Source of the DNA: Mesorhizobium xinjiangense
Lineage (GTDB): Bacteria > Pseudomonadota > Alphaproteobacteria > Rhizobiales > Rhizobiaceae
DNA length: 64,000 bases
Assembly (NCBI RefSeq): GCF_009749525.1
Contig: NZ_WOAC01000018.1
Location: forward strand, 1-64,000
Direction of reading: 5' to 3'
Position 1 is the first letter of the stretch. Every line of letters starts with the position of its first letter. A model generated the notes under the pieces. It was not told the DNA's origin. It saw nothing but the letters and a program-made list of their open reading frames with translations, and made no database searches. A program made the position numbers and the translations under genes. This document shows, one piece after another, positions 1 to 64,000 of the stretch.

Positions 1-263
1 TCCTCGACGATTGGGGACCCGAAAAGCTCAACGACGAACAGCGCCGCGATCTCCTCGAGATCATCGAGGACCGCTATGAGCGGCGCTCGACCATCGTCAC
101 CAGCCAGGTGCCCGTCGACCATTGGTATGAGATCATCGGAAATCCCACCATCGCCGACGCCATTCTCGACCGCCTCGTGCATAACGCCTACCGCATCGAA
201 CTGACCGGCGACAGCATGCGAAAACGGCGCGCGCCCGAAAACCCAGAAACAGCTCAGGCTTGA
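1..263 (+). CDS. istB: IS21 helper ATPase IstB, C-terminal fragment
   Basis: The open frame runs from base 3 to a TGA at 261-263 and gives the last 86 residues of an IstB-like protein. It contains LLEIIEDRYERRSTIVTSQ and VPVDHWYEIIGNPTIADAIL, the C-terminal AAA+ segment with the sensor-I-like TSQ and the trailing DRLVHNAYRIEL typical of IstB. IstB is the ATP-dependent assistant of the IstA transposase. The gene is cut only by the window edge; nothing suggests it is broken. The last 15 or so residues are charged and variable, as usual in the family. Confidence 0.88.
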   Translation, partial: LDDWGPEKLNDEQRRDLLEIIEDRYERRSTIVTSQVPVDHWYEIIGNPTIADAILDRLVHNAYRIELTGDSMRKRRAPENPETAQA

Positions 264-412
264 CCAGAAACGAAACTCGAACCAAACCTCAACAACGACC
301 CAGGTGATCCAAAAAGGTGGCCGGTTTCAAATTGGAATTCCGGCCGGAATGAAATTGGAAAGGGTGGCCGGCGATTGTTCGGAATCACTGGCCGGTTTCG
401 TCGGAATGCGCA
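1..412 (+). mobile_element. IS21-family insertion sequence, right part only
   Basis: The window opens inside an IS21-family element. The visible part is the C-terminal coding region of the helper ATPase IstB followed by about 150 bases of terminal DNA. That DNA repeats the motif TGGCCGGTTTC (from 318 and from 390) and related GGCCGG and GGAAT words, as expected for the multiple terminal repeats of IS21 elements. The right tip is placed at the CA of 411-412, because IS21 elements end in CA and the sequence changes to interspersed palindromes just after it. The left end and the transposase gene istA lie outside the window, so the exact tip and the target duplication cannot be checked here. Confidence 0.75.
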
Positions 413-603
413 GGCCTCATTCCGGAAGCCGGACCGTTCCCGGTGACCGGTCGCCATCCTCACCACTCTCGTCATCCTCGGGCTTGACCCGAGGATCCAT
501 GCCTGAACGGCCGAGGCGTGGTACAGCGCCACCAGAAATGCCCCGGACAGCCTTCGCTGACCTTCGGGCTTCCGGGATGACGCGCGAAGGATCCGCTTCC
601 CCC
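413..603. repeat. Interspersed palindromic repeats next to the IS end
   Basis: No gene is seen here. The stretch carries a perfect 8-bp-stem palindrome at 475-495 (TCCTCGGG, loop CTTGA, CCCGAGGA) set in a GTCATCC...GGATCCATGC context. A second motif at 561-581 reads CCTTCGGGCTTCCGGGATGA followed by C. The same 21 bases occur in inverted orientation at 33700-33720. Short palindromes of this sort are scattered between genes in many rhizobia; their role is unknown. Transcription of the flanking synthetase gene ends into this region. Confidence 0.6.
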
Positions 604-2562
<1,959 letters not shown>

Positions 2563-2754
2563 CAAAAACCTCCACATCTTGTCGTTCGGGTTATGCATCC
2601 TGGCCCGGCGGCGGGCAAGATGGTCGGCATAATCGGGTTCGGGAAGTCCTTTGGCCGCGAATCATGTAGAAGACTGGAACCTGCCGGTTCGACCCGCATT
2701 GTTTCGATGTTTCCGGCAATCCTCGACCCCCGGCGTGACAAGTGATGAGGTAGA

Positions 2755-4602
2755 ATGCCGTCCAAGGCTGCACGACGTACGATCTGGGTTCTTGTCACGG
2801 CGGGGCTGGTTTTGCTGGCGCTTGTCGCCCTGGTTCCCTGGGTCGCCTCAACGCAGATCGTGCGCAACCGGATCGCCCAGGAAATGGGCACCTGGAGCGG
2901 CTACCGCGTACAACTCGGCGGCGCGCCTCGCATCGACGTCTGGCCCTCCTTCAGGGCCGTGCTGCATGACGTCACCTTCATTGCCTGGAGCCGGCCGGAC
3001 GCACCGCCGGTGCTCTATGCCGAGCGCATCGAGATCGACCTTTCGGCGATTGCCGCCTTGCGCGGCGACGTCGTCTATTCGCGCGTCTCGCTTGTCCGCC
3101 CGGTCCTGCGGGTCATCGACGGCGGCGAAGGCGCGGTTCCCCGTCCGGCCGCACCCGGCGGCGGGCGCATGGTGCGCGCGATCAACGCCGCGCGCAGCGC
3201 GATCGAGGCAAACGGCTCGGAATCAGGTCCAGAAGCCCTGCCGACAGACACCTTCGGTGCGATCCACTTCACCGACGGACGGGTCGTCACGCCCGGCGCA
3301 CCGGAGGACCACGATATCCTCACCAGCGTCACCGGACGCCTCGACTGGCCGAGCCTCAATCGCAGTGGAACACTGGCCGGCACGGCGATATGGCGCGGCG
3401 AAAACGTCAAGCTGAACATCACGGCCGAGCACCCACTGGCGCTGCTGGCCGGCGGCAATTCCCAGCTCTCCGCAAAGCTGGAATCCAATCCCGTCAATGT
3501 CAGCTATTCGGGTGCCGCCACCTTTTCGCAAGCCGGTTTCCTCGACGGCCAGGCGGAGCTGTCCTCGCCGTCGCTCAAGCGCATCCTGGAATGGACGCAA
3601 ACGGAGATCGCCGCCGGCACCGCCATCGGCCCGGTCTCCTTGAACGGCCGGCTGATCGGCGACATGCAGCGGCTGAAAGTCGAGAACGCGGCAATTTCGA
3701 TCGACGGCAATCCGGGAACGGGCGTGCTCGAATTCTCACCGGGCACGCCGGTTCCGGCGATATCGGGCACGCTTGCCTTCGAGACGCTCGACCTGCGGAC
3801 ATTCCTGCGCGCATTCACGACCCTGCCCGGCGGCGAAAACGGCTGGTCGGGCGCCGTCGACACGAGCTTCACCAGCGAGCTCAATCTCGATTTGCGTCTG
3901 TCGGCGGCCAACGCCTCCGCGGGGCCGTTCGCCCTGACGCAGGTCGCCGCAACCGTGCAGGTCAAGGACGGGCTGGCCGCCTTCGACATTTCCGACGCGG
4001 CCGCCTTCGGCGGCACGCTTCAGGTCGGCTTGAGAATCGACCGGCGCGACAACGGCAACGAGGGCGAGGTCCGGCTGCTCGCCACCGATGTCGATATGGG
4101 CCAGTTCGGCAAGGCCGCAGGTTTCACCGGTCCCGCACCGCAGGCCAAGGGTGTCACCTCGGTCATTCTCAAGGGTCCGGTGGCCACCTGGGACACGCTT
4201 TTCGCCGGAGCCAACGGCTCGATCTCGCTCATGCTGGGTCCCGGCTCGATCAACGGCATCGATCTCGCCGCATTCATGGCGCGGGCCCGCGAGGGCGGCT
4301 TCTTTCCGTTGGCCGAGGTCTCCGATGGCAGCCTGCCCATACAGAGCGCCGAGTTGAAGGCCACCGTCTCGAGCGGCGTGGCGCGCCTCGACATGGCGCG
4401 CATCGTGTCCGGGGAGCGCACCATCTCGCTCGGCGGCCTCATCCCCTATGTCGGGCGCGGCCTTGCCTTGTCGGGGTTGATCGCGCCGCAGGAGACGGAC
4501 GACGAAACGGACGGCGGCGGCGAGGTCACCGGCTTCTTCGTCGGCGGCTCGTGGAGCGCCCCCTTCATCTCGCTCGTCCTGCCGCCAAACCCGGTCGAGT
4601 AG
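2755..4602 (+). CDS. AsmA family protein
   Basis: A 615-residue protein with one N-terminal membrane anchor (residues about 10-30, WVLVTAGLVLLALVALVPWV) and a long periplasmic beta-rich region. The GYRVQLGGAPRIDVWPSFRAVLHDV segment after the anchor is the hallmark AsmA N-terminus, and the C-terminal part (LDLRLSAANASAGPFALTQV onward) is the AsmA C-terminal domain. AsmA-like proteins are related to lipid-transfer bridge proteins and affect outer-membrane phospholipid and LPS balance; the substrate here cannot be told. GTGATGAGGTAG just before the ATG gives a usable ribosome binding site. It is convergent with the transporter genes. Confidence 0.85.
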   Translation: MPSKAARRTIWVLVTAGLVLLALVALVPWVASTQIVRNRIAQEMGTWSGYRVQLGGAPRIDVWPSFRAVLHDVTFIAWSRPDAPPVLYAERIEIDLSAIAALRGDVVYSRVSLVRPVLRVIDGGEGAVPRPAAPGGGRMVRAINAARSAIEANGSESGPEALPTDTFGAIHFTDGRVVTPGAPEDHDILTSVTGRLDWPSLNRSGTLAGTAIWRGENVKLNITAEHPLALLAGGNSQLSAKLESNPVNVSYSGAATFSQAGFLDGQAELSSPSLKRILEWTQTEIAAGTAIGPVSLNGRLIGDMQRLKVENAAISIDGNPGTGVLEFSPGTPVPAISGTLAFETLDLRTFLRAFTTLPGGENGWSGAVDTSFTSELNLDLRLSAANASAGPFALTQVAATVQVKDGLAAFDISDAAAFGGTLQVGLRIDRRDNGNEGEVRLLATDVDMGQFGKAAGFTGPAPQAKGVTSVILKGPVATWDTLFAGANGSISLMLGPGSINGIDLAAFMARAREGGFFPLAEVSDGSLPIQSAELKATVSSGVARLDMARIVSGERTISLGGLIPYVGRGLALSGLIAPQETDDETDGGGEVTGFFVGGSWSAPFISLVLPPNPVE

Positions 4603-4621
4603 GCATCCATCTCCGAGAAAC

Positions 4622-5443
4622 CTATCCCTCCTGCAGGGCCGCCTGCTCGTCGCGCAAGCGCTGCACCTCGCGGCGCTTGTTGATGATCGAGGCGGCGATC
4701 ACGCCGACCGCGACGATGCCGATCAGGATCGTGCACACCGCATTGATCTCCGGCGTCACGCCCAGCCGCACCTGGCTGTAGATCTTCATCGGCAGGGTCG
4801 TCGCGCCCGGACCGGAGGTGAAGGACGCCACGACGAGATCGTCGAGCGACAGGGTGAAGGCGAGCATCCAGCCCGAGATGATGGCCGGCAGGATGACCGG
4901 CAGGGTGACCTGGAAAAAGGTTTTCACCGGCGTGGCGCCGAGATCCATCGCCGCCTCTTCCAGCGACCGGTCGAATGTGAGCAGCCGCGACTGCACGACG
5001 ACGGCGACGAAGCACATGGAAAAGGTGATGTGGGCGAGCGTCACCGTCAGAAAGCCGCGATCGAGCCCCACGGCCACGAAGAGCAGAAGCAGCGACAGGC
5101 CCGTGATGACCTCGGGCATGACAAGCGGAGCGAACACCATGCCGGTGAAAAGCACGCGCCCGCGAAAGCGCGTGTAGCGGGTCAGCGCCAGCGCCGCCAA
5201 TGTGCCGAGAACGGTGGCCACGCTGGCCGAGATGAAGGCCACGCGCGCCGTCACCCAGGCTGCGTCCAGAATGCCCTGGTTGCGCATGAGTTCGCCGTAC
5301 CAACGGGTCGAAAAGCCGGCCCAGACCGTGACCAGCTTCGATTCGTTGAAGGAATAGACGACGAGAAGCACGATCGGCAGATAGAGAAAGGCAAAGCCCA
5401 GCACGATCGAGACGATATTGAAGCGGCTCCACGTTCCGGTCAT
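4622..5443 (-). CDS. potI: Putrescine ABC transporter permease PotI
   Basis: A 273-residue inner-membrane permease with six predicted membrane segments. The first is IVLGFAFLYLPIVLLVVYSF, and the EAAMDLGATPVKTFFQVTLP loop near residue 175 is the EAA motif that docks on the ATPase. Together with PotH it forms the channel of a spermidine/putrescine-type importer. It starts 4 bases after the potH stop and is the last gene of potF-potG-potH-potI. Assignment to PotI rather than PotC rests on the four-gene order with a PotF-like binding protein; substrate specificity is inferred from that and from the adjacent gamma-glutamylation enzyme. Confidence 0.88.
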   Translation of the reverse strand: MTGTWSRFNIVSIVLGFAFLYLPIVLLVVYSFNESKLVTVWAGFSTRWYGELMRNQGILDAAWVTARVAFISASVATVLGTLAALALTRYTRFRGRVLFTGMVFAPLVMPEVITGLSLLLLFVAVGLDRGFLTVTLAHITFSMCFVAVVVQSRLLTFDRSLEEAAMDLGATPVKTFFQVTLPVILPAIISGWMLAFTLSLDDLVVASFTSGPGATTLPMKIYSQVRLGVTPEINAVCTILIGIVAVGVIAASIINKRREVQRLRDEQAALQEG

Positions 5444-5447
5444 CTTC

Positions 5448-6419
5448 CTACCGCCCCCGCTCCTGAGCCTTGGCCTGCGCCTGCTGGAACACCATGATCG
5501 GCACCACCAGGATGAGAAGCAGGATGATCGCGACGGCCGAGGAGACCGGCCAGTCGCGATTGTTGAAGAATTCGTTCCACAGCGTCTTGCCGATCATCAG
5601 CGTTCTGGAACCGCCCAGAAGATCGGGAATGACGAACTCCCCGACGGCCGGAATGAAGACCAGCAGGCAGCCCGCCAGCACACCGGGCAGCGCCAGCGGG
5701 AAGGTGATCTTCCAGAACGCCGTGATCGGCGGGCAGCCGAGATCCTGCGCCGCCTCGATCAGCGAATAGTCCATCTTTTCCAGCGACGAATAGAGCGGCA
5801 GCACCATGAAGGGCAGGTAGGAATAGACGATGCCGATGAAGATCGCCGCATGCGTGTTCAGGATGATGAGCGGCTCGTCGATGATACCGGTGGCGAGCAG
5901 GAACTGGTTGAGCAGCCCTTCCGGCTTCAAGATGCCGATCCAGGCATAGACGCGGATCAGGAAGCTGGTCCAGAACGGCAGGATGACCAGCATCAGAAGC
6001 GTCGGACGCAGGCTCGCCGGGGCACGCGCCATGCCATAGGCGATCGGGAAACCGACAGCGAGCGTGATGGCCGTCGACACGGCCGCGATCACGATGCTCG
6101 AGACATAAGCGTTGAAATAGAGCGTATCCTCCGTCAGCCAGACATAGCTGTCGAGGCTCATCTCGCCGAGCTTGGCGATGAAACCGGCCACGCCGTCTTC
6201 GAAGCCGAATGCCGGCATGTAGGGGGGCATGGCGATCGCCGTGGTCGACAGCGAAATCTTGAAGACGATGAGGAAGGGAACGAGGAAAAAGACGAACAGC
6301 CACAGATAGGGAATGGCGATCACCAGGCGGCCCATGACAGCGTTGAGCAGGGCGCGTGCCACACCCGGCCTGTCACTCCCGGCGGGAGCGCTTTCTGTCG
6401 TGGCCGCCATGTCCGCCAT
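5448..6419 (-). CDS. potH: Putrescine ABC transporter permease PotH
   Basis: A 323-residue permease with an about 30-residue cytosolic N-terminus and six membrane segments beginning at PYLWLFVFFLVPFLIVFKIS. The EAA loop EAAQDLGCPPITAFWKITFP lies near residue 220. The extended loop between segments one and two (AFGFEDGVAGFIAKLGEMSL) is typical of the PotB/PotH branch. GGGAGACCGAT precedes the ATG. It pairs with PotI downstream and receives energy from PotG upstream in the same operon. Confidence 0.88.
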   Translation of the reverse strand: MADMAATTESAPAGSDRPGVARALLNAVMGRLVIAIPYLWLFVFFLVPFLIVFKISLSTTAIAMPPYMPAFGFEDGVAGFIAKLGEMSLDSYVWLTEDTLYFNAYVSSIVIAAVSTAITLAVGFPIAYGMARAPASLRPTLLMLVILPFWTSFLIRVYAWIGILKPEGLLNQFLLATGIIDEPLIILNTHAAIFIGIVYSYLPFMVLPLYSSLEKMDYSLIEAAQDLGCPPITAFWKITFPLALPGVLAGCLLVFIPAVGEFVIPDLLGGSRTLMIGKTLWNEFFNNRDWPVSSAVAIILLLILVVPIMVFQQAQAKAQERGR

Positions 6420-6467
6420 ATCGGTCTCCCGGGCTGAACCTACGATTTCTGCCGCGTTCCATGGCTC

Positions 6468-7607
6468 CTAAGCCGTCAGCACCACGCCGGCATCGCTGTT
6501 GAAGGAAATCCAGGCCCGGTCGTGCCAGGACAGGATGTTTTCGTTCACCCGGGCGCTGTTCATCGTGCTTGCCTTGATGATGCGTCCGTCATCGAGCCGC
6601 ACGTTGTAGATCGTCATGTCGCCGAGATAGGCGATGTCGTAGATCTCGCCCTCCATGGCGTTGGCATCGCCGCCCTCGGGTTTCTGCGGCGTCACCCGGA
6701 TCTTTTCCGGCCGGATCGCGAACCACACCGTGTTTCCCGTGTCGGCATCGGCGCCGTTGCGGGCCTTGAGGACGAGGTCGCCGCTGGCGATCTGCATGGC
6801 GCCGTTCGAGGCCTTCGACACCTGGCCCTCGAACAGGTTCACCGAACCGACGAAGTCGGCCACGAAGCGCGAATTCGGCGCCTCGTAGATTTCCGCCGGC
6901 GTGGCAACCTGCTTGACCTTGCCCTTGTCCATGATGGCGATCCGGTCGGCCATGGTCATCGCCTCTTCCTGATCGTGGGTGACCACGACAAAGGTGAGCC
7001 CGAGTTCCTGCTGCAGATCCATCAGCTCGAACTGCGTTTCCTCGCGCAGCTTCTTGTCGAGCGCGCCGAGCGGCTCGTCGAGGAGCAATACCTTCGGCCG
7101 TTTGGCAAGCGACCTGGCAAGCGCCACGCGCTGGCGCTGGCCACCCGAGAGCTGATGCGGCTTGCGCTTGGCGAAGGGTTCGAGCTTGACCAGCTTCAGC
7201 ATCGCGCCCACACGCTCGGCAATCTCGGGCTTCGGCATGCCGTCCTGCTTCAGTCCGAAGGCAATGTTCTGTTCCACCGTCATGTGCGGAAACAGCGCAT
7301 AGGACTGGAACATCATGTTGACCGGTCGCCGGTACGGCGGAATGCCCCTGAGATCCTGCCCATCGAGCAGGATGCGTCCCGATGTCGGTTCCTCGAAGCC
7401 CGCGAGCATGCGCAGAAGGGTCGACTTGCCGCAGCCGGATGCCCCCAGTAGGGCGAAGAACTCGCGCTCGAACAGGCTCAGCGACAGATCGTCGACCGCA
7501 ACGAAGTCGCCGAACTTCTTGGTGACGTTCTCGAACAGGATATAGGGCTTGGCCGCAGGATCGGCCCAGGGAGCGAAGCTTCTGCGAATGCTGCCAAGCG
7601 ATTTCAT
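6468..7607 (-). CDS. potG: Putrescine ABC transporter ATP-binding protein PotG
   Basis: A 379-residue ATPase of the polyamine importer. Walker A is GASGCGKST near residue 56, the signature is LSGGQRQRVALA near 157, and Walker B is VLLLDEPLGALD near 175, followed by the switch histidine in VVTHDQEEA. The last 110 residues form a TOBE regulatory domain (WFAIRPEKIRV). The length matches PotG. It sits between potF, from which it is separated by a strong hairpin, and potH. Confidence 0.92.
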   Translation of the reverse strand: MKSLGSIRRSFAPWADPAAKPYILFENVTKKFGDFVAVDDLSLSLFEREFFALLGASGCGKSTLLRMLAGFEEPTSGRILLDGQDLRGIPPYRRPVNMMFQSYALFPHMTVEQNIAFGLKQDGMPKPEIAERVGAMLKLVKLEPFAKRKPHQLSGGQRQRVALARSLAKRPKVLLLDEPLGALDKKLREETQFELMDLQQELGLTFVVVTHDQEEAMTMADRIAIMDKGKVKQVATPAEIYEAPNSRFVADFVGSVNLFEGQVSKASNGAMQIASGDLVLKARNGADADTGNTVWFAIRPEKIRVTPQKPEGGDANAMEGEIYDIAYLGDMTIYNVRLDDGRIIKASTMNSARVNENILSWHDRAWISFNSDAGVVLTA

Positions 7608-7645
7608 GGTTCACCCCGACCGGTCGCACATCCCCGAAACGCGGA

Positions 7646-7671
7646 CGGCCCCGGCATTGCCGCCGGGGCCG
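7646..7671 (-). terminator. Hairpin between potF and potG, likely partial terminator or mRNA stabiliser
   Basis: CGGCCCCGGC and GCCGGGGCCG form a perfect 10-bp stem with a 6-base loop, read either way. It lies in the 71-base gap between the potF stop and the potG start, on the transcribed strand. There is no long T-run after it, so complete termination is unlikely. Hairpins at this place usually raise binding-protein mRNA relative to the membrane genes. Confidence 0.6.
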
Positions 7672-7678
7672 AAAAGTC

Positions 7679-8773
7679 TCACTGGCCGGTGACGACCTTG
7701 GTCCAGGCCCGCGTCATCAACCGCTGCTCGCGCGGATTGGGGGGCGTGGTGGTGAAGAGCTTGGCCATCGTCTCCTCATCCGGATAGACCGCCGGGTCGC
7801 CGATCACCTCCTCGTCGAGAAACTCCTGCGACGCCTTGTTGCCATTGGCGTAGAAGACATAATTCGACGCCTTGGCGATCACCTCGGGCCGCATGATGTA
7901 GTTGAGAAACTCGTGCGCTTCCTCGACATGCTTGGCATCGGCCGGGATCGCCATCTGGTCGAACCACATCTGCGCGCCTCCCTTGGGGATCGAATAGTCG
8001 ACCGTCACGCCCTGATCGGCCTCGGCCGCCCGGTCGCGCGCCTGGAAGACGTCACCCGACCAGCCCACTGCCAGGCAGATGTCGCCATTGGCCAGCGCAT
8101 TGATGTACTCCGAGGAATGAAACTTGCGGATATGGGGGCGGATCGACAGAAGAAGCTCCTCCGCCTTGGCGATCTCTTCCGCCGACTTGCCGTCCGGGTT
8201 CTCTCCGAGATAGTTGAGCGCGGCCGGAATCATCTCGGCCGGCGCGTCGAGCATGTAGACGCCGCAGTCGGCGAGCTTGGCGACGTTGTCGGGATTGAAG
8301 ACCACGTCCCAGCTGTCGATGCGGTCGATGCCGAGCGCTTCCTTGACCTTCTCGACATTGTAGCCAATCCCCGTGGTGCCCCACATGTAGTTGATCGAAT
8401 AGTCGTTGCCCGGATCGTACTTCTCGGTGCGCACCTGAATCATGTCCCACATGTTCGAAATGTTGGGCAGCTTGGATTTGTCGAGCTTCTGGAACACCCC
8501 GGCCTGAATCTGCCGCGCCAGAAATGTGCCGGTCGGCACCACGATGTCGTAGCCGGTGCCCCCGGCCAGGAGCTTCGTCTCCAGGATCTCGTTGGAATCG
8601 AAAACGTCGTAGACGACCTTGATCCCGGTTTCCTTGGTGAAATCCTCGATGATGGATTCGTCGATATAGTCGGACCAGTTGTAGACATTGACGACGCGAT
8701 CCTGTGCCGATGCGCCGAATGATACAGCCGTCGCCAGCACCGTGGTCGCGAGCAGAAGCCCCTTGCCTGACAT
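7679..8773 (-). CDS. potF: Putrescine-binding periplasmic protein PotF
   Basis: A 364-residue extracellular solute-binding protein (family 1, PotD/PotF class). Residues 1-23 are a signal peptide (MSGKGLLLATTVLATAVSFG, cut after ASA). The mature start VVNVYNWSDYIDESIIEDF and the GTGYDIVVPTGTFLARQI segment are typical of PotF. It delivers polyamine to PotHI. It is the first gene of the operon; the 135-base gap upstream, facing the glutamine-synthetase-like gene, probably holds the promoter, but no clear operator is seen. Confidence 0.9.
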   Translation of the reverse strand: MSGKGLLLATTVLATAVSFGASAQDRVVNVYNWSDYIDESIIEDFTKETGIKVVYDVFDSNEILETKLLAGGTGYDIVVPTGTFLARQIQAGVFQKLDKSKLPNISNMWDMIQVRTEKYDPGNDYSINYMWGTTGIGYNVEKVKEALGIDRIDSWDVVFNPDNVAKLADCGVYMLDAPAEMIPAALNYLGENPDGKSAEEIAKAEELLLSIRPHIRKFHSSEYINALANGDICLAVGWSGDVFQARDRAAEADQGVTVDYSIPKGGAQMWFDQMAIPADAKHVEEAHEFLNYIMRPEVIAKASNYVFYANGNKASQEFLDEEVIGDPAVYPDEETMAKLFTTTPPNPREQRLMTRAWTKVVTGQ

Positions 8774-8908
8774 GAAAATGTTCTCCTCTGTTTTGTACCC
8801 CTCCCCGGCTCGTGCGGCACGCCATCACGGCCGGGTTGTGACTTGTTGTTGCGGGCAAGCCTATTGGCGATTTTGCGGTGCGGCAAGCGGCAAAATCGCC
8901 TGATCCGG

Positions 8909-10375
8909 CTACAGATATGTCGTGCGTTCGAGCGGCGTGATTTCACTCCAGAATGCGATGATCTCCGCCCGCTTGAGGTCACGGTAGACCTTGGCCAGAA
9001 GCGGCCCCAGCGCACGGTCGACGAAAGCACTCTTCTCCATCAGTTGCAGCGCGTCATCCATATCGTCGGGCAGGAACAGCCCATCCTCGTCATAGGCGCT
9101 CCCCTCGATCGGCGGCGGCGGCACCGCGCCGCTCTCGATACCTTCGATCATGCCCTGAATGATCGCGGCCATGACCAGATAGGGATTGGCGTCCGCACCG
9201 GCGATGCGGTGTTCCACGCGCCGGTTGGCATCGTTGGAAACCGGGATCCTGAGTGCCACCGACCGGTTGTTTTCCGCCCACACAGCGCGCGTCGGCGCAT
9301 AGGAACCGGGTGTGATGCGGCGAAAACCGTTCCAGGTATTGATGAACAGGAGGAGCGATTCCGGCATGGTCTTCAACAGCCCCGCCACGGCCGATTCGAG
9401 CGTCCTGCGCCCATCCGCGCCGCCGAAGATGTTCTCGCCGTCGGCGTTGAGCACCGATGCGTGCACGTGCATGCCGTTGCCGGCATATTCGAGGAAGGGC
9501 TTGGCCATGAAGGTCGCCGTCAGCCCGTGTGCGCGGGCGCAGCCAATGACGATGCGCCGGAGCATGATGACGTCGTCGGCCGCCTTCAGCGGGTCGGCGC
9601 GATGCTTCAGATTGACCTCGAACTGGCCCGGCGCGGCCTCCTTGATGATCGTGTCGATGGGCAGGCTCATCTCGTCGGCGGCATCGCGGATCATGTCGAT
9701 CAGGTCGGCATGCTCGGCCAGATCGTCGAGCCCGTACATGCGCAGCCGGTCCGGCCCGGCACCTGCGCCCACCGGTCCCGGCATGCCGTCGTCCCAGTCG
9801 ACCTCGGGATCGAGCAGGTAGAATTCGAGCTCGAAGGCGACAACCGGGAACAGACCCTTGGCGTTGACCTCGGCGATCTTCTTCTTCAGCACCTGGCGCG
9901 GGTCGGCAAGGAACGGCTCGCCCTCCGGCGTAAAGGTTTGCAGGAGCACCTGCGCCGTCTTGCGCTTGGCCCAGGGCACGATGGAAAGCGTGCCGCGGGT
10001 GGCGCGGCAATAGCCATCCTGGTCGCCGGTCTCGATGTGCAGGCCCGTTTCCTCGACCTCACGCCCCCACACGTCCAGCCCATGCAGCGACATGGGGAAG
10101 TTCACCCCTTCCTGGAAGGATTTCTTCAAGGCGTCTCCGGGCGCCCATTTGCCGCGCATGACGCCATTGGGATCGACGAGCAGGAACTCGACCGCCTCCA
10201 GATCGGGATGTTTTTCGACAAAGGCCCGGTACTCGGCCTCGTGATCGGGGGAAACGAAACGGGGATCGCCGGTATCGGCCGTAGTGTGCGCCTTGTCGGC
10301 GGCGCTTGCCGCAGCGGAGTTGACGTCTGGATTTGTTGGACCGGCCAGGGTCGCGCCGGGTTCTGAAAGTGGCAA
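8909..10375 (-). CDS. Glutamine-synthetase-family enzyme, likely gamma-glutamylpolyamine synthetase
   Basis: A 488-residue member of the class I/III glutamine synthetase superfamily. An N-terminal beta-grasp region with LVDPNGVMRGKW near residue 70 precedes the catalytic domain. In that domain FELEFYLLDPEVDW near 190 and ANPYLVMAAIIQGM near 390 carry ligand residues. The place directly upstream of potFGHI points to PuuA-like gamma-glutamylputrescine synthesis rather than nitrogen assimilation. The only start giving full length is a TTG at 10373-10375 with a weak binding site; the first 40 residues are low-complexity, so the true start is uncertain. A second paralogue lies at 18279-19712. Confidence 0.8.
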   Translation of the reverse strand: MPLSEPGATLAGPTNPDVNSAAASAADKAHTTADTGDPRFVSPDHEAEYRAFVEKHPDLEAVEFLLVDPNGVMRGKWAPGDALKKSFQEGVNFPMSLHGLDVWGREVEETGLHIETGDQDGYCRATRGTLSIVPWAKRKTAQVLLQTFTPEGEPFLADPRQVLKKKIAEVNAKGLFPVVAFELEFYLLDPEVDWDDGMPGPVGAGAGPDRLRMYGLDDLAEHADLIDMIRDAADEMSLPIDTIIKEAAPGQFEVNLKHRADPLKAADDVIMLRRIVIGCARAHGLTATFMAKPFLEYAGNGMHVHASVLNADGENIFGGADGRRTLESAVAGLLKTMPESLLLFINTWNGFRRITPGSYAPTRAVWAENNRSVALRIPVSNDANRRVEHRIAGADANPYLVMAAIIQGMIEGIESGAVPPPPIEGSAYDEDGLFLPDDMDDALQLMEKSAFVDRALGPLLAKVYRDLKRAEIIAFWSEITPLERTTYL

Positions 10376-10490
10376 GATAAGCCTGTTTTGCTGTTGACGA
10401 CGTCTTAAGCTGCCAGTGCCCTGACGAACTTGTCAATGGAGATGTTTTTGCCGCAGCTTCGCGTGCGCCGGCATGCAGGGCCGGGGCGCC

Positions 10491-10775
10491 TCAAGAAACG
10501 ATGTCGAACCCCGCAGGCACGTCCGCGCCGTCAGCCTGTTCGGCGACGACGCCGGTCACGCGGGCCGCCGGCGGCCCTTTCCACAGCCGGTCGACCATCT
10601 CGGAAACCTTGCCCTGGGGCCCGACGAGCAGCGCCCGAACCGACCCGTCCGGCTCGTTGCGCACCCAGCCGGCCAGGCCGAGCGCCTCGGCTTGCTTCAT
10701 TGTCCAGTAGCGAAAGCTGACACCCTGGACACGGCCCGTGACACGGACCAGAAGTGCCCTGCGGCTCTTCGTCAT
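10491..10775 (-). CDS. acyP: Acylphosphatase
   Basis: A 94-residue cytosolic enzyme that hydrolyses acyl phosphates. The family signature GRVQGVSFRYWT (residues 13-24) contains the phosphate-binding catalytic arginine. GWVRNEPDGSVRALL (36-50) contains the asparagine that positions the attacking water. The length is exactly that of the family. AAGGGAACGGGA lies just before the ATG. It stands alone, divergent from the oxidoreductase gene. Confidence 0.93.
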   Translation of the reverse strand: MTKSRRALLVRVTGRVQGVSFRYWTMKQAEALGLAGWVRNEPDGSVRALLVGPQGKVSEMVDRLWKGPPAARVTGVVAEQADGADVPAGFDIVS

Positions 10776-10871
10776 TCCCGTTCCCTTCATTGACGATTCT
10801 GGGACGTGGTGGCCATCTGTGCAAGGGGCGTGTAGGGATCGCGTACGGTTGCACCAAGGGAGATGATCGCC

Positions 10872-11849
10872 ATGAAAGCGGCCTGGTACGAGACGAATGG
10901 CGAAGCACGCGACGTGCTCGTCGTCGGCGAGATGGAAACGCCGGAGCCCGGCCCTGGCGAGGTGCGCGTCAGGCTGCATGCCTCCGGTGTCAATCCGTCG
11001 GACGTGAAAGCGCGGCGCGGCCGCCCCCTGTCCGCGCAGCGCATCATCCCGCATTCCGACGGCGCCGGCATCGTCGACATGGTCGGCGACGGCGTGCCGC
11101 GTTCGCGCATCGGCGAGCGCGTGTGGACCTGGAACGCGCAATGGAAGCGTCCCTTCGGCACGGCGGCCGATCATGTCGTGCTGCCGGCGGACCAGGCGGT
11201 TTTCCTGCCCGACAATGTCGATTTCGCCGCCGGCGCCTGCCTCGGCATCCCCGGCCTGACCGCCACCCACGCCGCCGGGCTCGCCGGCGCGGCGCTGGGG
11301 CGCACGATCCTGGTCACCGGCGCGGCTTCCTCCGTCGGCCATTACGCCACCCAGATCGGCACGCTGCGCGGCGCCCGGGTCATCGGCACGGCGTCCGCCT
11401 CGCGCGCCGACCATGCCAGACAGGCCGGCGCCACCGAGGTGGTCGACTATCTGCGCGAGGACGTCGCCGCCCGCGTGAAGGAACTGACCGGCGGCAAGGG
11501 CGTGGACGCCATCATCGACATGGACCTGTCGTCGACCGCGCGCCTCATCGACAAGGGCATCCTGGCGCCCCACGGCAAGCATGTCTGCTACGGGTCCAAC
11601 GTCGCCGCCGACATTCCCGTCTCCTTCCCTGCCATGCTGTGGAACAGCCTGACGCTGCAGGTCTTCGTCGTCTACGAATTGCTGGCCGAGGAACGCGAGG
11701 CGGCGACCGCCGCATTGATGCTGATGCTCGAAAGGGACGAACTCAGCCATTCGATCGGCGCGACCTTCCCGCTCGACGCGATCGCCGAGGCGCACGAGGC
11801 CGTCGAGAGCGGCCGCATCACCGGCAATGTGGTTCTGGAGATGGACTGA
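10872..11849 (+). CDS. Zinc-independent quinone oxidoreductase-like MDR protein
   Basis: A 325-residue medium-chain dehydrogenase/reductase. The N-terminal GroES-like part has HASGVNPSDVKARRG, and the NADP-binding Rossmann fold has ILVTGAASSVGHYATQIG near residue 140. The cysteines and histidines of catalytic or structural zinc sites are absent, which fits the quinone oxidoreductase branch. The ATG at 10872 is chosen because AAGGGAG is 9 bases before it; an ATG 9 bases further upstream touches that site directly. The substrate is unknown. Confidence 0.82.
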   Translation: MKAAWYETNGEARDVLVVGEMETPEPGPGEVRVRLHASGVNPSDVKARRGRPLSAQRIIPHSDGAGIVDMVGDGVPRSRIGERVWTWNAQWKRPFGTAADHVVLPADQAVFLPDNVDFAAGACLGIPGLTATHAAGLAGAALGRTILVTGAASSVGHYATQIGTLRGARVIGTASASRADHARQAGATEVVDYLREDVAARVKELTGGKGVDAIIDMDLSSTARLIDKGILAPHGKHVCYGSNVAADIPVSFPAMLWNSLTLQVFVVYELLAEEREAATAALMLMLERDELSHSIGATFPLDAIAEAHEAVESGRITGNVVLEMD

Positions 11850-12119
11850 GGCGTCCGGCCCGCTGCATCCGGGGGCGGCGCAGCCGGCGCCAGATGCGGC
11901 TCCAGGCCGATGGGTGCCCGCCGTCCTCCGCGGGAACGGGCGTGCCGAGTGTCCAACTCTTGGCGCGCCGCTGCCGCGCCGCGCGCGTCATCTCATGATG
12001 AAGGAACACAAATCCCTGCAGATAGTCCAACGCATCGCCTCCTTTGGATTTCATGAATGAAATATAGGAGTGGCGATGCCGGACTTGATCGACCGGATTT
12101 CGCAGCATATTTTTCAAAA
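11850..12119. promoter_or_regulatory. Intergenic region upstream of the LysR gene with a palindrome at 12048-12063
   Basis: No convincing gene is seen in these 270 bases. ATTTCAT and ATGAAAT flank a two-base centre at 12048-12063, about 60 bases before the proposed LysR start. This AT-rich inverted repeat is a candidate operator for the LysR protein or its neighbour. On the minus strand AAAGGAGGCG precedes an ATG that opens only a 15-codon frame, which I do not call. Confidence 0.35.
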
Positions 12120-12995
12120 ATGACAAATATCGACTGGAACGACCTCCAGGTCTTCATTGCCGTGGCCGATGGCGGCGGGCTGTCGGCGGCGGCATCCACG
12201 CTGGGATCCAGCCCGGCAACCGTCGGGCGGCGCATGGTGGCGCTTGAGCAGGCCGTCGGGCGCCCGCTCTTCGTGCGCCGGCAGACCGGCTACACGCTGA
12301 CAGCCGACGGACGCGCGCTCCTGCAGCGCGCCCGGTCCATGGCCGCCGGCGCACACACCATCGAGGAATGGCTGGAAGCCGAGGGCCGGCGCAGCGTCGT
12401 GCGGGTGTCGGCCGGCACCTGGGCGGCCAATTTCTTTGCCGAGAATTTTTCCCGCCTGTGGACGCCGGACGATCCCTTCCGGATCGCCTTCAAGGCCTCC
12501 GAGGCGGAACTCGACATCGCCCATCGCGAAGTCGAGATCGGCATCCGCAACCGGCAGGCCGAAAGCGGCAACCTGGCCTCGCGCAAGACCGCCGACGTGG
12601 CCTTCGCGCCGTTTCGTGCCCGTGGCCGCTCGGCGGCAGGTCCGGACGAATGGGTGGCGATCGCGCCCGAACATGCGGCGACCCGCTCGGCCCGTTGGGT
12701 CAATGCCCACCCCGCACTCAACGTCGTCGCCTGGGCCAACGCCCCGCGCACGCTGGGCGACCTGATCCGCGCCGGCACCGGCATCGGTGTCCTGCCCTGC
12801 TTTGCCGGCGACCGCGACCCGCTGCTCGAGCGCGCCGGCGATCTGATCGACGAGCTGCATGACGGCCAGTGGATCGTCGTCCACAATGACGACCGGCACC
12901 GACCGGATGTGCGTCGTGTCATCGACCGCATCGTCGCGCTCACCACCGCCCATGCCGCGCTTTTTGCGGGCAAACGGCCGCTCGGCGAGACATGA
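12120..12995 (+). CDS. LysR-family transcriptional regulator
   Basis: A 291-residue regulator. The N-terminal winged helix-turn-helix has WNDLQVFIAVADGGGLSAAA, SSPATVGRRMVALEQAVG and PLFVRRQTGYTLTADG, and is followed by a periplasmic-binding-like effector domain. The effector domain is short and ends in DDRHRPDVRRVIDRIV, as in the branch that lacks one strand pair. The ATG at 12120 places the HTH in the usual position; a longer frame from 12057 adds an unrelated 21-residue leader. No target can be named with certainty; the oxidoreductase gene just upstream is on the same strand. Confidence 0.82.
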   Translation: MTNIDWNDLQVFIAVADGGGLSAAASTLGSSPATVGRRMVALEQAVGRPLFVRRQTGYTLTADGRALLQRARSMAAGAHTIEEWLEAEGRRSVVRVSAGTWAANFFAENFSRLWTPDDPFRIAFKASEAELDIAHREVEIGIRNRQAESGNLASRKTADVAFAPFRARGRSAAGPDEWVAIAPEHAATRSARWVNAHPALNVVAWANAPRTLGDLIRAGTGIGVLPCFAGDRDPLLERAGDLIDELHDGQWIVVHNDDRHRPDVRRVIDRIVALTTAHAALFAGKRPLGET

Positions 12996-13047
12996 ACGGA
13001 CACTCCGTGCCGGGATCGCCGCGTTTTCCAGGCGGAGCGGTCGCGGC

Positions 13048-13608
13048 CTATTTCCGGAAGGCCTTGAGCACTTTCCTCAGGTTGCGGTCCGCCTTCTTGG
13101 CGTCGAAGGCATGCGGATCGAAATCGCCCAGATATTCGCGCATCTCGTCGTGATCGGGATGGGCCGGGTCTCCTGCCGCCGCACGCATTTCCTCAAAGCC
13201 GAACGGGCCGCCGGTATCTTCCGGCGGGCAGGCATTTTCGCCGCCCGTGCAGCGCGGCGGCTTGTCGCCCGTTTCGGTCGCCCGATGCTCGAGAACCTTG
13301 ATCCCGTGCCACCAGTCGTCGCCGAAATCGTACTGGAACGCGGCTTCCACGCCGGGCCGGAAGACATCGCGGGCGATCACGCCCTCCATGTCCTTGCTGT
13401 CTTCCAGATCGAGCCCGCCGTCGAACTTCATATCGTAGCGCTGGCCGTCGAACTCGAAGGCGAACATGTGATAGCCCTGCCATCCCATCGCCCCGATGAG
13501 GACGGCGCCGATCTCGTAGAGCGGCATGTCGTCCGGTATCAGGATCTGGCGCCAGATTGCCGGCTCCACGTCGAGAAGCTCGATCCGCGTTACATAATGC
13601 TTGGGCAT
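13048..13608 (-). CDS. Plasmid pRiA4b ORF-3-like protein
   Basis: A 186-residue soluble protein of the pRiA4b ORF-3 family, also annotated as the IS1096 passenger TnpR-like fold. The N-terminal IELLDVEPAIWRQILIPDD and the WQGYHMFAFEFDGQRY block are the family core, followed by FQYDFGDDWWHGIKVLE with its conserved aspartates and tryptophans. Function is unproven. No transposase is nearby, so a mobile origin is only a possibility. It is convergent with the LysR gene. Confidence 0.85.
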   Translation of the reverse strand: MPKHYVTRIELLDVEPAIWRQILIPDDMPLYEIGAVLIGAMGWQGYHMFAFEFDGQRYDMKFDGGLDLEDSKDMEGVIARDVFRPGVEAAFQYDFGDDWWHGIKVLEHRATETGDKPPRCTGGENACPPEDTGGPFGFEEMRAAAGDPAHPDHDEMREYLGDFDPHAFDAKKADRNLRKVLKAFRK

Positions 13609-13706
13609 GGCCGCTCCGCTCAGTGCGATTCCGGGCGAAGTCTATGAACCCAACGGGCTTCGTTCAACCCGCCGATCGTGCTATTTGACTGTATGGGAGC
13701 ATGCCG

Positions 13707-13904
13707 ATGAACCAGACGCTGAAAGACGCCATCAAGGAAATCGAAGCCCTGCCCGAACAGGAGCAGGAGGAACTCGCGCAGGCGCTAATGGCCATGGCGC
13801 TGCGCAAGAAGATCGATGCGGAACTGGCCGCTTCGGAAACGGAGGGGGGCGAAATTCCGCATGAGGAGGTGATTGGCAGCCTCCGCCTCAGAGCCGGTGG
13901 CTAA
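13707..13904 (+). CDS. Antitoxin of a RelE/ParE-type module
   Basis: A 65-residue acidic protein, largely helical (IKEIEALPEQEQEELAQALM), of the size of antitoxins that pair with RelE/ParE toxins. It lacks a recognisable ribbon-helix-helix, so the DNA-binding class is unclear. The second of two in-frame ATGs is chosen because GGGAG sits 7 bases before it and only 1 base before the first. Its C-terminal codons overlap the toxin gene by 32 bases, which couples their translation. Confidence 0.72.
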   Translation: MNQTLKDAIKEIEALPEQEQEELAQALMAMALRKKIDAELAASETEGGEIPHEEVIGSLRLRAGG

Positions 13905-14211
13905 GGTTGTCTGGCGCAGCCGCGCTGTCCGGCACCTCCAGGAAATCCACGACTATCTACAACAACGCAACCCGGTGGCTGCAGACAATTACGTTGTCGG
14001 GCTTTCCGACGCCTGTCTCGATCTCGGCACCTTTCCAGAAAAGGCTCGGTCCTACTCCAAGGAATACCGCGCCCTCGTGTTCCGCAATCACCTGGTATTT
14101 TATCGTCACGATCGCGACCGCGACATCGTCATCATTTCTGCGATACTCGATGGCCGGCGCGACATCAAAGAACTCCTGCAACTGCTGTCCAAAAACGGCC
14201 ACCCTCACTGA
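13873..14211 (+). CDS. RelE/ParE-family toxin
   Basis: A 112-residue basic protein of the ParE/RelE fold. VVWRSRAVRHLQEIHDYL at the N-terminus and ALVFRNHLVFYRHDRDRDIV followed by ISAILDGRRD at the C-terminus are the family landmarks. The start is read as TTG at 13873, directly after AGGAGGTGA within the antitoxin gene; a GTG at 13897 would also be possible. ParE members poison gyrase and RelE members cut mRNA; the class cannot be separated by eye. The overlap with the preceding small gene marks a two-gene module. Confidence 0.8.
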   Translation: MAASASEPVAKVVWRSRAVRHLQEIHDYLQQRNPVAADNYVVGLSDACLDLGTFPEKARSYSKEYRALVFRNHLVFYRHDRDRDIVIISAILDGRRDIKELLQLLSKNGHPH

Positions 14212-15644
14212 AAATCGAAAGCGCTGAGCCCGCTCACCATCTCGTCGAGCCCCAGCGGCCGCGTCACCGGCGGCTCGGCACGGGCGAGGCAGCCGGCCCG
14301 TTCGCACAGCCGGCAGGCCGGCCCGACCGGCGTCGCCGCCCGCCCCGCCTTGCCGTCGCCCATCCCTGCAGGCAAGGCTTGCGCATAGACGATCTCGTCC
14401 CTGAAGCCGATATCACAGCCGATCAGGATCGCCGTGCGGCGCGGCCGTTCCGAAAAGGCGCCTTGCGGGCCTTCGAGCGTGCGCGCAATGGTCAGGAATT
14501 CCGCCCCGTCGGGCATTTCGACGGCTTCGACGAGGATCCGGCCCGGCTGGGCGAAGGCGGCGTGCACGGCGAGCTTCGGGCAGCCGCCGCCGAAGCGGGC
14601 CTGCGGAAAACCCTGCGCGCCGGCGCGGCGGAAACGATTTCCCGCATTGTCGATTTCCAGCATGAAGAACGGCACCCCGGCAGCGCCCGGCCGCTGCAGC
14701 ATGGTGAGCCGGTTGGCCGCCTGCTCGAAGGAGACGGAAAAGCGCGAACGCAGCACGTCGATGTCGTAGCGCGCGCGCTGTGCCGCCGACAGGAAGGCCT
14801 CGTAGGGCATCATCAGCGCATGCGCCGCGTAACGTGCGATCTCGAAACGCGCCAGCCGCCGCGCCTCGTCCGAGGAAAGCTTCAGCGCCTCGATCTCGGC
14901 CGCAATGGCCACTTGGCAGCGCATCAGACAGGCTTCCATTGCCACCTCGCGCAACTGGTCGAAGGGCGACAGGCGCTCAGAGATGAACAGCCTTTGTGAG
15001 TGACGGTCGTAGCGCCGGCGCCAATTGGGCATCGTGGCAACCGGCAGCACCCGCACGGTGATGCCGTATTCGCGCTTCAGCCACGCCTTCAGCGCCGCCA
15101 GAAGATCGTCGCCCAGTTCGAGTACGGTAGCGAATGCCCCGGCCTCCTCCTCGATGGCCGCGAAATGGTTGGGCCGGCGTTCGAAGACCTCGCGCACCTC
15201 GTCGACCGGCAGGCTTGTCCCGGAGAGCGCCGTCGCCTTGCCCTCGCGCGCCAGCATCTCGCTCAGATCCGACAGCCGCTTGGCCTGCTCGCGATAGGCC
15301 CGATAGAGCTTCACCATGGCCGCGGCCGCGTTCGGGGCCCCCTCGGCGATCTCGACCAACTCCTGGTCGCCCGGCAGTTCCCCTGCCAGCAGCGGATCGG
15401 CAAACGCCTCCTTGAGCGCCGAAAGCGAACCGCCAGCCTCGCCCTGCAACCGCTCCGGCTCGACCTTGTAGACCGAGGCGAGCTTGAGGATGAGTTGAAC
15501 CGTCAGGGGCCGCTGGTTGCGCTCGATCAGGTTGAGATAGGACGGCGAGATGCCCAGCCCCTCGGCCATCGCCGTCTGGGTCAGTTCCATGGCGTTGCGG
15601 ATGCGGCGGATGCGCGGTCCGGCGAATATCTTCTGCTCAGCCAT
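14205..15644 (-). CDS. XRE/ImmA-type short-chain fatty acyl regulator (ScfR/RamB-like)
   Basis: A 479-residue regulator with an N-terminal helix-turn-helix (TQTAMAEGLGISPSYLNLIE, residues about 20-40), a middle region with a degenerate ImmA/IrrE-like fold, and a C-terminal cysteine cluster (CRLCERAGCLARAEPP). This architecture is the family annotated as short-chain fatty acyl transcriptional regulator, related to RamB of actinobacteria, which controls glyoxylate-shunt genes. The position head-to-head with aceA supports the same target here. MAEQKIF is taken as start, since the 31 residues encoded upstream do not look like protein. Confidence 0.85.
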   Translation of the reverse strand: MAEQKIFAGPRIRRIRNAMELTQTAMAEGLGISPSYLNLIERNQRPLTVQLILKLASVYKVEPERLQGEAGGSLSALKEAFADPLLAGELPGDQELVEIAEGAPNAAAAMVKLYRAYREQAKRLSDLSEMLAREGKATALSGTSLPVDEVREVFERRPNHFAAIEEEAGAFATVLELGDDLLAALKAWLKREYGITVRVLPVATMPNWRRRYDRHSQRLFISERLSPFDQLREVAMEACLMRCQVAIAAEIEALKLSSDEARRLARFEIARYAAHALMMPYEAFLSAAQRARYDIDVLRSRFSVSFEQAANRLTMLQRPGAAGVPFFMLEIDNAGNRFRRAGAQGFPQARFGGGCPKLAVHAAFAQPGRILVEAVEMPDGAEFLTIARTLEGPQGAFSERPRRTAILIGCDIGFRDEIVYAQALPAGMGDGKAGRAATPVGPACRLCERAGCLARAEPPVTRPLGLDEMVSGLSAFDFQ

Positions 15645-15743
15645 GCCGGATCGCCCTTGGCTGAAACGATGGCGGGACAGCGCCCCCTTCCCCGACTTTA
15701 CTGAATTTGACAAGAGGTTGCGGAGCAGGCACCTCACCCTCCC

Positions 15744-15858
15744 TTTACAATTTTCACAAATTTACAGCCGCCTCTGGTCAAAGACAATACAGCGTGACCT
15801 GATTTTTGGCCCTGAAATACGGGTTTCACTCGTTCCCTACCGCATCGCAATGTAAATT
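15744..15858. promoter_or_regulatory. Divergent regulator-aceA control region with repeated TTTACA/TGTAAA boxes
   Basis: In the 281-base gap between the regulator and aceA, TTTACAATTTTCACAAATTT runs from 15744, with ACA completing a second TTTACA. TGTAAATT recurs in opposite orientation at 15851-15858, and ACTGAATTTGACAAG lies nearer the regulator at about 15700. These AT-rich repeated boxes stand out from the GC-rich surroundings and are candidate operators for the ScfR/RamB-like protein. Promoter elements were not assigned with certainty. Confidence 0.45.
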
Positions 15859-15925
15859 CAGTCATATCCGACACGCCGCCCGGCGGCGCAGTGAATGTGA
15901 CACGAAAGAGCCTGCGGAGATAGTT

Positions 15926-17215
<1,290 letters not shown>

Positions 17216-17283
17216 TCGATCGAGCGAGCATCCCGCCGGGGCACCGTTCCCGGCGGCCAGGCAACCCAGAAAGGAGTGGACCC

Positions 17284-17523
17284 ATGGCTCCCAAGACACG
17301 CGTCAAGGAACGCGCCGAAGAACAGGCGAGCAGCATGAACGCCGACCAGCAAGCCATCATCCGCATGGTGGCCAATGATCTGCATCGCCTCAACCAGTCG
17401 GTGATGAAGGCGGTGGAGGCTGGCGTGTCGGTGGAGCTCGTGCGCTCCGCGCGCCATCATGCCGGCAATGGAAACTGGGGCGATCTCATGATCCCGGTCG
17501 TCGTGACCCAGGGACACGGCTGA
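17284..17523 (+). CDS. Small conserved-looking protein downstream of aceA
   Basis: A 79-residue soluble protein with a charged N-terminus (PKTRVKERAEEQASSMNADQ) and a central helix-rich segment (IIRMVANDLHRLNQSVMKAV). No family is recognised. The reading frame is supported by AAAGGAGTGGACCC directly before the ATG, by the placement between aceA and a terminator, and by ordinary codon use. It could be a small partner or regulator of the glyoxylate shunt, but nothing in the sequence says so. Confidence 0.65.
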   Translation: MAPKTRVKERAEEQASSMNADQQAIIRMVANDLHRLNQSVMKAVEAGVSVELVRSARHHAGNGNWGDLMIPVVVTQGHG

Positions 17524-17568
17524 GACGGGGCTTGCCGGCAAGACCTGACGACAGACAGCACACTATTC

Positions 17569-17597
17569 GGGGCCGACGCATATCATGCGCCGGCCCC
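17569..17597 (+). terminator. Terminator hairpin after the aceA operon
   Basis: GGGGCCG and CGGCCCC pair around an inner CGCAT/ATGCG stem with a three-base loop and single mismatched bases between the stems. TTCTTG follows. It lies 46 bases after the stop of the small gene and is the strongest hairpin in the gap. Confidence 0.7.
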
Positions 17598-17639
17598 TTC
17601 TTGCATGCCGCACTGCCTCGCTTGAGCGAAAGGTACATC

Positions 17640-17690
17640 TTCCAGCATATTGATCTGGCGCGCGAAGTAAAAATTGCACTTCGTATCAAT
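17640..17690. repeat. Interspersed repeat, copy 1 (CAGCATATTGATCT core)
   Basis: The core CAGCATATTGATCT followed by GGCGCGC (17643-17663) recurs at 51528-51548 with one base changed. It is followed by a short hairpin with arms CGAAGT (17663-17668) and ACTTCG (17678-17683). The remaining gap up to 17812 is AT-rich and probably holds the promoter of the next gene; no other feature is seen. Confidence 0.5.
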
Positions 17691-17812
17691 TTTCTCTTGC
17701 ATCCACGCGCATTACGCGTATGACGCCACGTCAGATCGTACAAAAAGATATATAAATGCATGCGGTGACGGCCATCTATTCTGAATGGCCATCGCGCGGG
17801 GGACAGTTTTCT

Positions 17813-18247
17813 ATGGCAAGAAGGACAGGCGGCAGCAATGCGCTGGTTGTCGTAGTCGGCCGCTCCAAGGTCAATTATGTCGTAATCTCGAAAATTGTTG
17901 AGTATATGGGACTGCGGGCCGTGTGCGGATTGCCCGAACAGGCGGCGACCATGCTGCAGCGACATGCGCCCGGGCTCGTTATACTGGACATTTCGCGCTC
18001 CGACCGGGACTGGAACGACGTGCTCCAGGCGGTTTCGGACAGGGCTGTGAATGTACCGTCCAGTGCTCCGGGCGTCATCGCGCTGGTGACGGAAAAGCCG
18101 GACACCAAGCTGGCGAACGCCCTTGCGGTGGCCGATCTCGTCATCTCGAAACCCGTCACGCAGGACCGACTGCAGCCCGCGGTCGAGAAGCTGCTGGCGC
18201 GCCACCCGGCCTGTCCCCTTCCCATGTCCGATACGGGGCGTTTATAG
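17813..18247 (+). CDS. Receiver-like protein with incomplete acidic pocket
   Basis: A 144-residue single-domain protein with the alternating beta/alpha pattern of response-regulator receivers. The phospho-acceptor position is present (GLVILDIS, near residue 58), as are the threonine in IALVTE and the lysine in VISKPVT. The paired acidic residues that normally follow strand 1 are replaced by VVVVGRSKVN, so magnesium binding and phosphorylation may be lost. The start after GGGGGACAGTTTTCT is chosen over an upstream ATG that adds an atypical leader. It lies 31 bases upstream of the glutamine-synthetase-like gene and may be cotranscribed. Confidence 0.65.
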   Translation: MARRTGGSNALVVVVGRSKVNYVVISKIVEYMGLRAVCGLPEQAATMLQRHAPGLVILDISRSDRDWNDVLQAVSDRAVNVPSSAPGVIALVTEKPDTKLANALAVADLVISKPVTQDRLQPAVEKLLARHPACPLPMSDTGRL

Positions 18248-18278
18248 TCGCGGCACCGCAACGACAGTTTGGTGATTG

Positions 18279-19712
18279 ATGTCAGCCGACAAGAAGGAAG
18301 TCCGTCCCGCCGGCCGCAGAAGCCGCGCCAGAATTCCAGCATTCGTCATGAATCTCAGAGGTGTGCGCAACTGGAAGGAAGTCAGCGCCTGGCTGGAGTG
18401 GCGCGGCATCGAGGACATCGAATGCATCACGCCCGATCAGGGCGGCGTCGCCCGCGGCAAGATGATGCCGTCGAAGAAGTTCACCTCCAACACCTCGCTC
18501 GCTTTGCCGTCGGCTGTCTTCATGACGACCATCTCCGGCGGCTACCCCGAAAACAGCGGCGGTTTCACCTATCCCGAGGACGACGGCGACCTCAAGCTGC
18601 TGCCGGACCTTTCGACACTGTCCGTCGTGCCATGGGAATCGGACCCGACCGCGCAGGTCATCTGCGACCTGGTGCACCAGGACGGCCGCGAGGTCGAGTT
18701 CACGCCGCGCAACGTCCTCAAGCGCGTCATGCGCGCCTATGACGCGCACGGCTTCAAGCCGATCGTCGCCCCCGAGATCGAGTTCTACCTGGTCGACAAG
18801 AACCCCGACCCGGACTACCCGCTCACTCCCCCGGTCGGCCGCTCGGGCCGCCCGATCGGCGGCGGACAGGGCTATTCGATCGCCGGCGTCAACGAGTTCG
18901 ACGAGCTGATCGACGATATCTACGACTTTTCCGAAAAGCAGGGCCTGGAGATCGACACGCTCATCCACGAGGAGGGCGCCGGCCAGCTCGAGATCAATCT
19001 GCGCCATGGCGATCCGATCGAACTGGCCGACCAGGTCTTCATGTTCAAGCGCACGATCCGCGAGGCCGCGCTCAAGCACGACACCTATGCCACCTTCATG
19101 GCCAAGCCGATCCAGGGCCAGCCCGGTTCGGCGATGCATATCCACCAGTCGGTCATCGACAAGAAGACCGGCCGCAACATCTTCTCCAATGCCGATGGCA
19201 GCGAATCCGAAGCATTCCATCATTTCATCGGCGGTATGCAGCGCCACATGCCCAATGCGCTCGTGATGATGGCGCCCTATGTCAATTCCTACCGCCGGCT
19301 GACCCAGGCGGCGGCGGCGCCCGTCAATGCGAAATGGGGCTACGACAACCGCACCACCGCCTTCCGCGTGCCGCGCTCAGATCCGAGCGCGCGCCGCGTG
19401 GAAAACCGTATCCCGTCTTCCGACGCCAACCCCTATCTGGCCCTCGCCGGCTCGCTGACCTGCGGCCTCATAGGCATGCTGCAAAAGATCAAGCCCGACG
19501 CGCCGGTCGGCACGGCGGCCAACCAGGACGAGATCGACCTGCCGCGCGGCCTGCTGGAAGCCGTGCAGCTGTTCGAGGAGGACGAGGCGCTGCGCGACAT
19601 CCTCGGGACATCCTTGTGTTCCACCTACGCGGCGATCAAGAAGGCCGAGTTCGAGACCTTCATGGAAGTCATCAGCCCGTGGGAACGGGAGTATTTGTTG
19701 TTGAATGTTTAG
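18279..19712 (+). CDS. Glutamine-synthetase-family enzyme, likely gamma-glutamylputrescine synthetase
   Basis: A 477-residue GS-superfamily enzyme. The N-terminal part has ITPDQGGVARGKMMPSKKF, and the catalytic part has PEIEFYLVDKNPDPDYP near residue 165, EEGAGQLEINLRHGDP near 230 and ENRIPSSDANPYLALAGS near 375. It differs from the paralogue at 8909-10375 and has no adenylylation-type C-terminus. The oxidase downstream resembles PuuB, so the two would form the first two steps of the Puu route: glutamylation, then amine oxidation. The TAG stop at 19710-19712 shares its last base with the first octamer of the repeat array that follows. Confidence 0.84.
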   Translation: MSADKKEVRPAGRRSRARIPAFVMNLRGVRNWKEVSAWLEWRGIEDIECITPDQGGVARGKMMPSKKFTSNTSLALPSAVFMTTISGGYPENSGGFTYPEDDGDLKLLPDLSTLSVVPWESDPTAQVICDLVHQDGREVEFTPRNVLKRVMRAYDAHGFKPIVAPEIEFYLVDKNPDPDYPLTPPVGRSGRPIGGGQGYSIAGVNEFDELIDDIYDFSEKQGLEIDTLIHEEGAGQLEINLRHGDPIELADQVFMFKRTIREAALKHDTYATFMAKPIQGQPGSAMHIHQSVIDKKTGRNIFSNADGSESEAFHHFIGGMQRHMPNALVMMAPYVNSYRRLTQAAAAPVNAKWGYDNRTTAFRVPRSDPSARRVENRIPSSDANPYLALAGSLTCGLIGMLQKIKPDAPVGTAANQDEIDLPRGLLEAVQLFEEDEALRDILGTSLCSTYAAIKKAEFETFMEVISPWEREYLLLNV

Positions 19713-19769
19713 GGCAGTAGGGCAGTAGGGCAGTAGGGCAGTAGGGCAGTAGGGCAGTAGGGCAGTAGG
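19712..19769 (+). repeat. Left octamer array, seven copies of GGGCAGTA
   Basis: Seven perfect tandem copies of GGGCAGTA occupy 19712-19767, followed by a truncated eighth unit (GG, then AAAA) that runs into the ATG of the four-helix-bundle gene. The array begins on the last base of the preceding stop codon. The AGG of the final unit lies 4 bases before the ATG and is the only possible ribosome binding site there. The reverse complement of the unit forms a second array behind the gene. Confidence 0.97.
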
Positions 19770-19773
19770 AAAA

Positions 19774-20142
19774 ATGGCTGGAAAGATTGAACCCTACAAG
19801 GACCTTGTCGTCTGGCAGCAGGCTATGGATCTCGCGGCTGCGGTCTACGAGGCAACAAGAGCCTGGCCGAGGGACGAGATTTACGGCCTCACTGCGCAAG
19901 CCAGACGTGCGGCCAGTTCCGTGCCCGCCAACATTGCCGAGGATTTCGGCAGGGAAAATCGTGGCTCCTATCAGCAATTTCTGCGCATTGCCCAGGGCTC
20001 CCTAAAAGAGCTTGAAACGCATCTTCTGATTTCCCAGCGCGTCGGCATAGCCGGCGAAGGCTCAGTTCGCCCCTTGCTGCAGCTCAGCGAAAGCATCGGA
20101 AAGCTGTTACGCCTGCTCATCCGCAAGCTCTCCGCTGGATAA
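19774..20142 (+). CDS. Four-helix-bundle protein (23S rRNA intervening-sequence protein family)
   Basis: A 122-residue helical protein of the family first described from intervening sequences in 23S rRNA genes. Landmarks are YKDLVVWQQAMDLAAAVYEA (residues 7-26), LTAQARRAASSVPANIAEDF (38-57) and FLRIAQGSLKELETHLL (68-84). The fold is also shared with the accessory protein Avd of diversity-generating retroelements, but no reverse transcriptase or template repeat is present here. The gene is not in an rRNA operon. It lies between two polyamine genes and is bounded by inverted octamer arrays that would fold its mRNA into a closed stem-loop. Molecular function is unknown; nucleic-acid binding is suggested for the family. 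Confidence 0.88.
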   Translation: MAGKIEPYKDLVVWQQAMDLAAAVYEATRAWPRDEIYGLTAQARRAASSVPANIAEDFGRENRGSYQQFLRIAQGSLKELETHLLISQRVGIAGEGSVRPLLQLSESIGKLLRLLIRKLSAG

Positions 20143-20144
20143 CC

Positions 20145-20208
20145 TACTGCCCTACTGCCCTACTGCCCTACTGCCCTACTGCCCTATTCCCCTAATCCCC
20201 TACTCCCT
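20145..20208 (-). repeat. Right octamer array, five perfect and three degenerate copies of TACTGCCC
   Basis: Five perfect copies of TACTGCCC fill 20145-20184, followed by TATTCCCC, TAATCCCC and TACTCCCT. The perfect unit is the exact reverse complement of the left-array unit GGGCAGTA. The array starts two bases after the stop codon of the four-helix-bundle gene and ends nine bases before the start of the oxidase gene, so it fills the entire gap. Decay increases toward the oxidase side. Confidence 0.97.
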
Positions 20209-20217
20209 CAGCATCCC

Positions 20218-21507
20218 ATGCCCCCTTACCAATCCCCCATCTCCCCCGGCTATTCCTGGTATGAGGCGAGCCTCGGCGAACGGCCCGAATACCCCGCGCT
20301 CGACGGCGACACGCGGGCCGATGTCGTCATCGTCGGCGGCGGTTTCACCGGGCTCTCGGCGGCGGCGCATCTGGCGAAGGCGGGGAGCGACGTCGTGCTG
20401 ATCGAGGCGCACCGCTTCGGCGACGGCGCTTCGGGGCGCAATGGCGGCCAGATGGGCACCGGCCAGCGCGCCTGGGCGGAAGAGATGGAAGCCGAATTGG
20501 GGCTTTCGCGCGCCAAGGCGCTGTTTGGGCTGGCAGAGGAGGCCAAGACCCATCTGCTCGATTTCGCCGACGCCAACGGCATCGAGATCGACTACATGCC
20601 CGGCCAGATGTCGGTTGCCCACAAGAAGCGTTTCGTCGACGACTTCAAGGCGCATGCCGAGATCATGGCGACGCGCTTCGACTATCCGCACATCAGCTTC
20701 ATGGATGCAGCCGAGACCGAGCGCCGCCTCGGCTCCAAGCACTATTTCGGCGGTGTGCGCGACACGGGCACCGGCCATATCCATCCGCTCAAGCTGGTCG
20801 TCGGCACGGCGCGGGTCGCCGCGGCCGCCGGCGCCCGGCTCTTCGAGAACACCGCCTCCACCGGCCTTCAATCCACCGGCGGCAAGGTCCGCGTGACCAC
20901 GGCGCGCGGCACCATCACGGCCGACAAATGCCTCATCGCGGTCAACGCCTATGGCGGAAATCTCGAGCCGGTGAGCGCGGCGCATGTCATGCCGATCGGC
21001 TCCTTCATCGGCGCCACCGTGCCGCTGGGCGACGACAGTCCGGTGCTGCCGGGGCTGGAAAGCGTCGACGATTCGCGTTTCGTGGTGCGCTATTTCCGCC
21101 GGGTGAAGGACGGGCGGCTCTTGTTCGGCGGGCGCGAGGTCTACAACACCAACGACCCGAAAGACATCGCCAATCACATCCGCCGCCAGATCGCCGAGCT
21201 CTATCCCGCGCTCAACGATGTCGAGATCACCCATTCCTGGGGCGGCTATGTCGGCATCACCATGCCGCGCAAGCCCTTCGTGCGCGAGGTCATGCCGAAC
21301 GTGATCTCCGCCGGCGGCTTTTCAGGCCACGGCGTCATGCTGTCGAACTTCACCGGCAAGCTCTATGCCGAGGCCGTCGGCGGCAATCGCGACCGGCTGA
21401 AGCTGCTGGAGGAATTCAAGGTCCCGGCCTTCCCGGGCGGCCGCAGCCTGCGCGCGCCGCTGCTTTTCCTGGCGCTCAACTGGTACGCGCTGCGCGACCG
21501 GATCTGA
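20218..21507 (+). CDS. puuB: FAD-dependent oxidoreductase, gamma-glutamylputrescine oxidase-like
   Basis: A 429-residue DAO-type flavoenzyme. The dinucleotide-binding motif VVIVGGGFTGLSAAAHLAKAG lies near residue 37 and GDGASGRNGGQMGTGQR near 75; the C-terminal part has GGFSGHGVMLSNFTGKL near 365. It would oxidise gamma-glutamylputrescine to the aldehyde with release of ammonia and hydrogen peroxide. The length equals PuuB. The start is fixed by the family N-terminus (YQSPISPG), but there is no purine-rich binding site before it, because the octamer array occupies that place. Specificity is inferred from the adjacent GS-like gene. Confidence 0.8.
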   Translation: MPPYQSPISPGYSWYEASLGERPEYPALDGDTRADVVIVGGGFTGLSAAAHLAKAGSDVVLIEAHRFGDGASGRNGGQMGTGQRAWAEEMEAELGLSRAKALFGLAEEAKTHLLDFADANGIEIDYMPGQMSVAHKKRFVDDFKAHAEIMATRFDYPHISFMDAAETERRLGSKHYFGGVRDTGTGHIHPLKLVVGTARVAAAAGARLFENTASTGLQSTGGKVRVTTARGTITADKCLIAVNAYGGNLEPVSAAHVMPIGSFIGATVPLGDDSPVLPGLESVDDSRFVVRYFRRVKDGRLLFGGREVYNTNDPKDIANHIRRQIAELYPALNDVEITHSWGGYVGITMPRKPFVREVMPNVISAGGFSGHGVMLSNFTGKLYAEAVGGNRDRLKLLEEFKVPAFPGGRSLRAPLLFLALNWYALRDRI

Positions 21508-21510
21508 CTT

Positions 21511-23289
21511 TCAAGCCGGATTGAGCGGCCAGAAGAACAGGATCGCCGGCACCGACACGGCGATGATCAGCACTTCGAGCGGCAGGCCCATGCGCCAATA
21601 GTCGCCGAAATGGTAGCCGCCCGGCCCCATGATGATCGTGTTGTTCTTGTGGCCGATGGGCGTGAGGAAGGCGCAGGATGCCGCCACCGCCACACCCATC
21701 AGGAAGGGATCGGCCGACACCCCGATCGACCCGGCCACGCCGACCGCGATCGGCGCGGTGATAAGTGCCGTGGCGACATTGTTGAGGAAATCCGACATGG
21801 TCATCGTCACGATCATGACCACGGTCAGGATGGCCCAGGTCGGCCACGAGGCGGTCTGCTCGACAATGGTTTCGGCGATCAGCGCCGTGCCCCCGGAATC
21901 CTCCAGCGCCAGGCCGATCGGGATCAGCGAGGCCAGGAGCACGATGACCGGCCATTCTACGGAATCATAGACGGCGCGCGCGCTGACGATGTTGAAGATG
22001 GCGTAAAGGCAGACAGCCCCGGCCAGCGAGACGGCCAGCGGCAACAAGCCGAACACCGAAAGGGCAATCGCGACCACGAAAATTCCGATCGCCAGCGCCG
22101 CCTTGCGGCGCTGGATGACCGTATGGCTCTTTTCGGCCAGCGGCAGCACGCCCATCCAGTCGGCCGCATCGGCGATGCGGGTTTCCGTACCCAGCAGCAG
22201 CAGGACGTCGCCCGGCTCGATCGCCAGCTTGCGAACCCGCTCGCGAAACCGTTGGCCCTGCCGCGAAACGCCGAGCAGCGACACGTCGCGCCCGCGGAAA
22301 AGCCGCATATCCTGTGCCGAGCGGCCGACGGCGCGCGCGCCGTCCGGCACGATCGCCTCGACCAGCGTCATCGACTTGCCGGCCAGTCCGTCGCTCTTGG
22401 TGCCACTCGACACCTTCAGCTTGGCGTTGCCGATGAACGACTCGATGGAGGCCGGATCGCCTTCCAGCACCAGCCGGTCGCTCTTCTTGATCTCCTCGCG
22501 CAGGGCGAAGCCGGGCAGGCGCTTTCCGCGCCGCACCAGCCCGAGAATCGCCACGTCGTTTTCCTCGGCCAGATCGACGAGGTCGCGCGGCGTCTTGCCC
22601 ACCCAATCCGATTTGTCGGAAAAGCCGGCTTCGGCGACGAACAGCCCCGACTCCTTTTCGCTCTCCTGCACCGCCTGTCCGCGCTGCGGGATGAGCCGCC
22701 AGCCGAACCCGGCGACGAAGGCGATGCCGACGATGGCGCAGATCAGTCCGACCGGAGTGAAATCGAACATCGAGAAGGCTTCGCCGAAAGCACGCTCGCG
22801 ATATTGCGCGATCACGATGTTGGGCGGCGTGCCGATCAGCGTGATCATCCCGCCGAGTATGGTGGCGAAGGACAAGGGCATCAAGGAAAGGGAAGGCGAA
22901 CGCTTGGCCTTGCGCGCCGTTTCCATGTCCAGAGTCATCAGGATGACGAGCGCGGCGACATTGTTGATGACCGCCGACAACACCGCCCCGACCACGGCCA
23001 TGACGCCGATATGCGCCGAAAGCGCGCGTCCCGCATCGACGACATATTGGGCGATGAGTTCGACCGCGCCGGAATTGACCAGGGCGCGCGAGACGATCAG
23101 CACCAGGGCGATGATGACGACCGCCTCATGGCCGAAGCCGGCAAATGCATTTTCGGCCGGTACGGCGCCCCCGGCAACGCCGATCACAAGCGCGCCGAAC
23201 GCAACGAGGTCGTAGCGCACGCGTCCCCAGACCAGAAAGACGAAGACAAGACCCAATAGTGCGAAGATGAATACTTGCTCATAGGTCAT
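21511..23289 (-). CDS. SLC13-family permease with two TrkA-C domains
   Basis: A 592-residue inner-membrane transporter of the divalent-anion/sodium symporter superfamily. About ten membrane segments are split by a soluble middle (residues about 200-370) with two RCK_C/TrkA-C regulatory domains (LPGFALREEIKKSDRLVLEG and LFRGRDVSLLGVSRQGQRF). Permeases of this architecture carry sulfate, dicarboxylates or similar anions; the substrate is not visible. The ATG at 23289 is preferred to an upstream TTG. It is convergent with the oxidase gene, with only 3 bases between stops. Confidence 0.85.
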   Translation of the reverse strand: MTYEQVFIFALLGLVFVFLVWGRVRYDLVAFGALVIGVAGGAVPAENAFAGFGHEAVVIIALVLIVSRALVNSGAVELIAQYVVDAGRALSAHIGVMAVVGAVLSAVINNVAALVILMTLDMETARKAKRSPSLSLMPLSFATILGGMITLIGTPPNIVIAQYRERAFGEAFSMFDFTPVGLICAIVGIAFVAGFGWRLIPQRGQAVQESEKESGLFVAEAGFSDKSDWVGKTPRDLVDLAEENDVAILGLVRRGKRLPGFALREEIKKSDRLVLEGDPASIESFIGNAKLKVSSGTKSDGLAGKSMTLVEAIVPDGARAVGRSAQDMRLFRGRDVSLLGVSRQGQRFRERVRKLAIEPGDVLLLLGTETRIADAADWMGVLPLAEKSHTVIQRRKAALAIGIFVVAIALSVFGLLPLAVSLAGAVCLYAIFNIVSARAVYDSVEWPVIVLLASLIPIGLALEDSGGTALIAETIVEQTASWPTWAILTVVMIVTMTMSDFLNNVATALITAPIAVGVAGSIGVSADPFLMGVAVAASCAFLTPIGHKNNTIIMGPGGYHFGDYWRMGLPLEVLIIAVSVPAILFFWPLNPA

Positions 23290-23321
23290 TGAAATTCCGG
23301 CCTTCTCAATCGGCAAGGAGA

Positions 23322-23430
23322 GCTAGAGCAATTCCAGGAGAAGTGGCAGCCGGTTCTCCGTCCGGAATTGCGTCGAATCAAAGGGTTAGATTGGCGAACC
23401 GATTCCGCGAAGCGGTGAACCGATCTAGCA
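23322..23430. repeat. Interspersed palindromic repeat (AGCAATTCC family) in the SLC13-SDR gap
   Basis: GCAATTCC (23328-23335) and GGAATTGC (23364-23371) flank inner arms GGAGAA (23337-23342) and TTCTCC (23354-23359), making a two-part palindrome. A further imperfect one follows, with TAGATTGG and CCGATCTA as arms. The first unit matches a well-known rhizobial intergenic repeat pattern. The rest of the 231-base gap holds no gene that I can see. Confidence 0.6.
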
Positions 23431-23520
23431 GCTGCAATCGTTTCTCAACTTCAACGCGAATTCAAGGCACAAAATCGACGTGGAGACGGATTGCCGAGTT
23501 CATTGGAACGCCGCCACGGC

Positions 23521-24270
23521 TCAGACGCACCTTCCCCCGTCGACCTCCAGCGCCACGCCGGTGATGAATTCGGCCTCGTCGGAGGCAAGCCACAGCGCCG
23601 CATTGGCAATATCGAGCGGCGTCGACAACCGGCCGAGCGGGATCGAGGCGCGGAACTGGGCGCGCTTTTCCGGCGTGTCCTCGCCCATGAACTGGGCGAG
23701 CATGCCCGTCTCGCCGGCGACCGGGCACAGGCAGTTGACGCGGATGTTCTTCGGCGCCAGTTCCACGGCCATCGATTTCGTCGCCGTCACCGCCCAGCCC
23801 TTCGAGGCGTTGTACCAGGTCAGCCCCGGGCGCGGCCTGAGCCCGGCGGTCGAGGCGGTGGTGATGATCGAGCCGCCGCCCTGCTTTTCCATGACCGGCA
23901 CGACGGCAAGCGCAGCGAAATAGATCGCCTTCATGTTGACCGCGGTGATCAGGTCGAAGGTCGCCTCGTCGACATCGAGCATGTCGCCGTTGCGATAGGT
24001 GTAGCCGGCATTGTTGACCAGGATGTCGATGCGGCCGTGCTGGTCGAGCGCGGCGGCAACCATGGCATCGATGTCGGACTTGATGGAGACGTCGGCGGTG
24101 ACCGGGTAGGCCGCCGATCCGATTTCACTAGCCACCCGCTCGGTGCCCTTGGCGTTGAGGTCCGCCACGACGACCATGGCACCCTCCTCGGCAAAACGCT
24201 TCGCCATGCCTTCGCCGAAGCCCGACGCCGCGCCGGTGATGATTGCTACCTTGTCTGCTAGACGGCCCAC
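23521..24270 (-). CDS. Short-chain dehydrogenase/reductase
   Basis: A 249-residue classical SDR. The cofactor motif TGAASGFGEGMAKRF lies near residue 12, NNAGYT near 86, and the active site has the serine in TTASTAGL and the YNASK pair near 153. The aspartate in VVADLNAKG at the end of strand 2 suggests NAD rather than NADP. The GTG at 24270 is taken as start because GGAGG lies 5 bases before it. It is followed on the same strand by nothing related; the substrate is unknown. Confidence 0.87.
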   Translation of the reverse strand: MGRLADKVAIITGAASGFGEGMAKRFAEEGAMVVVADLNAKGTERVASEIGSAAYPVTADVSIKSDIDAMVAAALDQHGRIDILVNNAGYTYRNGDMLDVDEATFDLITAVNMKAIYFAALAVVPVMEKQGGGSIITTASTAGLRPRPGLTWYNASKGWAVTATKSMAVELAPKNIRVNCLCPVAGETGMLAQFMGEDTPEKRAQFRASIPLGRLSTPLDIANAALWLASDEAEFITGVALEVDGGRCV

Positions 24271-24288
24271 TCGTGCCTCCACTTCATG

Positions 24289-24624
24289 TCATTCAATTTC
24301 CTTGCGAACGGCCTCTTCGAGCCCGTCCAGATGATTGAGGACTGTGTTCCACAGAAAGCGCGGCAGAACATCCTCGTAGTCATGGCGATAGACATTGCCC
24401 GCGCCCGCGATCCGATCCCATGGCACTTCTGGATGGCGGGCCTTCAGGACGTCCGGGAGCCGTCGCGACGCCTCAGAGATGATCTCAAGGCAGCGCGTCA
24501 CGGCGTACAGGGTCCGCTCGTCCTCGGCGAACGCCTCATAGGACAATCCATCGACGAACCGGTGCGCGAGAGTAATGTTATCGCGGATAGCTTCCAGCAC
24601 ACGGGACGTATCCCTAGAAGGCAT
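24289..24624 (-). CDS. HepT-like toxin (DUF86 family)
   Basis: A 111-residue helical protein of the HepT/DUF86 family, RNase-type toxins of the HepT-MntA module. The family core WDRIAGAGNVYRHDYEDVLP (residues 69-88) holds the conserved histidine and the tyrosine that MntA-type enzymes modify by AMPylation. Compared with the classical R-x4-H form, the arginine lies directly before the histidine (YRHDY), as in a known sub-branch. Its start overlaps the end of the nucleotidyltransferase gene by 11 bases, so antitoxin is made first. Confidence 0.85.
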   Translation of the reverse strand: MPSRDTSRVLEAIRDNITLAHRFVDGLSYEAFAEDERTLYAVTRCLEIISEASRRLPDVLKARHPEVPWDRIAGAGNVYRHDYEDVLPRFLWNTVLNHLDGLEEAVRKEIE

Positions 24625-24910
24625 GGACGGACCCAGTCCGGACGGCTTGCCTCAGATCGGATTTCAATCCTTCTGCGTTCACCACATCCACCGGCCCCTC
24701 GAACATCCCGGCAATGTATGCCTTCAAGCCGACATAGTCGTAGACGCTCAGAGGCACATCCGGATCAAGATCGATCAGGATGTCGATGTCGCTGTCGGGT
24801 TGCGCATTTCCCCTGGCAACGGAGCCGAAGAGGGCCGCATGGGTTACGCCCTGCTTGCGCAACTCGCCCTTGTGCCGCTGGAGCGTCTTGATGATTTGCT
24901 TACAATCCAT
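24614..24910 (-). CDS. MntA-like nucleotidyltransferase antitoxin
   Basis: A 98-residue minimal nucleotidyltransferase. ALFGSVARGNAQPDSDIDIL (residues 26-45) contains the GS-x2-RG signature and the paired metal-binding aspartates DID; the third acidic residue is in GPVDVV near 75. In HepT-MntA modules this enzyme silences the toxin by adding AMP to its tyrosine. All catalytic residues are present. It lies directly upstream of, and overlaps, the toxin gene; the pair stands between an SDR and an aldehyde dehydrogenase gene. Confidence 0.88.
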   Translation of the reverse strand: MDCKQIIKTLQRHKGELRKQGVTHAALFGSVARGNAQPDSDIDILIDLDPDVPLSVYDYVGLKAYIAGMFEGPVDVVNAEGLKSDLRQAVRTGSVHAF

Positions 24911-24955
24911 GGCGCCAAGGTACCTCGGAAGGATCGCCGGTTCAATTTTGTATCG

Positions 24956-26431
24956 TCACCCGTGATTGAACACCACCGTCTTGGTGGCTGACATGTCGTA
25001 GAGCGCCTCAAAACCCTTTTCGCGCCCGTGACCCGATTTCTTGAAGCCGCCGAACGGCAATTCGATGCCGCCGCCCGCGCCATAGCCGTTGACGAAGACC
25101 TGTCCCGCGCGCACCCGCTTGGCCACGCGGTGCTGGCGCGCCCCGTCCTTGGTCCACACGCCGGCAACGAGCCCGTATTCGGTGGAATTGGCAATGCGGA
25201 TAGCGTCGGCTTCGTCGCCAAAGGGCGTCACGGTCAGAACCGGCCCGAACACTTCTTCCTGCGCGATCGCCTGGCCGGGATCGACCGAGCCGAAGAGCGC
25301 CGGCGCGAAATAGTAGCCATCAGACGGCGCATCGCTCGCCACGGTGCCGCGCGCCAGGAGAGTGACGCCGGCCTCCTCGGCGGCCGCAACCATGCCCGCG
25401 ACGCGCTCCTTCTGCATCGGGTTGATCAAGGCACCGAGATCGAGATCGGCGTCGTGCGGCCCGGCCACCAGCTTGGAGAAGCGGTCGGCCAGCGCCGAAG
25501 CGACGCGCTCATAGACCGGCTGCTCGATCAGGATCCGGCTGCCGGCCGAGCAGGTCTGGCCGCCATTCTGGATGACCGCGTTGACGAGCACCGGCAGGGC
25601 CGCTTCGATATCGGCATCGGCAAAGACGATCTGCGGCGACTTGCCGCCAAGCTCCATCGTCACGCCGCGATTGTTTGTCGCGGCCGCCTGCTGGATGGCG
25701 GTGCCCGTTGCCGTCGAGCCGGTAAAGGTGACGTAGTCGACCAGCGGATGGGCCGAAAGCGCAGCACCCGCGTCGCGGCCATAGCCGGTGATGACGTTGA
25801 AGACGCCCGCCGGAACGCCGGCCTCCAGCGCCAGTTCGGCAATGCGCACCGCGCTCAGCGATGCGTCCTCGGCCGGCTTGACCACCAGCGTATTGCCCAT
25901 GGCGAGCGCCGCACCGGCCACGCGGGCGAGAATCTGCAACGGATAGTTCCACGGGATGATGCCGGCCACGACACCGTGCGGCTCGCGCAGGGTGAGCGCG
26001 GTATAGCCGTCAAGGAACGGGATCGTGTCGCCATGGATCTTGTCGGCCGCGCCGCCGTAGAATTCGTAGTAGCGCATCGTCGCGGTCACGTCCGCTCGGC
26101 CCTGCCGGATCGGCTTGCCGGTGTCGCGCGATTCGAGCGCGGCGAGTTCGTCGCCATGCTGCTCGATCAGAAGGCCGAGCCGCGTCAGGCAGCGGCCGCG
26201 CTCGACCGCCGGCATGCGACCCCAGGGGCCCTCGTCGAAGGCGCGCCGCGCCGCCTGCACGGCCATGTCGACATCCTCGACCGCGGATGCCGGGATGGAG
26301 GCGAAGACCTTGCCGTCGGACGGGCAAGCAACGTCGATGCGTTTGCCCGACAAGGCCTCCATCTGCTTGCCGTCGATCAAGTTCATCACCGCAAGTCCTT
26401 GCGCGACCGTACGCGACAGATGTGTTCCCAT
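24956..26431 (-). CDS. NAD(P)-dependent aldehyde dehydrogenase
   Basis: A 491-residue ALDH. GIIPWNYPLQILARVAGAAL lies near residue 155, the general-base glutamate in MELGGKSPQI near 255 and the catalytic cysteine in GGQTCSAGSRILIEQ near 290. The sequence resembles the PuuC/betaine aldehyde group, so gamma-glutamyl-aminobutyraldehyde from the PuuB step is a plausible substrate, given the polyamine genes within 7 kb; this is inference. The ATG at 26431 follows GGGAGAACCGCC; an ATG at 26386 (MNLIDGKQM) is an alternative and closer to the usual family start. Confidence 0.85.
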   Translation of the reverse strand: MGTHLSRTVAQGLAVMNLIDGKQMEALSGKRIDVACPSDGKVFASIPASAVEDVDMAVQAARRAFDEGPWGRMPAVERGRCLTRLGLLIEQHGDELAALESRDTGKPIRQGRADVTATMRYYEFYGGAADKIHGDTIPFLDGYTALTLREPHGVVAGIIPWNYPLQILARVAGAALAMGNTLVVKPAEDASLSAVRIAELALEAGVPAGVFNVITGYGRDAGAALSAHPLVDYVTFTGSTATGTAIQQAAATNNRGVTMELGGKSPQIVFADADIEAALPVLVNAVIQNGGQTCSAGSRILIEQPVYERVASALADRFSKLVAGPHDADLDLGALINPMQKERVAGMVAAAEEAGVTLLARGTVASDAPSDGYYFAPALFGSVDPGQAIAQEEVFGPVLTVTPFGDEADAIRIANSTEYGLVAGVWTKDGARQHRVAKRVRAGQVFVNGYGAGGGIELPFGGFKKSGHGREKGFEALYDMSATKTVVFNHG

Positions 26432-26632
26432 GGCGGTTCTCCCATATTGCATGGCGGCCCGTTGTCGGGCCCAATGCGGCTGGCCTCATGCACAGTGTGC
26501 AGGCACGGCGATCTATGACAAACGGGACGGGCCCGACAGTGTCAAGGGACAAGAACGAGCAGGCCAGGACTGGCCATCTTAAATCGATTAGACTATACGA
26601 GCCGGCAGCGTTGCCGCAGGATTGGATATGAC

Positions 26633-28105
26633 ATGACCAGCCAGACCATACCCGTCGAGCCTTTCGACTTCATCGCCTTCGGCGGCACCGGCGACCTGGC
26701 CGAGCGCAAGCTTCTGCCGGCGCTCTATCAGCGCCAGAAGGCGGGGCAGTTTTCCGAGCCGACGCGCATCATCGGCGCCTCGCGCTCGAAGCTGGGCGAC
26801 GAGGACTACCGTGAATTCGCCCGCAAGGCGATCACCGAGCATGTCAGGGCCGACGAGATCGACGGGACCGAGCTTGACGCCTTCCTGGCAAGGCTCTCCT
26901 ATGTCGCCATCGACGCCAAATCGGGCGACGGCTTCGAGGCGTTGGCGGCCACGCTCGGTGACAGCCCGCGCATCCGCGTCTTCTACATGGCGGTGGCGCC
27001 GGCGCTGTTCGGCGACATCTGCGCCAATCTCAAGACGCACGCCCTGGCGACGCCCCAGGCACGCATCGTGGTCGAAAAGCCGATCGGGCGCGACCTCGCC
27101 TCGGCCCGCGACGTCAACGACGCGATCGGCCAAGTGTTCGAGGAGCACCAGGTCTTCCGCATCGACCATTATCTGGGCAAGGAAACGGTGCAGAACCTGA
27201 TGGCGCTGCGCTTCGCCAATGCGCTCTACGAGCCTCTGTGGAACTCGGCCCATATCGACCATGTGCAGATCACCGTGGCCGAGATGGTGGGGCTCGAAGA
27301 CCGCGTCAGCTACTACGACAAGGCCGGCGCGCTGCGCGACATGGTGCAAAACCACCTGCTGCAGCTTCTCTGCCTCGTCGCCATGGAGGTGCCCGCCTCG
27401 ATGGAGGCCGACGCGGTGCGCGACGAAAAGCTCAAGGTCCTGCGCTCGCTGACGCCGATCCGCGACACCGAGGCCGGCAAGCTGACCGTGCGCGGCCAAT
27501 ACCGGGCCGGCGCGTCGGCCGGCGGCGCGGTCAAGGGCTATGTCGAGGAACTCGCCAACGGCTCCAGCACCACCGAGACCTTCGTCGCCATCAAGGCCGA
27601 GATCGCCAACTGGCGCTGGGCCGGCATCCCGTTCTATCTGCGCACGGGCAAGCGGCTCGCCGCGCGCGTCTCCGAGATCGTCATCGAGTTCAAGCCGATC
27701 CCGCATTCGATCTTCGGCGAGGGCGCCGGCGAGGTCTTCGCCAATCAGCTCGTCATCCGCCTGCAGCCCGACGAGGGTGTGAAGCAGTGGATCATGATCA
27801 AGGACCCCGGCCCCGGCGGCATGCGGCTGCGCCATGTGCCGCTCGACATGAGCTTTGCCGAATCCTTCGACGTGCGCAACCCGGATGCCTATGAGCGGCT
27901 GGTGATGGATGTGGTGCGCGGCAACCAGACGCTGTTCATGCGCCGCGACGAGGTCGAGGCGGCGTGGAAATGGATCGATCCGATCCTCGGCGCCTGGGAG
28001 GACTCGCACCAGGACGCCCAGGGCTACACCGCCGGAACATGGGGGCCGTCCGGCTCCATCGCGCTGATCGAGCGCGACGGCAGGACATGGCACGAGAGCG
28101 TGTGA
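26633..28105 (+). CDS. zwf: Glucose-6-phosphate 1-dehydrogenase
   Basis: A 490-residue enzyme that oxidises glucose 6-phosphate to 6-phosphogluconolactone with NADP. The cofactor site [19 protein letters not shown] is near residue 15, [15 protein letters not shown] near 148, and the substrate and catalytic segment [13 protein letters not shown] near 180. It is the first gene of zwf-pgl-edd; its TGA overlaps the ATG of pgl by one base. The 180-base upstream gap is AT-richer than its surroundings and probably carries the promoter, but no HexR-like box was identified. Confidence 0.96.
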
Positions 28106-28821
28106 TGCCCGACGGACAAGCGACGCTTCAGACCTTCCCCTCGCCCGAACGACTGGCGCAGGCGCTGGCCGAACGCATCGCCGGGCAGCTCGACACGGCG
28201 ATCGCCGCACGCGGCCACGCAACGCTGGCCGTTTCCGGCGGCACGACGCCCGAGCGCTTCTTCGCCGCCCTTGCCGCACAGCCGATCGATTGGTCGAAGG
28301 TCACCGTCACGCTGGTCGACGAGCGTTTCGTGCCGCCCGCCTCGCCGCGCTCCAACGAGGCCCTGGTGCGCCGCATCCTGCTTCAGGGCAAGGCCGCCGC
28401 CGCCCGCTTCGTACCGCTCTTCACCGACGCGCCGACACCGGACGCCGCCGCCCTTGTGGCCGACACAGCGATCGCCGCCCTTCCCCTGCCCTTCGACGCG
28501 CTGGTGCTCGGCATGGGCAGCGACGGCCACACCGCCTCCTTCTTTCCCGACGCGGCCAATCTCGACACGCTACTTTCGCCGCAAAATCCCGCCCGCGTCA
28601 TGGCCGTCGACACAAAGGCCGGCGGCGAGCCGCGCCTGACGCTGACGCTGCCGACGATCGCCGCCGCACGGCTCGTCGTGCTGCATATCGAGGGCACGGC
28701 CAAGAAGGCCGTTCTCGACGAGGCCCTTTCACCGGCCGGCTCCGACCTGCCGATCCGCACAGTCATCGACCGTGCCCAATTTCCCGTCACAATAGTCTGG
28801 GCGCCCTCCCACGCCGCCTGA
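28105..28821 (+). CDS. pgl: 6-Phosphogluconolactonase
   Basis: A 238-residue enzyme of the DevB/SOL type that hydrolyses 6-phosphogluconolactone. [17 protein letters not shown] lies near residue 40, [12 protein letters not shown] near 70 and [14 protein letters not shown] near 135. The ATG overlaps the zwf stop (TGATG), which fixes the start and couples translation. It is the second gene of the Entner-Doudoroff operon and is followed by edd after 26 bases. Confidence 0.94.
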
Positions 28822-28847
28822 CAACAAGCCCCGGAGGCTCAGCCAAA

Positions 28848-30662
<1,815 letters not shown>

Positions 30663-30860
30663 GGGGGAGCGTGAGGACGTTGAGGGCCTGAAAATCGGCG
30701 TCGTGTTTGGGGCTGGGAGGGGACTGTCTGCTAACGGACGAGGCTCCGAAAAAGCAGCCATTTCAACGCCAAATTGCTGCCCGCAACGTTTAGACCAAAG
30801 GAAACTTAGGGTGGAAGATGGGTCTCGTCGGGTTCTAATAGCCAATTCCTGACCCGAAGC
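30663..30860. other. Gap between edd and the retron, no gene seen
   Basis: These 198 bases carry no convincing coding sequence. GC content falls from the edd side to the retron side, so the left boundary of the acquired retron DNA probably lies here. No direct repeat or attachment-like site was found by eye. Confidence 0.4.
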
Positions 30861-31817
30861 TCATTCGAGCAAATCCAAGGTCGGCGGGTTGGATTCGAAG
30901 CGCTGGATAAATGTTATGATGGAATGACCGTAGCGACGCCGCAGCACGTCTAGGAACTGCGGTTCGACGCTGTTCACGAAGCCGAGCATGCCTTTCAATT
31001 CAGCGATCTGGTCGTTGTCGAGTAGGTCTTTAGTGGCGCTGTGGACTTGCGCATGGAGGATACGCTTGCGCTCGTGTCCTATCGAGACACGGCCATCATT
31101 GGTGAGCGTCAGGCCAGTGACTCGCCGACCATACTTCCTAGTGATGCGGGTGGTTTTTTGACCGTTGATGAGCAGTTTAGGGTATTCCAGTCCGGCGAGC
31201 GTCGTTCTGACCATCTTCTCCACATTGACCAGGTAGCCCGTCCTAGGCGCGGAGAAGGTCAGATCGTCGGCGTACCGCGTATAGGTGACATGATCTCTTG
31301 CCACTTCGGCCGCGATTCGCTTGTCGAACTCGTAAAGTAGGGCATTTGATACGAATGGAGATGAGGGGGCGCCGATGGCCAAGCGCATGACAGCGCTGCC
31401 CTTTGGACGCTGGAACAGCAGAAGGGCAGTTTGCCGTACATCGACCGGGTCGGTGAGAGCGCCAGTCTCTTTGCAGTACAATGTCCAATCACGCGGCTTG
31501 ATCGATGGGAAGAAGTCCTTGAAATCCATCTTGAGGATCGGCCCGTCCCCAGCATGCCGCAAGGCGTTGTCCTTGATAGACATCTCCGGTCGATATGCCG
31601 TCGCTGCTTCGTGCACGGGCAATACGCGGAGTAATACGTCGCTCAGCGCCCGTTGTAGGACTTTTACTTCGCGCGCCGGTTGGGAGATCGTTCTAGAGCC
31701 ACCAGAGCGCTTCGGGATTTGGTATGTTTTGTACCGGAGGGGAGCATTGCGGATGATTCGCTCGACTGTTGTCGCTTCCAGTCCCGATTCGAAGGATAGG
31801 ATGTCGATGATGCTCAT
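30861..31817 (-). CDS. Retron reverse transcriptase
   Basis: A 318-residue reverse transcriptase with both retron hallmarks: NALRH (residues 84-88, the NAxxH element) and VTG (233-235, domain 7). The polymerase core has the first metal aspartate in LKMDFKDFFPSI (D98), GAPSSPFVSN (149-158) and the catalytic YADD (182-185) in YTRYADDLTFS. Maturase and endonuclease domains are absent, which argues against a group II intron. It makes msDNA from the msr-msd RNA encoded at the head of the operon. The ATG overlaps the effector stop (ATGA, 4 bases). GC content is visibly lower than in the flanking operons. By neighbour and fold it belongs with the St85/Ec86-like, NDT-associated group. Confidence 0.93.
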   Translation of the reverse strand: MSIIDILSFESGLEATTVERIIRNAPLRYKTYQIPKRSGGSRTISQPAREVKVLQRALSDVLLRVLPVHEAATAYRPEMSIKDNALRHAGDGPILKMDFKDFFPSIKPRDWTLYCKETGALTDPVDVRQTALLLFQRPKGSAVMRLAIGAPSSPFVSNALLYEFDKRIAAEVARDHVTYTRYADDLTFSAPRTGYLVNVEKMVRTTLAGLEYPKLLINGQKTTRITRKYGRRVTGLTLTNDGRVSIGHERKRILHAQVHSATKDLLDNDQIAELKGMLGFVNSVEPQFLDVLRRRYGHSIITFIQRFESNPPTLDLLE

Positions 31818-32773
31818 CTGGCAACACCTTTCAATGCAGCTTGGATCGCGCTGAAGCGCGCGTCGTCGTGCGCCTTCCAGTATTCGCTTATCTGTGCTCG
31901 CCAACGGTCTCGCGGCTCGACCGAAGCATCTTTCTTCAGCTTGTATTCGATCGCGTTCCCCTTGTTGGGCACGGCGCAGTAGTAGTCGATAAAGCCCCTT
32001 CGATCTTTTTTGATCCATTCTGCGCTTGTCGCGCAGAGGAGGTAGTCGTCCAGCTTCCCCGCTTTCAGGTTGACCTGGAATGGACCTACGAGCGTCTCGA
32101 TCTCCTCAAATGTCAGCGCCGAGTAGTGTTGGATGAGGCCGACAATGAGCTTAATTATGTGGCCCGGCCTTTCGGGGTCGAAAGTGGTCGGCTCCTTTAC
32201 CTCGCTCTTCCGAGCATTGATTGCCGTGACAATGCGGTTTTCGAACACCCTAAGGTTAAGGTCGCTTACATCCCGGATGCTCCTGATGCTGATATCGTTG
32301 CGGTCGACCACGCAGACGGACGACTGACCGATATTGTTTTGAAGGTAAAGGACTGGGCCAAGCCGAATAAATGAGTCCGCGTTGTAGCTTTCGTCGTCAA
32401 TGACCACGAGCAGGCGCTCCGCGATCTCCTCAATCATCGCGAAAGCGCCGAGTTCGGTAAAGCTGCCGTTGCTCTCGGAGAAGAGGATGACCAAGTCTAC
32501 AATCTCAGCGAATTCAGTCTCGAAACTCAGTATGTCCTTGTATTGCCCGTGAGGGGGAAAGATTCTGAGATCTTCGGGCATGATAGTGTAGTACTGCCGC
32601 AAGTCTGCCGCGGTATAGATGCGCGTAAAGGCTTCACGCAGAGAAATGGGCCTTGGCTGAGTCACGTCCGTCTTTCCGCCACACAGAAAGATCAGCGAAC
32701 TCGGCGCTTTGACATGGATCGTACCAAGGTCGATCCGGTCGACTAAGTCGACTATGTCGCCTCCGACTATCAC
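31814..32773 (-). CDS. Retron effector with nucleoside 2-deoxyribosyltransferase-like domain
   Basis: A 319-residue protein of the St85-family (STM3845/RcaT-like) effectors. The N-terminal domain has strand 1 LIFLCGGKTD (residues 27-36), then IVDLVILFSESNGSFTELGA (91-110) with the glutamate E107 in the place of the NDT catalytic residue, and ERLLVVIDDE (119-128). The C-terminal 120 residues look like a winged-helix region plus an acidic-basic tail. In related retrons the effector is kept inactive by msDNA and RT, and triggers growth arrest upon phage attack; that is family knowledge. The start is read as GTG at 32771-32773 after AAGGG. It lies between the RNA gene and the RT gene on the same strand. 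Confidence 0.85.
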   Translation of the reverse strand: MIVGGDIVDLVDRIDLGTIHVKAPSSLIFLCGGKTDVTQPRPISLREAFTRIYTAADLRQYYTIMPEDLRIFPPHGQYKDILSFETEFAEIVDLVILFSESNGSFTELGAFAMIEEIAERLLVVIDDESYNADSFIRLGPVLYLQNNIGQSSVCVVDRNDISIRSIRDVSDLNLRVFENRIVTAINARKSEVKEPTTFDPERPGHIIKLIVGLIQHYSALTFEEIETLVGPFQVNLKAGKLDDYLLCATSAEWIKKDRRGFIDYYCAVPNKGNAIEYKLKKDASVEPRDRWRAQISEYWKAHDDARFSAIQAALKGVAR

Positions 32774-32959
32774 TTACCCTTGGAGGTGTGGAAGAACGAG
32801 GGGTTTTACCGAGCGGAGCGTCCTATCAAGGCGGTAAGACACCGCGTTGTTCCACACCGGAAAAAACCTAGCAATCAATTGAGGTCTGACGGAGCGTCGG
32901 ACCAAGCACGAACTGTGCTTCTCGCGTAAGCTGTACATGTGCTCCCACCCTCCAGTGAT
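32769..32959 (-). ncRNA. Retron msr-msd RNA
   Basis: Folded by hand on the minus strand. Two msr stem-loops lie at 32904-32920 (AAGCAC/GTGCTT) and 32883-32903 (GGTC, GACG, CGTC, GACC with single bulges). Then comes a long msd hairpin at 32785-32858: GGTGTGGAA pairs with TTCCACACC, continued by AACG/CGTT and GGTGTCTTACCG against CGGTAAAACCCC, closing a loop of about 20 bases. A T-rich spacer (GGTTTTTTCC) separates msr from msd. For the a1-a2 stem two options exist: CTTAC (32926-32930) with GTAAG (32773-32777), or ATCACT (32954-32959) with AGTGAT (32769-32774). The 3' arm overlaps the effector start codon. Exact ends are inferred. Confidence 0.8.
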
Positions 32960-33690
32960 TCTGTCAAGTAATTTGCATCTGGACGCTGAAGTTCGCAACA
33001 TTTGCGGGAGGCATTGCTTGCCTCTATGCACATTTCTTCAACCCATCAGCGCTGAACCCAGACACACTGCATCCGTCCCCAGCGCTTCCCGACTCCAGTC
33101 GCGGCATCCCCGGCACCACCCGAAATTGGCCTACTGGATGGCCTCTATGCATTTCAGCCAATCCCGAGGACAGCCGCATTCCAGTCCTAACTCCTCGTGA
33201 TTGCACCAAAATTTGCCCAATTATTTCCACGCTCTTTCCACCCGCCATATCCTCGACCTGCCCGTCTCTTCGGGATCGCGCCGGCGCGACGGTGCGGGTG
33301 CGGAGGCGGGACGGCGCCGCCGGTCCGGAGGACGTAGCCGGGCCTGCGGCCGGAGTGTTGTTCCGCTGAGGAGGCGGTTTTAAAAAGCGTCCGTCCGGGC
33401 GGTAACGTTCGGCCGGGCGCAAACAGCGGCCCCAACCATCCGGGGCGCGCTGGGCCGTTCTCCGGGCAGCCAGTATCCTTCTGGATACAGGCTGCCCCGC
33501 CTCGGGACGAATTCCCGGCGGACCTCCGGAAAAGACGCCGAACGGGCGGTCTTCGGATCGCATTAAAATAGAATTCGGACGCGTTTCGACGACCGCCCGT
33601 CTTCCCGTTCTTTGACATCACCCGGCCGGAAAAGGCGCGGGAACGAATAGGCATGGGTACGCCGTCGGGATGACGCGCCTTGCGAATACC
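32960..33690. other. Gene-free stretch upstream of the retron, with a strong hairpin
   Basis: About 730 bases hold no coding sequence that I can support; open frames on either strand are compositionally odd arginine- and proline-rich translations. GCCTCTATGCA occurs twice in direct orientation (33020-33030 and 33141-33151). A perfect 17-base-arm structure lies at 33464-33497: GGGCAGCC/GGCTGCCC outside and GTATCC/GGATAC inside, around a TTCT loop. GTTCTTTGACATC at about 33608 resembles a rRNA-leader boxA, but no rRNA gene is near. The AT-richer part up to about 33250 may belong to the acquired retron segment. Confidence 0.5.
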
Positions 33691-33925
33691 CCACCACCGT
33701 CATCCCGGAAGCCCGAAGGGCTATCCGGGACCCATTGGAAGAACCCCGTCGAGCACGGCCCTCCTGAGCGTGTCGAAGGGCCTCATCCTGGCACGTGTCA
33801 GAGCCGACAGCGCCCGGCCGCGCATCTCAATGGGTCCCGGCTCGCGCTCGCGATGCTCGCCCGGCCGGGATGACGCGAGGATATTGTCCCCTCACCCCGA
33901 GCCCCTCGAGGGGCCGAGCCTGCCG
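33691..33925. repeat. Mosaic of interspersed palindromic repeats
   Basis: GTCATCCCGGAAGCCCGAAG plus G at 33700-33720 is the exact reverse complement of the motif at 561-581. It is followed by GGCCCTCCTGAGCGTGTCG at about 33760, GTCGAAGGGCC, and the palindrome GAGCCCCTCGAGGGGC at about 33899. These are typical building blocks of intergenic repeat mosaics in alphaproteobacteria. They lie just downstream of the GlxA-type regulator gene. No gene is seen. Confidence 0.6.
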
Positions 33926-33930
33926 AGGCC

Positions 33931-34893
33931 TCAATACGTCGTGCGGCGTTCCTCCGAGGGCGGGCGTCCGAATTGCAGCCGGTAGCTCTGGGCGAAATAG
34001 GAATGCGAGGTGAAGCCGGTGGCGATTGCCACGTCGAGGATCGGCAGGTTGGTCTGGCGCAAAAGCTCGCGCGCCCGTTCGAGCCGAAGCCGCATGTAAT
34101 AGCGCCCCGGCGTCATGTTGAGATGGCGCAAAAACAGCCGCTCTACCTGGCGCACCGAGAGCCCCGCCGCCTTGGCGAGCTCGACCGCAGACCACGGCTC
34201 GTCGAGATTTTCCGCCATCAGCGCGACGATCCGCTTCAGCTTCTCCGATTTTCCCGTCAGATCGCGCTCCGGCCCGACACGCTGGCGGTCGGTGTCGCCG
34301 CGAATGCGCTCGTGGTGGAACTGGTTGGCCACCTGGTTGGCGAGGTCGGCGCCGAGATCGCAGCGGATGATCTCCAGCATCAGATCGATCGAGGTCGTGC
34401 CGCCGGCGCAGGTATAGCGCTTGCGGTCGATCTCGAAGACATTGCCCGTGCACTCGATTTCGGGAAAGCGCTCGACGAAGCCGGCGCGGTTTTCCCAGTG
34501 GATGGTGCAGCGATGGCCCTCGAGCTGGCCGGCCTCTGCGAGAAGGTAGGAGCCGACCGACAGCGCCCCGAGCGCAGCGCCGCGCCGGCCGCGCGAGCGC
34601 AGCGCGCCGAGCACCTTGCTCTTGCCGGGAAATTCCAGCGCCAGCCCGACGCAGGCGAAGAGGATGTCGACCGGCGGCAGGTCGCCGACCGCATAGTCGA
34701 CCTTCAAGGGAAGTCCGTTGGAGGCGACGACCGGGTCGCCGTCGGGCGAGGCCGTCATCCAGGCGTAATAGTCGCGGCCGGCCAGGCGGTTGGCCGAGCG
34801 GAAGACGTCGATTGCCGCGGCGAGCGAGAACATCGAGAACTTGTCGACCAACAGGAAGGCGAATTGCCGCTCGGGCAGCACATGATCAGACAT
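33931..34893 (-). CDS. GlxA-family AraC-type transcriptional regulator
   Basis: A 320-residue regulator with an N-terminal DJ-1/PfpI-like domain (FAFLLVDKFSMFSLAAAIDV; GALSVGSYLLAEAGQLEGHR near residue 110) and a C-terminal AraC-type double helix-turn-helix (VELAKAAGLSVRQVERLF near 240; LDVAIATGFTSHSYFAQSYR near 290). The nucleophile-elbow cysteine of DJ-1 enzymes is replaced by serine (LSVGSYLL), so the domain senses rather than catalyses. Rhizobial members regulate amine and carnitine or choline catabolism; the target here is not shown. Confidence 0.87.
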   Translation of the reverse strand: MSDHVLPERQFAFLLVDKFSMFSLAAAIDVFRSANRLAGRDYYAWMTASPDGDPVVASNGLPLKVDYAVGDLPPVDILFACVGLALEFPGKSKVLGALRSRGRRGAALGALSVGSYLLAEAGQLEGHRCTIHWENRAGFVERFPEIECTGNVFEIDRKRYTCAGGTTSIDLMLEIIRCDLGADLANQVANQFHHERIRGDTDRQRVGPERDLTGKSEKLKRIVALMAENLDEPWSAVELAKAAGLSVRQVERLFLRHLNMTPGRYYMRLRLERARELLRQTNLPILDVAIATGFTSHSYFAQSYRLQFGRPPSEERRTTY

Positions 34894-34961
34894 GAATAGA
34901 AAGTTCTAATGCAATCGGCCGCCGGCGCAATGGGCATTCGCCCCCTGCCCGCCGGCATGCG

Positions 34962-35861
34962 TCAGAACGTCGGCACTTCCGCGCCCGCCGCCCGCGCCGC
35001 CGCCGTCAGCGTGTTGGCCATCAGCATGGCGATCGTCATCGGACCCACCCCGCCCGGCACCGGCGTGATGGCGCCGGCGACCTTCTCGGCCGCGACGAAA
35101 TCGACGTCGCCGACGAGCCTGGTCTTGCCCTCGCCCTTTTCCGGCGCCGGCACGCGGTTGATGCCGACATCGATCACGGTGGCACCGGGCTTGATCCAGT
35201 CGCCGCCGATCATCTTCGGCCGGCCGACGGCGGCGATCAGGATATCGGCAGTGCGGCAGAGCGCAGGCAGTTCGTGCGTGCGGCTATGGGCGATCGTGAC
35301 GGTCGCGTTGGCCTTCAACAGCAGGTTGGCGATCGGCTTGCCGACGATATTGGAACGGCCGACGACGACGGCGTTGAGGCCGGAGAGGTCGCGCCCGCGC
35401 GCACGCTCGATCATCACCATGGCGCCGGCCGGCGTGCACGGCACGAAGGCGGTTTCGAGTTCCCCCGTGCCGAGCTTGCCGACATTGATGAAGTGAAAGC
35501 CGTCGACATCCTTTTCAGGCGCCACCGCCTGGATGACGCGGCCCGAATTCATGTGGTCCGGCAGGGGAAGCTGCACCAGGATGCCGTGGATCGCCGGATC
35601 GGAATTGAGGTCGCCGATAAGCCCGAGAAGCGCGTCCTCGGTGGTCGTTTCCGGCAGCGAATGCTGGACGGAGTGAAAGCCGCATTCCTTGGCCTTCCTC
35701 GACTTGGAGGCGACATAGACCTGGCTCGCCGGATCCTCGCCGACAATGACGACGGCGATGCCGGGCACCGTCCCGCTGGAGGCTTTGAGCGCGGCCGCGC
35801 CCTCCTTCACCTTCGCCACCACGTCTTCGGCGATTGACTTGCCGTCGATGATCTCGGCCAT
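34962..35861 (-). CDS. folD: Methylenetetrahydrofolate dehydrogenase/cyclohydrolase FolD
   Basis: A 299-residue bifunctional enzyme that interconverts 5,10-methylene-, methenyl- and 10-formyl-tetrahydrofolate. [20 protein letters not shown] (near residue 37) includes the catalytic lysine/tyrosine region. QLPLPDHM lies near 96, and the NADP site [19 protein letters not shown] near 165. [16 protein letters not shown] near 275 completes the signature. It is a standard single gene between the GlxA-type regulator and proC. Confidence 0.96.
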
Positions 35862-36034
35862 GGGCGTCCCCTTGCTCAGTCCCGGTTGCGCGCCCCGCCT
35901 TATCCGACAAATCGCCCGGCGACCATCCCCTCAATTGCGCCATGCCGTGCCGTTCCCCGTCAAAGCTTGCCTTTGCCGGCCGTGCGCTTCAAAAGGACGG
36001 GCGAACAAGCCGCAATCTTGAGGGAGAGAGAAAC

Positions 36035-36847
36035 ATGTCGGTGAAGGTGGTTCTGGTCGGTTGCGGCAATATGGGTTTCGCCATGCTCGACGGCTGGCTG
36101 AAGGCGGGCCGGCTCGAGGCGGGCGAGGTGCTCGTCGTCGAGCCCAATGCCGATCTGCGCCAGCGCGCCGCCGGGCTCGGCGTCGCCGCCGCCGCGTCGG
36201 CCGGTGACGCGCCCTCGGATATCAGCCCGCTGCTCGTCATCTTCGCCGTCAAGCCGCAGGTCATGCGCGACGTCGTCCCCGCCTATCGCCCTCTGGCAAA
36301 AAAGGGCGCGACCTTCCTGTCGATCGCCGCCGGCACCGGCGTGGCGGTCTTCGAGGATCTTCTGGGCAACGACACTGCGGTCATCCGCTGCATGCCCAAC
36401 ACGCCGGCGGCCATCGGCAAGGGCATGCTGGTCCTGTATTCCAACAAGAATGTCGGCGAACAGGCCCGTGAATTCGTCGGCGAATTGCTGTCGGCCAATG
36501 GCCGCGTGGCGACGGTCGACGACGAGGCGCTGATGGATGCGGTGACGGCCGTGTCGGGCTCCGGCCCGGCCTATGTCTTCCATTTCATCGAAGCGCTGAC
36601 GGCGGCGGGCGGGAAGGCCGGCCTGCCGGCCGACATCGCCAAGCTGCTCGCCATGCAGACCGTCTTTGGTGCCGCATCGCTCGCCGCCGAAAGCGGCGAG
36701 GAACCCGGCAGGCTGCGCGAACAGGTCACCAGCCCCGGCGGCACGACCGCCGCCGCGCTCGCCGTGCTGATGGGCGAAGACAGGCTGACGGACCTCGTCA
36801 CCGAGGCGGTGGAAGCGGCGCGCAAGCGCAGCGTGGAACTGGGGTAA
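36035..36847 (+). CDS. proC: Pyrroline-5-carboxylate reductase
   Basis: A 270-residue enzyme that makes proline from pyrroline-5-carboxylate. The N-terminal NADPH site is VVLVGCGNMGFAMLDGW, CMPNTPAAIGKGM lies near residue 120, and the C-terminal signature DAVTAVSGSGPAYVFHFIEA near 165 is followed by LREQVTSPGGTTAAAL. GAGGGAGAGAG before the ATG at 36035 fixes the start. It is convergent with the SAF-domain gene. Confidence 0.95.
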   Translation: MSVKVVLVGCGNMGFAMLDGWLKAGRLEAGEVLVVEPNADLRQRAAGLGVAAAASAGDAPSDISPLLVIFAVKPQVMRDVVPAYRPLAKKGATFLSIAAGTGVAVFEDLLGNDTAVIRCMPNTPAAIGKGMLVLYSNKNVGEQAREFVGELLSANGRVATVDDEALMDAVTAVSGSGPAYVFHFIEALTAAGGKAGLPADIAKLLAMQTVFGAASLAAESGEEPGRLREQVTSPGGTTAAALAVLMGEDRLTDLVTEAVEAARKRSVELG

Positions 36848-36860
36848 GCAAGGCTGCCGG

Positions 36861-38198
36861 TCAGGCGTCGACGGGCGCGGCCGGCTCGCCGTAAAGCATC
36901 TCGTCCTGCATCTTGCGCAGCGCGTAGAGCCGCGTCGTGGTGTCGGGCGTCGCATTGTCCGCCGTCAGCACCTCGCCCTTCTTCACCGCCTTCGTCACCC
37001 TGCCGCCTTCCAGGAGGCCGACGGGCACCGCACGGGCCGCGCGCGCATCCTTGACCGTCATGGTCCATGAGCGGTAGCAGGTCTCGCCGATCGCATCGAA
37101 GGTCTCGCCGGGCGCAAGGTCGCGCTTGGCCACCGCGCAGACCTCGGCCACCGGACGCGCGAGCGGCACCATGTCGGGCTTGCCGGAAAGCATGATGCGC
37201 GCCGCCGTCAGCGGCACCTCCAGCGAGGTTAGGTGATAGGGGCGGAAGAAGGCATAATAGGGCCCCGTGCCGATATGCAGGTCGTCCATGCGCTCGATGA
37301 TGCGCGGATGGGTCGCCTCGACGATGACGAAGACGCCGGGGGCCACGCCCTTGCCGACCGTATAGTCGACCACGCCCCTTCGCGAGAGGATGCCGCCGTC
37401 TTCGCGCGGGATCAGCACCTTGACCATCTCGTCGCGGTCGGCCTTCGGCCCGTGCATTCCGGGAACATCCGGCACCAGCCCGGTGGCATTGGCGATCGCG
37501 GCCATCTCGACCATGGTCTTCGAGCCGTCGACGAACTCGACCAGCATGCGCGGGTTCATGTTGCGCCGGGTGGCCTCCTCGACATAGTCGTCGGGCACGG
37601 CGTCATGGTTGAGCGGGTTGTTCTTGCCCTTGCCGGCTGCGACCACGCGGTAGCCTAGCGCGGTGGCGAATTCGATCAGTTCCATGCAGGACGATGGCTC
37701 GTCGCCGGCGCCCAGCGAATAGACGACGCCCAACCGGTCGGCGGCCTGTTTCAGATAGGGGCCGATCGTAACGTCGGCCTCGACATTCATCATCACGACA
37801 TGCTTGCCGTGCTCCATCGCCATCAGGTCGAAATCGGCCGCCACGCCGGGCTTGCCGGTGGCGTCGATGACGACGTCAATCAGCGGATTGGTGACCAGCA
37901 ATTCGTTGGATGTAACCGCGATCCTGCCGGCTTCGATGGCCGCACTGAGCTGCGAGGCCGTGCCGGCTTCATGCGCCCTGCCCTCATCGCCATAGGCGAT
38001 GCGGATCGCGGCGCGCGCGGTGTGCGGCCTGCGGGTGGAAATGGCGCAGATCTCGATGCCGGGCATCAGCATGCCCTGGGTCACCAGGTCCGTGCCCATT
38101 TCGCCGGAGCCGATGACACCGATGCGCACCGGATTTCCTCGCTCCGCCCGCTCGGCCAGGTCGCGGGCAAGCCCCGTCAGGGCGATGTTTGACGTCAC
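36861..38198 (-). CDS. NAD(P)-binding oxidoreductase with SAF domain
   Basis: A 445-residue protein. The N-terminal Rossmann part resembles homoserine dehydrogenase (VRIGVIGSGEMGTDLVTQG near residue 24; VVIDATGKPGVAADFDLMAM near 110), a middle domain has AAGKGKNNPLNHDAVPDD near 190, and a C-terminal SAF domain begins near 340 (VAKRDLAPGETFDAIGETC; VTKAVKKGEVLTADNA). Proteins of this type occur in sugar-acid and polyol pathways of rhizobia; the substrate is not deducible. The start is a GTG at 38196-38198 preceded by AAGGCAAC. Confidence 0.8.
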   Translation of the reverse strand: MTSNIALTGLARDLAERAERGNPVRIGVIGSGEMGTDLVTQGMLMPGIEICAISTRRPHTARAAIRIAYGDEGRAHEAGTASQLSAAIEAGRIAVTSNELLVTNPLIDVVIDATGKPGVAADFDLMAMEHGKHVVMMNVEADVTIGPYLKQAADRLGVVYSLGAGDEPSSCMELIEFATALGYRVVAAGKGKNNPLNHDAVPDDYVEEATRRNMNPRMLVEFVDGSKTMVEMAAIANATGLVPDVPGMHGPKADRDEMVKVLIPREDGGILSRRGVVDYTVGKGVAPGVFVIVEATHPRIIERMDDLHIGTGPYYAFFRPYHLTSLEVPLTAARIMLSGKPDMVPLARPVAEVCAVAKRDLAPGETFDAIGETCYRSWTMTVKDARAARAVPVGLLEGGRVTKAVKKGEVLTADNATPDTTTRLYALRKMQDEMLYGEPAAPVDA

Positions 38199-38398
38199 TG
38201 AAGTTGCCTTGCCTGTCGTTTCCTCTCGGCGGTCGTGCCGCGCGTGGACATAGACTGCCGGCCACTTCCATTGTCAATGCGCGGCTGCGTCGCGCCACGG
38301 CCGCGCCATACGGGCAATTGCGACCGTGGAACCGATTGTGGCGCACGTCAACCTTTTGCAGGCCGGTTGAGACGGCTCTCGATTCTGGTGCCAAGGCA

Positions 38399-38587
38399 TC
38401 AGTCGACAAAGTTCTTCATCCGCGATGGACGGACATCGCGCAGGCCGATGTCATATTCCAGGCCGGGCGGAAACGAGCTGACGTCGGGTACCCGTCCAGC
38501 CTTGCGGCGGCGCGCTTGCGGCCACCGGAAAAGCGAGCCCAGCAATGCTGCCGTCCTGCAGTGGATCGTATGCGCAATCGTGTTCAT
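38399..38587 (-). CDS. Small DUF1127-like protein
   Basis: A 62-residue basic protein with LEYDIGLRDVRPSRM near its C-terminus, matching the L-x-DIGL-R core of DUF1127 proteins, which are small arginine-rich proteins linked to RNA or phosphate and stress physiology in alphaproteobacteria. The start MNTIAHTIHC is preferred because GGGAG lies 9 bases before it; an ATG 81 bases upstream gives an unlikely leader. It is divergent from the LysR gene at 38706 and may be its target. Confidence 0.6.
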   Translation of the reverse strand: MNTIAHTIHCRTAALLGSLFRWPQARRRKAGRVPDVSSFPPGLEYDIGLRDVRPSRMKNFVD

Positions 38588-38705
38588 GGGGAAATCTCCC
38601 ATTCGTTTCGGCACAAGGCCAATTGATCCGATTGCGCAAAGATGCGTATGATTTCGCCTATGTTCCAATTGAATATCGATCAGGATACATAAGGCTAATT
38701 AATTC

Positions 38706-39617
38706 ATGAGAGCGATCGACCTTCCCCCGTTGGCGGCTCTGCGCGCCTTCGAGGCCGCCGCGCGCCACGGCAGCTTCACCAAGGCCGCCGCCGAACTCGG
38801 CATGACCCAGGCCGCCATCAGCTATCAGATCAAGGTTCTGGAAGACCGCATGGGCCGGCCGCTCTTTACGCGCCGACCGCGGCAGGTCAGCCTGACATTT
38901 GCCGGACGGCAATTGGCGCCCGCGGTCAGCGACGCCTTCGAACGCATAGCCGCCGCTTACGCACAGGCGCGCGGCACGAGTGAGGGCGTCTTGACCGTCT
39001 CGGTGGCCCAGACCTTCGCCACGCATTGGCTGGCGCCGAACTTGAGCACGTTTCAAGCGCTCCATCCCGATCTTGCCGTGCGGCTGGAATCGAGCCAGCG
39101 CATGGCGGATTTCGAAACGGAGGACGTGGATCTCGCCGTGCGATCCGGCGCCGGCAACTGGCCGGGCCTTGCCCGGCACATGCTGGTCGGGGCCAATTTC
39201 ACGCCAATGCTGAGCCCGCGCCTGGCCGAATCGATCGGCGGCGTGCGTGAACCGGCCGACCTGCTGCGCCTGCCGATCCTCGATGCCAACGATCCCTGGT
39301 GGACGCTGTGGCTGGAGGCTGCAGGTGTTGCGCCCGAACGCCTGCACAAGGGACCACCATCGGTCATGGGCGTTCAGGCCCTGGAAGCGCGCGCGGCGAT
39401 CGCAGGCCGCGGCGTCGCCATCCTCACGCCGGCATTCTATCGCGACGAGATCGAACAGGGCCTCCTCGTCCAGCCTTTCGAACTCACCTGCTCGGACGGG
39501 TTGGCCTACTGGCTCGTCTATCCCGAACGCCGCCGCCACGTGCCGAAAATCCGCGCCTTTCGCGACTGGATCACGAAAGCCGTCGCCGAAGACAGGGCGA
39601 TGGTCACACCGCGCTGA
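38706..39617 (+). CDS. LysR-family regulator of the GcvA type
   Basis: A 303-residue regulator. The HTH region has LPPLAALRAFEAAARHGSFT, AAAELGMTQAAISYQIKVLE and PLFTRRPRQVSLTFAG, the GcvA-like signature. The effector domain has TFATHWLAPNLSTFQALHPD near residue 100. The upstream gap is AT-rich (TTCCAATTGAATATCGATC) and is shared with the divergent DUF1127-like gene; that gene is the most likely target. No ligand can be named. Confidence 0.87.
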   Translation: MRAIDLPPLAALRAFEAAARHGSFTKAAAELGMTQAAISYQIKVLEDRMGRPLFTRRPRQVSLTFAGRQLAPAVSDAFERIAAAYAQARGTSEGVLTVSVAQTFATHWLAPNLSTFQALHPDLAVRLESSQRMADFETEDVDLAVRSGAGNWPGLARHMLVGANFTPMLSPRLAESIGGVREPADLLRLPILDANDPWWTLWLEAAGVAPERLHKGPPSVMGVQALEARAAIAGRGVAILTPAFYRDEIEQGLLVQPFELTCSDGLAYWLVYPERRRHVPKIRAFRDWITKAVAEDRAMVTPR

Positions 39618-39683
39618 ACCGACCTCGCTGTCGCCCATATGCAACACCGGCGTCCGGATGAGGCGGCCGGCCGCAATTAAACT

Positions 39684-39698
39684 TGATAACAACACTCA
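39684..39698 (+). promoter_or_regulatory. Candidate iron-responsive operator (IRO box) before the siderophore receptor
   Basis: TGATAACAACACTCA fits the TGA-N9-TCA form reported for RirA-bound IRO boxes in rhizobia. It lies 45 bases before the start of the TonB-dependent receptor gene, where such boxes act. A chance match to a six-base pattern is possible, so this is only a candidate. Confidence 0.45.
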
Positions 39699-39743
39699 AA
39701 TTTGGCATCGGCAGCATGCTTATATCAATTCAGGGGTTCGAAT

Positions 39744-41840
39744 ATGCGCAAGCGCTCGACTATGAGCCGGCTCGAAATCGTGTTGCTGGGAAGTGCCGCA
39801 ATAATCGCTTCGATCGGTGCAGCCTACGCTCAGGACACCACCGTTCTCGAACGGCTGACCGTCGAGGCCGAGAGCGACGACATTCTGGTGCAGGACGGCT
39901 ATGTGGCGATGGAAGACCGCATCGGCACCAAGGTCGACACCCCCATCGTCGAAATTCCGCAGGCAATCTCGGTCATCACGCAGGACCAGATCGAGGACCA
40001 GAAGCCGCGCACGCTCAACGAGGCGCTCACCTATACGGCGAGCGCCAATCCCAACACCTTCGGCTTCGACACCCGGTATGACGCCTTCTTCCTGCGTGGC
40101 TTTCCGGCTGGCTACAACGGCGTGTTCCGTGACGGGCTGCGCCAGTACAACGGCCTGTCCGCCTGGTTCAAGACCGAGCCTTACGGGATCGAGGGCGCAA
40201 CCATATTGAAGGGACCCGCCTCCTCGCTCTACGGGATCAGCGGCCCGGGCGGCATCGTCAATCTCGTCACCAAGCGCCCCAAGGAAGAACAGTTCCGCGA
40301 AATCGAACTGCTGGGCGGCTCGCATGACCGCTACCAGGCAGCGTTCGATCTGTCCGGGCCGGCCAACGAGGACGGCACACTTCTATATCGTCTGACCGGG
40401 CTCGGTCGCTCAAGCGACACCGAGCTTCCCGGATATCCCGACGACAAGCTCTATCTCGCCCCTGCCGTCACCTGGCAGCCCGACGCCGACACGAAGCTGA
40501 CGGTGCTCGGCGCGATATCGCATTCGGTCACCGGCGGCACCGCGATTTATCATTATGATGGTTCGGGTGTCCTGTCGGACACATATGTCGGCGATCCGGC
40601 CTGGAATGATTTCGCCCAGACGCAGGGACGCATCGGCTACGAATTCGAGCACCGCGTCAACGATGTGCTCACCCTGCGCCAGAACCTGCGCTACAGCGCC
40701 ATCGACGCCGATCTCGAATATAGCGGCCTGTATTCGATCGGCGCGGGCCTGCCCTTGCAGCGCTATTGGCAGCACTACAAGGAGGACATGCAGAACTTCA
40801 TCGTCGACAACATGGCGCAGATCGAATTCGATACCGGTCCGGTCAGCCATACGGCAGTGGCCGGCGTCGACTACGCCTGGACGTACTATGACGCCCAGAT
40901 GACGCCGGCGACAGGCACACTGGACGACGTTCGAAGTGCAACATTCGCTCCGTATAGCGGCCAGGAGGCAAACCAGACCGGCATCTACCTCCACGACCAG
41001 ATGGAATGGAACAACTTCACCCTGTTCGCCAGCGGCCGCTATGATTGGGTCGCGACGGACTCGTCGGAGGCCGGACAGGCCAAAACCCGGCAAGAGGATG
41101 ACGCGTTCTCGGGCAGGATCGGGCTGTCCTACCGCACCGAATGGGGCATCATCCCCTACGCCAACTATTCCACCTCGTTCGCTCCCAATATCGGATTTGT
41201 CACGGACGCGTCGGGTCGACAGCCCGCCCGGCCGACGATCGCCACCCAGAAGGAAATCGGCGTCAAGTACGAAATTCCCGGCATGAACGCCGTCGTCAGC
41301 GCCGCCTATTTCGATATCGACCAGGAAGACGGCAGCGTGTTCGACGCATCGGGCGACGGCATTCAGATTCAACGCCAATACGACATGAACTCGCGCGGGT
41401 TCGAACTGGAGGCCAACGCCTCGCTCGGCAACGGGTTGAGCCTCATTGCCTCCTACACACATCTGCGCGTGAAGATCGAGCAAGGCCCCGAAGGCACCGT
41501 AGGCAAGGAACTGTCCGCGACACCCAATGACATCTTCTCGCTGTGGGGCCATTACAAGTTCGAAGGCGGCGCGCTCGCAGGTCTCGGGCTCGGTGCCGGC
41601 GTGCGTTATGTCGGCGACAGCTACGGCGACGACCAGAACACGTTCAAGAACGAGGCGCGCACATTCGTCGATGCCGCACTGTCCTATGATTTCGGCTATC
41701 TCAAGCCGGAGATGGACGGCGTGTCGCTGCAGGTCAATGCCAAGAACCTGTTCGACGAACGCAAGCAGACCTGCTCGGCAGGCTATTGCTATCGTGACGA
41801 AGGCCGCTCGGTCTTCGCCAGCCTGCGCTACCGCTTCTGA
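39744..41840 (+). CDS. TonB-dependent siderophore receptor
   Basis: A 698-residue outer-membrane receptor. Residues 1-29 are a signal peptide ([20 protein letters not shown], then QD). The plug domain has [20 protein letters not shown] near residue 70, [20 protein letters not shown] near 115 and [20 protein letters not shown] near 155. The barrel ends in SLRYRF with terminal phenylalanine. This is the ferrichrome/ferripyoverdine receptor class. AGGGG lies 7 bases before the ATG. It shares bases with the start of an MFS gene downstream, so the two form an uptake operon for a ferric siderophore of unknown type. Confidence 0.9.
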
Positions 41841-43057
41841 TGAACGACGCGCCGAAGAGCGGCCTTCCGGCCTCGCCGGTCGCCCTGGTCACGGCGATCG
41901 GCGGACTCTATGTCGCCCAGAGCGTCATCGGCGGCATCACCTGGTCCGGCCTGCCGGCCGTCATGCGCGATCAGGGCTATTCGCTCGACCGGGTCGGCCT
42001 GTTGTCGCTGATCGCCCTGCCCTGGGCGCTCAAATTCCTCTGGTCGCCGCTCGTCGAGCGCTACCGGCTGCCGCGCCTGGGCCGCAACCGCTCCGGCACG
42101 ATCGTGCTTGCCGGCGGGTTGATCTGCGTCGCGGGTCTGTTCGTTGTCGGCGCCATCGGACCGGGCATGCTGAGCGCGGTTCTGATTGCCCTGACCATCG
42201 TCGCCTTCGCCGCCTCCACCGTCGACATCGCCTGTGACGGCTATGCGGTGGAAAACCTCGCCAAGCAGTATCATGGCTGGGGCAACGCCGCGCAGGTCGG
42301 CGGCGCCTATCTCGGCTCGGCCATCGGCGCCGGCCTGTTCCTGGTGCTCGTCGCCCATTTCGGCTGGCAGGCCGGCGTATGGGCGATGGCGGGCCTGCTC
42401 GTCGTTCTCGGCACGCCGTTCATGCTGCGGTCGAGAAGCGCAAACATTGTCGAGACGCGCGAGCATATCCCCTCCCTTGCTGCCGCCTTGAAACGCCCCG
42501 AAATCCGGCGCGGTCTCACGGTTGCGGCACTCTATGTGGTGGCCCAGAAGGTCTCGCTCGGCATGCTCGGTCCGTTCCTGATCGATGCCGGGCTCGATCT
42601 CGCCACCGTCGGCCTGCTCAACGGCGTCGGGTCGATGTTCGTCGGCGTGGCCGCCGCCCTTCTCGGCGGCGCGCTGATCAGGCCATTGGGCATGCGCACC
42701 GTGCTGGTGTCGGCCGTCATTCTGCAGGCCGCGGCGCTCTTCTTCTTTTCCGCCTACGACCTCGTCGCCGGCATTCCAAGACCCGTGCTCGCCGCAGTGG
42801 CGATCGCCAGTTCCTCCGGTTTTCTTGCTCTCGGCTTCGTCGCACTCTATGCGCAATTCATGCGCTGGTCGGATCCCAGGCAGGCGGGCATCGACTTCAC
42901 GCTTTTTCAGTGCATGGACGCGCTGGTGAGCATGGTCGGCGGCATCCTCGCCGGCTATGCGGCGGAATATCTCGGCTACGGGGTGTTTTTCGCCTGTGCG
43001 GCGACCGTGGCACTCGCCGCCGCACCGGCCATCGCCATGGTCGCCGACCGGCGGTGA
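41840..43057 (+). CDS. MFS transporter of the RhtX/FptX siderophore-uptake type
   Basis: A 405-residue inner-membrane protein with twelve predicted segments, beginning [40 protein letters not shown] and [20 protein letters not shown] are typical of the RhtX/FptX branch that imports siderophores in a single-subunit way. The start overlaps the receptor stop (TGATG), which argues for joint translation and shared function with the outer-membrane receptor. It is convergent with the carboxynorspermidine dehydrogenase gene. Confidence 0.85.
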
Positions 43058-43102
43058 GCACAATCAAGCCGGCGAGGTCTTTCCTCGCCGGCCGCTGCTA
43101 GA

Positions 43103-44347
43103 TCAGACCTCGAATTCGAGCGCCCGGTCGCCTTGGGCGTCGCGGATGCGCGTCGGCAGCCCCATGCGGTTGAGCAGGCCGAGGAAGGGCCGTGGCGGCA
43201 GTTCCTCGACATTGGCCATCTTGCCGACATCCCAGTCGCCCCTGGCGATCAGCATGGCGGCGGCGACCGGCGGCACGCCGGCCGTATAGGAAATGCCCTG
43301 GCTGCCGACCTCGTTGTAGGCGTCCTTGTGGTCGGCAACGTTGTAGATGAAGACCTCGGTCTCCTTGCCGTCCCTGGTGCCTTTCACGAAGTCGCCGATG
43401 CAGGTCTTGCCCTCATATTCGGGCGCCAGCGACGCCGGATCCGGCAGGCACGCCTTGACCACCTTGAGCGGCACGACCTCGAGACCTTCCGCCGTCGTGA
43501 CCGGCTTCTCCGACAAGAGGCCGATATTCTTCAGGACGGTGAAGACATTGATGTAGTGGTCGCCGAAGCCCATCCAGAAGCGCACATCCGCGCCATCCAT
43601 GTTCTTGGCAAGCGAGTGGACCTCGTCATGGCCGCACAGATAGGCTTTGCTCTTGCCGACCACCGGCAGGTCATATTCCTTGCCGATCTCGAACATCCGG
43701 TTCTCCTGCCACTGGCCGTTCTGCCAGGAATAGACGACGCCGGTGAACTCGCGGAAATTGATCTCGGGATCGAAATTGGTGGCGAAATACTTGCCGTGAC
43801 TGCCCGCATTGATGTCGACGATGTCGACGTCGGTCACCTTGTCGAGATATTCGTCCTTGGCCAACCGGGCATAGGCGTTGACCACGCCCGGATCGAAGCC
43901 GGCCCCGAGAACAGCCGTGATGCCCTTTTCCTCGCACTCGGCGGCACATTTCCATTCATAGTTCGCATACCATGGCGGCGTCTCGCAGATCTTGCCGGGC
44001 TCCTCATGGATGGCCGTGTCGATATAGGCCGCCCCCGTGTCGATACAGGCGCTGAGCACGGACATGTTGAGGAACGCCGTACCCACATTGATGACGATCT
44101 GCGTCCCGGTCTGCTCGATCAGCCTTTTCGTCGCCTCGATATCGAGCGCGTCGAGCGTGTGCGCTTCCAGCTTGCCGGGCTGTTTCATCGCCTTTTTCTC
44201 GTTGATGCTGGCGATGATGCGCTCGCACTTCTCCCTGGTGCGCGAAGCGATATGGATGTCGCCAAGCACATCGTTGTTCTGGGCGCATTTATGGGCCACG
44301 ACCTGCGCCACGCCGCCGGCGCCAATGATGAGGACGTTTTTCTTCAT
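43103..44347 (-). CDS. Carboxynorspermidine/carboxyspermidine dehydrogenase (saccharopine-dehydrogenase family)
   Basis: A 414-residue NADPH-dependent enzyme of the Lys1-like family. The dinucleotide site VLIIGAGGVAQVVAHKCAQN opens the protein, GAGFDPGVVNAYARLAKDE lies near residue 155 and SYTAGVPPVAAAMLIARG near 365. It condenses putrescine with aspartate semialdehyde to carboxyspermidine. The decarboxylase NspC, encoded just upstream on the same strand, completes the alternative spermidine route that does not need S-adenosylmethionine. The gap to nspC holds a tandem 17-base duplication. Confidence 0.88.
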   Translation of the reverse strand: MKKNVLIIGAGGVAQVVAHKCAQNNDVLGDIHIASRTREKCERIIASINEKKAMKQPGKLEAHTLDALDIEATKRLIEQTGTQIVINVGTAFLNMSVLSACIDTGAAYIDTAIHEEPGKICETPPWYANYEWKCAAECEEKGITAVLGAGFDPGVVNAYARLAKDEYLDKVTDVDIVDINAGSHGKYFATNFDPEINFREFTGVVYSWQNGQWQENRMFEIGKEYDLPVVGKSKAYLCGHDEVHSLAKNMDGADVRFWMGFGDHYINVFTVLKNIGLLSEKPVTTAEGLEVVPLKVVKACLPDPASLAPEYEGKTCIGDFVKGTRDGKETEVFIYNVADHKDAYNEVGSQGISYTAGVPPVAAAMLIARGDWDVGKMANVEELPPRPFLGLLNRMGLPTRIRDAQGDRALEFEV

Positions 44348-44364
44348 TTCGGGGCTCTGTCTCC

Positions 44365-44398
44365 TGCTCTACCGTGCCTAGTGCTCTACCGTGCCTAG
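44365..44398. repeat. Tandem 17-base duplication between nspC and the dehydrogenase gene
   Basis: TGCTCTACCGTGCCTAG is present twice without a break (44365-44381 and 44382-44398), within the 60-base gap. It looks like a recent duplication by replication slippage. It lengthens the distance between the nspC stop and the next ribosome binding site. Confidence 0.95.
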
Positions 44399-44407
44399 TC
44401 AAACTTT

Positions 44408-45505
44408 TCACGAAAGGCTTTCCGCGTAGTCCTTGTAGTCGAACTGGCGCACAAGGCGCACCTTGCCGTCAAGCTCGCGTATGGCGATCGAGGGCATCCT
44501 GACGCCGTTAAACCAGTTCTTCTTGACCATAGTGTAACCGGCGGCGTCCTGGATGGAGATGCGGTCGCCGACCTTCAGCGTCTCGGGAAAGCGGAATTCG
44601 CCGAATATGTCGCCGGCAAGGCACGATTTGCCGCACACCACGTAGCTGTGTGCGCCCTCGTTCGGCGTCACCTTGGCGCTTTCGCGATAGATCAGCAGAT
44701 CGAGCATATGGGCCTCGATGGAACTGTCGACGATCGCCAGATCCTTGCCGTTGTCGAGCAGGTCGAGCACCGTCACTTCGAGCGTCGTGCTGTTGGTGAT
44801 CGCCGCCTCGCCGGGCTCCAGATAGACCTGCACGCCATGGCGGTCGGCAAAGGCCTTCAGCCGGTCGCAAAAGGCCTCGACCGGATAGCCCTCGCCGGTG
44901 AAATGGATGCCGCCGCCGAGGCTCACCCACTCGGCCCTCGCCATCAGGGGCGCGAACTTGTCCTCGATGTCGCCCAGCATGCGATCGAACAGGTCGAAAT
45001 CGGCATTCTCGCAATTGTTGTGGATCATGAAGCCGCTGATGCGGTCCATGACGGGCTCGACTTTTGCCGCATCCCATTCGCCCAGGCGGCTGAACGGCCG
45101 GGCCGGGTCGGCAAGGTCAAAGCTCGACGAGCTCACTTGCGGATTGAGCCGCAGGCCGCGCGTGATGCCGGCCGACTGTGCGTCGAAACGTTCGAGCTGG
45201 CTGATCGAATTGAAGATGATCTTGTCGGCATGCGAGACGACCTCGTCGATCTCGTTGTCGCCATAGGCAACGGAATAGGCATGCGTCTCGCCGCCGAACT
45301 TCTCACGGCCGAGGCGAACCTCGTAGAGCGACGACGAGGTGGTGCCGTCCATATATTGGCGCATGAAGTCGAACACCGACCAGGTGGCGAAACATTTGAG
45401 CGCCAGCAGCGCCTTGGCGCCGGAGTCCCTGCGCACGCGCTCGATGATCTCCATGTTCCTGGCGAGCTTCGCCTTGTCGATCAGGTAATAGGGGGTCTGG
45501 ATCAT
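44408..45505 (-). CDS. nspC: Carboxynorspermidine decarboxylase
   Basis: A 365-residue PLP-dependent decarboxylase of the alanine-racemase fold (DABA-DC group). TPYYLIDKAKLARNMEII at the N-terminus is followed by AKALLALKCFATWSVFDF, whose lysine (near residue 37) forms the Schiff base. WVSLGGGIHFTGEGY lies near 195 and VVCGKSCLAGDIFGEF with the catalytic cysteine near 285. It yields spermidine from carboxyspermidine. An ATG 9 bases upstream is equally possible. It is the first gene of the nspC-dehydrogenase pair. Confidence 0.9.
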   Translation of the reverse strand: MIQTPYYLIDKAKLARNMEIIERVRRDSGAKALLALKCFATWSVFDFMRQYMDGTTSSSLYEVRLGREKFGGETHAYSVAYGDNEIDEVVSHADKIIFNSISQLERFDAQSAGITRGLRLNPQVSSSSFDLADPARPFSRLGEWDAAKVEPVMDRISGFMIHNNCENADFDLFDRMLGDIEDKFAPLMARAEWVSLGGGIHFTGEGYPVEAFCDRLKAFADRHGVQVYLEPGEAAITNSTTLEVTVLDLLDNGKDLAIVDSSIEAHMLDLLIYRESAKVTPNEGAHSYVVCGKSCLAGDIFGEFRFPETLKVGDRISIQDAAGYTMVKKNWFNGVRMPSIAIRELDGKVRLVRQFDYKDYAESLS

Positions 45506-45700
45506 CGCGCGCATCCGGGATTGGTGTTTGACGGGCCGCGTAAATATGCAAGCAAGCGCCGTCCGGCAATAGTGCCAGCCCGTATTGGGCGGCCGAGCAT
45601 TGCTTGTGCAAAGGCGGACAAGCGCATTCGACGGCTCGCCGACAACCCTTCAGTCGGCTATCATTCGCCGCCCTGGGGTTGTGCTTGAGGTGTCGCAAGG

Positions 45701-47641
45701 ATGCAGGAACAAGAAGACGGCGAGACGCATCGCGCGCGCCCGGCGCGAAAGGTGTGGAACCGGCCGCTGCGCACCCTGCTCGGCCTCGCCATGGTGGCGC
45801 TGATCGTGGCGGTGTCGGGCATGCTCGTGCAGCTCGACTACCGCCGCAACCGCGCCGAGGCGATCGCCAACGCCGAATCGGCGATGCATGCGCTGTCGTC
45901 GCGCCTCGTCGACCGGTTCGGCGTGATCGCCGCCAATTCGCAGATGCCGGTGACGCTGATCAGCAAGCTGGCGGCGGCCTTTCTCGCACCGCCGCCCGAC
46001 CTCATGCAGGGCAAGATCGACATCGTGCGCGAGGGGCTGGCCCTGGCGCCGAACCTCGACGGCATCTATGTCGGCTTTCCCGACGGCGCCTTCTTCCACG
46101 CCATCCGGCTGGCTTCACCTGCCTGGCAACAGGCGCTCGAGGCGCCGCAGAAGGCAAGCATCGCCATCCGCACGATGACGGCGATCGATCCGGACCGGCG
46201 CGAAAGACTTGTCTTTCTCGATGGTGCCGGCACGGCGATGGGCGAACGCAGCCCGCCAGCCTCCGACTTCGATCCGCGCCAGCGGCCATGGTACAAGGCC
46301 AGCGCCAGCTCCGGCGAGACTGTTTCCATCGGGCCTTACCGCATGGCGACCACCGGGGCGCTCGGCATGGCGATCGCACGGGCGCATCGCGGCAATCGGC
46401 AAATCGTCGTCGGCGCCGACGTGGTGATCGAGACCATTCTCGACTTCCTCGACGCCGAGCGCATCACACCGGAGACGGCGATCTTCATCGCCAATCCGGA
46501 TGGCCGCGTCGTCATCCACTCCGACCCGCCGATGATGCGCCGCATCGACCTCGAGCGCCAGGACGCGCCCGTTGCACGCGTGATCGAGGACCCGCTGGTC
46601 CACGCCGTGCTTGAGGCCAATATCGGCGACGACCCCGTTCACCTGACGGCCGGAGACCAGCCCTATCTGGTCACGGCGCGTGCGATCGAGGACAGCGTGC
46701 TGCTTTCCGGTCACCGCGTCTTCATCGCCGCGCCCATGAACGAATTGCTCGGCCCGACCATTGCCGCACTGCGCCAGGGCCTGGCGGTGTCGGCCGCAAT
46801 CATCGCGGCGGCGGTCGTCATCGCGCTCTTTCTGGCGCGGCTCATTTCGAGATCGCTCGACGCGCTGACGGCCAGCGCCGACCGGCTGAAGGAGCTCGAT
46901 TTCGCCACGCCGATCGAGGTACCGACCCGCATAAGCGAGATCCACACGCTGGGCAGCGCAATGAACCGGGCGCGCGATGCGATCCACAGCTTCGCCATGT
47001 ATGTGCCCAAGGAGTTCGTGCGCCGCGGCATGGAGAGCGGCCGCTTTTCCGGACGCTCGGCGCGGCGCCAGGAGGTGACGGCGCTGTTCACCGACATCTA
47101 CGATTTCACGACGATCAGCGAGAAGAATGCGCCCGAGGACGTGGTGGCGATGCTGTCGGACTATTTCGACATCTTCAGCGAGGTGGTCAACGCGCATAAC
47201 GGCACCATCATCCAGTTCCTCGGTGATTCCGTCTTTGCCATGTGGAACGCTCCGGTCGCCGACGAGCACCATGCCGAACGTGCCTGCCGCTGCGCGCTCG
47301 ATGTCGAGCAGCGGCTGAAACAGTTCAATGCCGACCAGCGCGACAAGGGCCTGCCGGAATTTCGCACGCGCTACGGCATCCACACCGGGCAGGCCCTGGT
47401 CGGCAGCGTCGGCGCGGAGGAGCGCCTGCAATACACGGCGATGGGCGACACGATCAATCTCGCCTCGCGGCTCGAAGGCATGAACAAGAAGCAGGGAACA
47501 GTGATCCTGGCCAGCGAGGCGACGGTGAAGCGCTGCGGCGATGCCATCGTCTTTCGCCCGCTCGGTGCGACCAAGGCCAAGGGCCGCACCGCCGCGGTCA
47601 GGATCTACGAGGTGACGGGCGCGGCACCGGAGACGGCGTAG
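45701..47641 (+). CDS. Membrane-bound class III adenylate/guanylate cyclase
   Basis: A 646-residue protein. A membrane segment (residues about 24-43, LRTLLGLAMVALIVAVSGML) precedes a periplasmic Cache-type sensor of about 300 residues (FDPRQRPWYKASASSGETVS). A second membrane segment (VSAAIIAAAVVIALFLARL, near 362) and a HAMP linker lead to the cyclase domain (450-640). That domain has both metal aspartates (ALFTDIYDF and QFLGDSVFAMW) and TAMGDTINLASRLEGM for ribose and transition-state contacts. ATP is the likely substrate, but base specificity was not checked in detail. It stands alone. Confidence 0.88.
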   Translation: MQEQEDGETHRARPARKVWNRPLRTLLGLAMVALIVAVSGMLVQLDYRRNRAEAIANAESAMHALSSRLVDRFGVIAANSQMPVTLISKLAAAFLAPPPDLMQGKIDIVREGLALAPNLDGIYVGFPDGAFFHAIRLASPAWQQALEAPQKASIAIRTMTAIDPDRRERLVFLDGAGTAMGERSPPASDFDPRQRPWYKASASSGETVSIGPYRMATTGALGMAIARAHRGNRQIVVGADVVIETILDFLDAERITPETAIFIANPDGRVVIHSDPPMMRRIDLERQDAPVARVIEDPLVHAVLEANIGDDPVHLTAGDQPYLVTARAIEDSVLLSGHRVFIAAPMNELLGPTIAALRQGLAVSAAIIAAAVVIALFLARLISRSLDALTASADRLKELDFATPIEVPTRISEIHTLGSAMNRARDAIHSFAMYVPKEFVRRGMESGRFSGRSARRQEVTALFTDIYDFTTISEKNAPEDVVAMLSDYFDIFSEVVNAHNGTIIQFLGDSVFAMWNAPVADEHHAERACRCALDVEQRLKQFNADQRDKGLPEFRTRYGIHTGQALVGSVGAEERLQYTAMGDTINLASRLEGMNKKQGTVILASEATVKRCGDAIVFRPLGATKAKGRTAAVRIYEVTGAAPETA

Positions 47642-47803
47642 GCGCCCCGCAAGAGGACCATCCTCCCACCGTTAGCCCCAGTTCGCGGCCGCGCAGCGCG
47701 GCAAGCCATTTGACTCCGGTGCCGCTTTCGGGCAGGCACAGCTTGCCAAATGGCGGACGTTGCGTGACAACGTCGCGACTGTTCAGGAATGCGGCCCTCA
47801 ACC

Positions 47804-48976
47804 ATGGATCGTCCGGTCCTCCCCCAGGAGCCACCCTGGCTCGGCTCATCGATTTCGAAACGGGTAGCGCTGATCCCGCCGCTTTCGGCTGCCCGCTGGC
47901 TGCTCGTCCTGGTCGTCGCAGCCGGGATCTATTTCTTCCACGATTTCCTCGTGCCGGTGCTGGCCGCGCTCGTCATCGGCTTTGCAAGCTGGCCGCTCTA
48001 CCGTCCATTGCCGGAGCGGCTCGGCGGCAACCGCGCGCTCGCGGCAACCCTCGCCATCCTGATGATCCTGCTGTTTCTCGTGGTGCCGATCACGCTGGCC
48101 GTCAGCTACACGGCCGAGGAGATCGGCGTCTGGATCCGCTGGGCCGTGGAGGCCAACGAAACGGGTGCGCCGACGCCGGACTGGATCGTCAACCTGCCGA
48201 TCGTCGGCGAATGGCTCAACGCGCAGTGGACGCGCCATATCGGCCATCCCGGCGCATTGGGCGAACTGGCGCAGATCGTCAGCGGCGCCAATATCGGCAA
48301 CATCTACCGCGCCCTGCTGGCGACCGGCTCGGGCGCGTTCAACATCGTGCTGACGCTGCTATTCATGATGATCGTGCTCTTCTTCGTCTACAAGGACGGA
48401 GATACCTTCGCCGATCAGCTCGACCGGCTGGGCGAGCGCATCCTGCCGGCGCGCTGGGAACGCATATCACGCGTCGTCCCGGCCACCATCCGCTCGACCG
48501 TGACGGGCACGACGCTGATCGCCGTCGGCGAAGGCATCGTGCTCGGCACGGCCTACTGGATCGCCGGCGTCCCCTCCCCGGTCACGCTCGGTGTGCTGAC
48601 CGGCCTGATGGCGCTCGTGCCCGGCGGCGCGCCGCTCTCCATGACGCTGGTGTCGGTCTATCTGGTGGCCAGCGGATCGCCGATCGCCGGCGTCGCACTG
48701 TTCGCCTGGGGCAGCCTCGAGCTCTTCGTCGTCGACAAGACGATCCGGCCGAAACTGGTCGGCGGCCCGATCAGCCTGCCGTTCCTGCCGACCTTCTTCG
48801 GCCTCATCGGCGGCGTGAAGACGATGGGCTTTCTCGGCTTGTTCATCGGTCCGGTGCTGATGGCCCTGCTCGTCGCCATCTGGCGCGAATGGGTGCGCGA
48901 GGCCGAGATCGCGCTTGCCGCGGAAAGCACGCCCTCGAAGCATCCCTCCCCGGATCCGAAAGAAGCCGGCGACTAA
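47804..48976 (+). CDS. AI-2E family (YdiK/PerM-type) membrane protein
   Basis: A 390-residue inner-membrane protein with about eight segments of the AI-2E transporter family. WLLVLVVAAGIYFFHDFLVP and LAALVIGFASWPLYRPLPER lie near the N-terminus, and the family motifs GVPSPVTLGVLTGLMALVPGG and FLPTFFGLIGGVKTMGFLG near residues 250-330. Members export varied small molecules or sodium; the name does not prove an AI-2 role. The ATG at 47804 is favoured; a frame 15 bases longer exists. Confidence 0.84.
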   Translation: MDRPVLPQEPPWLGSSISKRVALIPPLSAARWLLVLVVAAGIYFFHDFLVPVLAALVIGFASWPLYRPLPERLGGNRALAATLAILMILLFLVVPITLAVSYTAEEIGVWIRWAVEANETGAPTPDWIVNLPIVGEWLNAQWTRHIGHPGALGELAQIVSGANIGNIYRALLATGSGAFNIVLTLLFMMIVLFFVYKDGDTFADQLDRLGERILPARWERISRVVPATIRSTVTGTTLIAVGEGIVLGTAYWIAGVPSPVTLGVLTGLMALVPGGAPLSMTLVSVYLVASGSPIAGVALFAWGSLELFVVDKTIRPKLVGGPISLPFLPTFFGLIGGVKTMGFLGLFIGPVLMALLVAIWREWVREAEIALAAESTPSKHPSPDPKEAGD

Positions 48977-49005
48977 ACAGTTTGCGCGCGTTCGCCGCGG
49001 GCGGA

Positions 49006-50424
49006 TCAAACCGCCATGCGGCTTCTATGCTGCGCCAGGGCCGCTGCGCTCCAGAAGCCGGCACACAGCGTCGTCGCGCCGATGCCCACCGCGATCAGAA
49101 CGACTCCATAGCCCCCTGTCAGCGACCACAGCCAGGCGGCCGCCAGCGGTGCGAGCGCCTGCATCAGGTTCATCGGGGCGACCAGGACGCCGTTGATGGC
49201 GCCATAGGCCTCGCGGCTGACCATCCCCGGCACCGCCAGGCCGCGCACGATGGTGATCATGCCGTTGGCCGCGCCGTAGAAGGCGGCGATCGCCGCGAGG
49301 ACGACCACCTGCGGCGGCGCCCAGGCGAAGCCGATCACGGCAAGCGGGAAGATGATGACGATCATCGAGCCGATCGAGCGGACCGGCGCATGCGGCGCGA
49401 ACAGCCAGATCAGGATGCGGCCGGCCACCTGGGCCGGCCCGATGACGGCCATGACGGTGACGACGCCGGCCGCGTTCAAGCCGCGTTCCAGAAGCAAAGG
49501 GTAAAGGTGGAATGTGAGCGTCGAGAAGGCCGCGGCATAGGAGACGAAGGCCAGCATCAGCGCCCAGAAGACAGGCCGGCGAATGGCCCAGGCGACGGCC
49601 TCGCGCCCGGCCAGCGCCGGCGCGTCATGCGAATGGCGGGGCGGAAGCCGAAAGTCCCTGGCCGGATCGATTGCAAAGCCGTAAAGCCCGCCGCAGACGA
49701 CGATGTTGATCACGCCGAGCACCATGAGGGCGCCGCGCCAGTCATAGGCATCGATCAGAAACTGGATCAGGGGGATGAAGACGGTGGAGGCAAAGCCGCC
49801 CCACAGCGTGACGGCGGTTATGCCGCGCCGCGACCTGTCCGCGCCGACGCGCCGGGTGATCACGGCGAAAGCGGGCTCGTAGAGCGTTGCAGCCTGAAGA
49901 CAGCCGATCCCCGCGAAGATGACGTAGAAGACAACGATGTCGGCCACCTGCGACCAGGCCAGAAGCAAAAGACCGGCGGCAACGGCGGCAAGGCTCATCA
50001 CATAGCGCCCTCGCCCGCGATCGATCGCCGCGCCCACCGGATAGGCCGCGACACCCGCCAGCGCCATGCCGAGGGTTGCTGCGCCGTAGATCTGCGGCTT
50101 CGACCAGCCGAGGTCGACGCGCATGGCTTCGGCGATCAGGGGAAAGCTGTAGAAGAGCGACCCCCACGAGCATATCTGGGCAATGCCCAGCGCCGTGATC
50201 AGCCAACCTGCGCCTGTTTGAGCGTTCTGCGATCCGGATGTGTCATGGTTCAGCGTCTCGAGAAGCTGCAGAGCGTAGGGATGCACCTCGCCCTTGGGCT
50301 GCGAGCCGGCGGAAAAGGCCTTGAACCTGTCTCCCCCCACCCGGTTCACGATCGCCTCGGCAAGGATCGACCGGGCCGAGTTTCCGGTACACAGGAAAAG
50401 GACGTTCAGCGGGCTGTCGCTCAT
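49006..50424 (-). CDS. Truncated ArsC domain fused to an arsenite-efflux-type MFS transporter
   Basis: A 472-residue single frame. Residues 1-60 are the start of a thioredoxin-coupled arsenate reductase/LMW phosphatase domain ([20 protein letters not shown], with the C-x5-R loop), which stops before the rest of the ArsC fold, including the aspartate loop. From residue about 70 a complete twelve-segment MFS protein follows ([20 protein letters not shown]), resembling ArsK-type transporters of rhizobial ars operons. An in-frame deletion joining arsC to the MFS gene would explain it. TAGGAG lies 8 bases before the ATG. ArsR is encoded just upstream. Arsenate reduction by the remnant is unlikely; efflux may be intact. 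Confidence 0.8.
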
Positions 50425-50434
50425 CGGAAAACTC

Positions 50435-50767
50435 CTAACATTTGCACGTTACGGCTTCGATCACAGGACGGCAGAGCTCGGGCGCCCCGTTGCAGCAGTC
50501 CTCCATCAGGTAGGCGAGCAGGTCGCGGAACCCGGTCATGTCGGCAAAATAGCGAATGACACGGCCCTCGCGCTCGGCCCGCACCAGCCCTGCATGGGAG
50601 AGGATCTTCAAATGGGTCGAGGCAGTGTTCTGCACGGTGTCGAGACACGCAGCGATCTCGCCCGCCGGAATGCCCTCCGCCCCCGCCTTGACCAGCAGCC
50701 GGAAGATTTCGAGCCGGGTTTCCTGGCCGAGTGCGGCGAGCGCGGCAAGCGCAGTCTTCTTTTCCAT
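50435..50767 (-). CDS. arsR: ArsR-family metalloid-sensing repressor
   Basis: A 110-residue winged-helix repressor. [20 protein letters not shown] and [19 protein letters not shown], then [20 protein letters not shown], are the ArsR core. The C-terminus carries a cysteine set, [14 protein letters not shown] and VTCKC, like the As(III) site of the type with vicinal cysteines near the C-terminus. It probably represses itself and the ArsC-MFS gene that begins 10 bases downstream. The 237-base upstream gap is AT-richer than average; no operator was fixed. Confidence 0.88.
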
Positions 50768-51004
50768 ATATCTGCAATTCCCGATTTATCGCTTTCTATA
50801 AGAGCGGATCGCCACGATGTAAAGGCCGCAACGGGCACAGATATCCGCTTCGGTGCGGAGCGCTTTCAATTGAACGGATCACATAACGGTCACGGTTTCC
50901 TTTTGCCGGAAATCAAAACTGAGAAGGACCGTCACATTGTCATCGCGGCGTGCTGGACAATGGCCCGACTGAAATCTTCATCTTACCCAGGAAGGATCTG
51001 ACTC

Positions 51005-51388
51005 GTGAAAATTCGGACCAGTCTCAAAATCTTGCTCACGGCGGCTTGCTTGTCGATGTCCGCCGGTCTTGCGACCCAAGCGATGGCGCAGGAAACACAA
51101 GCGCCGGCGGCTCAGTCAGCGGAATTCGGCGACGAGAAGCTGCAATCCTTCGCTGTTGCGCTGGTAAAGGTTCAGTCCGTTCAGCAGGAATATGCCCAAA
51201 AGCTGCAAGCGACCGGCTCAGAAGAAGAGCAAGCGACATTGCAGCAGGAAGCCACCGGGAAAATGATGGAAGCCGTCGAGACGACGGACGGCATCTCCGT
51301 CGATGAATACAATCAGGTCATCACGGCTGCCCAGACCGATCCCGAGTTGGCCCAGCGTATAACGGACTTCATGAAACAACCGGAATAA
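51005..51388 (+). CDS. DUF4168 periplasmic protein
   Basis: A 127-residue secreted protein. Residues 1-28 form a signal peptide (ILLTAACLSMSAGLATQAMA, then QE). The mature helical part (DEKLQSFAVALVKVQSVQQE; GISVDEYNQVITAAQTDPEL) matches DUF4168, found in many proteobacteria and cyanobacteria, function unknown. The start is GTG at 51005 with AGGAAGG about 9 bases upstream. A terminator-like hairpin follows. Confidence 0.82.
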   Translation: MKIRTSLKILLTAACLSMSAGLATQAMAQETQAPAAQSAEFGDEKLQSFAVALVKVQSVQQEYAQKLQATGSEEEQATLQQEATGKMMEAVETTDGISVDEYNQVITAAQTDPELAQRITDFMKQPE

Positions 51389-51445
51389 CGCCGTTGCGCC
51401 ATTGCGCTACGGCGAAGGCCGAACAGCCTCTTGATCACCACCCGC

Positions 51446-51474
51446 AGCCCGTCGCTCTCCCCGAGCGGCGGGCT
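51446..51474 (+). terminator. Hairpin after the DUF4168 gene
   Basis: AGCCCG/CGGGCT and CGCTC/GAGCG pair around a TCCCC loop with one T-G position between the two stems. It lies 58 bases after the stop codon, without a clear T-run. Confidence 0.5.
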
Positions 51475-51479
51475 TGCGC

Positions 51480-51595
51480 TTAGAACATGTCCCGCGCAAA
51501 TGGAATCGTTTGGGCGGGACATGTTTCAGCATATTGATCTTGCGCGCATATCTTTGCTTCAAACGTTTCTGTTTGAAGCGAACGCGCGATAGAGT
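51480..51595. repeat. Interspersed repeat, copy 2 (double hairpin)
   Basis: AACATGTCCCGC (51484-51495) and GCGGGACATGTT (51514-51525) form a perfect 12-bp stem. The core CAGCATATTGATCT follows, then GCTTCAAAC/GTTTGAAGC (51556-51579) with a six-base loop, then GAACGCGCG. The core recurs at 17643, and the outer parts recur at 52298-52340, so this is the most complete of three copies. Between its end and the tRNA gene at 51742 nothing else is seen. Confidence 0.7.
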
Positions 51596-51741
51596 TCCGC
51601 AATCGCCGGCCTTGACGCCCCCCTCCGGGCTTACCTCTTCCGTATCGCCAGCAGAATCTGTGCCACGTCCGGCAACGTTGTGATGTCACCTCGAATGCCT
51701 GCCTAATGTCTGCAACAATTTGAATTTTCTTGGAAAATTGA

Positions 51742-51817
51742 TGGTGCCCAGGGGCGGAATCGAACCACCGACACGCGGATTTTCAATCCGCTGCTCTACC
51801 AACTGAGCTACCTGGGC
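51742..51817 (-). tRNA. tRNA-Phe (GAA)
   Basis: A 76-base tRNA with encoded CCA. The acceptor stem is GCCCAGG/CCTGGGC, the D arm GCTCAGTTGGTAGAGC, and the anticodon stem GCGGA/TCCGC encloses TTGAAAA with anticodon GAA. The T arm is GGTGGTTCGATTCCGCC. All four stems pair. It lies in the conserved rhizobial position after yacG. Confidence 0.97.
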
Positions 51818-52061
51818 AGGACCGCGGCAAGCGGGTCCGAAGCGTTTCGGAACGTCCGTCCGGTCCGCCGAAAGCGCGTGGGTTATAGCACGAGATTTTA
51901 GCCTGTCCAGCGCGCGACGGCATATTTCCGACAGAAAAGATCATCCCTCCTTCTTGCCGCCCGGCAAGCAGTGGATTGCCGCGGCTTCGCCGCCCTTATG
52001 GCGCGCGCAGCGCGTGCACAAAGCGGGATCGCCCATCGCTTCCGCCTGGCGAGGCGCCGAT
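51818..52061. other. Gap between tRNA-Phe and yacG, no gene seen
   Basis: These 244 bases include the tRNA promoter region on the minus strand. No coding sequence or strong hairpin is supported. Confidence 0.4.
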
Positions 52062-52259
52062 CTAATCCTCCGCTTCCGATGAACTGTCGAGCGGCTCGCC
52101 CGGGATCGCATAGGACCCCGACAGCCAGCGGTTCAGGTCGATGTCCTTGCAGCGCTTGGAGCAGAAAGGATAGGTCTCGCGCAGGGACGGCTTGCCGCAT
52201 TCGGGGCAGCCGATCTTTGGGCGCAGCGGCGTGACCTTGGCAGTTGGATCCGTCGTCAT
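52062..52259 (-). CDS. yacG: DNA gyrase inhibitor YacG
   Basis: A 65-residue zinc protein that binds GyrB. The four zinc cysteines are in [14 protein letters not shown] and [16 protein letters not shown]. The tail is acidic (SSSEAED). The length fits alphaproteobacterial YacG. The second of two close ATGs is chosen because GGGA lies 6 bases before it; the first would add two residues. It follows maf on the same strand. Confidence 0.92.
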
Positions 52260-52290
52260 GCTCATTCCCGTTCGTCCTGGATCGGTTCAC

Positions 52291-52342
52291 CGCTTAAAGC
52301 ATGTCCCGCTCAAACATTTCCGTTTGAAGCGAATGCGCGCTA
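52291..52342. repeat. Interspersed repeat, copy 3 (shortened)
   Basis: AAGCATGTCCCGCTCAAAC leads into GTTTGAAGCGAATGCGCG, matching the outer parts of the copy at 51480-51595 but without the core. The maf stop codon lies at its right edge. Confidence 0.6.
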
Positions 52343-52972
52343 GGCGACGCGGGTGCCCGACAGCCAGTTGAAATGCACCTTGTAGCCTTCGCCGGCAAGA
52401 AGCCCCACGGTCTCGTAGAGCGGCAGTCCCACCACATTGGTGTAGGAGCCGATCAGCTTGACCACGAAGGTTCCGGCCAGCCCCTGCACGGCGTAACCGC
52501 CGGCCTTGCCGCGCCACTCGCCGGAGGCCAGGTAGCTTTCCAGCTCCTCGCGCGACAGCCGCTTGAAACGCACGCGCGTCTCGACGAGCTTCTGGCGCTG
52601 CTTGCCGGACGGCGCGACCAGACAGACCCCGGTATAGACACGGTGCGCGCGGCCCGACAAAAGCCTGAGGCAGTTCGATGCCTCGTCGAGCATTTCCGCC
52701 TTGGGCAGGATACGCCGGCCGACCGCGACCACCGTGTCGGCGGCCAGCACATAGGCGGCCTCGGCTTCGGCTTCGCGTTTCAACGCATCGACCGCGGCCT
52801 CCGCCTTGGCCTTTGCCAGGCGTTTGGCGAGCGAGCGCGGATGTTCCGAACGCGCCGGCGTCTCGTCGATGTCGGTCGGCAGCAACCGGTCGGGCTCTAT
52901 GCCCGCCTGCTGGAGCAGTTCGACGCGTCGCGGAGACCCCGAGGCAAGCACCAGCTTCTGGAAGACGCTCAT
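52340..52972 (-). CDS. maf: Maf-type nucleotide pyrophosphatase
   Basis: A 210-residue housecleaning enzyme of the Maf/Ham1 fold that hydrolyses non-canonical or dTTP/UTP-type nucleotides. [19 protein letters not shown] at the N-terminus, [17 protein letters not shown] near residue 75 and [17 protein letters not shown] near 165 are the family blocks. GGCAGGAAATCG precedes the ATG. It lies between infA and yacG in the conserved order. Confidence 0.94.
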
Positions 52973-53020
52973 CGATTTCCTGCCGCCACGTGAGAATCGC
53001 CGACTCGTGCCGCCAATGGC

Positions 53021-53239
53021 TTACTTGAAACGATAGGTGATGCGGCCCTTGGTCAGGTCATAGGGCGTCATTTCGACCAGCACCTTGTCGCCGGTCAGCA
53101 CGCGGATGCGGTTCTTGCGCATGCGTCCGGCGGTGTGAGCAATGATTTCGTGATCGTTTTCGAGCTTGACGCGGAACATCGCATTGGGGAGCAATTCCGT
53201 GACGGTGCCCGGAAATTCCAGGACTTCTTCCTTCGGCAT
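53021..53239 (-). CDS. infA: Translation initiation factor IF-1
   Basis: A 72-residue OB-fold protein that binds the 30S A site. [39 protein letters not shown] and [15 protein letters not shown] cover nearly the whole conserved sequence, and the length is exact. Longer open frames extending upstream are not coding. It lies between the LMW phosphatase gene and maf. Confidence 0.98.
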
Positions 53240-53382
53240 TCGGTACCTTTTCGTTGAACGTGACCTGGCGGGAACGCTGCCCGCCGGAGTTTGCGCGGAA
53301 CCTATATGATAATGTGATCCTTGTGAACACGCATATTCGTCTCGCATGCTCAGGCTCAAGTCAGCCCAAGTCGGACCCCGAG

Positions 53383-53862
53383 TCAGACTTTGAAACGCCC
53401 GGCGATGCGTTTGGCCAGCCGATCGCGCAGATCGCGATAGGCTGTGAGAATCTGCTCGCGCGTTCCTCCGACGATCGACGGATCGGGCATCGGCCAGTAT
53501 TCGACGTTCACGGCCATCGATCGCGTCAGTTCGAGTGCGGCGTGATGGGCCTCCGGCGCCAGGGTCACGATGAGATCGAAATAGTCGTCCTCCAGCTCGT
53601 CCAGCGTGCGCGGCTGGCGCTCGGCCAGGCCGAGGCCCCATTCGGCCAGCACCGCATCGACGAAGGGATCGCGTTCTCCGGCGCGCACACCCGCCGAGGC
53701 CACGAAGACCGTCGACGGCAGGTCCCGGCGCGCCAGCGCTTCGGCCATCGGCGAGCGGATGGCGTTCATGCCGCACACGAACAGGATCGAGCCGGGCGGC
53801 TTGTCGCCTTCGCCGCCAAGCGGCGCTCCCGGCTCCCGCGGCTGCCCCGGCGCCGCGTTCAT
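53383..53862 (-). CDS. Low-molecular-weight protein tyrosine phosphatase
   Basis: A 159-residue LMW-PTP/ArsC-superfamily protein. The P-loop [18 protein letters not shown] (near residue 27) has C-x5-R-S, and the general acid aspartate is in [11 protein letters not shown] near 125. Both catalytic elements are present, unlike the ArsC remnant at 50.4 kb. The start ATG overlaps the stop of the UPF0262 gene (TGATG), giving translational coupling. The physiological substrate is unknown; arsenate reduction is not implied. Confidence 0.86.
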
Positions 53863-54344
53863 CACCCGCGCCAATGCAGGACGCAGACCAGGGTGAAGAG
53901 CCGGCGCGCAGTGTCGAAATCGACCTCGATCTTGCCCGCCAGCCTCTCCTTGAGCGTCTGTGAGCCCTCATTGTGCAGCCCGCGCCGGCCCATGTCGATC
54001 GCCTCGATCTGGCTCGGCGTGGCGGTGCGGATCGCCTCGTAATAGCTCTCGCAGATGAGGAAATAGTCCTTCACGATGCGCCTGAACGGCGCCAGCGACA
54101 GGATATGCGTCACCACTTGCGCGCCGTCGTCGCGGCTGATGGCGAAGACGAGCTTGGAATCGACAAGCGACAGCCCGAGCTTGTAGGGACCGCCCTCTCC
54201 GTGGCCGACCGGCCGGAAGCTGTTTTCCTCGATCAGGTCGAAGATCGCCACCGCTCGCTCATGCTCGATGTCGGGCGTTGCCCGGCCGATGGACTCGTCG
54301 AGTTCGACATCGATCAGACGGTCTTTCGGCAGGCCTCCCGACAT
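53862..54344 (-). CDS. UPF0262 family protein
   Basis: A 160-residue soluble protein of the UPF0262 family, confined to alphaproteobacteria and always next to his[41 protein letters not shown] and [20 protein letters not shown] are family blocks. Function is unknown. The ATG at 54344 follows AGGACGG; a TTG 6 bases upstream is an alternative. It follows hisD by 11 bases. Confidence 0.92.
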
Positions 54345-54355
54345 CGGCAACCGTC

Positions 54356-55648
54356 CTACAAGTTGAGCCGGATGGCGAGCGAACGGGCATGGGCGTCGAG
54401 CCCTTCTGCCTCGGCCAGCGCGATGGCCGCCGGCGCCAGGGCGCGCAACTGGTCCGGTCCGAGCTTCAGGATCGAGCTGCGCTTCATGAAGTCGAGCACC
54501 GATAGCCCGGAAGAAAAGCGCGCCGAGCGCGCCGTCGGCAGAACGTGGTTGGAGCCGCCGACATAATCGCCGATGACTTCCGGCGTGTGGCGGCCGATGA
54601 AGATGGCGCCGGCATTGCGATAGCTGGGCAGCATCGCCTCGGCGTCGCCAAAGGCGAGTTCCAGGTGCTCGGGCGCGATCCGGTCGGAAAGCGCCGGCGC
54701 GGCATCGAGGCTGTCGACGACAATGATGGCGCCGTAGTCGCGCCAGCTGTCCGCCGCCCGCCCGGCGCGCGTCAGGCTTTTCAGTTGGCGTTCGACCGCG
54801 CCCTCCACCGCCTGGCCGAAGGCTGCGTCGTCGGTGATCAGGATCGACTGCGCGGCAGCGTCGTGTTCGGCCTGGGCCAGAAGGTCGGCAGCGATCCAGT
54901 CGGGATCGTTGTCGCCGTCGGCGACGACCAGCACCTCGGACGGCCCGGCGATCATGTCGATGCCGACCGTGCCGAAGACCTGCCGCTTGGCCGCGGCGAC
55001 ATAGGCATTGCCGGGCCCGACGATCTTGGCGACGGGATGCACGGTTTCGGTGCCATAGGCGAGCGCGGCGATCGCCTGCGCACCGCCGATGCGGTATATC
55101 TCCGAAACGCCGGCCAGCCGGGCCGCGACAAGCACCAGCGGGTTAAGCACGCCATCTGGCGTCGGAACGACCATCACCACGCGCTCCACGCCGGCCACCT
55201 TCGCCGGCACGGCGTTCATCAGCACTGAACTCGGATAGTTCGCCGTGCCGCCCGGCACGTATAGGCCGACTGCGTCGATCGGCGTCCAGCGCGAGCCGAG
55301 CTCGACACCGAGGTCGTCGGCATAACGCTCGTCGGCCGGGCGCTGGCGGGCGTGATGGGCGGTGATGCGGTCGCGCGCCAGTGTCAGCGCTTCGACCGTT
55401 TCGGGATCGGCAGCGGCCAGGGCGGTCTCGACCTCCTGTTCACTCACGCGGAGCCCGGAACGCGCCACGTCGAACCGGTCGAAACGCGCCGTATAGTCGA
55501 TCAGGGCCGCGTCGCCCTCGGCGCGCACGCGCGCGATGATGGCGCGCACGGCGTCATCGACATCCGCCGACGCTTCGCGCTTGGTCGACAGAAAGGCGGC
55601 GAAGCGCGCCTCGAAATCGGAATCGCGATGATGGAGCGTGGTGGCCAT
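54356..55648 (-). CDS. hisD: Histidinol dehydrogenase
   Basis: A 430-residue zinc enzyme for the last two steps of histidine synthesis. [20 protein letters not shown] lies near residue 120, [20 protein letters not shown] near 210 and [20 protein letters not shown] near 230. [15 protein letters not shown] near 258 supplies zinc ligands. The start MATTLHHR is in the usual place; the longer frame upstream overlaps the DUF2948 gene. It is part of murA-DUF2948-hisD-UPF0262. Confidence 0.96.
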
Positions 55649-55659
55649 GTGCGTCTTTC

Positions 55660-56094
55660 TCAAATGTCGTGAGCGGGCCGCGACGATGTCTCCCACGCGG
55701 CACCGAGATCGGCCAGCCGCGCCTCGATGCATTCGACTTCGAGGCGAATCGCGGCATTGCCCGAAAAGATCAGTGTGACGGTGCCGGCCGGCGCCTCGGT
55801 CTCGCTGAACTCGATTGCCAGAAGCGACAGGACGTCGTCGGGCTTGGAGCGGTCGATGCCGGCCGTGGCGACCGACAGAACCCGGTCGACATGCAGGACG
55901 GCGCGCCGCCTTTCGTTGCGCAGCCGGAAAAAGGAGCGCTTCTTCTTCCACACGAAGCGGTTCATAGGGAGCAGGAAGCGCTTCTCGCCCGGCCGGTAGT
56001 CGATGTCCTCGACCCGTGCAACGGCATCCTGCACATGGGCAGATATGACCTGCAAATCGTCGGCGTCGAGAGCTGCCAGCTTGAGAGGTTCCAT
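55660..56094 (-). CDS. DUF2948 family protein
   Basis: A 144-residue soluble protein of DUF2948. KLAALDADDLQVISAHVQDA, FLLPMNRFVWKKKRSFFRLR and RRRAVLHVDRVLSVATAGID are conserved blocks. Function is unknown, but its place just upstream of hisD is constant in rhizobia. GGAAGCGCCG precedes the ATG; the frame upstream of it is not coding. Confidence 0.88.
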   Translation of the reverse strand: MEPLKLAALDADDLQVISAHVQDAVARVEDIDYRPGEKRFLLPMNRFVWKKKRSFFRLRNERRRAVLHVDRVLSVATAGIDRSKPDDVLSLLAIEFSETEAPAGTVTLIFSGNAAIRLEVECIEARLADLGAAWETSSRPAHDI

Positions 56095-56268
56095 CGGCGC
56101 TTCCGCTGCGGTTGGCTTCGAGCCTGTGTTATGCGCTCTTGCCGCGTTTCGCAATGCAACCTCGACCGGTTCATCGCTTCATGGAAGCGATATGCCGATC
56201 CAACGCCTTTCAAAACCGGCTCGCAGCCGCCCGAATGGTAGGTTCCCGGGCACCCCGGGCGGCGCGCC

Positions 56269-57558
56269 CTATTCGGAAAGCCGCTCGATCGTTGCCCCGC
56301 AGCGCGACAGCTTGGCCTCCAGCTGCTCAAAACCGCGGTCGAGATGGTAGACGCGGTTGATCACCGTTTCGCCTTCCGCCGCCAGGCCGGCGATGACCAG
56401 CGAGACCGAGGCGCGCAGGTCGGTCGCCATGACGGGCGCGCCCTTGAGCTTCGAGACCCCTTCGACCACCGCCGACTGACCGGAAAGGCTGATCCTGGCG
56501 CCGAGCCGGGCCAGTTCCTGGACGTGCATGAAGCGGTTTTCGAAGATCGTCTCGGTGATCGTGGCCTGGCCGGTCGACATGGTCATCAGGCCCATGAACT
56601 GGGCCTGCAGATCGGTCGGGAAACCGGGGAAGGGTTCGGTGACGACATCGACCGGCGCGATGCCGGCGCCGTTGCGCGTCACACGCACGCCCTCATTGGT
56701 CTGGCTGATCTCGGCGCCGCTGCGCGCCACCACGTCGAGGGCCGCCTCCAGAAGGTCGGCGCGCGCGCCTTCCAGAACGACGTCGCCCCCGGTCATTGCA
56801 ACCGCCATGGCATAGGTTCCGGTCTCGATGCGGTCGGGAATGACGCGATGGCGCGCACCGGAAAGCGACGCCACACCATCGATCGTGATCGTGTCCGTGC
56901 CGGCGCCGGAAACCTTTGCACCCATGGCGTTGAGGCAGTCGGCGAGATTGACGATCTCAGGCTCGCGGGCCGCGTTTTCGAGCACCGTCTGCCCCTTGGC
57001 GAGCGTCGCCGCCATCATCAGCACATGGGTCGCGCCGACCGACACTTTCGGGAAGCGGTAGCGCCCGCCGGCAAGCCCCTTCTTTGCCCTGGCGACGACA
57101 TAGCCATTGTCGATGTCGATATCGGCGCCGAGCGCCCGCAGGCCCTCGATGAAGAGGTCGACCGGCCTTGTGCCGATGGCACAGCCGCCCGGCAGCGACA
57201 CGCGCGCCTCGCCCATGCGCGCAAGCAGCGGCCCGATGACCCAGAAGCTGGCGCGCATCTTGGAGACGAGTTCATAGGGTGCAACGGTGTCGACGATGGT
57301 GCGCGCGGTGAAATGGATGGTGCGCGAATAGCCCGAATCCTGGCTCTCGCGGCGGCCATTGACCGAATAGTCGACACCGTGATTGCCGAGAATGCGGATA
57401 AGCTGCTCGACATCGGCCAGACGCGGCACATTGTCGAGCGTCAGCGTATCGTCGGTCAGAAGCGAGGCGATCATCAGCGGCAAAGCCGCATTCTTGGCGC
57501 CCGAGATGGGAATGGCGCCGCTCAGCGGATTGCCGCCGACTATCCTGATTCGATCCAT
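56269..57558 (-). CDS. murA: UDP-N-acetylglucosamine 1-carboxyvinyltransferase
   Basis: A 429-residue enzyme for the first committed step of peptidoglycan synthesis. [17 protein letters not shown] (near residue 20) and the catalytic cysteine in [20 protein letters not shown] (near 124) mark it as fosfomycin-sensitive type. [20 protein letters not shown] lies near 305. AAGGGGACACC precedes the ATG; 25 upstream codons in frame are ignored. Confidence 0.97.
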
Positions 57559-57726
57559 GGTGTCCCCTTCCGCCGCCCCGCCTTGCCAAAGTCCGGCATA
57601 AAAGCCGTCGTCTAGTGGAATTGTCCCCGCCATTCAAGAAACGGCGCGCGCCTTTGTGGGCCGCGCAAGGCGGCGAAATTCGGGCGACGGGACAGATTCG
57701 GCCGATCAGGTCTCAAAACGAAGACC

Positions 57727-57915
57727 TCAGCCCTTTTCGGACGGAGACGGATCACTCCCCGCGGCAGGATCGATCCCCTGCCGCTTGTCGGCCTCGCCCG
57801 TGCGCCGGGCCCGCGCCTGCCCCTTGCGGCGCTGCAGATTGGTCCGCAACTGCTCGGCCAGGCGCGCATTGCGGCGCTGCTTTTGCGTTTCCTGCCTGTC
57901 CTTTTCGCTCGTCAT
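57727..57915 (-). CDS. Small basic protein upstream of murA
   Basis: A 62-residue arginine- and lysine-rich helical protein (TQKQRRNARLAEQLRTNLQR; RKGQARARRTGEADKR). Short proteins with an ARLAEALRANLKRRK-like core are common next to murA in rhizobia; function is unknown. The frame starts with an ATG and ends 168 bases before murA on the same strand. Confidence 0.6.
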   Translation of the reverse strand: MTSEKDRQETQKQRRNARLAEQLRTNLQRRKGQARARRTGEADKRQGIDPAAGSDPSPSEKG

Positions 57916-58041
57916 TCCAACCTATCCATCTTCGGCGACAGACGCACGCAGTGAAATCCCTCGCGCATCGCACCGGATATGTCATACAGTGCTTGCGCTC
58001 GCCAATCCAATATGTCAGAAGTCCGCCGCGTTCCGGGAAGG

Positions 58042-58116
58042 GCTGCCGTAGCTCAGGGGTAGAGCACTCCCTTGGTAAGGGAGAGGCCGAGAGTTCAAAT
58101 CTCTCCGGCAGCACCA
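58042..58116 (+). tRNA. tRNA-Thr (GGT)
   Basis: A 75-base tRNA with encoded CCA. The acceptor stem is GCTGCCG/CGGCAGC. The D arm is GCTCAGGGGTAGAGC, the anticodon stem CTCCC/GGGAG encloses TTGGTAA with anticodon GGT, and the T arm is GAGAGTTCAAATCTCTC. It may have been the integration point for the toxin-antitoxin segment that follows, but no duplicated 3' end was found. Confidence 0.97.
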
Positions 58117-58343
58117 TAAAGATCAAACACTTGGCCCGTTCCAACCACCCAGCAAGATTGTCATTTGTGCCGCATTGCTGCGCGAAACGTCCACAGATGT
58201 TCTATTTTCGATCACGGGCGCCGGTCCGTCGGGCAAAAGATGGTGCATCATTGCCTTCCCGACACCAGATCGGATCTGCACAAGCAGCGTAGCTGTGTGG
58301 GTGTGGGTTATTCGGCCGCCGTGCTTCACAGCCGCGAGCAATG

Positions 58344-58376
58344 TCGACAAATATTGCAAATATGATATATTGTCGA
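58344..58376 (+). promoter_or_regulatory. Candidate promoter and operator of the HigBA-type module
   Basis: TCGACAA (58344-58350) and TTGTCGA (58370-58376) are a perfect 7-base inverted repeat around an AT-rich centre. Within it TCGACA and TATATT (58366-58371) stand 16 bases apart as possible -35 and -10 elements, which would start the RNA at about the TTG of the toxin gene. Binding by the HTH antitoxin would then block transcription. The rest of the gap from 58117 shows no gene. Confidence 0.5.
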
Positions 58377-58377
58377 A

Positions 58378-58701
58378 TTGGGGTGGACGGTTGAAACACT
58401 GGATCGGCGCGTCGACGAAGAGTTGGAGGCGTTACCACGCGATATAAGAGCCAAGTTCCTCTGGATTGGCGAACTGATCGAATCGAGAGGACTTGAGAAC
58501 GTCCACGAACCCTATGTGAAACATCTGGACGGCCCCATCTGGGAAATGCGGATGAAGGGCCGAGATGGTATCGCCCGTGCGGCCTATGTGGCGGTGAAGG
58601 GTAAGCGCGTTGTGGTTGTTCGCGTTTTCCACAAGAAAACCCAAAAAACGCCGCGCCGGGAAATCGAGATTGCCCTGAAACGGGCAAAGGAGGTCAAATG
58701 A
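58378..58701 (+). CDS. HigB/GP49-like RelE-family toxin
   Basis: A 107-residue basic protein. ETLDRRVDEELEALPRDIRA, then HEPYVKHLDGPIWEMRMKGR, then RVFHKKTQKTPRREIEIALK, is the phage-derived Gp49-like/HigB pattern, ribosome-dependent mRNA endonucleases. The start is read as TTG at 58378, since no ATG or GTG gives the complete N-terminus and no ribosome binding site is seen. It overlaps the antitoxin gene by 4 bases (ATGA). Confidence 0.82.
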   Translation: MGWTVETLDRRVDEELEALPRDIRAKFLWIGELIESRGLENVHEPYVKHLDGPIWEMRMKGRDGIARAAYVAVKGKRVVVVRVFHKKTQKTPRREIEIALKRAKEVK

Positions 58702-59000
58702 CCAGTTTGAAGGAACTGAAGAAAAAATGGATGAAGGACGCTGAATTCAAGACCGAGTACGATGCCATGGAAGAAGAATTCGCCGTAGCGGCAGCGCTGT
58801 TTGATGCGCGGGCCAAGGCACATATGACCCAGGAAGAGGTCGCCAGGGCGATGGGAACAACCCAGGCCGTGATCGCGCGCCTCGAGGGGGGCGGGTCGCT
58901 TCCGTCGACGCGCACCCTCAAGAAATTTGCGCAGGCCACCGGCATGCGCCTGCGGATCAGCTTCGAGCCTGACACCCCCCACTCGGCGCCGCCATCCTGA
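58698..59000 (+). CDS. HigA-like XRE-family antitoxin
   Basis: A 100-residue protein with a C-terminal-shifted helix-turn-helix (MTQEEVARAMGTTQAVIARL, residues 43-62) and an N-terminal helical part that binds the toxin. It is downstream of the toxin, the order typical of HigBA, and starts within the toxin stop (ATGA). It probably represses the pair through the inverted repeat at 58344-58376. Its stop abuts the aminotransferase stop on the other strand. Confidence 0.87.
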   Translation: MTSLKELKKKWMKDAEFKTEYDAMEEEFAVAAALFDARAKAHMTQEEVARAMGTTQAVIARLEGGGSLPSTRTLKKFAQATGMRLRISFEPDTPHSAPPS

Positions 59001-60167
59001 TCACAGCCCTTCAATCCACCGCGCCAGACGCTCGGTCGCCTCTTCCACCTGATCGAGACGGCGGTGGAAGCAAAACCGCAGGCAGGTCTCGCCGCCCGGG
59101 CCGAAGGCCGTGCCCGGCGCCAGGCCGACATTGGCCTTGTCGACGATATCGAGCGCGGCGCGGCGCGAATCGGTGAGACCGTCGACGGCAAAAAACATGT
59201 AAAACGCGCCGGCCGGCGGCGTGAATCGGACCCGGCCGGTGGCCGCGAGCCCGCGGGCGACGATGTCGCGCGCACGGTGGGCGCGGGAAACCTGCTCGGC
59301 GATAAACGGTTCGCCCTTTTCCAGCGCCGCCACGGCACCGCGCTGCAGGAAGGCCGGCACGCCCGAGTTGGAATATTGCACGAGGTTCTCGAACACGCGC
59401 TGCAAATCGGGATGGATCCGCATCCAGCCGATGCGCCAGCCGGTCATCGCCCAGTTCTTGGAAAAGCTGTTGACGAAAAGGACGCGATCCTCGGGCTCCA
59501 TGACGTCGTAAAAGGAGGGTGCCCGTCCGCCGGAATAATGGAACAGCGCGTAGATCTCGTCAGCCACGATCCACAGACCGTGACGACGCGCGACGTCCAA
59601 AATGGCTTTCAGCGTGTCGGGATCGGCCGTCCAGCCGGTCGGATTGGATGGCGTATTGACGAAGATGGCACGCGTCTTCGGCGTGATCGCCGCCTCGATC
59701 GCGTCGACATCGACAAACCAGCCATTGTCCGAACGTTCCAGCACCACCGGCACGGGTCGCGCGCCGGCGACGCCGGCCGCGGCGGCAAGGTTTGGCCAGG
59801 CAGGCGAGAGATAGACGATTTCCTCGCCCGCCCCCACCGTCGCTTGCAGCGCCAGCACGATGGAATGCATGCCCGACCCGGTGACCAGAAATTCCTCGGG
59901 AGCGAATGCCCGGCCGAAATGGCGCGCGTGATAATCGGCCAGCGCCTGCCGCAATTCGGGAATGCCGCGCTGCCAGGTGTAGAAGGTCTCGCCGGCGGTC
60001 ATTCCCGCCGTGGCGGCCTCGCAGATGAAGTCCGGCGTCGGTAGGTCGCCCTCGCCGGCCCACAGCGGAATCAGTCCCTCGCGCCCGCGCCCATGATCCA
60101 TGATTTCGGTAATACCGCTTTCAGGGGCCTGGCGGGCGTCCAGGCGAAGATGGTCGATAAGGGACAT
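59001..60167 (-). CDS. PLP-dependent aminotransferase (class I/II)
   Basis: A 388-residue fold-type I aminotransferase. IPLWAGEGDLPTPDFICEAA lies near residue 35, VNTPSNPTGWTADPDTLKAI near 170, and the Schiff-base lysine in FVNSFSKNWAMTGWRIGW near 238. The arginine for the substrate carboxylate is in GETCLRFCFH near 365. It resembles aspartate/aromatic-type enzymes; the substrate is not fixed. The ATG at 60167 is chosen over a TTG 21 bases upstream. Confidence 0.87.
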   Translation of the reverse strand: MSLIDHLRLDARQAPESGITEIMDHGRGREGLIPLWAGEGDLPTPDFICEAATAGMTAGETFYTWQRGIPELRQALADYHARHFGRAFAPEEFLVTGSGMHSIVLALQATVGAGEEIVYLSPAWPNLAAAAGVAGARPVPVVLERSDNGWFVDVDAIEAAITPKTRAIFVNTPSNPTGWTADPDTLKAILDVARRHGLWIVADEIYALFHYSGGRAPSFYDVMEPEDRVLFVNSFSKNWAMTGWRIGWMRIHPDLQRVFENLVQYSNSGVPAFLQRGAVAALEKGEPFIAEQVSRAHRARDIVARGLAATGRVRFTPPAGAFYMFFAVDGLTDSRRAALDIVDKANVGLAPGTAFGPGGETCLRFCFHRRLDQVEEATERLARWIEGL

Positions 60168-60198
60168 ACACAATACCGTTTGACGCAATGGGGAGGGA

Positions 60199-60226
60199 GC
60201 CGGCCGCGGCCAAATCGGCGGCCGGC
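60199..60226 (-). terminator. Hairpin downstream of mscL
   Basis: GCCGGCCGC and GCGGCCGGC form a perfect 9-bp stem around a 10-base loop. It begins 25 bases after the mscL stop on the minus strand. There is no marked T-run. Confidence 0.5.
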
Positions 60227-60250
60227 GCTAAACTGTCGAGAAAAGCCGGA

Positions 60251-60682
60251 TTACTTGCCCTTGGCAAGCAAGTCACGGATCTCGGTGAGAAGCTGGACAT
60301 CGGCTGGCGGCGGTGCGGCCGCGGGCGCCTCCTTCTCCGTTTCCAGCTTGCGGCGAAGATTGTTCACGAACTTGATCATCAGGAAGATGATCCAGGCAAG
60401 AATAAGGAAATTGATGACGACGGTCAGGAAGCTGCCATAGGCGAAGACTGCGCCCTGCTCGCGCGCCGCGTCCAGACTCAATGCTGTAACCTGCGATGAC
60501 AAGGGAATGAAATAATTAGAGAAATCGAAACCGCCGAAGATGGCGCCGACGAGCGGCATGATGATATCGTCGGTCAGCGATTTGACGATCAGCCCAAAGG
60601 CACCGCCAATGATGACGCCCACCGCCAGATCCATCACATTGCCCTTGGAAACGAATTCCTGGAATTCCTTCAGCATGGACAT
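60251..60682 (-). CDS. mscL: Large-conductance mechanosensitive channel MscL
   Basis: A 143-residue inner-membrane channel that opens on membrane stretch. [20 protein letters not shown] with [20 protein letters not shown] is the first segment; the second is [20 protein letters not shown] near residue 85. The C-terminal helix bundle is [11 protein letters not shown]-like ([13 protein letters not shown]). AAAGGAAAGGCC precedes the ATG. The length is standard. Confidence 0.95.
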
Positions 60683-60894
60683 GGCCTTTCCTTTTCATCC
60701 CGGTTGGCGTTCCAAATTGCGCCAGCGACTACCGAATTTATAGCCGCGCCGGGACAAAAGGAAACGTGGAAGTTGCACCGAGGTCGCATCGACTGGGCGT
60801 CCGGGTGCGACCGATACTGTCTAATGTCCCGCAGCGTGGATTGCCATGGCGGCGATCTGCGACATAGTCTGCCGGTTGGGAGGAATCATTGTCC

Positions 60895-63800
60895 ATGCAT
60901 GGCTGGGTCGTCGTCATCATCGCGATCGCCTATGTCACCATGCTGTTCGCCGTGGCGAGCATCGGCGACCGGCGTGCCGCGAGAGGCGAGCCGAGCCGGC
61001 TCCGGCCCTATATCTATTCACTCAGCCTGGCGATCTACTGCACGTCGTGGACCTTCTTCGGCTCTGTCGGCCTGGCATCCGAGCGCGGGCCGGAATTCCT
61101 GACCATCTATATCGGCCCGATCCTGGTCTTCCTGTTCGGCTTTCCGCTCTTGCGGCGCATCATCCGGCTGGCCAAGGCCGAGCGAATCACCTCGATTGCC
61201 GATTTTCTCGCCGCGCGCTACGGCAAGAGCTTCGCAGTGGCCTCGATCGCCACCATCATCGCCACGGTCGGCGCCCTGCCCTATATCGCGCTGCAGCTCA
61301 AGGCGATCTCCGATTCCGTCGACCTGATGGTGACCCACTACAATGGCGCCCCACCCAAGCTCGACTTCATTCTGGGCGACATCTCGCTGCTGGTCGCGGC
61401 ATTGCTGGCCGCCTTTGCCGTGCTCTTCGGCACCCGCCACACCGATGCCACAGAACACCAGGACGGCATCATCCTCGCCGTGGCGGTGGAATCGGTGGTC
61501 AAGCTCGCCGCCTTCCTGGCCATAGGCGGCCTTGTCGCCTTCTTCCTGTTCGGCAGCCCGGCCGGGCTCATCGAGACGATCAGCGGCAATCCGCAGGTCG
61601 AGGCGGCGTCCTCCTACCCCACCACGCCCGCCACATGGTTCGTCATGACCATGCTGAGCGCCTTCGCCATCATCATGCTGCCACGCCAGTTCTACGTGAT
61701 GATCGTGGAAAACCGCGGCGAAGGCGAGTTGCGCAAGGCGACCTGGGTGTTCCCGGCCTATCTGGTGCTCATCAATCTCTTCGTGCTGCCGATCGCCTTT
61801 GCCGGACTGGCGGTGGTCGGTGACCGCACCAGCGCTGACCTCTACGTTCTGTCGCTGCCCCTGCTCACCGGCCACGACTTCATTGCCATGGCCGCCTTCA
61901 TCGGCGGCCTGTCGGCGGCGACCGCCATGGTGATCGTCGCCAGCGTCGCGCTGGCGATCATGATCTCCAACGATCTCGTCATCCCGCTCCTGTTCCGCCG
62001 CATGCTGATGGCCGACAGCCGCGACAAGGAAGACTGGTCGAACCTCATCCTGAACGTGCGGCGCGCGGCGATCATCTTCATCCTCTTCGCGGCCTTCCTT
62101 TACTACCGCGAATCGACCGGCAACACACGCCTCGCCTCGATCGGGCTGATGTCGTTCGCGGCCATCGCCCAGTTCGCACCATCCTTCCTCGGCGGTCTCG
62201 TCTGGCGCCGCGCCAACGCCCGCGGCGCCATCATCGGCATGGTCGGCGGCATCAGCGTTTGGGCCTACACGCTTCTGTTTCCCTCGCTCGCGCCGGCGGA
62301 CCTGCCGCTCGTCGTCCACGGCCTCTTCGGCCTGGAGGCGCTGCGCCCACAGGCCCTGTTCGGGCTGGAGGCGGAACCGCTGACGCATGGCGTGTTCTGG
62401 AGCATGCTCGTCAATGCGGGCGGCTTCGTGCTCGGCTCGCTGTCGCGCCCGGCCCTGCCGCTGGAGCGCATCCAGGCGTCGATCTTCGTGCCGCGCGAGG
62501 TCGGCCCGATGCCGAGCCTGCGCCGCTTCCGCACCGCGGTGACGGTCAACGACCTGAAGGACACGATCGCGCGCTATCTCGGCGTCGAGCGCACGGAACG
62601 GTCCTTCGAAACCTATATGCGCCGCGAGGGCCGGCGGCTCGCCGGCAACGAGCAGGCCAGCATGGCGCTCATCCGCTTTTCGGAGCAATTGCTGACCAGC
62701 GCAGTCGGCTCGTCCTCGGCCCGGCTCATCCTTTCGCTGCTCTTCCAGCGCCATGACCGCACGGCCAAGGACGCCTTCCGCCTGCTCGACGACGCCTCCG
62801 AGGCGCTGCAGCACAATCGCGACCTGCTGCAGATCGCGCTCGACCAGATGGAACAGGGCATCACGGTCTTTGACCCCGATTTCCGGCTGACATGCTGGAA
62901 CCGCCAGTACCGCCTGCTGTTCGATTTGCCGGACGAACTGGGCCAGGTCGGCGTCTCGCTGGGGCAGATCCTGGAGCATCTGGCCGTCCGCGGCGACATC
63001 GCCCATGGCAGTGAGGCGGCGACGCTGGAGCGCATGACGACCTTCGGCAAGCCGTGGCAACTGGAACTCAAGACCATTGGCCGCATCATCGAACTGCGTT
63101 CCAATCCGATGCCCGACGGCGGGATCGTCGCGACCTATGCCGACATCACGGCGCGCGTCCAGGCCGATCTTGCGCTGAAGGCGGCCAACGAGACGCTGGA
63201 ACAGCGCGTGGCAAGCCGCACAGCCGAACTGATGCGCGTCAACGAGGAACTGGCGCAGGCGCAGACGATCGCCGAGGAGGCCAATCTCGGCAAGACGAAG
63301 TTTCTCGCCGCCGCCGGCCACGACATCCTGCAGCCGCTCAACGCCGCACGGCTCTATTGCTCGACGCTGATCGAAAAGACGGGCACCGGTGCGCTCGGCG
63401 AAACGGCCGTCAGCATCGAGTCCTCGCTCGAATCCGTCGAGGGCATCCTCGGGGCCGTGCTCGACATTTCACGCCTCGACACGGGCGCAATGAAGCCCGT
63501 CGTCTCCACCTTCCGGCTCGAGGCGCTGCTGCGCCAGATCGCGACCGATTTTCAGCCCATGGCGCAAGAAAAGGGGCTGGAACTGAGTTTCGTGCCCTGC
63601 TCGCTCACAGTCTCCACCGACCGCAACCTGTTGCGCCGGCTGATCCAGAATCTGGTATCGAACGCGATCAAATACACGCCGAAAGGCCGGGTGCTGGTCG
63701 GTGCACGCCGGCGCGGCGAACTGGTCGAGATCCAGGTTCTCGATTCGGGCATCGGCATACCGGGCGACAAGCTCAACACGGTTTTCCGCGAGTTCACCCG

Positions 63801-64000
63801 GCTCGACGAAGGCGCGCGGGAAGCCCAGGGCCTGGGCCTCGGCCTGTCGATCGTCGACCGCATCGCCCGCGTTTTGCGCCTGGAGATACAATTGCAGTCG
63901 CACAAGGGACGCGGCACACGCTTTTCGGTCATCCTTCCGGTGGCCGAAGCGATTGCCACAGAAGCCCCCGGCCCGGCCCATGCCGAGCACGGATCTGCCT
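60895..64000 (+). CDS. Sodium/solute-symporter-type sensor histidine kinase, cut by window end
   Basis: At least 1035 residues, open to the last base. Residues 1 to about 480 form an SSS-type membrane domain of about 13 segments (WVVVIIAIAYVTMLFAVASI; YIYSLSLAIYCTSWTFFGSV). A linker and a PAS domain (LDQMEQGITVFDPDFRLTCW, near 660) follow, then a coiled coil. The kinase core has the phospho-acceptor H809 in AAGHDILQPLNAARLYC, the N box LIQNLVSNAIKYTPKG, DSGIGIPGDKL and GLGLGLSIVDRIA. A receiver may follow outside the window. This architecture is that of CbrA-like kinases that sense carbon or amino-acid flux. GGAGG lies 11 bases before the ATG; a TTG 6 bases upstream is an alternative start. 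Confidence 0.88.
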   Translation, partial: MHGWVVVIIAIAYVTMLFAVASIGDRRAARGEPSRLRPYIYSLSLAIYCTSWTFFGSVGLASERGPEFLTIYIGPILVFLFGFPLLRRIIRLAKAERITSIADFLAARYGKSFAVASIATIIATVGALPYIALQLKAISDSVDLMVTHYNGAPPKLDFILGDISLLVAALLAAFAVLFGTRHTDATEHQDGIILAVAVESVVKLAAFLAIGGLVAFFLFGSPAGLIETISGNPQVEAASSYPTTPATWFVMTMLSAFAIIMLPRQFYVMIVENRGEGELRKATWVFPAYLVLINLFVLPIAFAGLAVVGDRTSADLYVLSLPLLTGHDFIAMAAFIGGLSAATAMVIVASVALAIMISNDLVIPLLFRRMLMADSRDKEDWSNLILNVRRAAIIFILFAAFLYYRESTGNTRLASIGLMSFAAIAQFAPSFLGGLVWRRANARGAIIGMVGGISVWAYTLLFPSLAPADLPLVVHGLFGLEALRPQALFGLEAEPLTHGVFWSMLVNAGGFVLGSLSRPALPLERIQASIFVPREVGPMPSLRRFRTAVTVNDLKDTIARYLGVERTERSFETYMRREGRRLAGNEQASMALIRFSEQLLTSAVGSSSARLILSLLFQRHDRTAKDAFRLLDDASEALQHNRDLLQIALDQMEQGITVFDPDFRLTCWNRQYRLLFDLPDELGQVGVSLGQILEHLAVRGDIAHGSEAATLERMTTFGKPWQLELKTIGRIIELRSNPMPDGGIVATYADITARVQADLALKAANETLEQRVASRTAELMRVNEELAQAQTIAEEANLGKTKFLAAAGHDILQPLNAARLYCSTLIEKTGTGALGETAVSIESSLESVEGILGAVLDISRLDTGAMKPVVSTFRLEALLRQIATDFQPMAQEKGLELSFVPCSLTVSTDRNLLRRLIQNLVSNAIKYTPKGRVLVGARRRGELVEIQVLDSGIGIPGDKLNTVFREFTRLDEGAREAQGLGLGLSIVDRIARVLRLEIQLQSHKGRGTRFSVILPVAEAIATEAPGPAHAEHGSA

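Follow-up and report, generated by a model that had tools for sequence, protein, structure and literature searches.

Intervening sequences (IVSs) with an S23p/IVP gene have been described from the 23S rRNA of Leptospira, Coxiella and Brucella, and the passages cited here call their function and origin unclear (PMC4990558). The Coxiella IVS is 428 nt long, has an S23p gene, a 28-bp stem and GACAGAT heptamers just upstream, and is cleaved by RNase III, although S23p is probably not expressed in the authors' view (PMC4990558). Avd, the accessory protein of diversity-generating retroelements, is described in the passage cited as likely homologous with the same protein family, PF05635 (PMC10053308). 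Short tandem repeats have a separate literature. In the passages cited, the Brucella HOOF-Print/MLVA octamer AGGGCAGT is a typing marker with hypervariable copy number at eight loci (PMC7589603, PMC9416531, PMC1183211). The Xanthomonas and Nostoc heptamers GGGNATC/GGGGAYT, among them the published Xanthomonas repeat GGGAATC, are reported as over-represented in non-coding regions and mostly transcribed, with 70 convergent inverted pairs in Xcc and 75 in Xac (cited passages of PMC4692102).

Here we describe a locus of Mesorhizobium xinjiangense in which both kinds of component occur together. On balance we consider it rather probable that the locus represents a selfish IVS-class insert lodged in a protein operon: a PF05635 gene closed by inverted 7- or 8-mer arrays and accompanied elsewhere by gene-less satellites, its stem kept for pairing rather than for sequence, with putative RNase III processing and a putative role of the IVP protein in trans.

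An IVP gene between inverted octamer arrays

The window, the whole 64,000-nt stretch of the M. xinjiangense genome that was analysed, carried the insert outside any 23S rRNA gene, with protein genes as its neighbours. Its features were as follows.

18276..19712, + strand: upstream host gene, glutamine-synthetase-like (Pfam Gln-synt_C, E 1.6e-105; NCBIfam; ORF list)
19710..19769, + strand: left arm, 7.5 copies of the octamer TAGGGCAG (equivalent to GGGCAGTA), G-rich strand first (TRF, 100% matches; sequence)
19767..19770, + strand: AGGA at the gene-proximal end of the left arm, candidate ribosome-binding site of the IVP gene (sequence, fold, inference)
19774..20142, + strand: IVP gene, 122 aa, four-helix-bundle protein of the 23S rRNA intervening-sequence family (PF05635, TIGR02436, NF008911)
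20143..20208, + strand: right arm, inverse of the left arm (TRF, pattern search, sequence)
20218..21507, + strand: downstream host gene, FAD-dependent oxidoreductase (Pfam DAO, E 2.7e-66)

The upstream product was of the gamma-glutamylputrescine synthetase type, scoring under the cut-off of that NCBIfam model. A sequence-only reading of this DNA had counted seven units before the IVP gene and five perfect inverse units after it, in arrays touching the upstream stop codon and nearly touching the downstream start. TRF and the sequence agreed with this count, giving seven perfect GGGCAGTA units at 19712-19767 and five perfect TACTGCCC units at 20145-20184, to which three degraded units ending at 20208 were added. 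The arms are unequal, the right one decaying outward into CTATTCCC, CTAATCCC and CTACTCCC. The TAG stop of the upstream ORF (19710-19712) shares bases with the first left-array unit, and nine bases lie between the right arm and the start of the oxidoreductase ORF at 20218. The same reading had the arrays pair and close the coding region into a loop; the predicted RNA fold indeed paired them around the gene, with a longest uninterrupted run of 46 pairs, a loop of about 370 nt between the arms and a stability of z = -10.4 (0 of 100 shuffles equally stable). AGGA is a possible ribosome-binding site for the IVP gene, though tightly spaced, and its AGG falls inside the predicted stem. An Rfam search of 19500-20500 returned no match up to E 1. 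In a pattern search of the 5.26 Mb genome the 16-base double unit did not recur, the reversed control pattern scored 0, and no free octamer array was found.

The IVP protein matched PF05635 (23S_rRNA_IVP) with E 1.6e-32 in Pfam, TIGR02436 and NF008911 in NCBIfam, and PDB entry 2gsc by sequence with E 1.1e-20. Its predicted structure (pLDDT 90.9) was matched by Foldseek to 2gsc, 2rld and 4dwl. Median omega was 0.074 over 54 of 300 pairs, the remaining pairs having dS outside 0.1-1.5, and purifying selection seems to act on the protein. It is the sole gene inside the element, in which Pfam found no transposase or recombinase gene. Among 12 proteins scanned at 14.2-26.5 kb, a subset of the ORFs there, none matched a transposase, recombinase or reverse transcriptase.

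Insertion sites and gene-less arrays

The 161 IVP copies surveyed fell in 37 site clusters. Most sat at three conserved junctions, namely nuoC/nuoD (55 of 161), the window's own glutamine synthetase/oxidoreductase junction (GS/DAO, 26) and ATP-grasp/alpha-E (25), which argues that movement is rare or old. That the locus is an insert, as the sequence-only reading proposed, is borne out by the relatives: GS/DAO junctions could be read in 91 of 99 loci (8 had no recognisable junction), and 25 were empty, 30 held an IVP gene (window included) and 36 were in other states, gene-less array hairpins being present among relatives at this same junction. For Mesorhizobium, 66 of 69 junctions were taken (30 loci and 36 stretches; G117, G375 and G367 were left out). 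Empty and occupied junctions differed by the whole insert, and the stop codon was TAG in 20 of 30 occupied and 3 of 25 empty junctions (p 8e-5). Because the array overlaps the stop codon, insert edges cannot be placed for a target-site-duplication test, and no fresh insertion with target duplication was seen among the surveyed copies. Two copies of one genome, L129 and L130, lay in 23S rRNA and had the same look as the protein-operon inserts, which upholds the proposal of a design shared with 23S IVSs.

Octamer arrays outside an IVP element occurred in 12 of 25 genomes of the family with an octamer-armed IVP (the other 13 had none), in 6 of 68 with another IVP and in 5 of the 204 (out of 297) from which IVP was absent. 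Within Mesorhizobium, free arrays were found in 24 of 25 genomes with the octamer subfamily and 22 of 36 without it (Fisher p 0.002; partial Mantel p 0.0008), after removal of 10 genomes in which no IVP copy was readable at GS/DAO and the element's own arms could not be subtracted; their inclusion gives 34/35 vs 22/36. In 25 matched pairs from the same reduced set, 17 had more and 7 fewer free arrays (p 0.002). Subfamily membership was assigned by hand: a match had to end close to model position 104, and shortened copies were admitted as well. The unit type of IVP arms and free arrays was correlated (rho 0.71, n=24; partial Mantel p 0.0025), although in this test and in the first presence test own arms stayed unsubtracted in genomes lacking a readable GS/DAO copy (10 of 35), which favours linkage to IVP. 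Statistically, then, and with relatedness partly controlled, gene-less octamer arrays follow the cognate IVP gene, both in whether it is present and in its unit type.

Such dependence would also be expected of DNA mobility of the REPIN/RAYT kind. REPIN/RAYT systems use a Y1 (HUH) transposase, and their inverted repeats form one conserved palindrome. By analogy, the arrays would be element ends or recognition sites, IVP a mobility factor acting in trans and the gene-less pairs non-autonomous, with RNA uninvolved. Empty sites exist, and copies at different sites have units in common when their proteins are at least 0.7 identical (mean unit similarity 0.50 over 147 pairs, vs 0.25 at identity 0.5-0.7). 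We nevertheless regard this as a lesser possibility, given that no transposase or recombinase turned up in the element or among the 12 proteins scanned there and nearby, that most copies remain at three conserved sites, and that units vary widely around a conserved protein, a poor fit to sequence-specific recognition.

Arm matching across IVP copies

In the genomes sampled, the placing of IVP between inverted arrays was shown by sequence to be general for the gene family. The sequence-only reading had suggested looking in other genomes for four-helix-bundle genes with inverted short tandem repeats on both sides, and the outcome was strongly positive: the inverted-arm score exceeded the 95th percentile of local controls in 127 of 147 copies and the 99th in 109, with medians of 24 for IVP copies and 10.5 for 507 same-locus controls, the copies being interrelated and the counts therefore non-independent events. 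Weak or partial PF05635 matches (roughly E > 1e-8) were left out of the survey; the free-array and site counts, though not arm scoring, also took in 14 stretches and a small number of GS/DAO and octamer loci. The 20 copies not above the 95th percentile included 17 of the 62 phylum-draw copies; L096, L136 and L118 had direct rather than inverted arrays or unmatched arms (judged partly by eye).

At each of the three main junctions, the arms of a copy matched each other better than permuted arms. At nuoC/nuoD (55 copies) the within-copy arm match was 22.2 vs 12.4 when permuted (sd 0.68), and at ATP-grasp/alpha-E (25 copies) it was 23.1 vs 14.0. At GS/DAO (26 copies), where units are alike, the gap was smaller (25.7 vs 22.3, p 1.5e-4). 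Matching by k-mers at that junction gave p 6.5e-4 for 30 IVP copies and p<=5e-5 for 25 gene-less inserts, the latter picked by eye from the 36 other states (23 were used for a polarity test). Repeat units differed widely between lineages and between copies, even within the nuoC/nuoD site. The sequence-only reading had held that unrelated arrays in relatives would tell against it. Taken literally these were found, since units differ, yet the arms within a copy still matched, and this change of units with retained matching strengthens the pairing idea. Arm RNA duplex energy had a median of -100 kcal/mol, vs -78 for permuted arms and -87 for control flanks, but just 33 of 147 copies passed the control 5th percentile and the measure was strongly GC-dependent; for this reason our conclusions rest on the alignment scores. 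K-mers did poorly at picking out the partner arm, which came first in 28 of 147 cases (median rank 6).

The left arm was G-skewed and the right C-skewed in 144 of 161 copies, and the opposite held in one. Among periods of 5-12, only 7 (79 copies) and 8 (29) were strong, 53 copies being weak. Three-frame stop codons were frequent in the first arm, by comparison with the opposite strand of the same stretch, the control stretches (2 of 322 stopped in all frames) being partly coding. The upstream gene was co-directional with IVP in 32 of 37 site clusters, by a crude test on one copy each; a test of downstream-gene orientation was discarded as unreliable in GC-rich DNA.

Matching arms could also be produced by copying rather than by selection: the arrays would anneal in single-stranded DNA when it is replicated, and one arm would be copied onto the other through template switching or mismatch repair. 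Mutation by quasi-palindrome correction is known. Irregular units common to both arms of one copy, such as GTCAGTA in L090 (by eye), are of the kind expected. This process would be compatible with the other readings, and as the explanation we find it rather unlikely: the window's arms are about 370 nt apart, and copying alone explains neither the polarity, nor the three-frame stops, nor the genome-wide sharing of units.

It is unlikely that the arrays are slippage-prone host-regulatory repeats, forming hairpins or G-quadruplexes, among which IVP genes landed by chance. Octamer arrays often lack a gene (28 of 31 regions, a figure overstated by selection, as regions were drawn from the matches listed and junctions already known to hold IVP were left out). 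The Xanthomonas repeats, moreover, are described in the cited passages as intergenic, mostly transcribed and stable in place (PMC4692102). Against chance linkage, arms flanking IVP were matched far above local controls, and free arrays went with the cognate IVP when relatedness was partly allowed for. Units without runs of three G were common (GAATGGT, GCGAATA, GTGAGTA), which rules out the G-quadruplex as a common feature of the arrays.

We give little credence to another origin, templated terminal repeat addition, in which an Avd-like IVP would partner a host reverse transcriptase and the mobile element would rebuild both its ends. Repeats would be added telomere-like, from one short template, to a linear intermediate at each of its 3′ ends. 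Both 3′ ends with the same C-rich repeat, the near-constant polarity and the period of 7 or 8 bases where strong are as such addition would give, and one template for both ends would explain a joint unit switch of both arms. Equally improbable is a host-adapted intercistronic attenuator or processing element, whose stem would set the expression ratio of the flanking genes under regulation by the IVP protein: long retention at the three main junctions across many genomes and the low omega fit it, but the many empty or otherwise occupied GS/DAO junctions (25 and 36 of 91) and the lack of IVP in 204 of 297 family genomes do not.

A proposed selfish IVS-class insert compared with known systems

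Under the selfish-insert reading, the insert would sit where one gene's stop codon is followed by the next gene's start codon. When transcription runs through it, the arms would fold into a long stem, probably cut by RNase III as reported for 23S IVSs, and the cut would separate the two host cistrons and leave the insert nearly harmless. Three-frame stops would prevent translation of the upstream gene from entering the stem. The IVP protein is probably pentameric, as Xcc0516 is, and may spread or maintain stems or arrays by acting on them in trans, with the gene-less arrays as its putative satellites. Several observations weigh against this reading: 20 of 147 copies were not above the control 95th percentile; free arrays also occurred in family genomes from which IVP is absent (5 of 204), in Mesorhizobium genomes outside the octamer subfamily (22 of 36) and in genome G394, where IVP is absent despite 41 octamer 24-mers; and 13 of 25 genomes with an octamer-armed IVP had no free octamer array.

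The recurrence of this design in other bacteria, with differing but self-matching repeats, points to a single class of parasitic DNA insert that has been overlooked. The sequence-only reading had called the element undescribed, which can apply at most to the combination, given that 23S IVSs, the Brucella octamer and the Xanthomonas heptamers are in print. No paper joining IVP genes with inverted tandem arrays was found among the matches listed (titles and abstract starts, with subscription journals and preprints mostly outside). The survey gives the IVP family a genome-wide anatomy of paired 7/8-mer arrays, fixed polarity and gene-less satellites, which makes the old mobile-element idea for 23S IVSs directly testable, and the Brucella typing octamers and Xanthomonas heptamers could be parts of one element class.

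The IVP model has the same fold as Avd (Foldseek 4dwl, TMq 0.76; 8ubb and others), but identity in the Foldseek alignments was 12-14% and no reverse transcriptase was found among the 12 proteins at 14.2-26.5 kb. Like REPIN/RAYT, the element has an inverted repeat pair, an intergenic site and gene-less copies that statistically follow the cognate gene in Mesorhizobium and the family; unlike it, the window element has no Y1 transposase (element and 12 proteins scanned) and its arrays are 7/8-mers of variable sequence. The Xanthomonas and Nostoc heptamers were read as G-quadruplex formers, in a text where 'four-helix' and 'S23' have 0 occurrences (PMC4692102). Brucella AGGGCAGT is a cyclic permutation of the window's GGGCAGTA, but is described as a typing marker, with no stated tie to IVP genes or inverted pairs in the passages cited (PMC7589603, PMC9416531, PMC1183211). 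The 23S IVSs differ from the window's insert, which lies between protein genes, has long tandem arrays as both arms and is a putative rather than a reported RNase III substrate. They share with it, in the passages cited, a PF05635 family protein and terminal inverted repeats that close the insert, and the Coxiella IVS further resembles it in short tandem repeats upstream of the gene and in size, 428 nt compared with about 500 nt here (PMC4990558).

The insert in the window and its junction in relatives

The mirrored octamer arrays that the sequence-only reading had placed around a four-helix-bundle gene are real. They lie between a glutamine-synthetase-like gene (GS) and an FAD oxidoreductase gene (DAO):

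18276-19712, GS-like gene, upstream of the insert
19712-20208, insert of 497 bases, in the gap from GS to DAO
20218-21507, FAD oxidoreductase gene (DAO), downstream of the insert

The left arm (upstream array) consisted of seven GGGCAGTA units, the first starting within the TAG stop codon of GS, and the right arm of five perfect and three degraded inverse units. The enclosed gene (122 aa) was assigned by domain search to PF05635 (23S_rRNA_IVP, here IVP), the family known from 23S rRNA intervening sequences (IVS). In a structure search its model (pLDDT 90.9) matched 2gsc (Xcc0516 structure) and 2rld (S23-family structure), with a weaker match to Avd from diversity-generating retroelements. It was the only PF05635 gene in its genome, where the octamer array was likewise confined to this locus. 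The proposed pairing of the arrays across the coding region was recovered in the predicted RNA fold, as a gene-closing stem that includes 46 consecutive pairs (z -10.4). Elsewhere in the window, HepT-like and nucleotidyltransferase genes lie side by side on the reverse strand (24289-24910), arranged like a HepT/MNT toxin-antitoxin pair, and a perfect 17-base tandem repeat of 2.1 copies occupies 44365-44399.

The GS/DAO junction was surveyed in 61 family genomes (30 loci, the window's genome included), in three genus-mates of the window's genome, in which no IVP gene was found, and in 71 Mesorhizobium genomes, of which 69 had the oxidoreductase and 66 were read. It was readable in 91 of 99 loci. 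Junctions with fewer than 70 nt from the last GS sense codon to a conserved motif near the DAO start were called empty. The empty site to be sought in syntenic strains was found in 25 of the 91; 30 held an IVP gene (the window counted) and 36 something else. The distance was 21-25 nt in empty Mesorhizobium junctions, against 523 in the window. Judged by these junction sequences, the window element is an insert. GS ended in TAG, which is what the array supplies, in 20 of 30 occupied and 3 of 25 empty junctions (p 8e-5).

Of the 36 other junctions, 23-25 held, on visual inspection, small gene-less inverted arrays of different units (GCGAATA, GTGAATGG, GTGAGTA, GGCAGTCGG). Two loci held other inserts, one of about 0.6 kb resembling a putative small toxin-antitoxin pair (L051) and one of 1.4 kb (L055), so the junction may be an insertion hot spot. 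In Mesorhizobium sp. B2-4-3 (L022), on a contig that stops short of the synthetase side, the IVP gene lay reversed beside the oxidoreductase gene, to the eye as if the arms had recombined. Two empty junctions (L181, L195) carried TAGGGCAC ahead of where the oxidoreductase gene starts; it may be a scar of one unit left by a lost array.

Arms of IVP genes in other genomes

A phylum-wide draw of 299 genomes contained 52 with PF05635, and a draw of 297 family genomes contained 93. Left flanks were scored against inverted right flanks for the 147 scorable of 151 IVP copies and for 507 same-locus controls (median 24 and 10.5, respectively). The suggested search for such genes between inverted short repeats was positive, with 127 of the 147 copies scoring higher than the 95th percentile of the controls and 109 higher than the 99th; in the phylum draw alone, 45 of 62 exceeded the 95th. 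Inverted arms were also visible by eye in Fibrobacter, an Anaerolineales bacterium and others. The armed IVP insert is a general structure. Two copies (L096, L136) had, by eye, direct rather than inverted arrays. One genome (G281) had two IVP copies inside 23S rRNA genes with arms of the same kind as the operon copies, and thus one anatomy is common to the operon insert and at least these 23S IVS.

The 161 usable copies were grouped into 37 site clusters, of which 27 had a single member. The largest were nuoC/nuoD (55 copies), GS/DAO (26) and ATP-grasp/alpha-E (25), the first and last named from our own reading of the flanks and not from a database result. Units varied among nuoC/nuoD copies (GAATGGT, GCGAATA, GTGAGTA, GTCGGTC, GGCAGTC and others); the within-copy arm match was 22.2 against 12.4 permuted (0 of 20000 permutations as high). 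Corresponding values were 23.1 and 14.0 at the ATP-grasp site (no permutation as high), and 25.7 and 22.3 at GS/DAO, where most copies have one unit in common (p 1.5e-4). Arms of gene-less inserts also matched each other. Between copies at different sites, arm similarity was 0.20, 0.25 and 0.50 at IVP identities below 0.5, of 0.5-0.7 and above, and 0.30, 0.37 and 0.59 at shared sites; it climbed with protein identity, and a shared site added less.

Among periods 5-12, signals were strong only at 7 (79 copies) and 8 (29), with 53 copies weak. The G-rich arm came first in 144 of 161 IVP copies (reverse in 1) and in 21 of 23 gene-less ones (reverse in 0). Stops in all three frames were present in 108 of 161 left arms versus 9 of 161 on the opposite strand of the same stretch, an excess that held in 28 of 34 informative site clusters. 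On these comparisons, pairing, period and polarity are conserved and unit sequence is not.

Free arrays and the cognate gene

Octamer arrays, defined as three exact units, were present in 27 of 297 family genomes. Among the matches listed, known IVP sites excluded, 3 of 31 octamer regions enclosed an IVP gene and 28 were gene-less. In most of the 28 the spacer was short and the inverse partner decayed; the position of the partner was downstream in 22, upstream in 0 and unclear in 6. Arrays outside an IVP element were found in 12 of 25 genomes with an octamer-armed IVP gene, 6 of 68 with another IVP gene and 5 of 204 without one (first class against the rest, p 5.5e-9). Three gene-less octamer inserts (L218, L219, L220) in two genomes of one genus had the same spacer, built around a hairpin-like GTTGCGG...CCGCAAC core, and resembled a small amplified family.

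In Mesorhizobium, free arrays in GGGC or GGGG form were present in 34 of the 35 genomes that carry the octamer IVP subfamily, own arms being unsubtracted in 10 of these, and in 22 of the 36 that do not. With those 10 dropped, the counts were 24 of 25 against 22 of 36 (p 0.002), and the association held with relatedness by the GS gene controlled (partial Mantel p 0.0008). In 25 matched pairs the octamer-IVP member had more arrays in 17, fewer in 7 and equal numbers in 1 (p 0.002). No effect of non-octamer IVP genes on free octamer arrays was detectable in Mesorhizobium (p 0.35). Arms of the IVP element and free arrays were correlated in their GGGC:GGGG ratio (rho 0.71, n 24; partial Mantel p 0.0025). 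Free arrays thus appear to track their cognate IVP gene, a dependence that is statistical and not strict, since 22 of 36 genomes lacking the subfamily carry arrays and a single gene (GS) is a thin proxy for relatedness.

Possible mechanism and known systems

A selfish, stem-closed insert with arms constrained to mutual complementarity fits this anatomy. The stem would form in the operon transcript and, by analogy with the 23S copies, be cut by RNase III, so that both host cistrons stay translatable; stops in the first arm would terminate upstream translation whatever its frame. A serious alternative is that the arms stay matched through arm-to-arm copying in hairpin DNA. For the IVP gene, omega was 0.074, an approximate value as dS was high (54 of 300 pairs with 0.1<dS<1.5, from 25 intact GS/DAO copies). 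The protein seems maintained and so presumably does something for the element, and, as free arrays correlate with its gene, it may act in trans. Sequence-specific recognition of the arrays is unlikely because the units are so varied.

The armed operon insert is a real structure of the IVS kind. The Coxiella 23S IVS has variable heptamer repeats directly 5' of the S23p gene, and RNase III cuts it within the stem (PMC4990558). Other reports suggest homology of PF05635 with Avd (PMC10053308) and place 18 IVP genes in cas loci (PMC3936711). Among the publications listed by the literature searches, none appeared to tie together IVP genes, Brucella octamers and Xanthomonas heptamers. What emerges is a testable rule, in which the arms match each other, vary in sequence, have a period of 7 or 8 and keep a fixed polarity. 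Cyclic permutation of the window octamer gives the Brucella HOOF-Print typing repeat AGGGCAGT (PMC7589603, PMC9416531, PMC1183211). HOOF-Print uses eight unique forward primers and reverse primers of only two types (PMC9416531), which hints that its loci share a flank. In Xanthomonas, GGGAATC arrays form 70-75 convergent pairs per genome; they have been interpreted as G-quadruplex-forming and, in general, show no association with mobile elements (PMC4692102); one IVP copy in our survey (L137) has arms made of this same unit.
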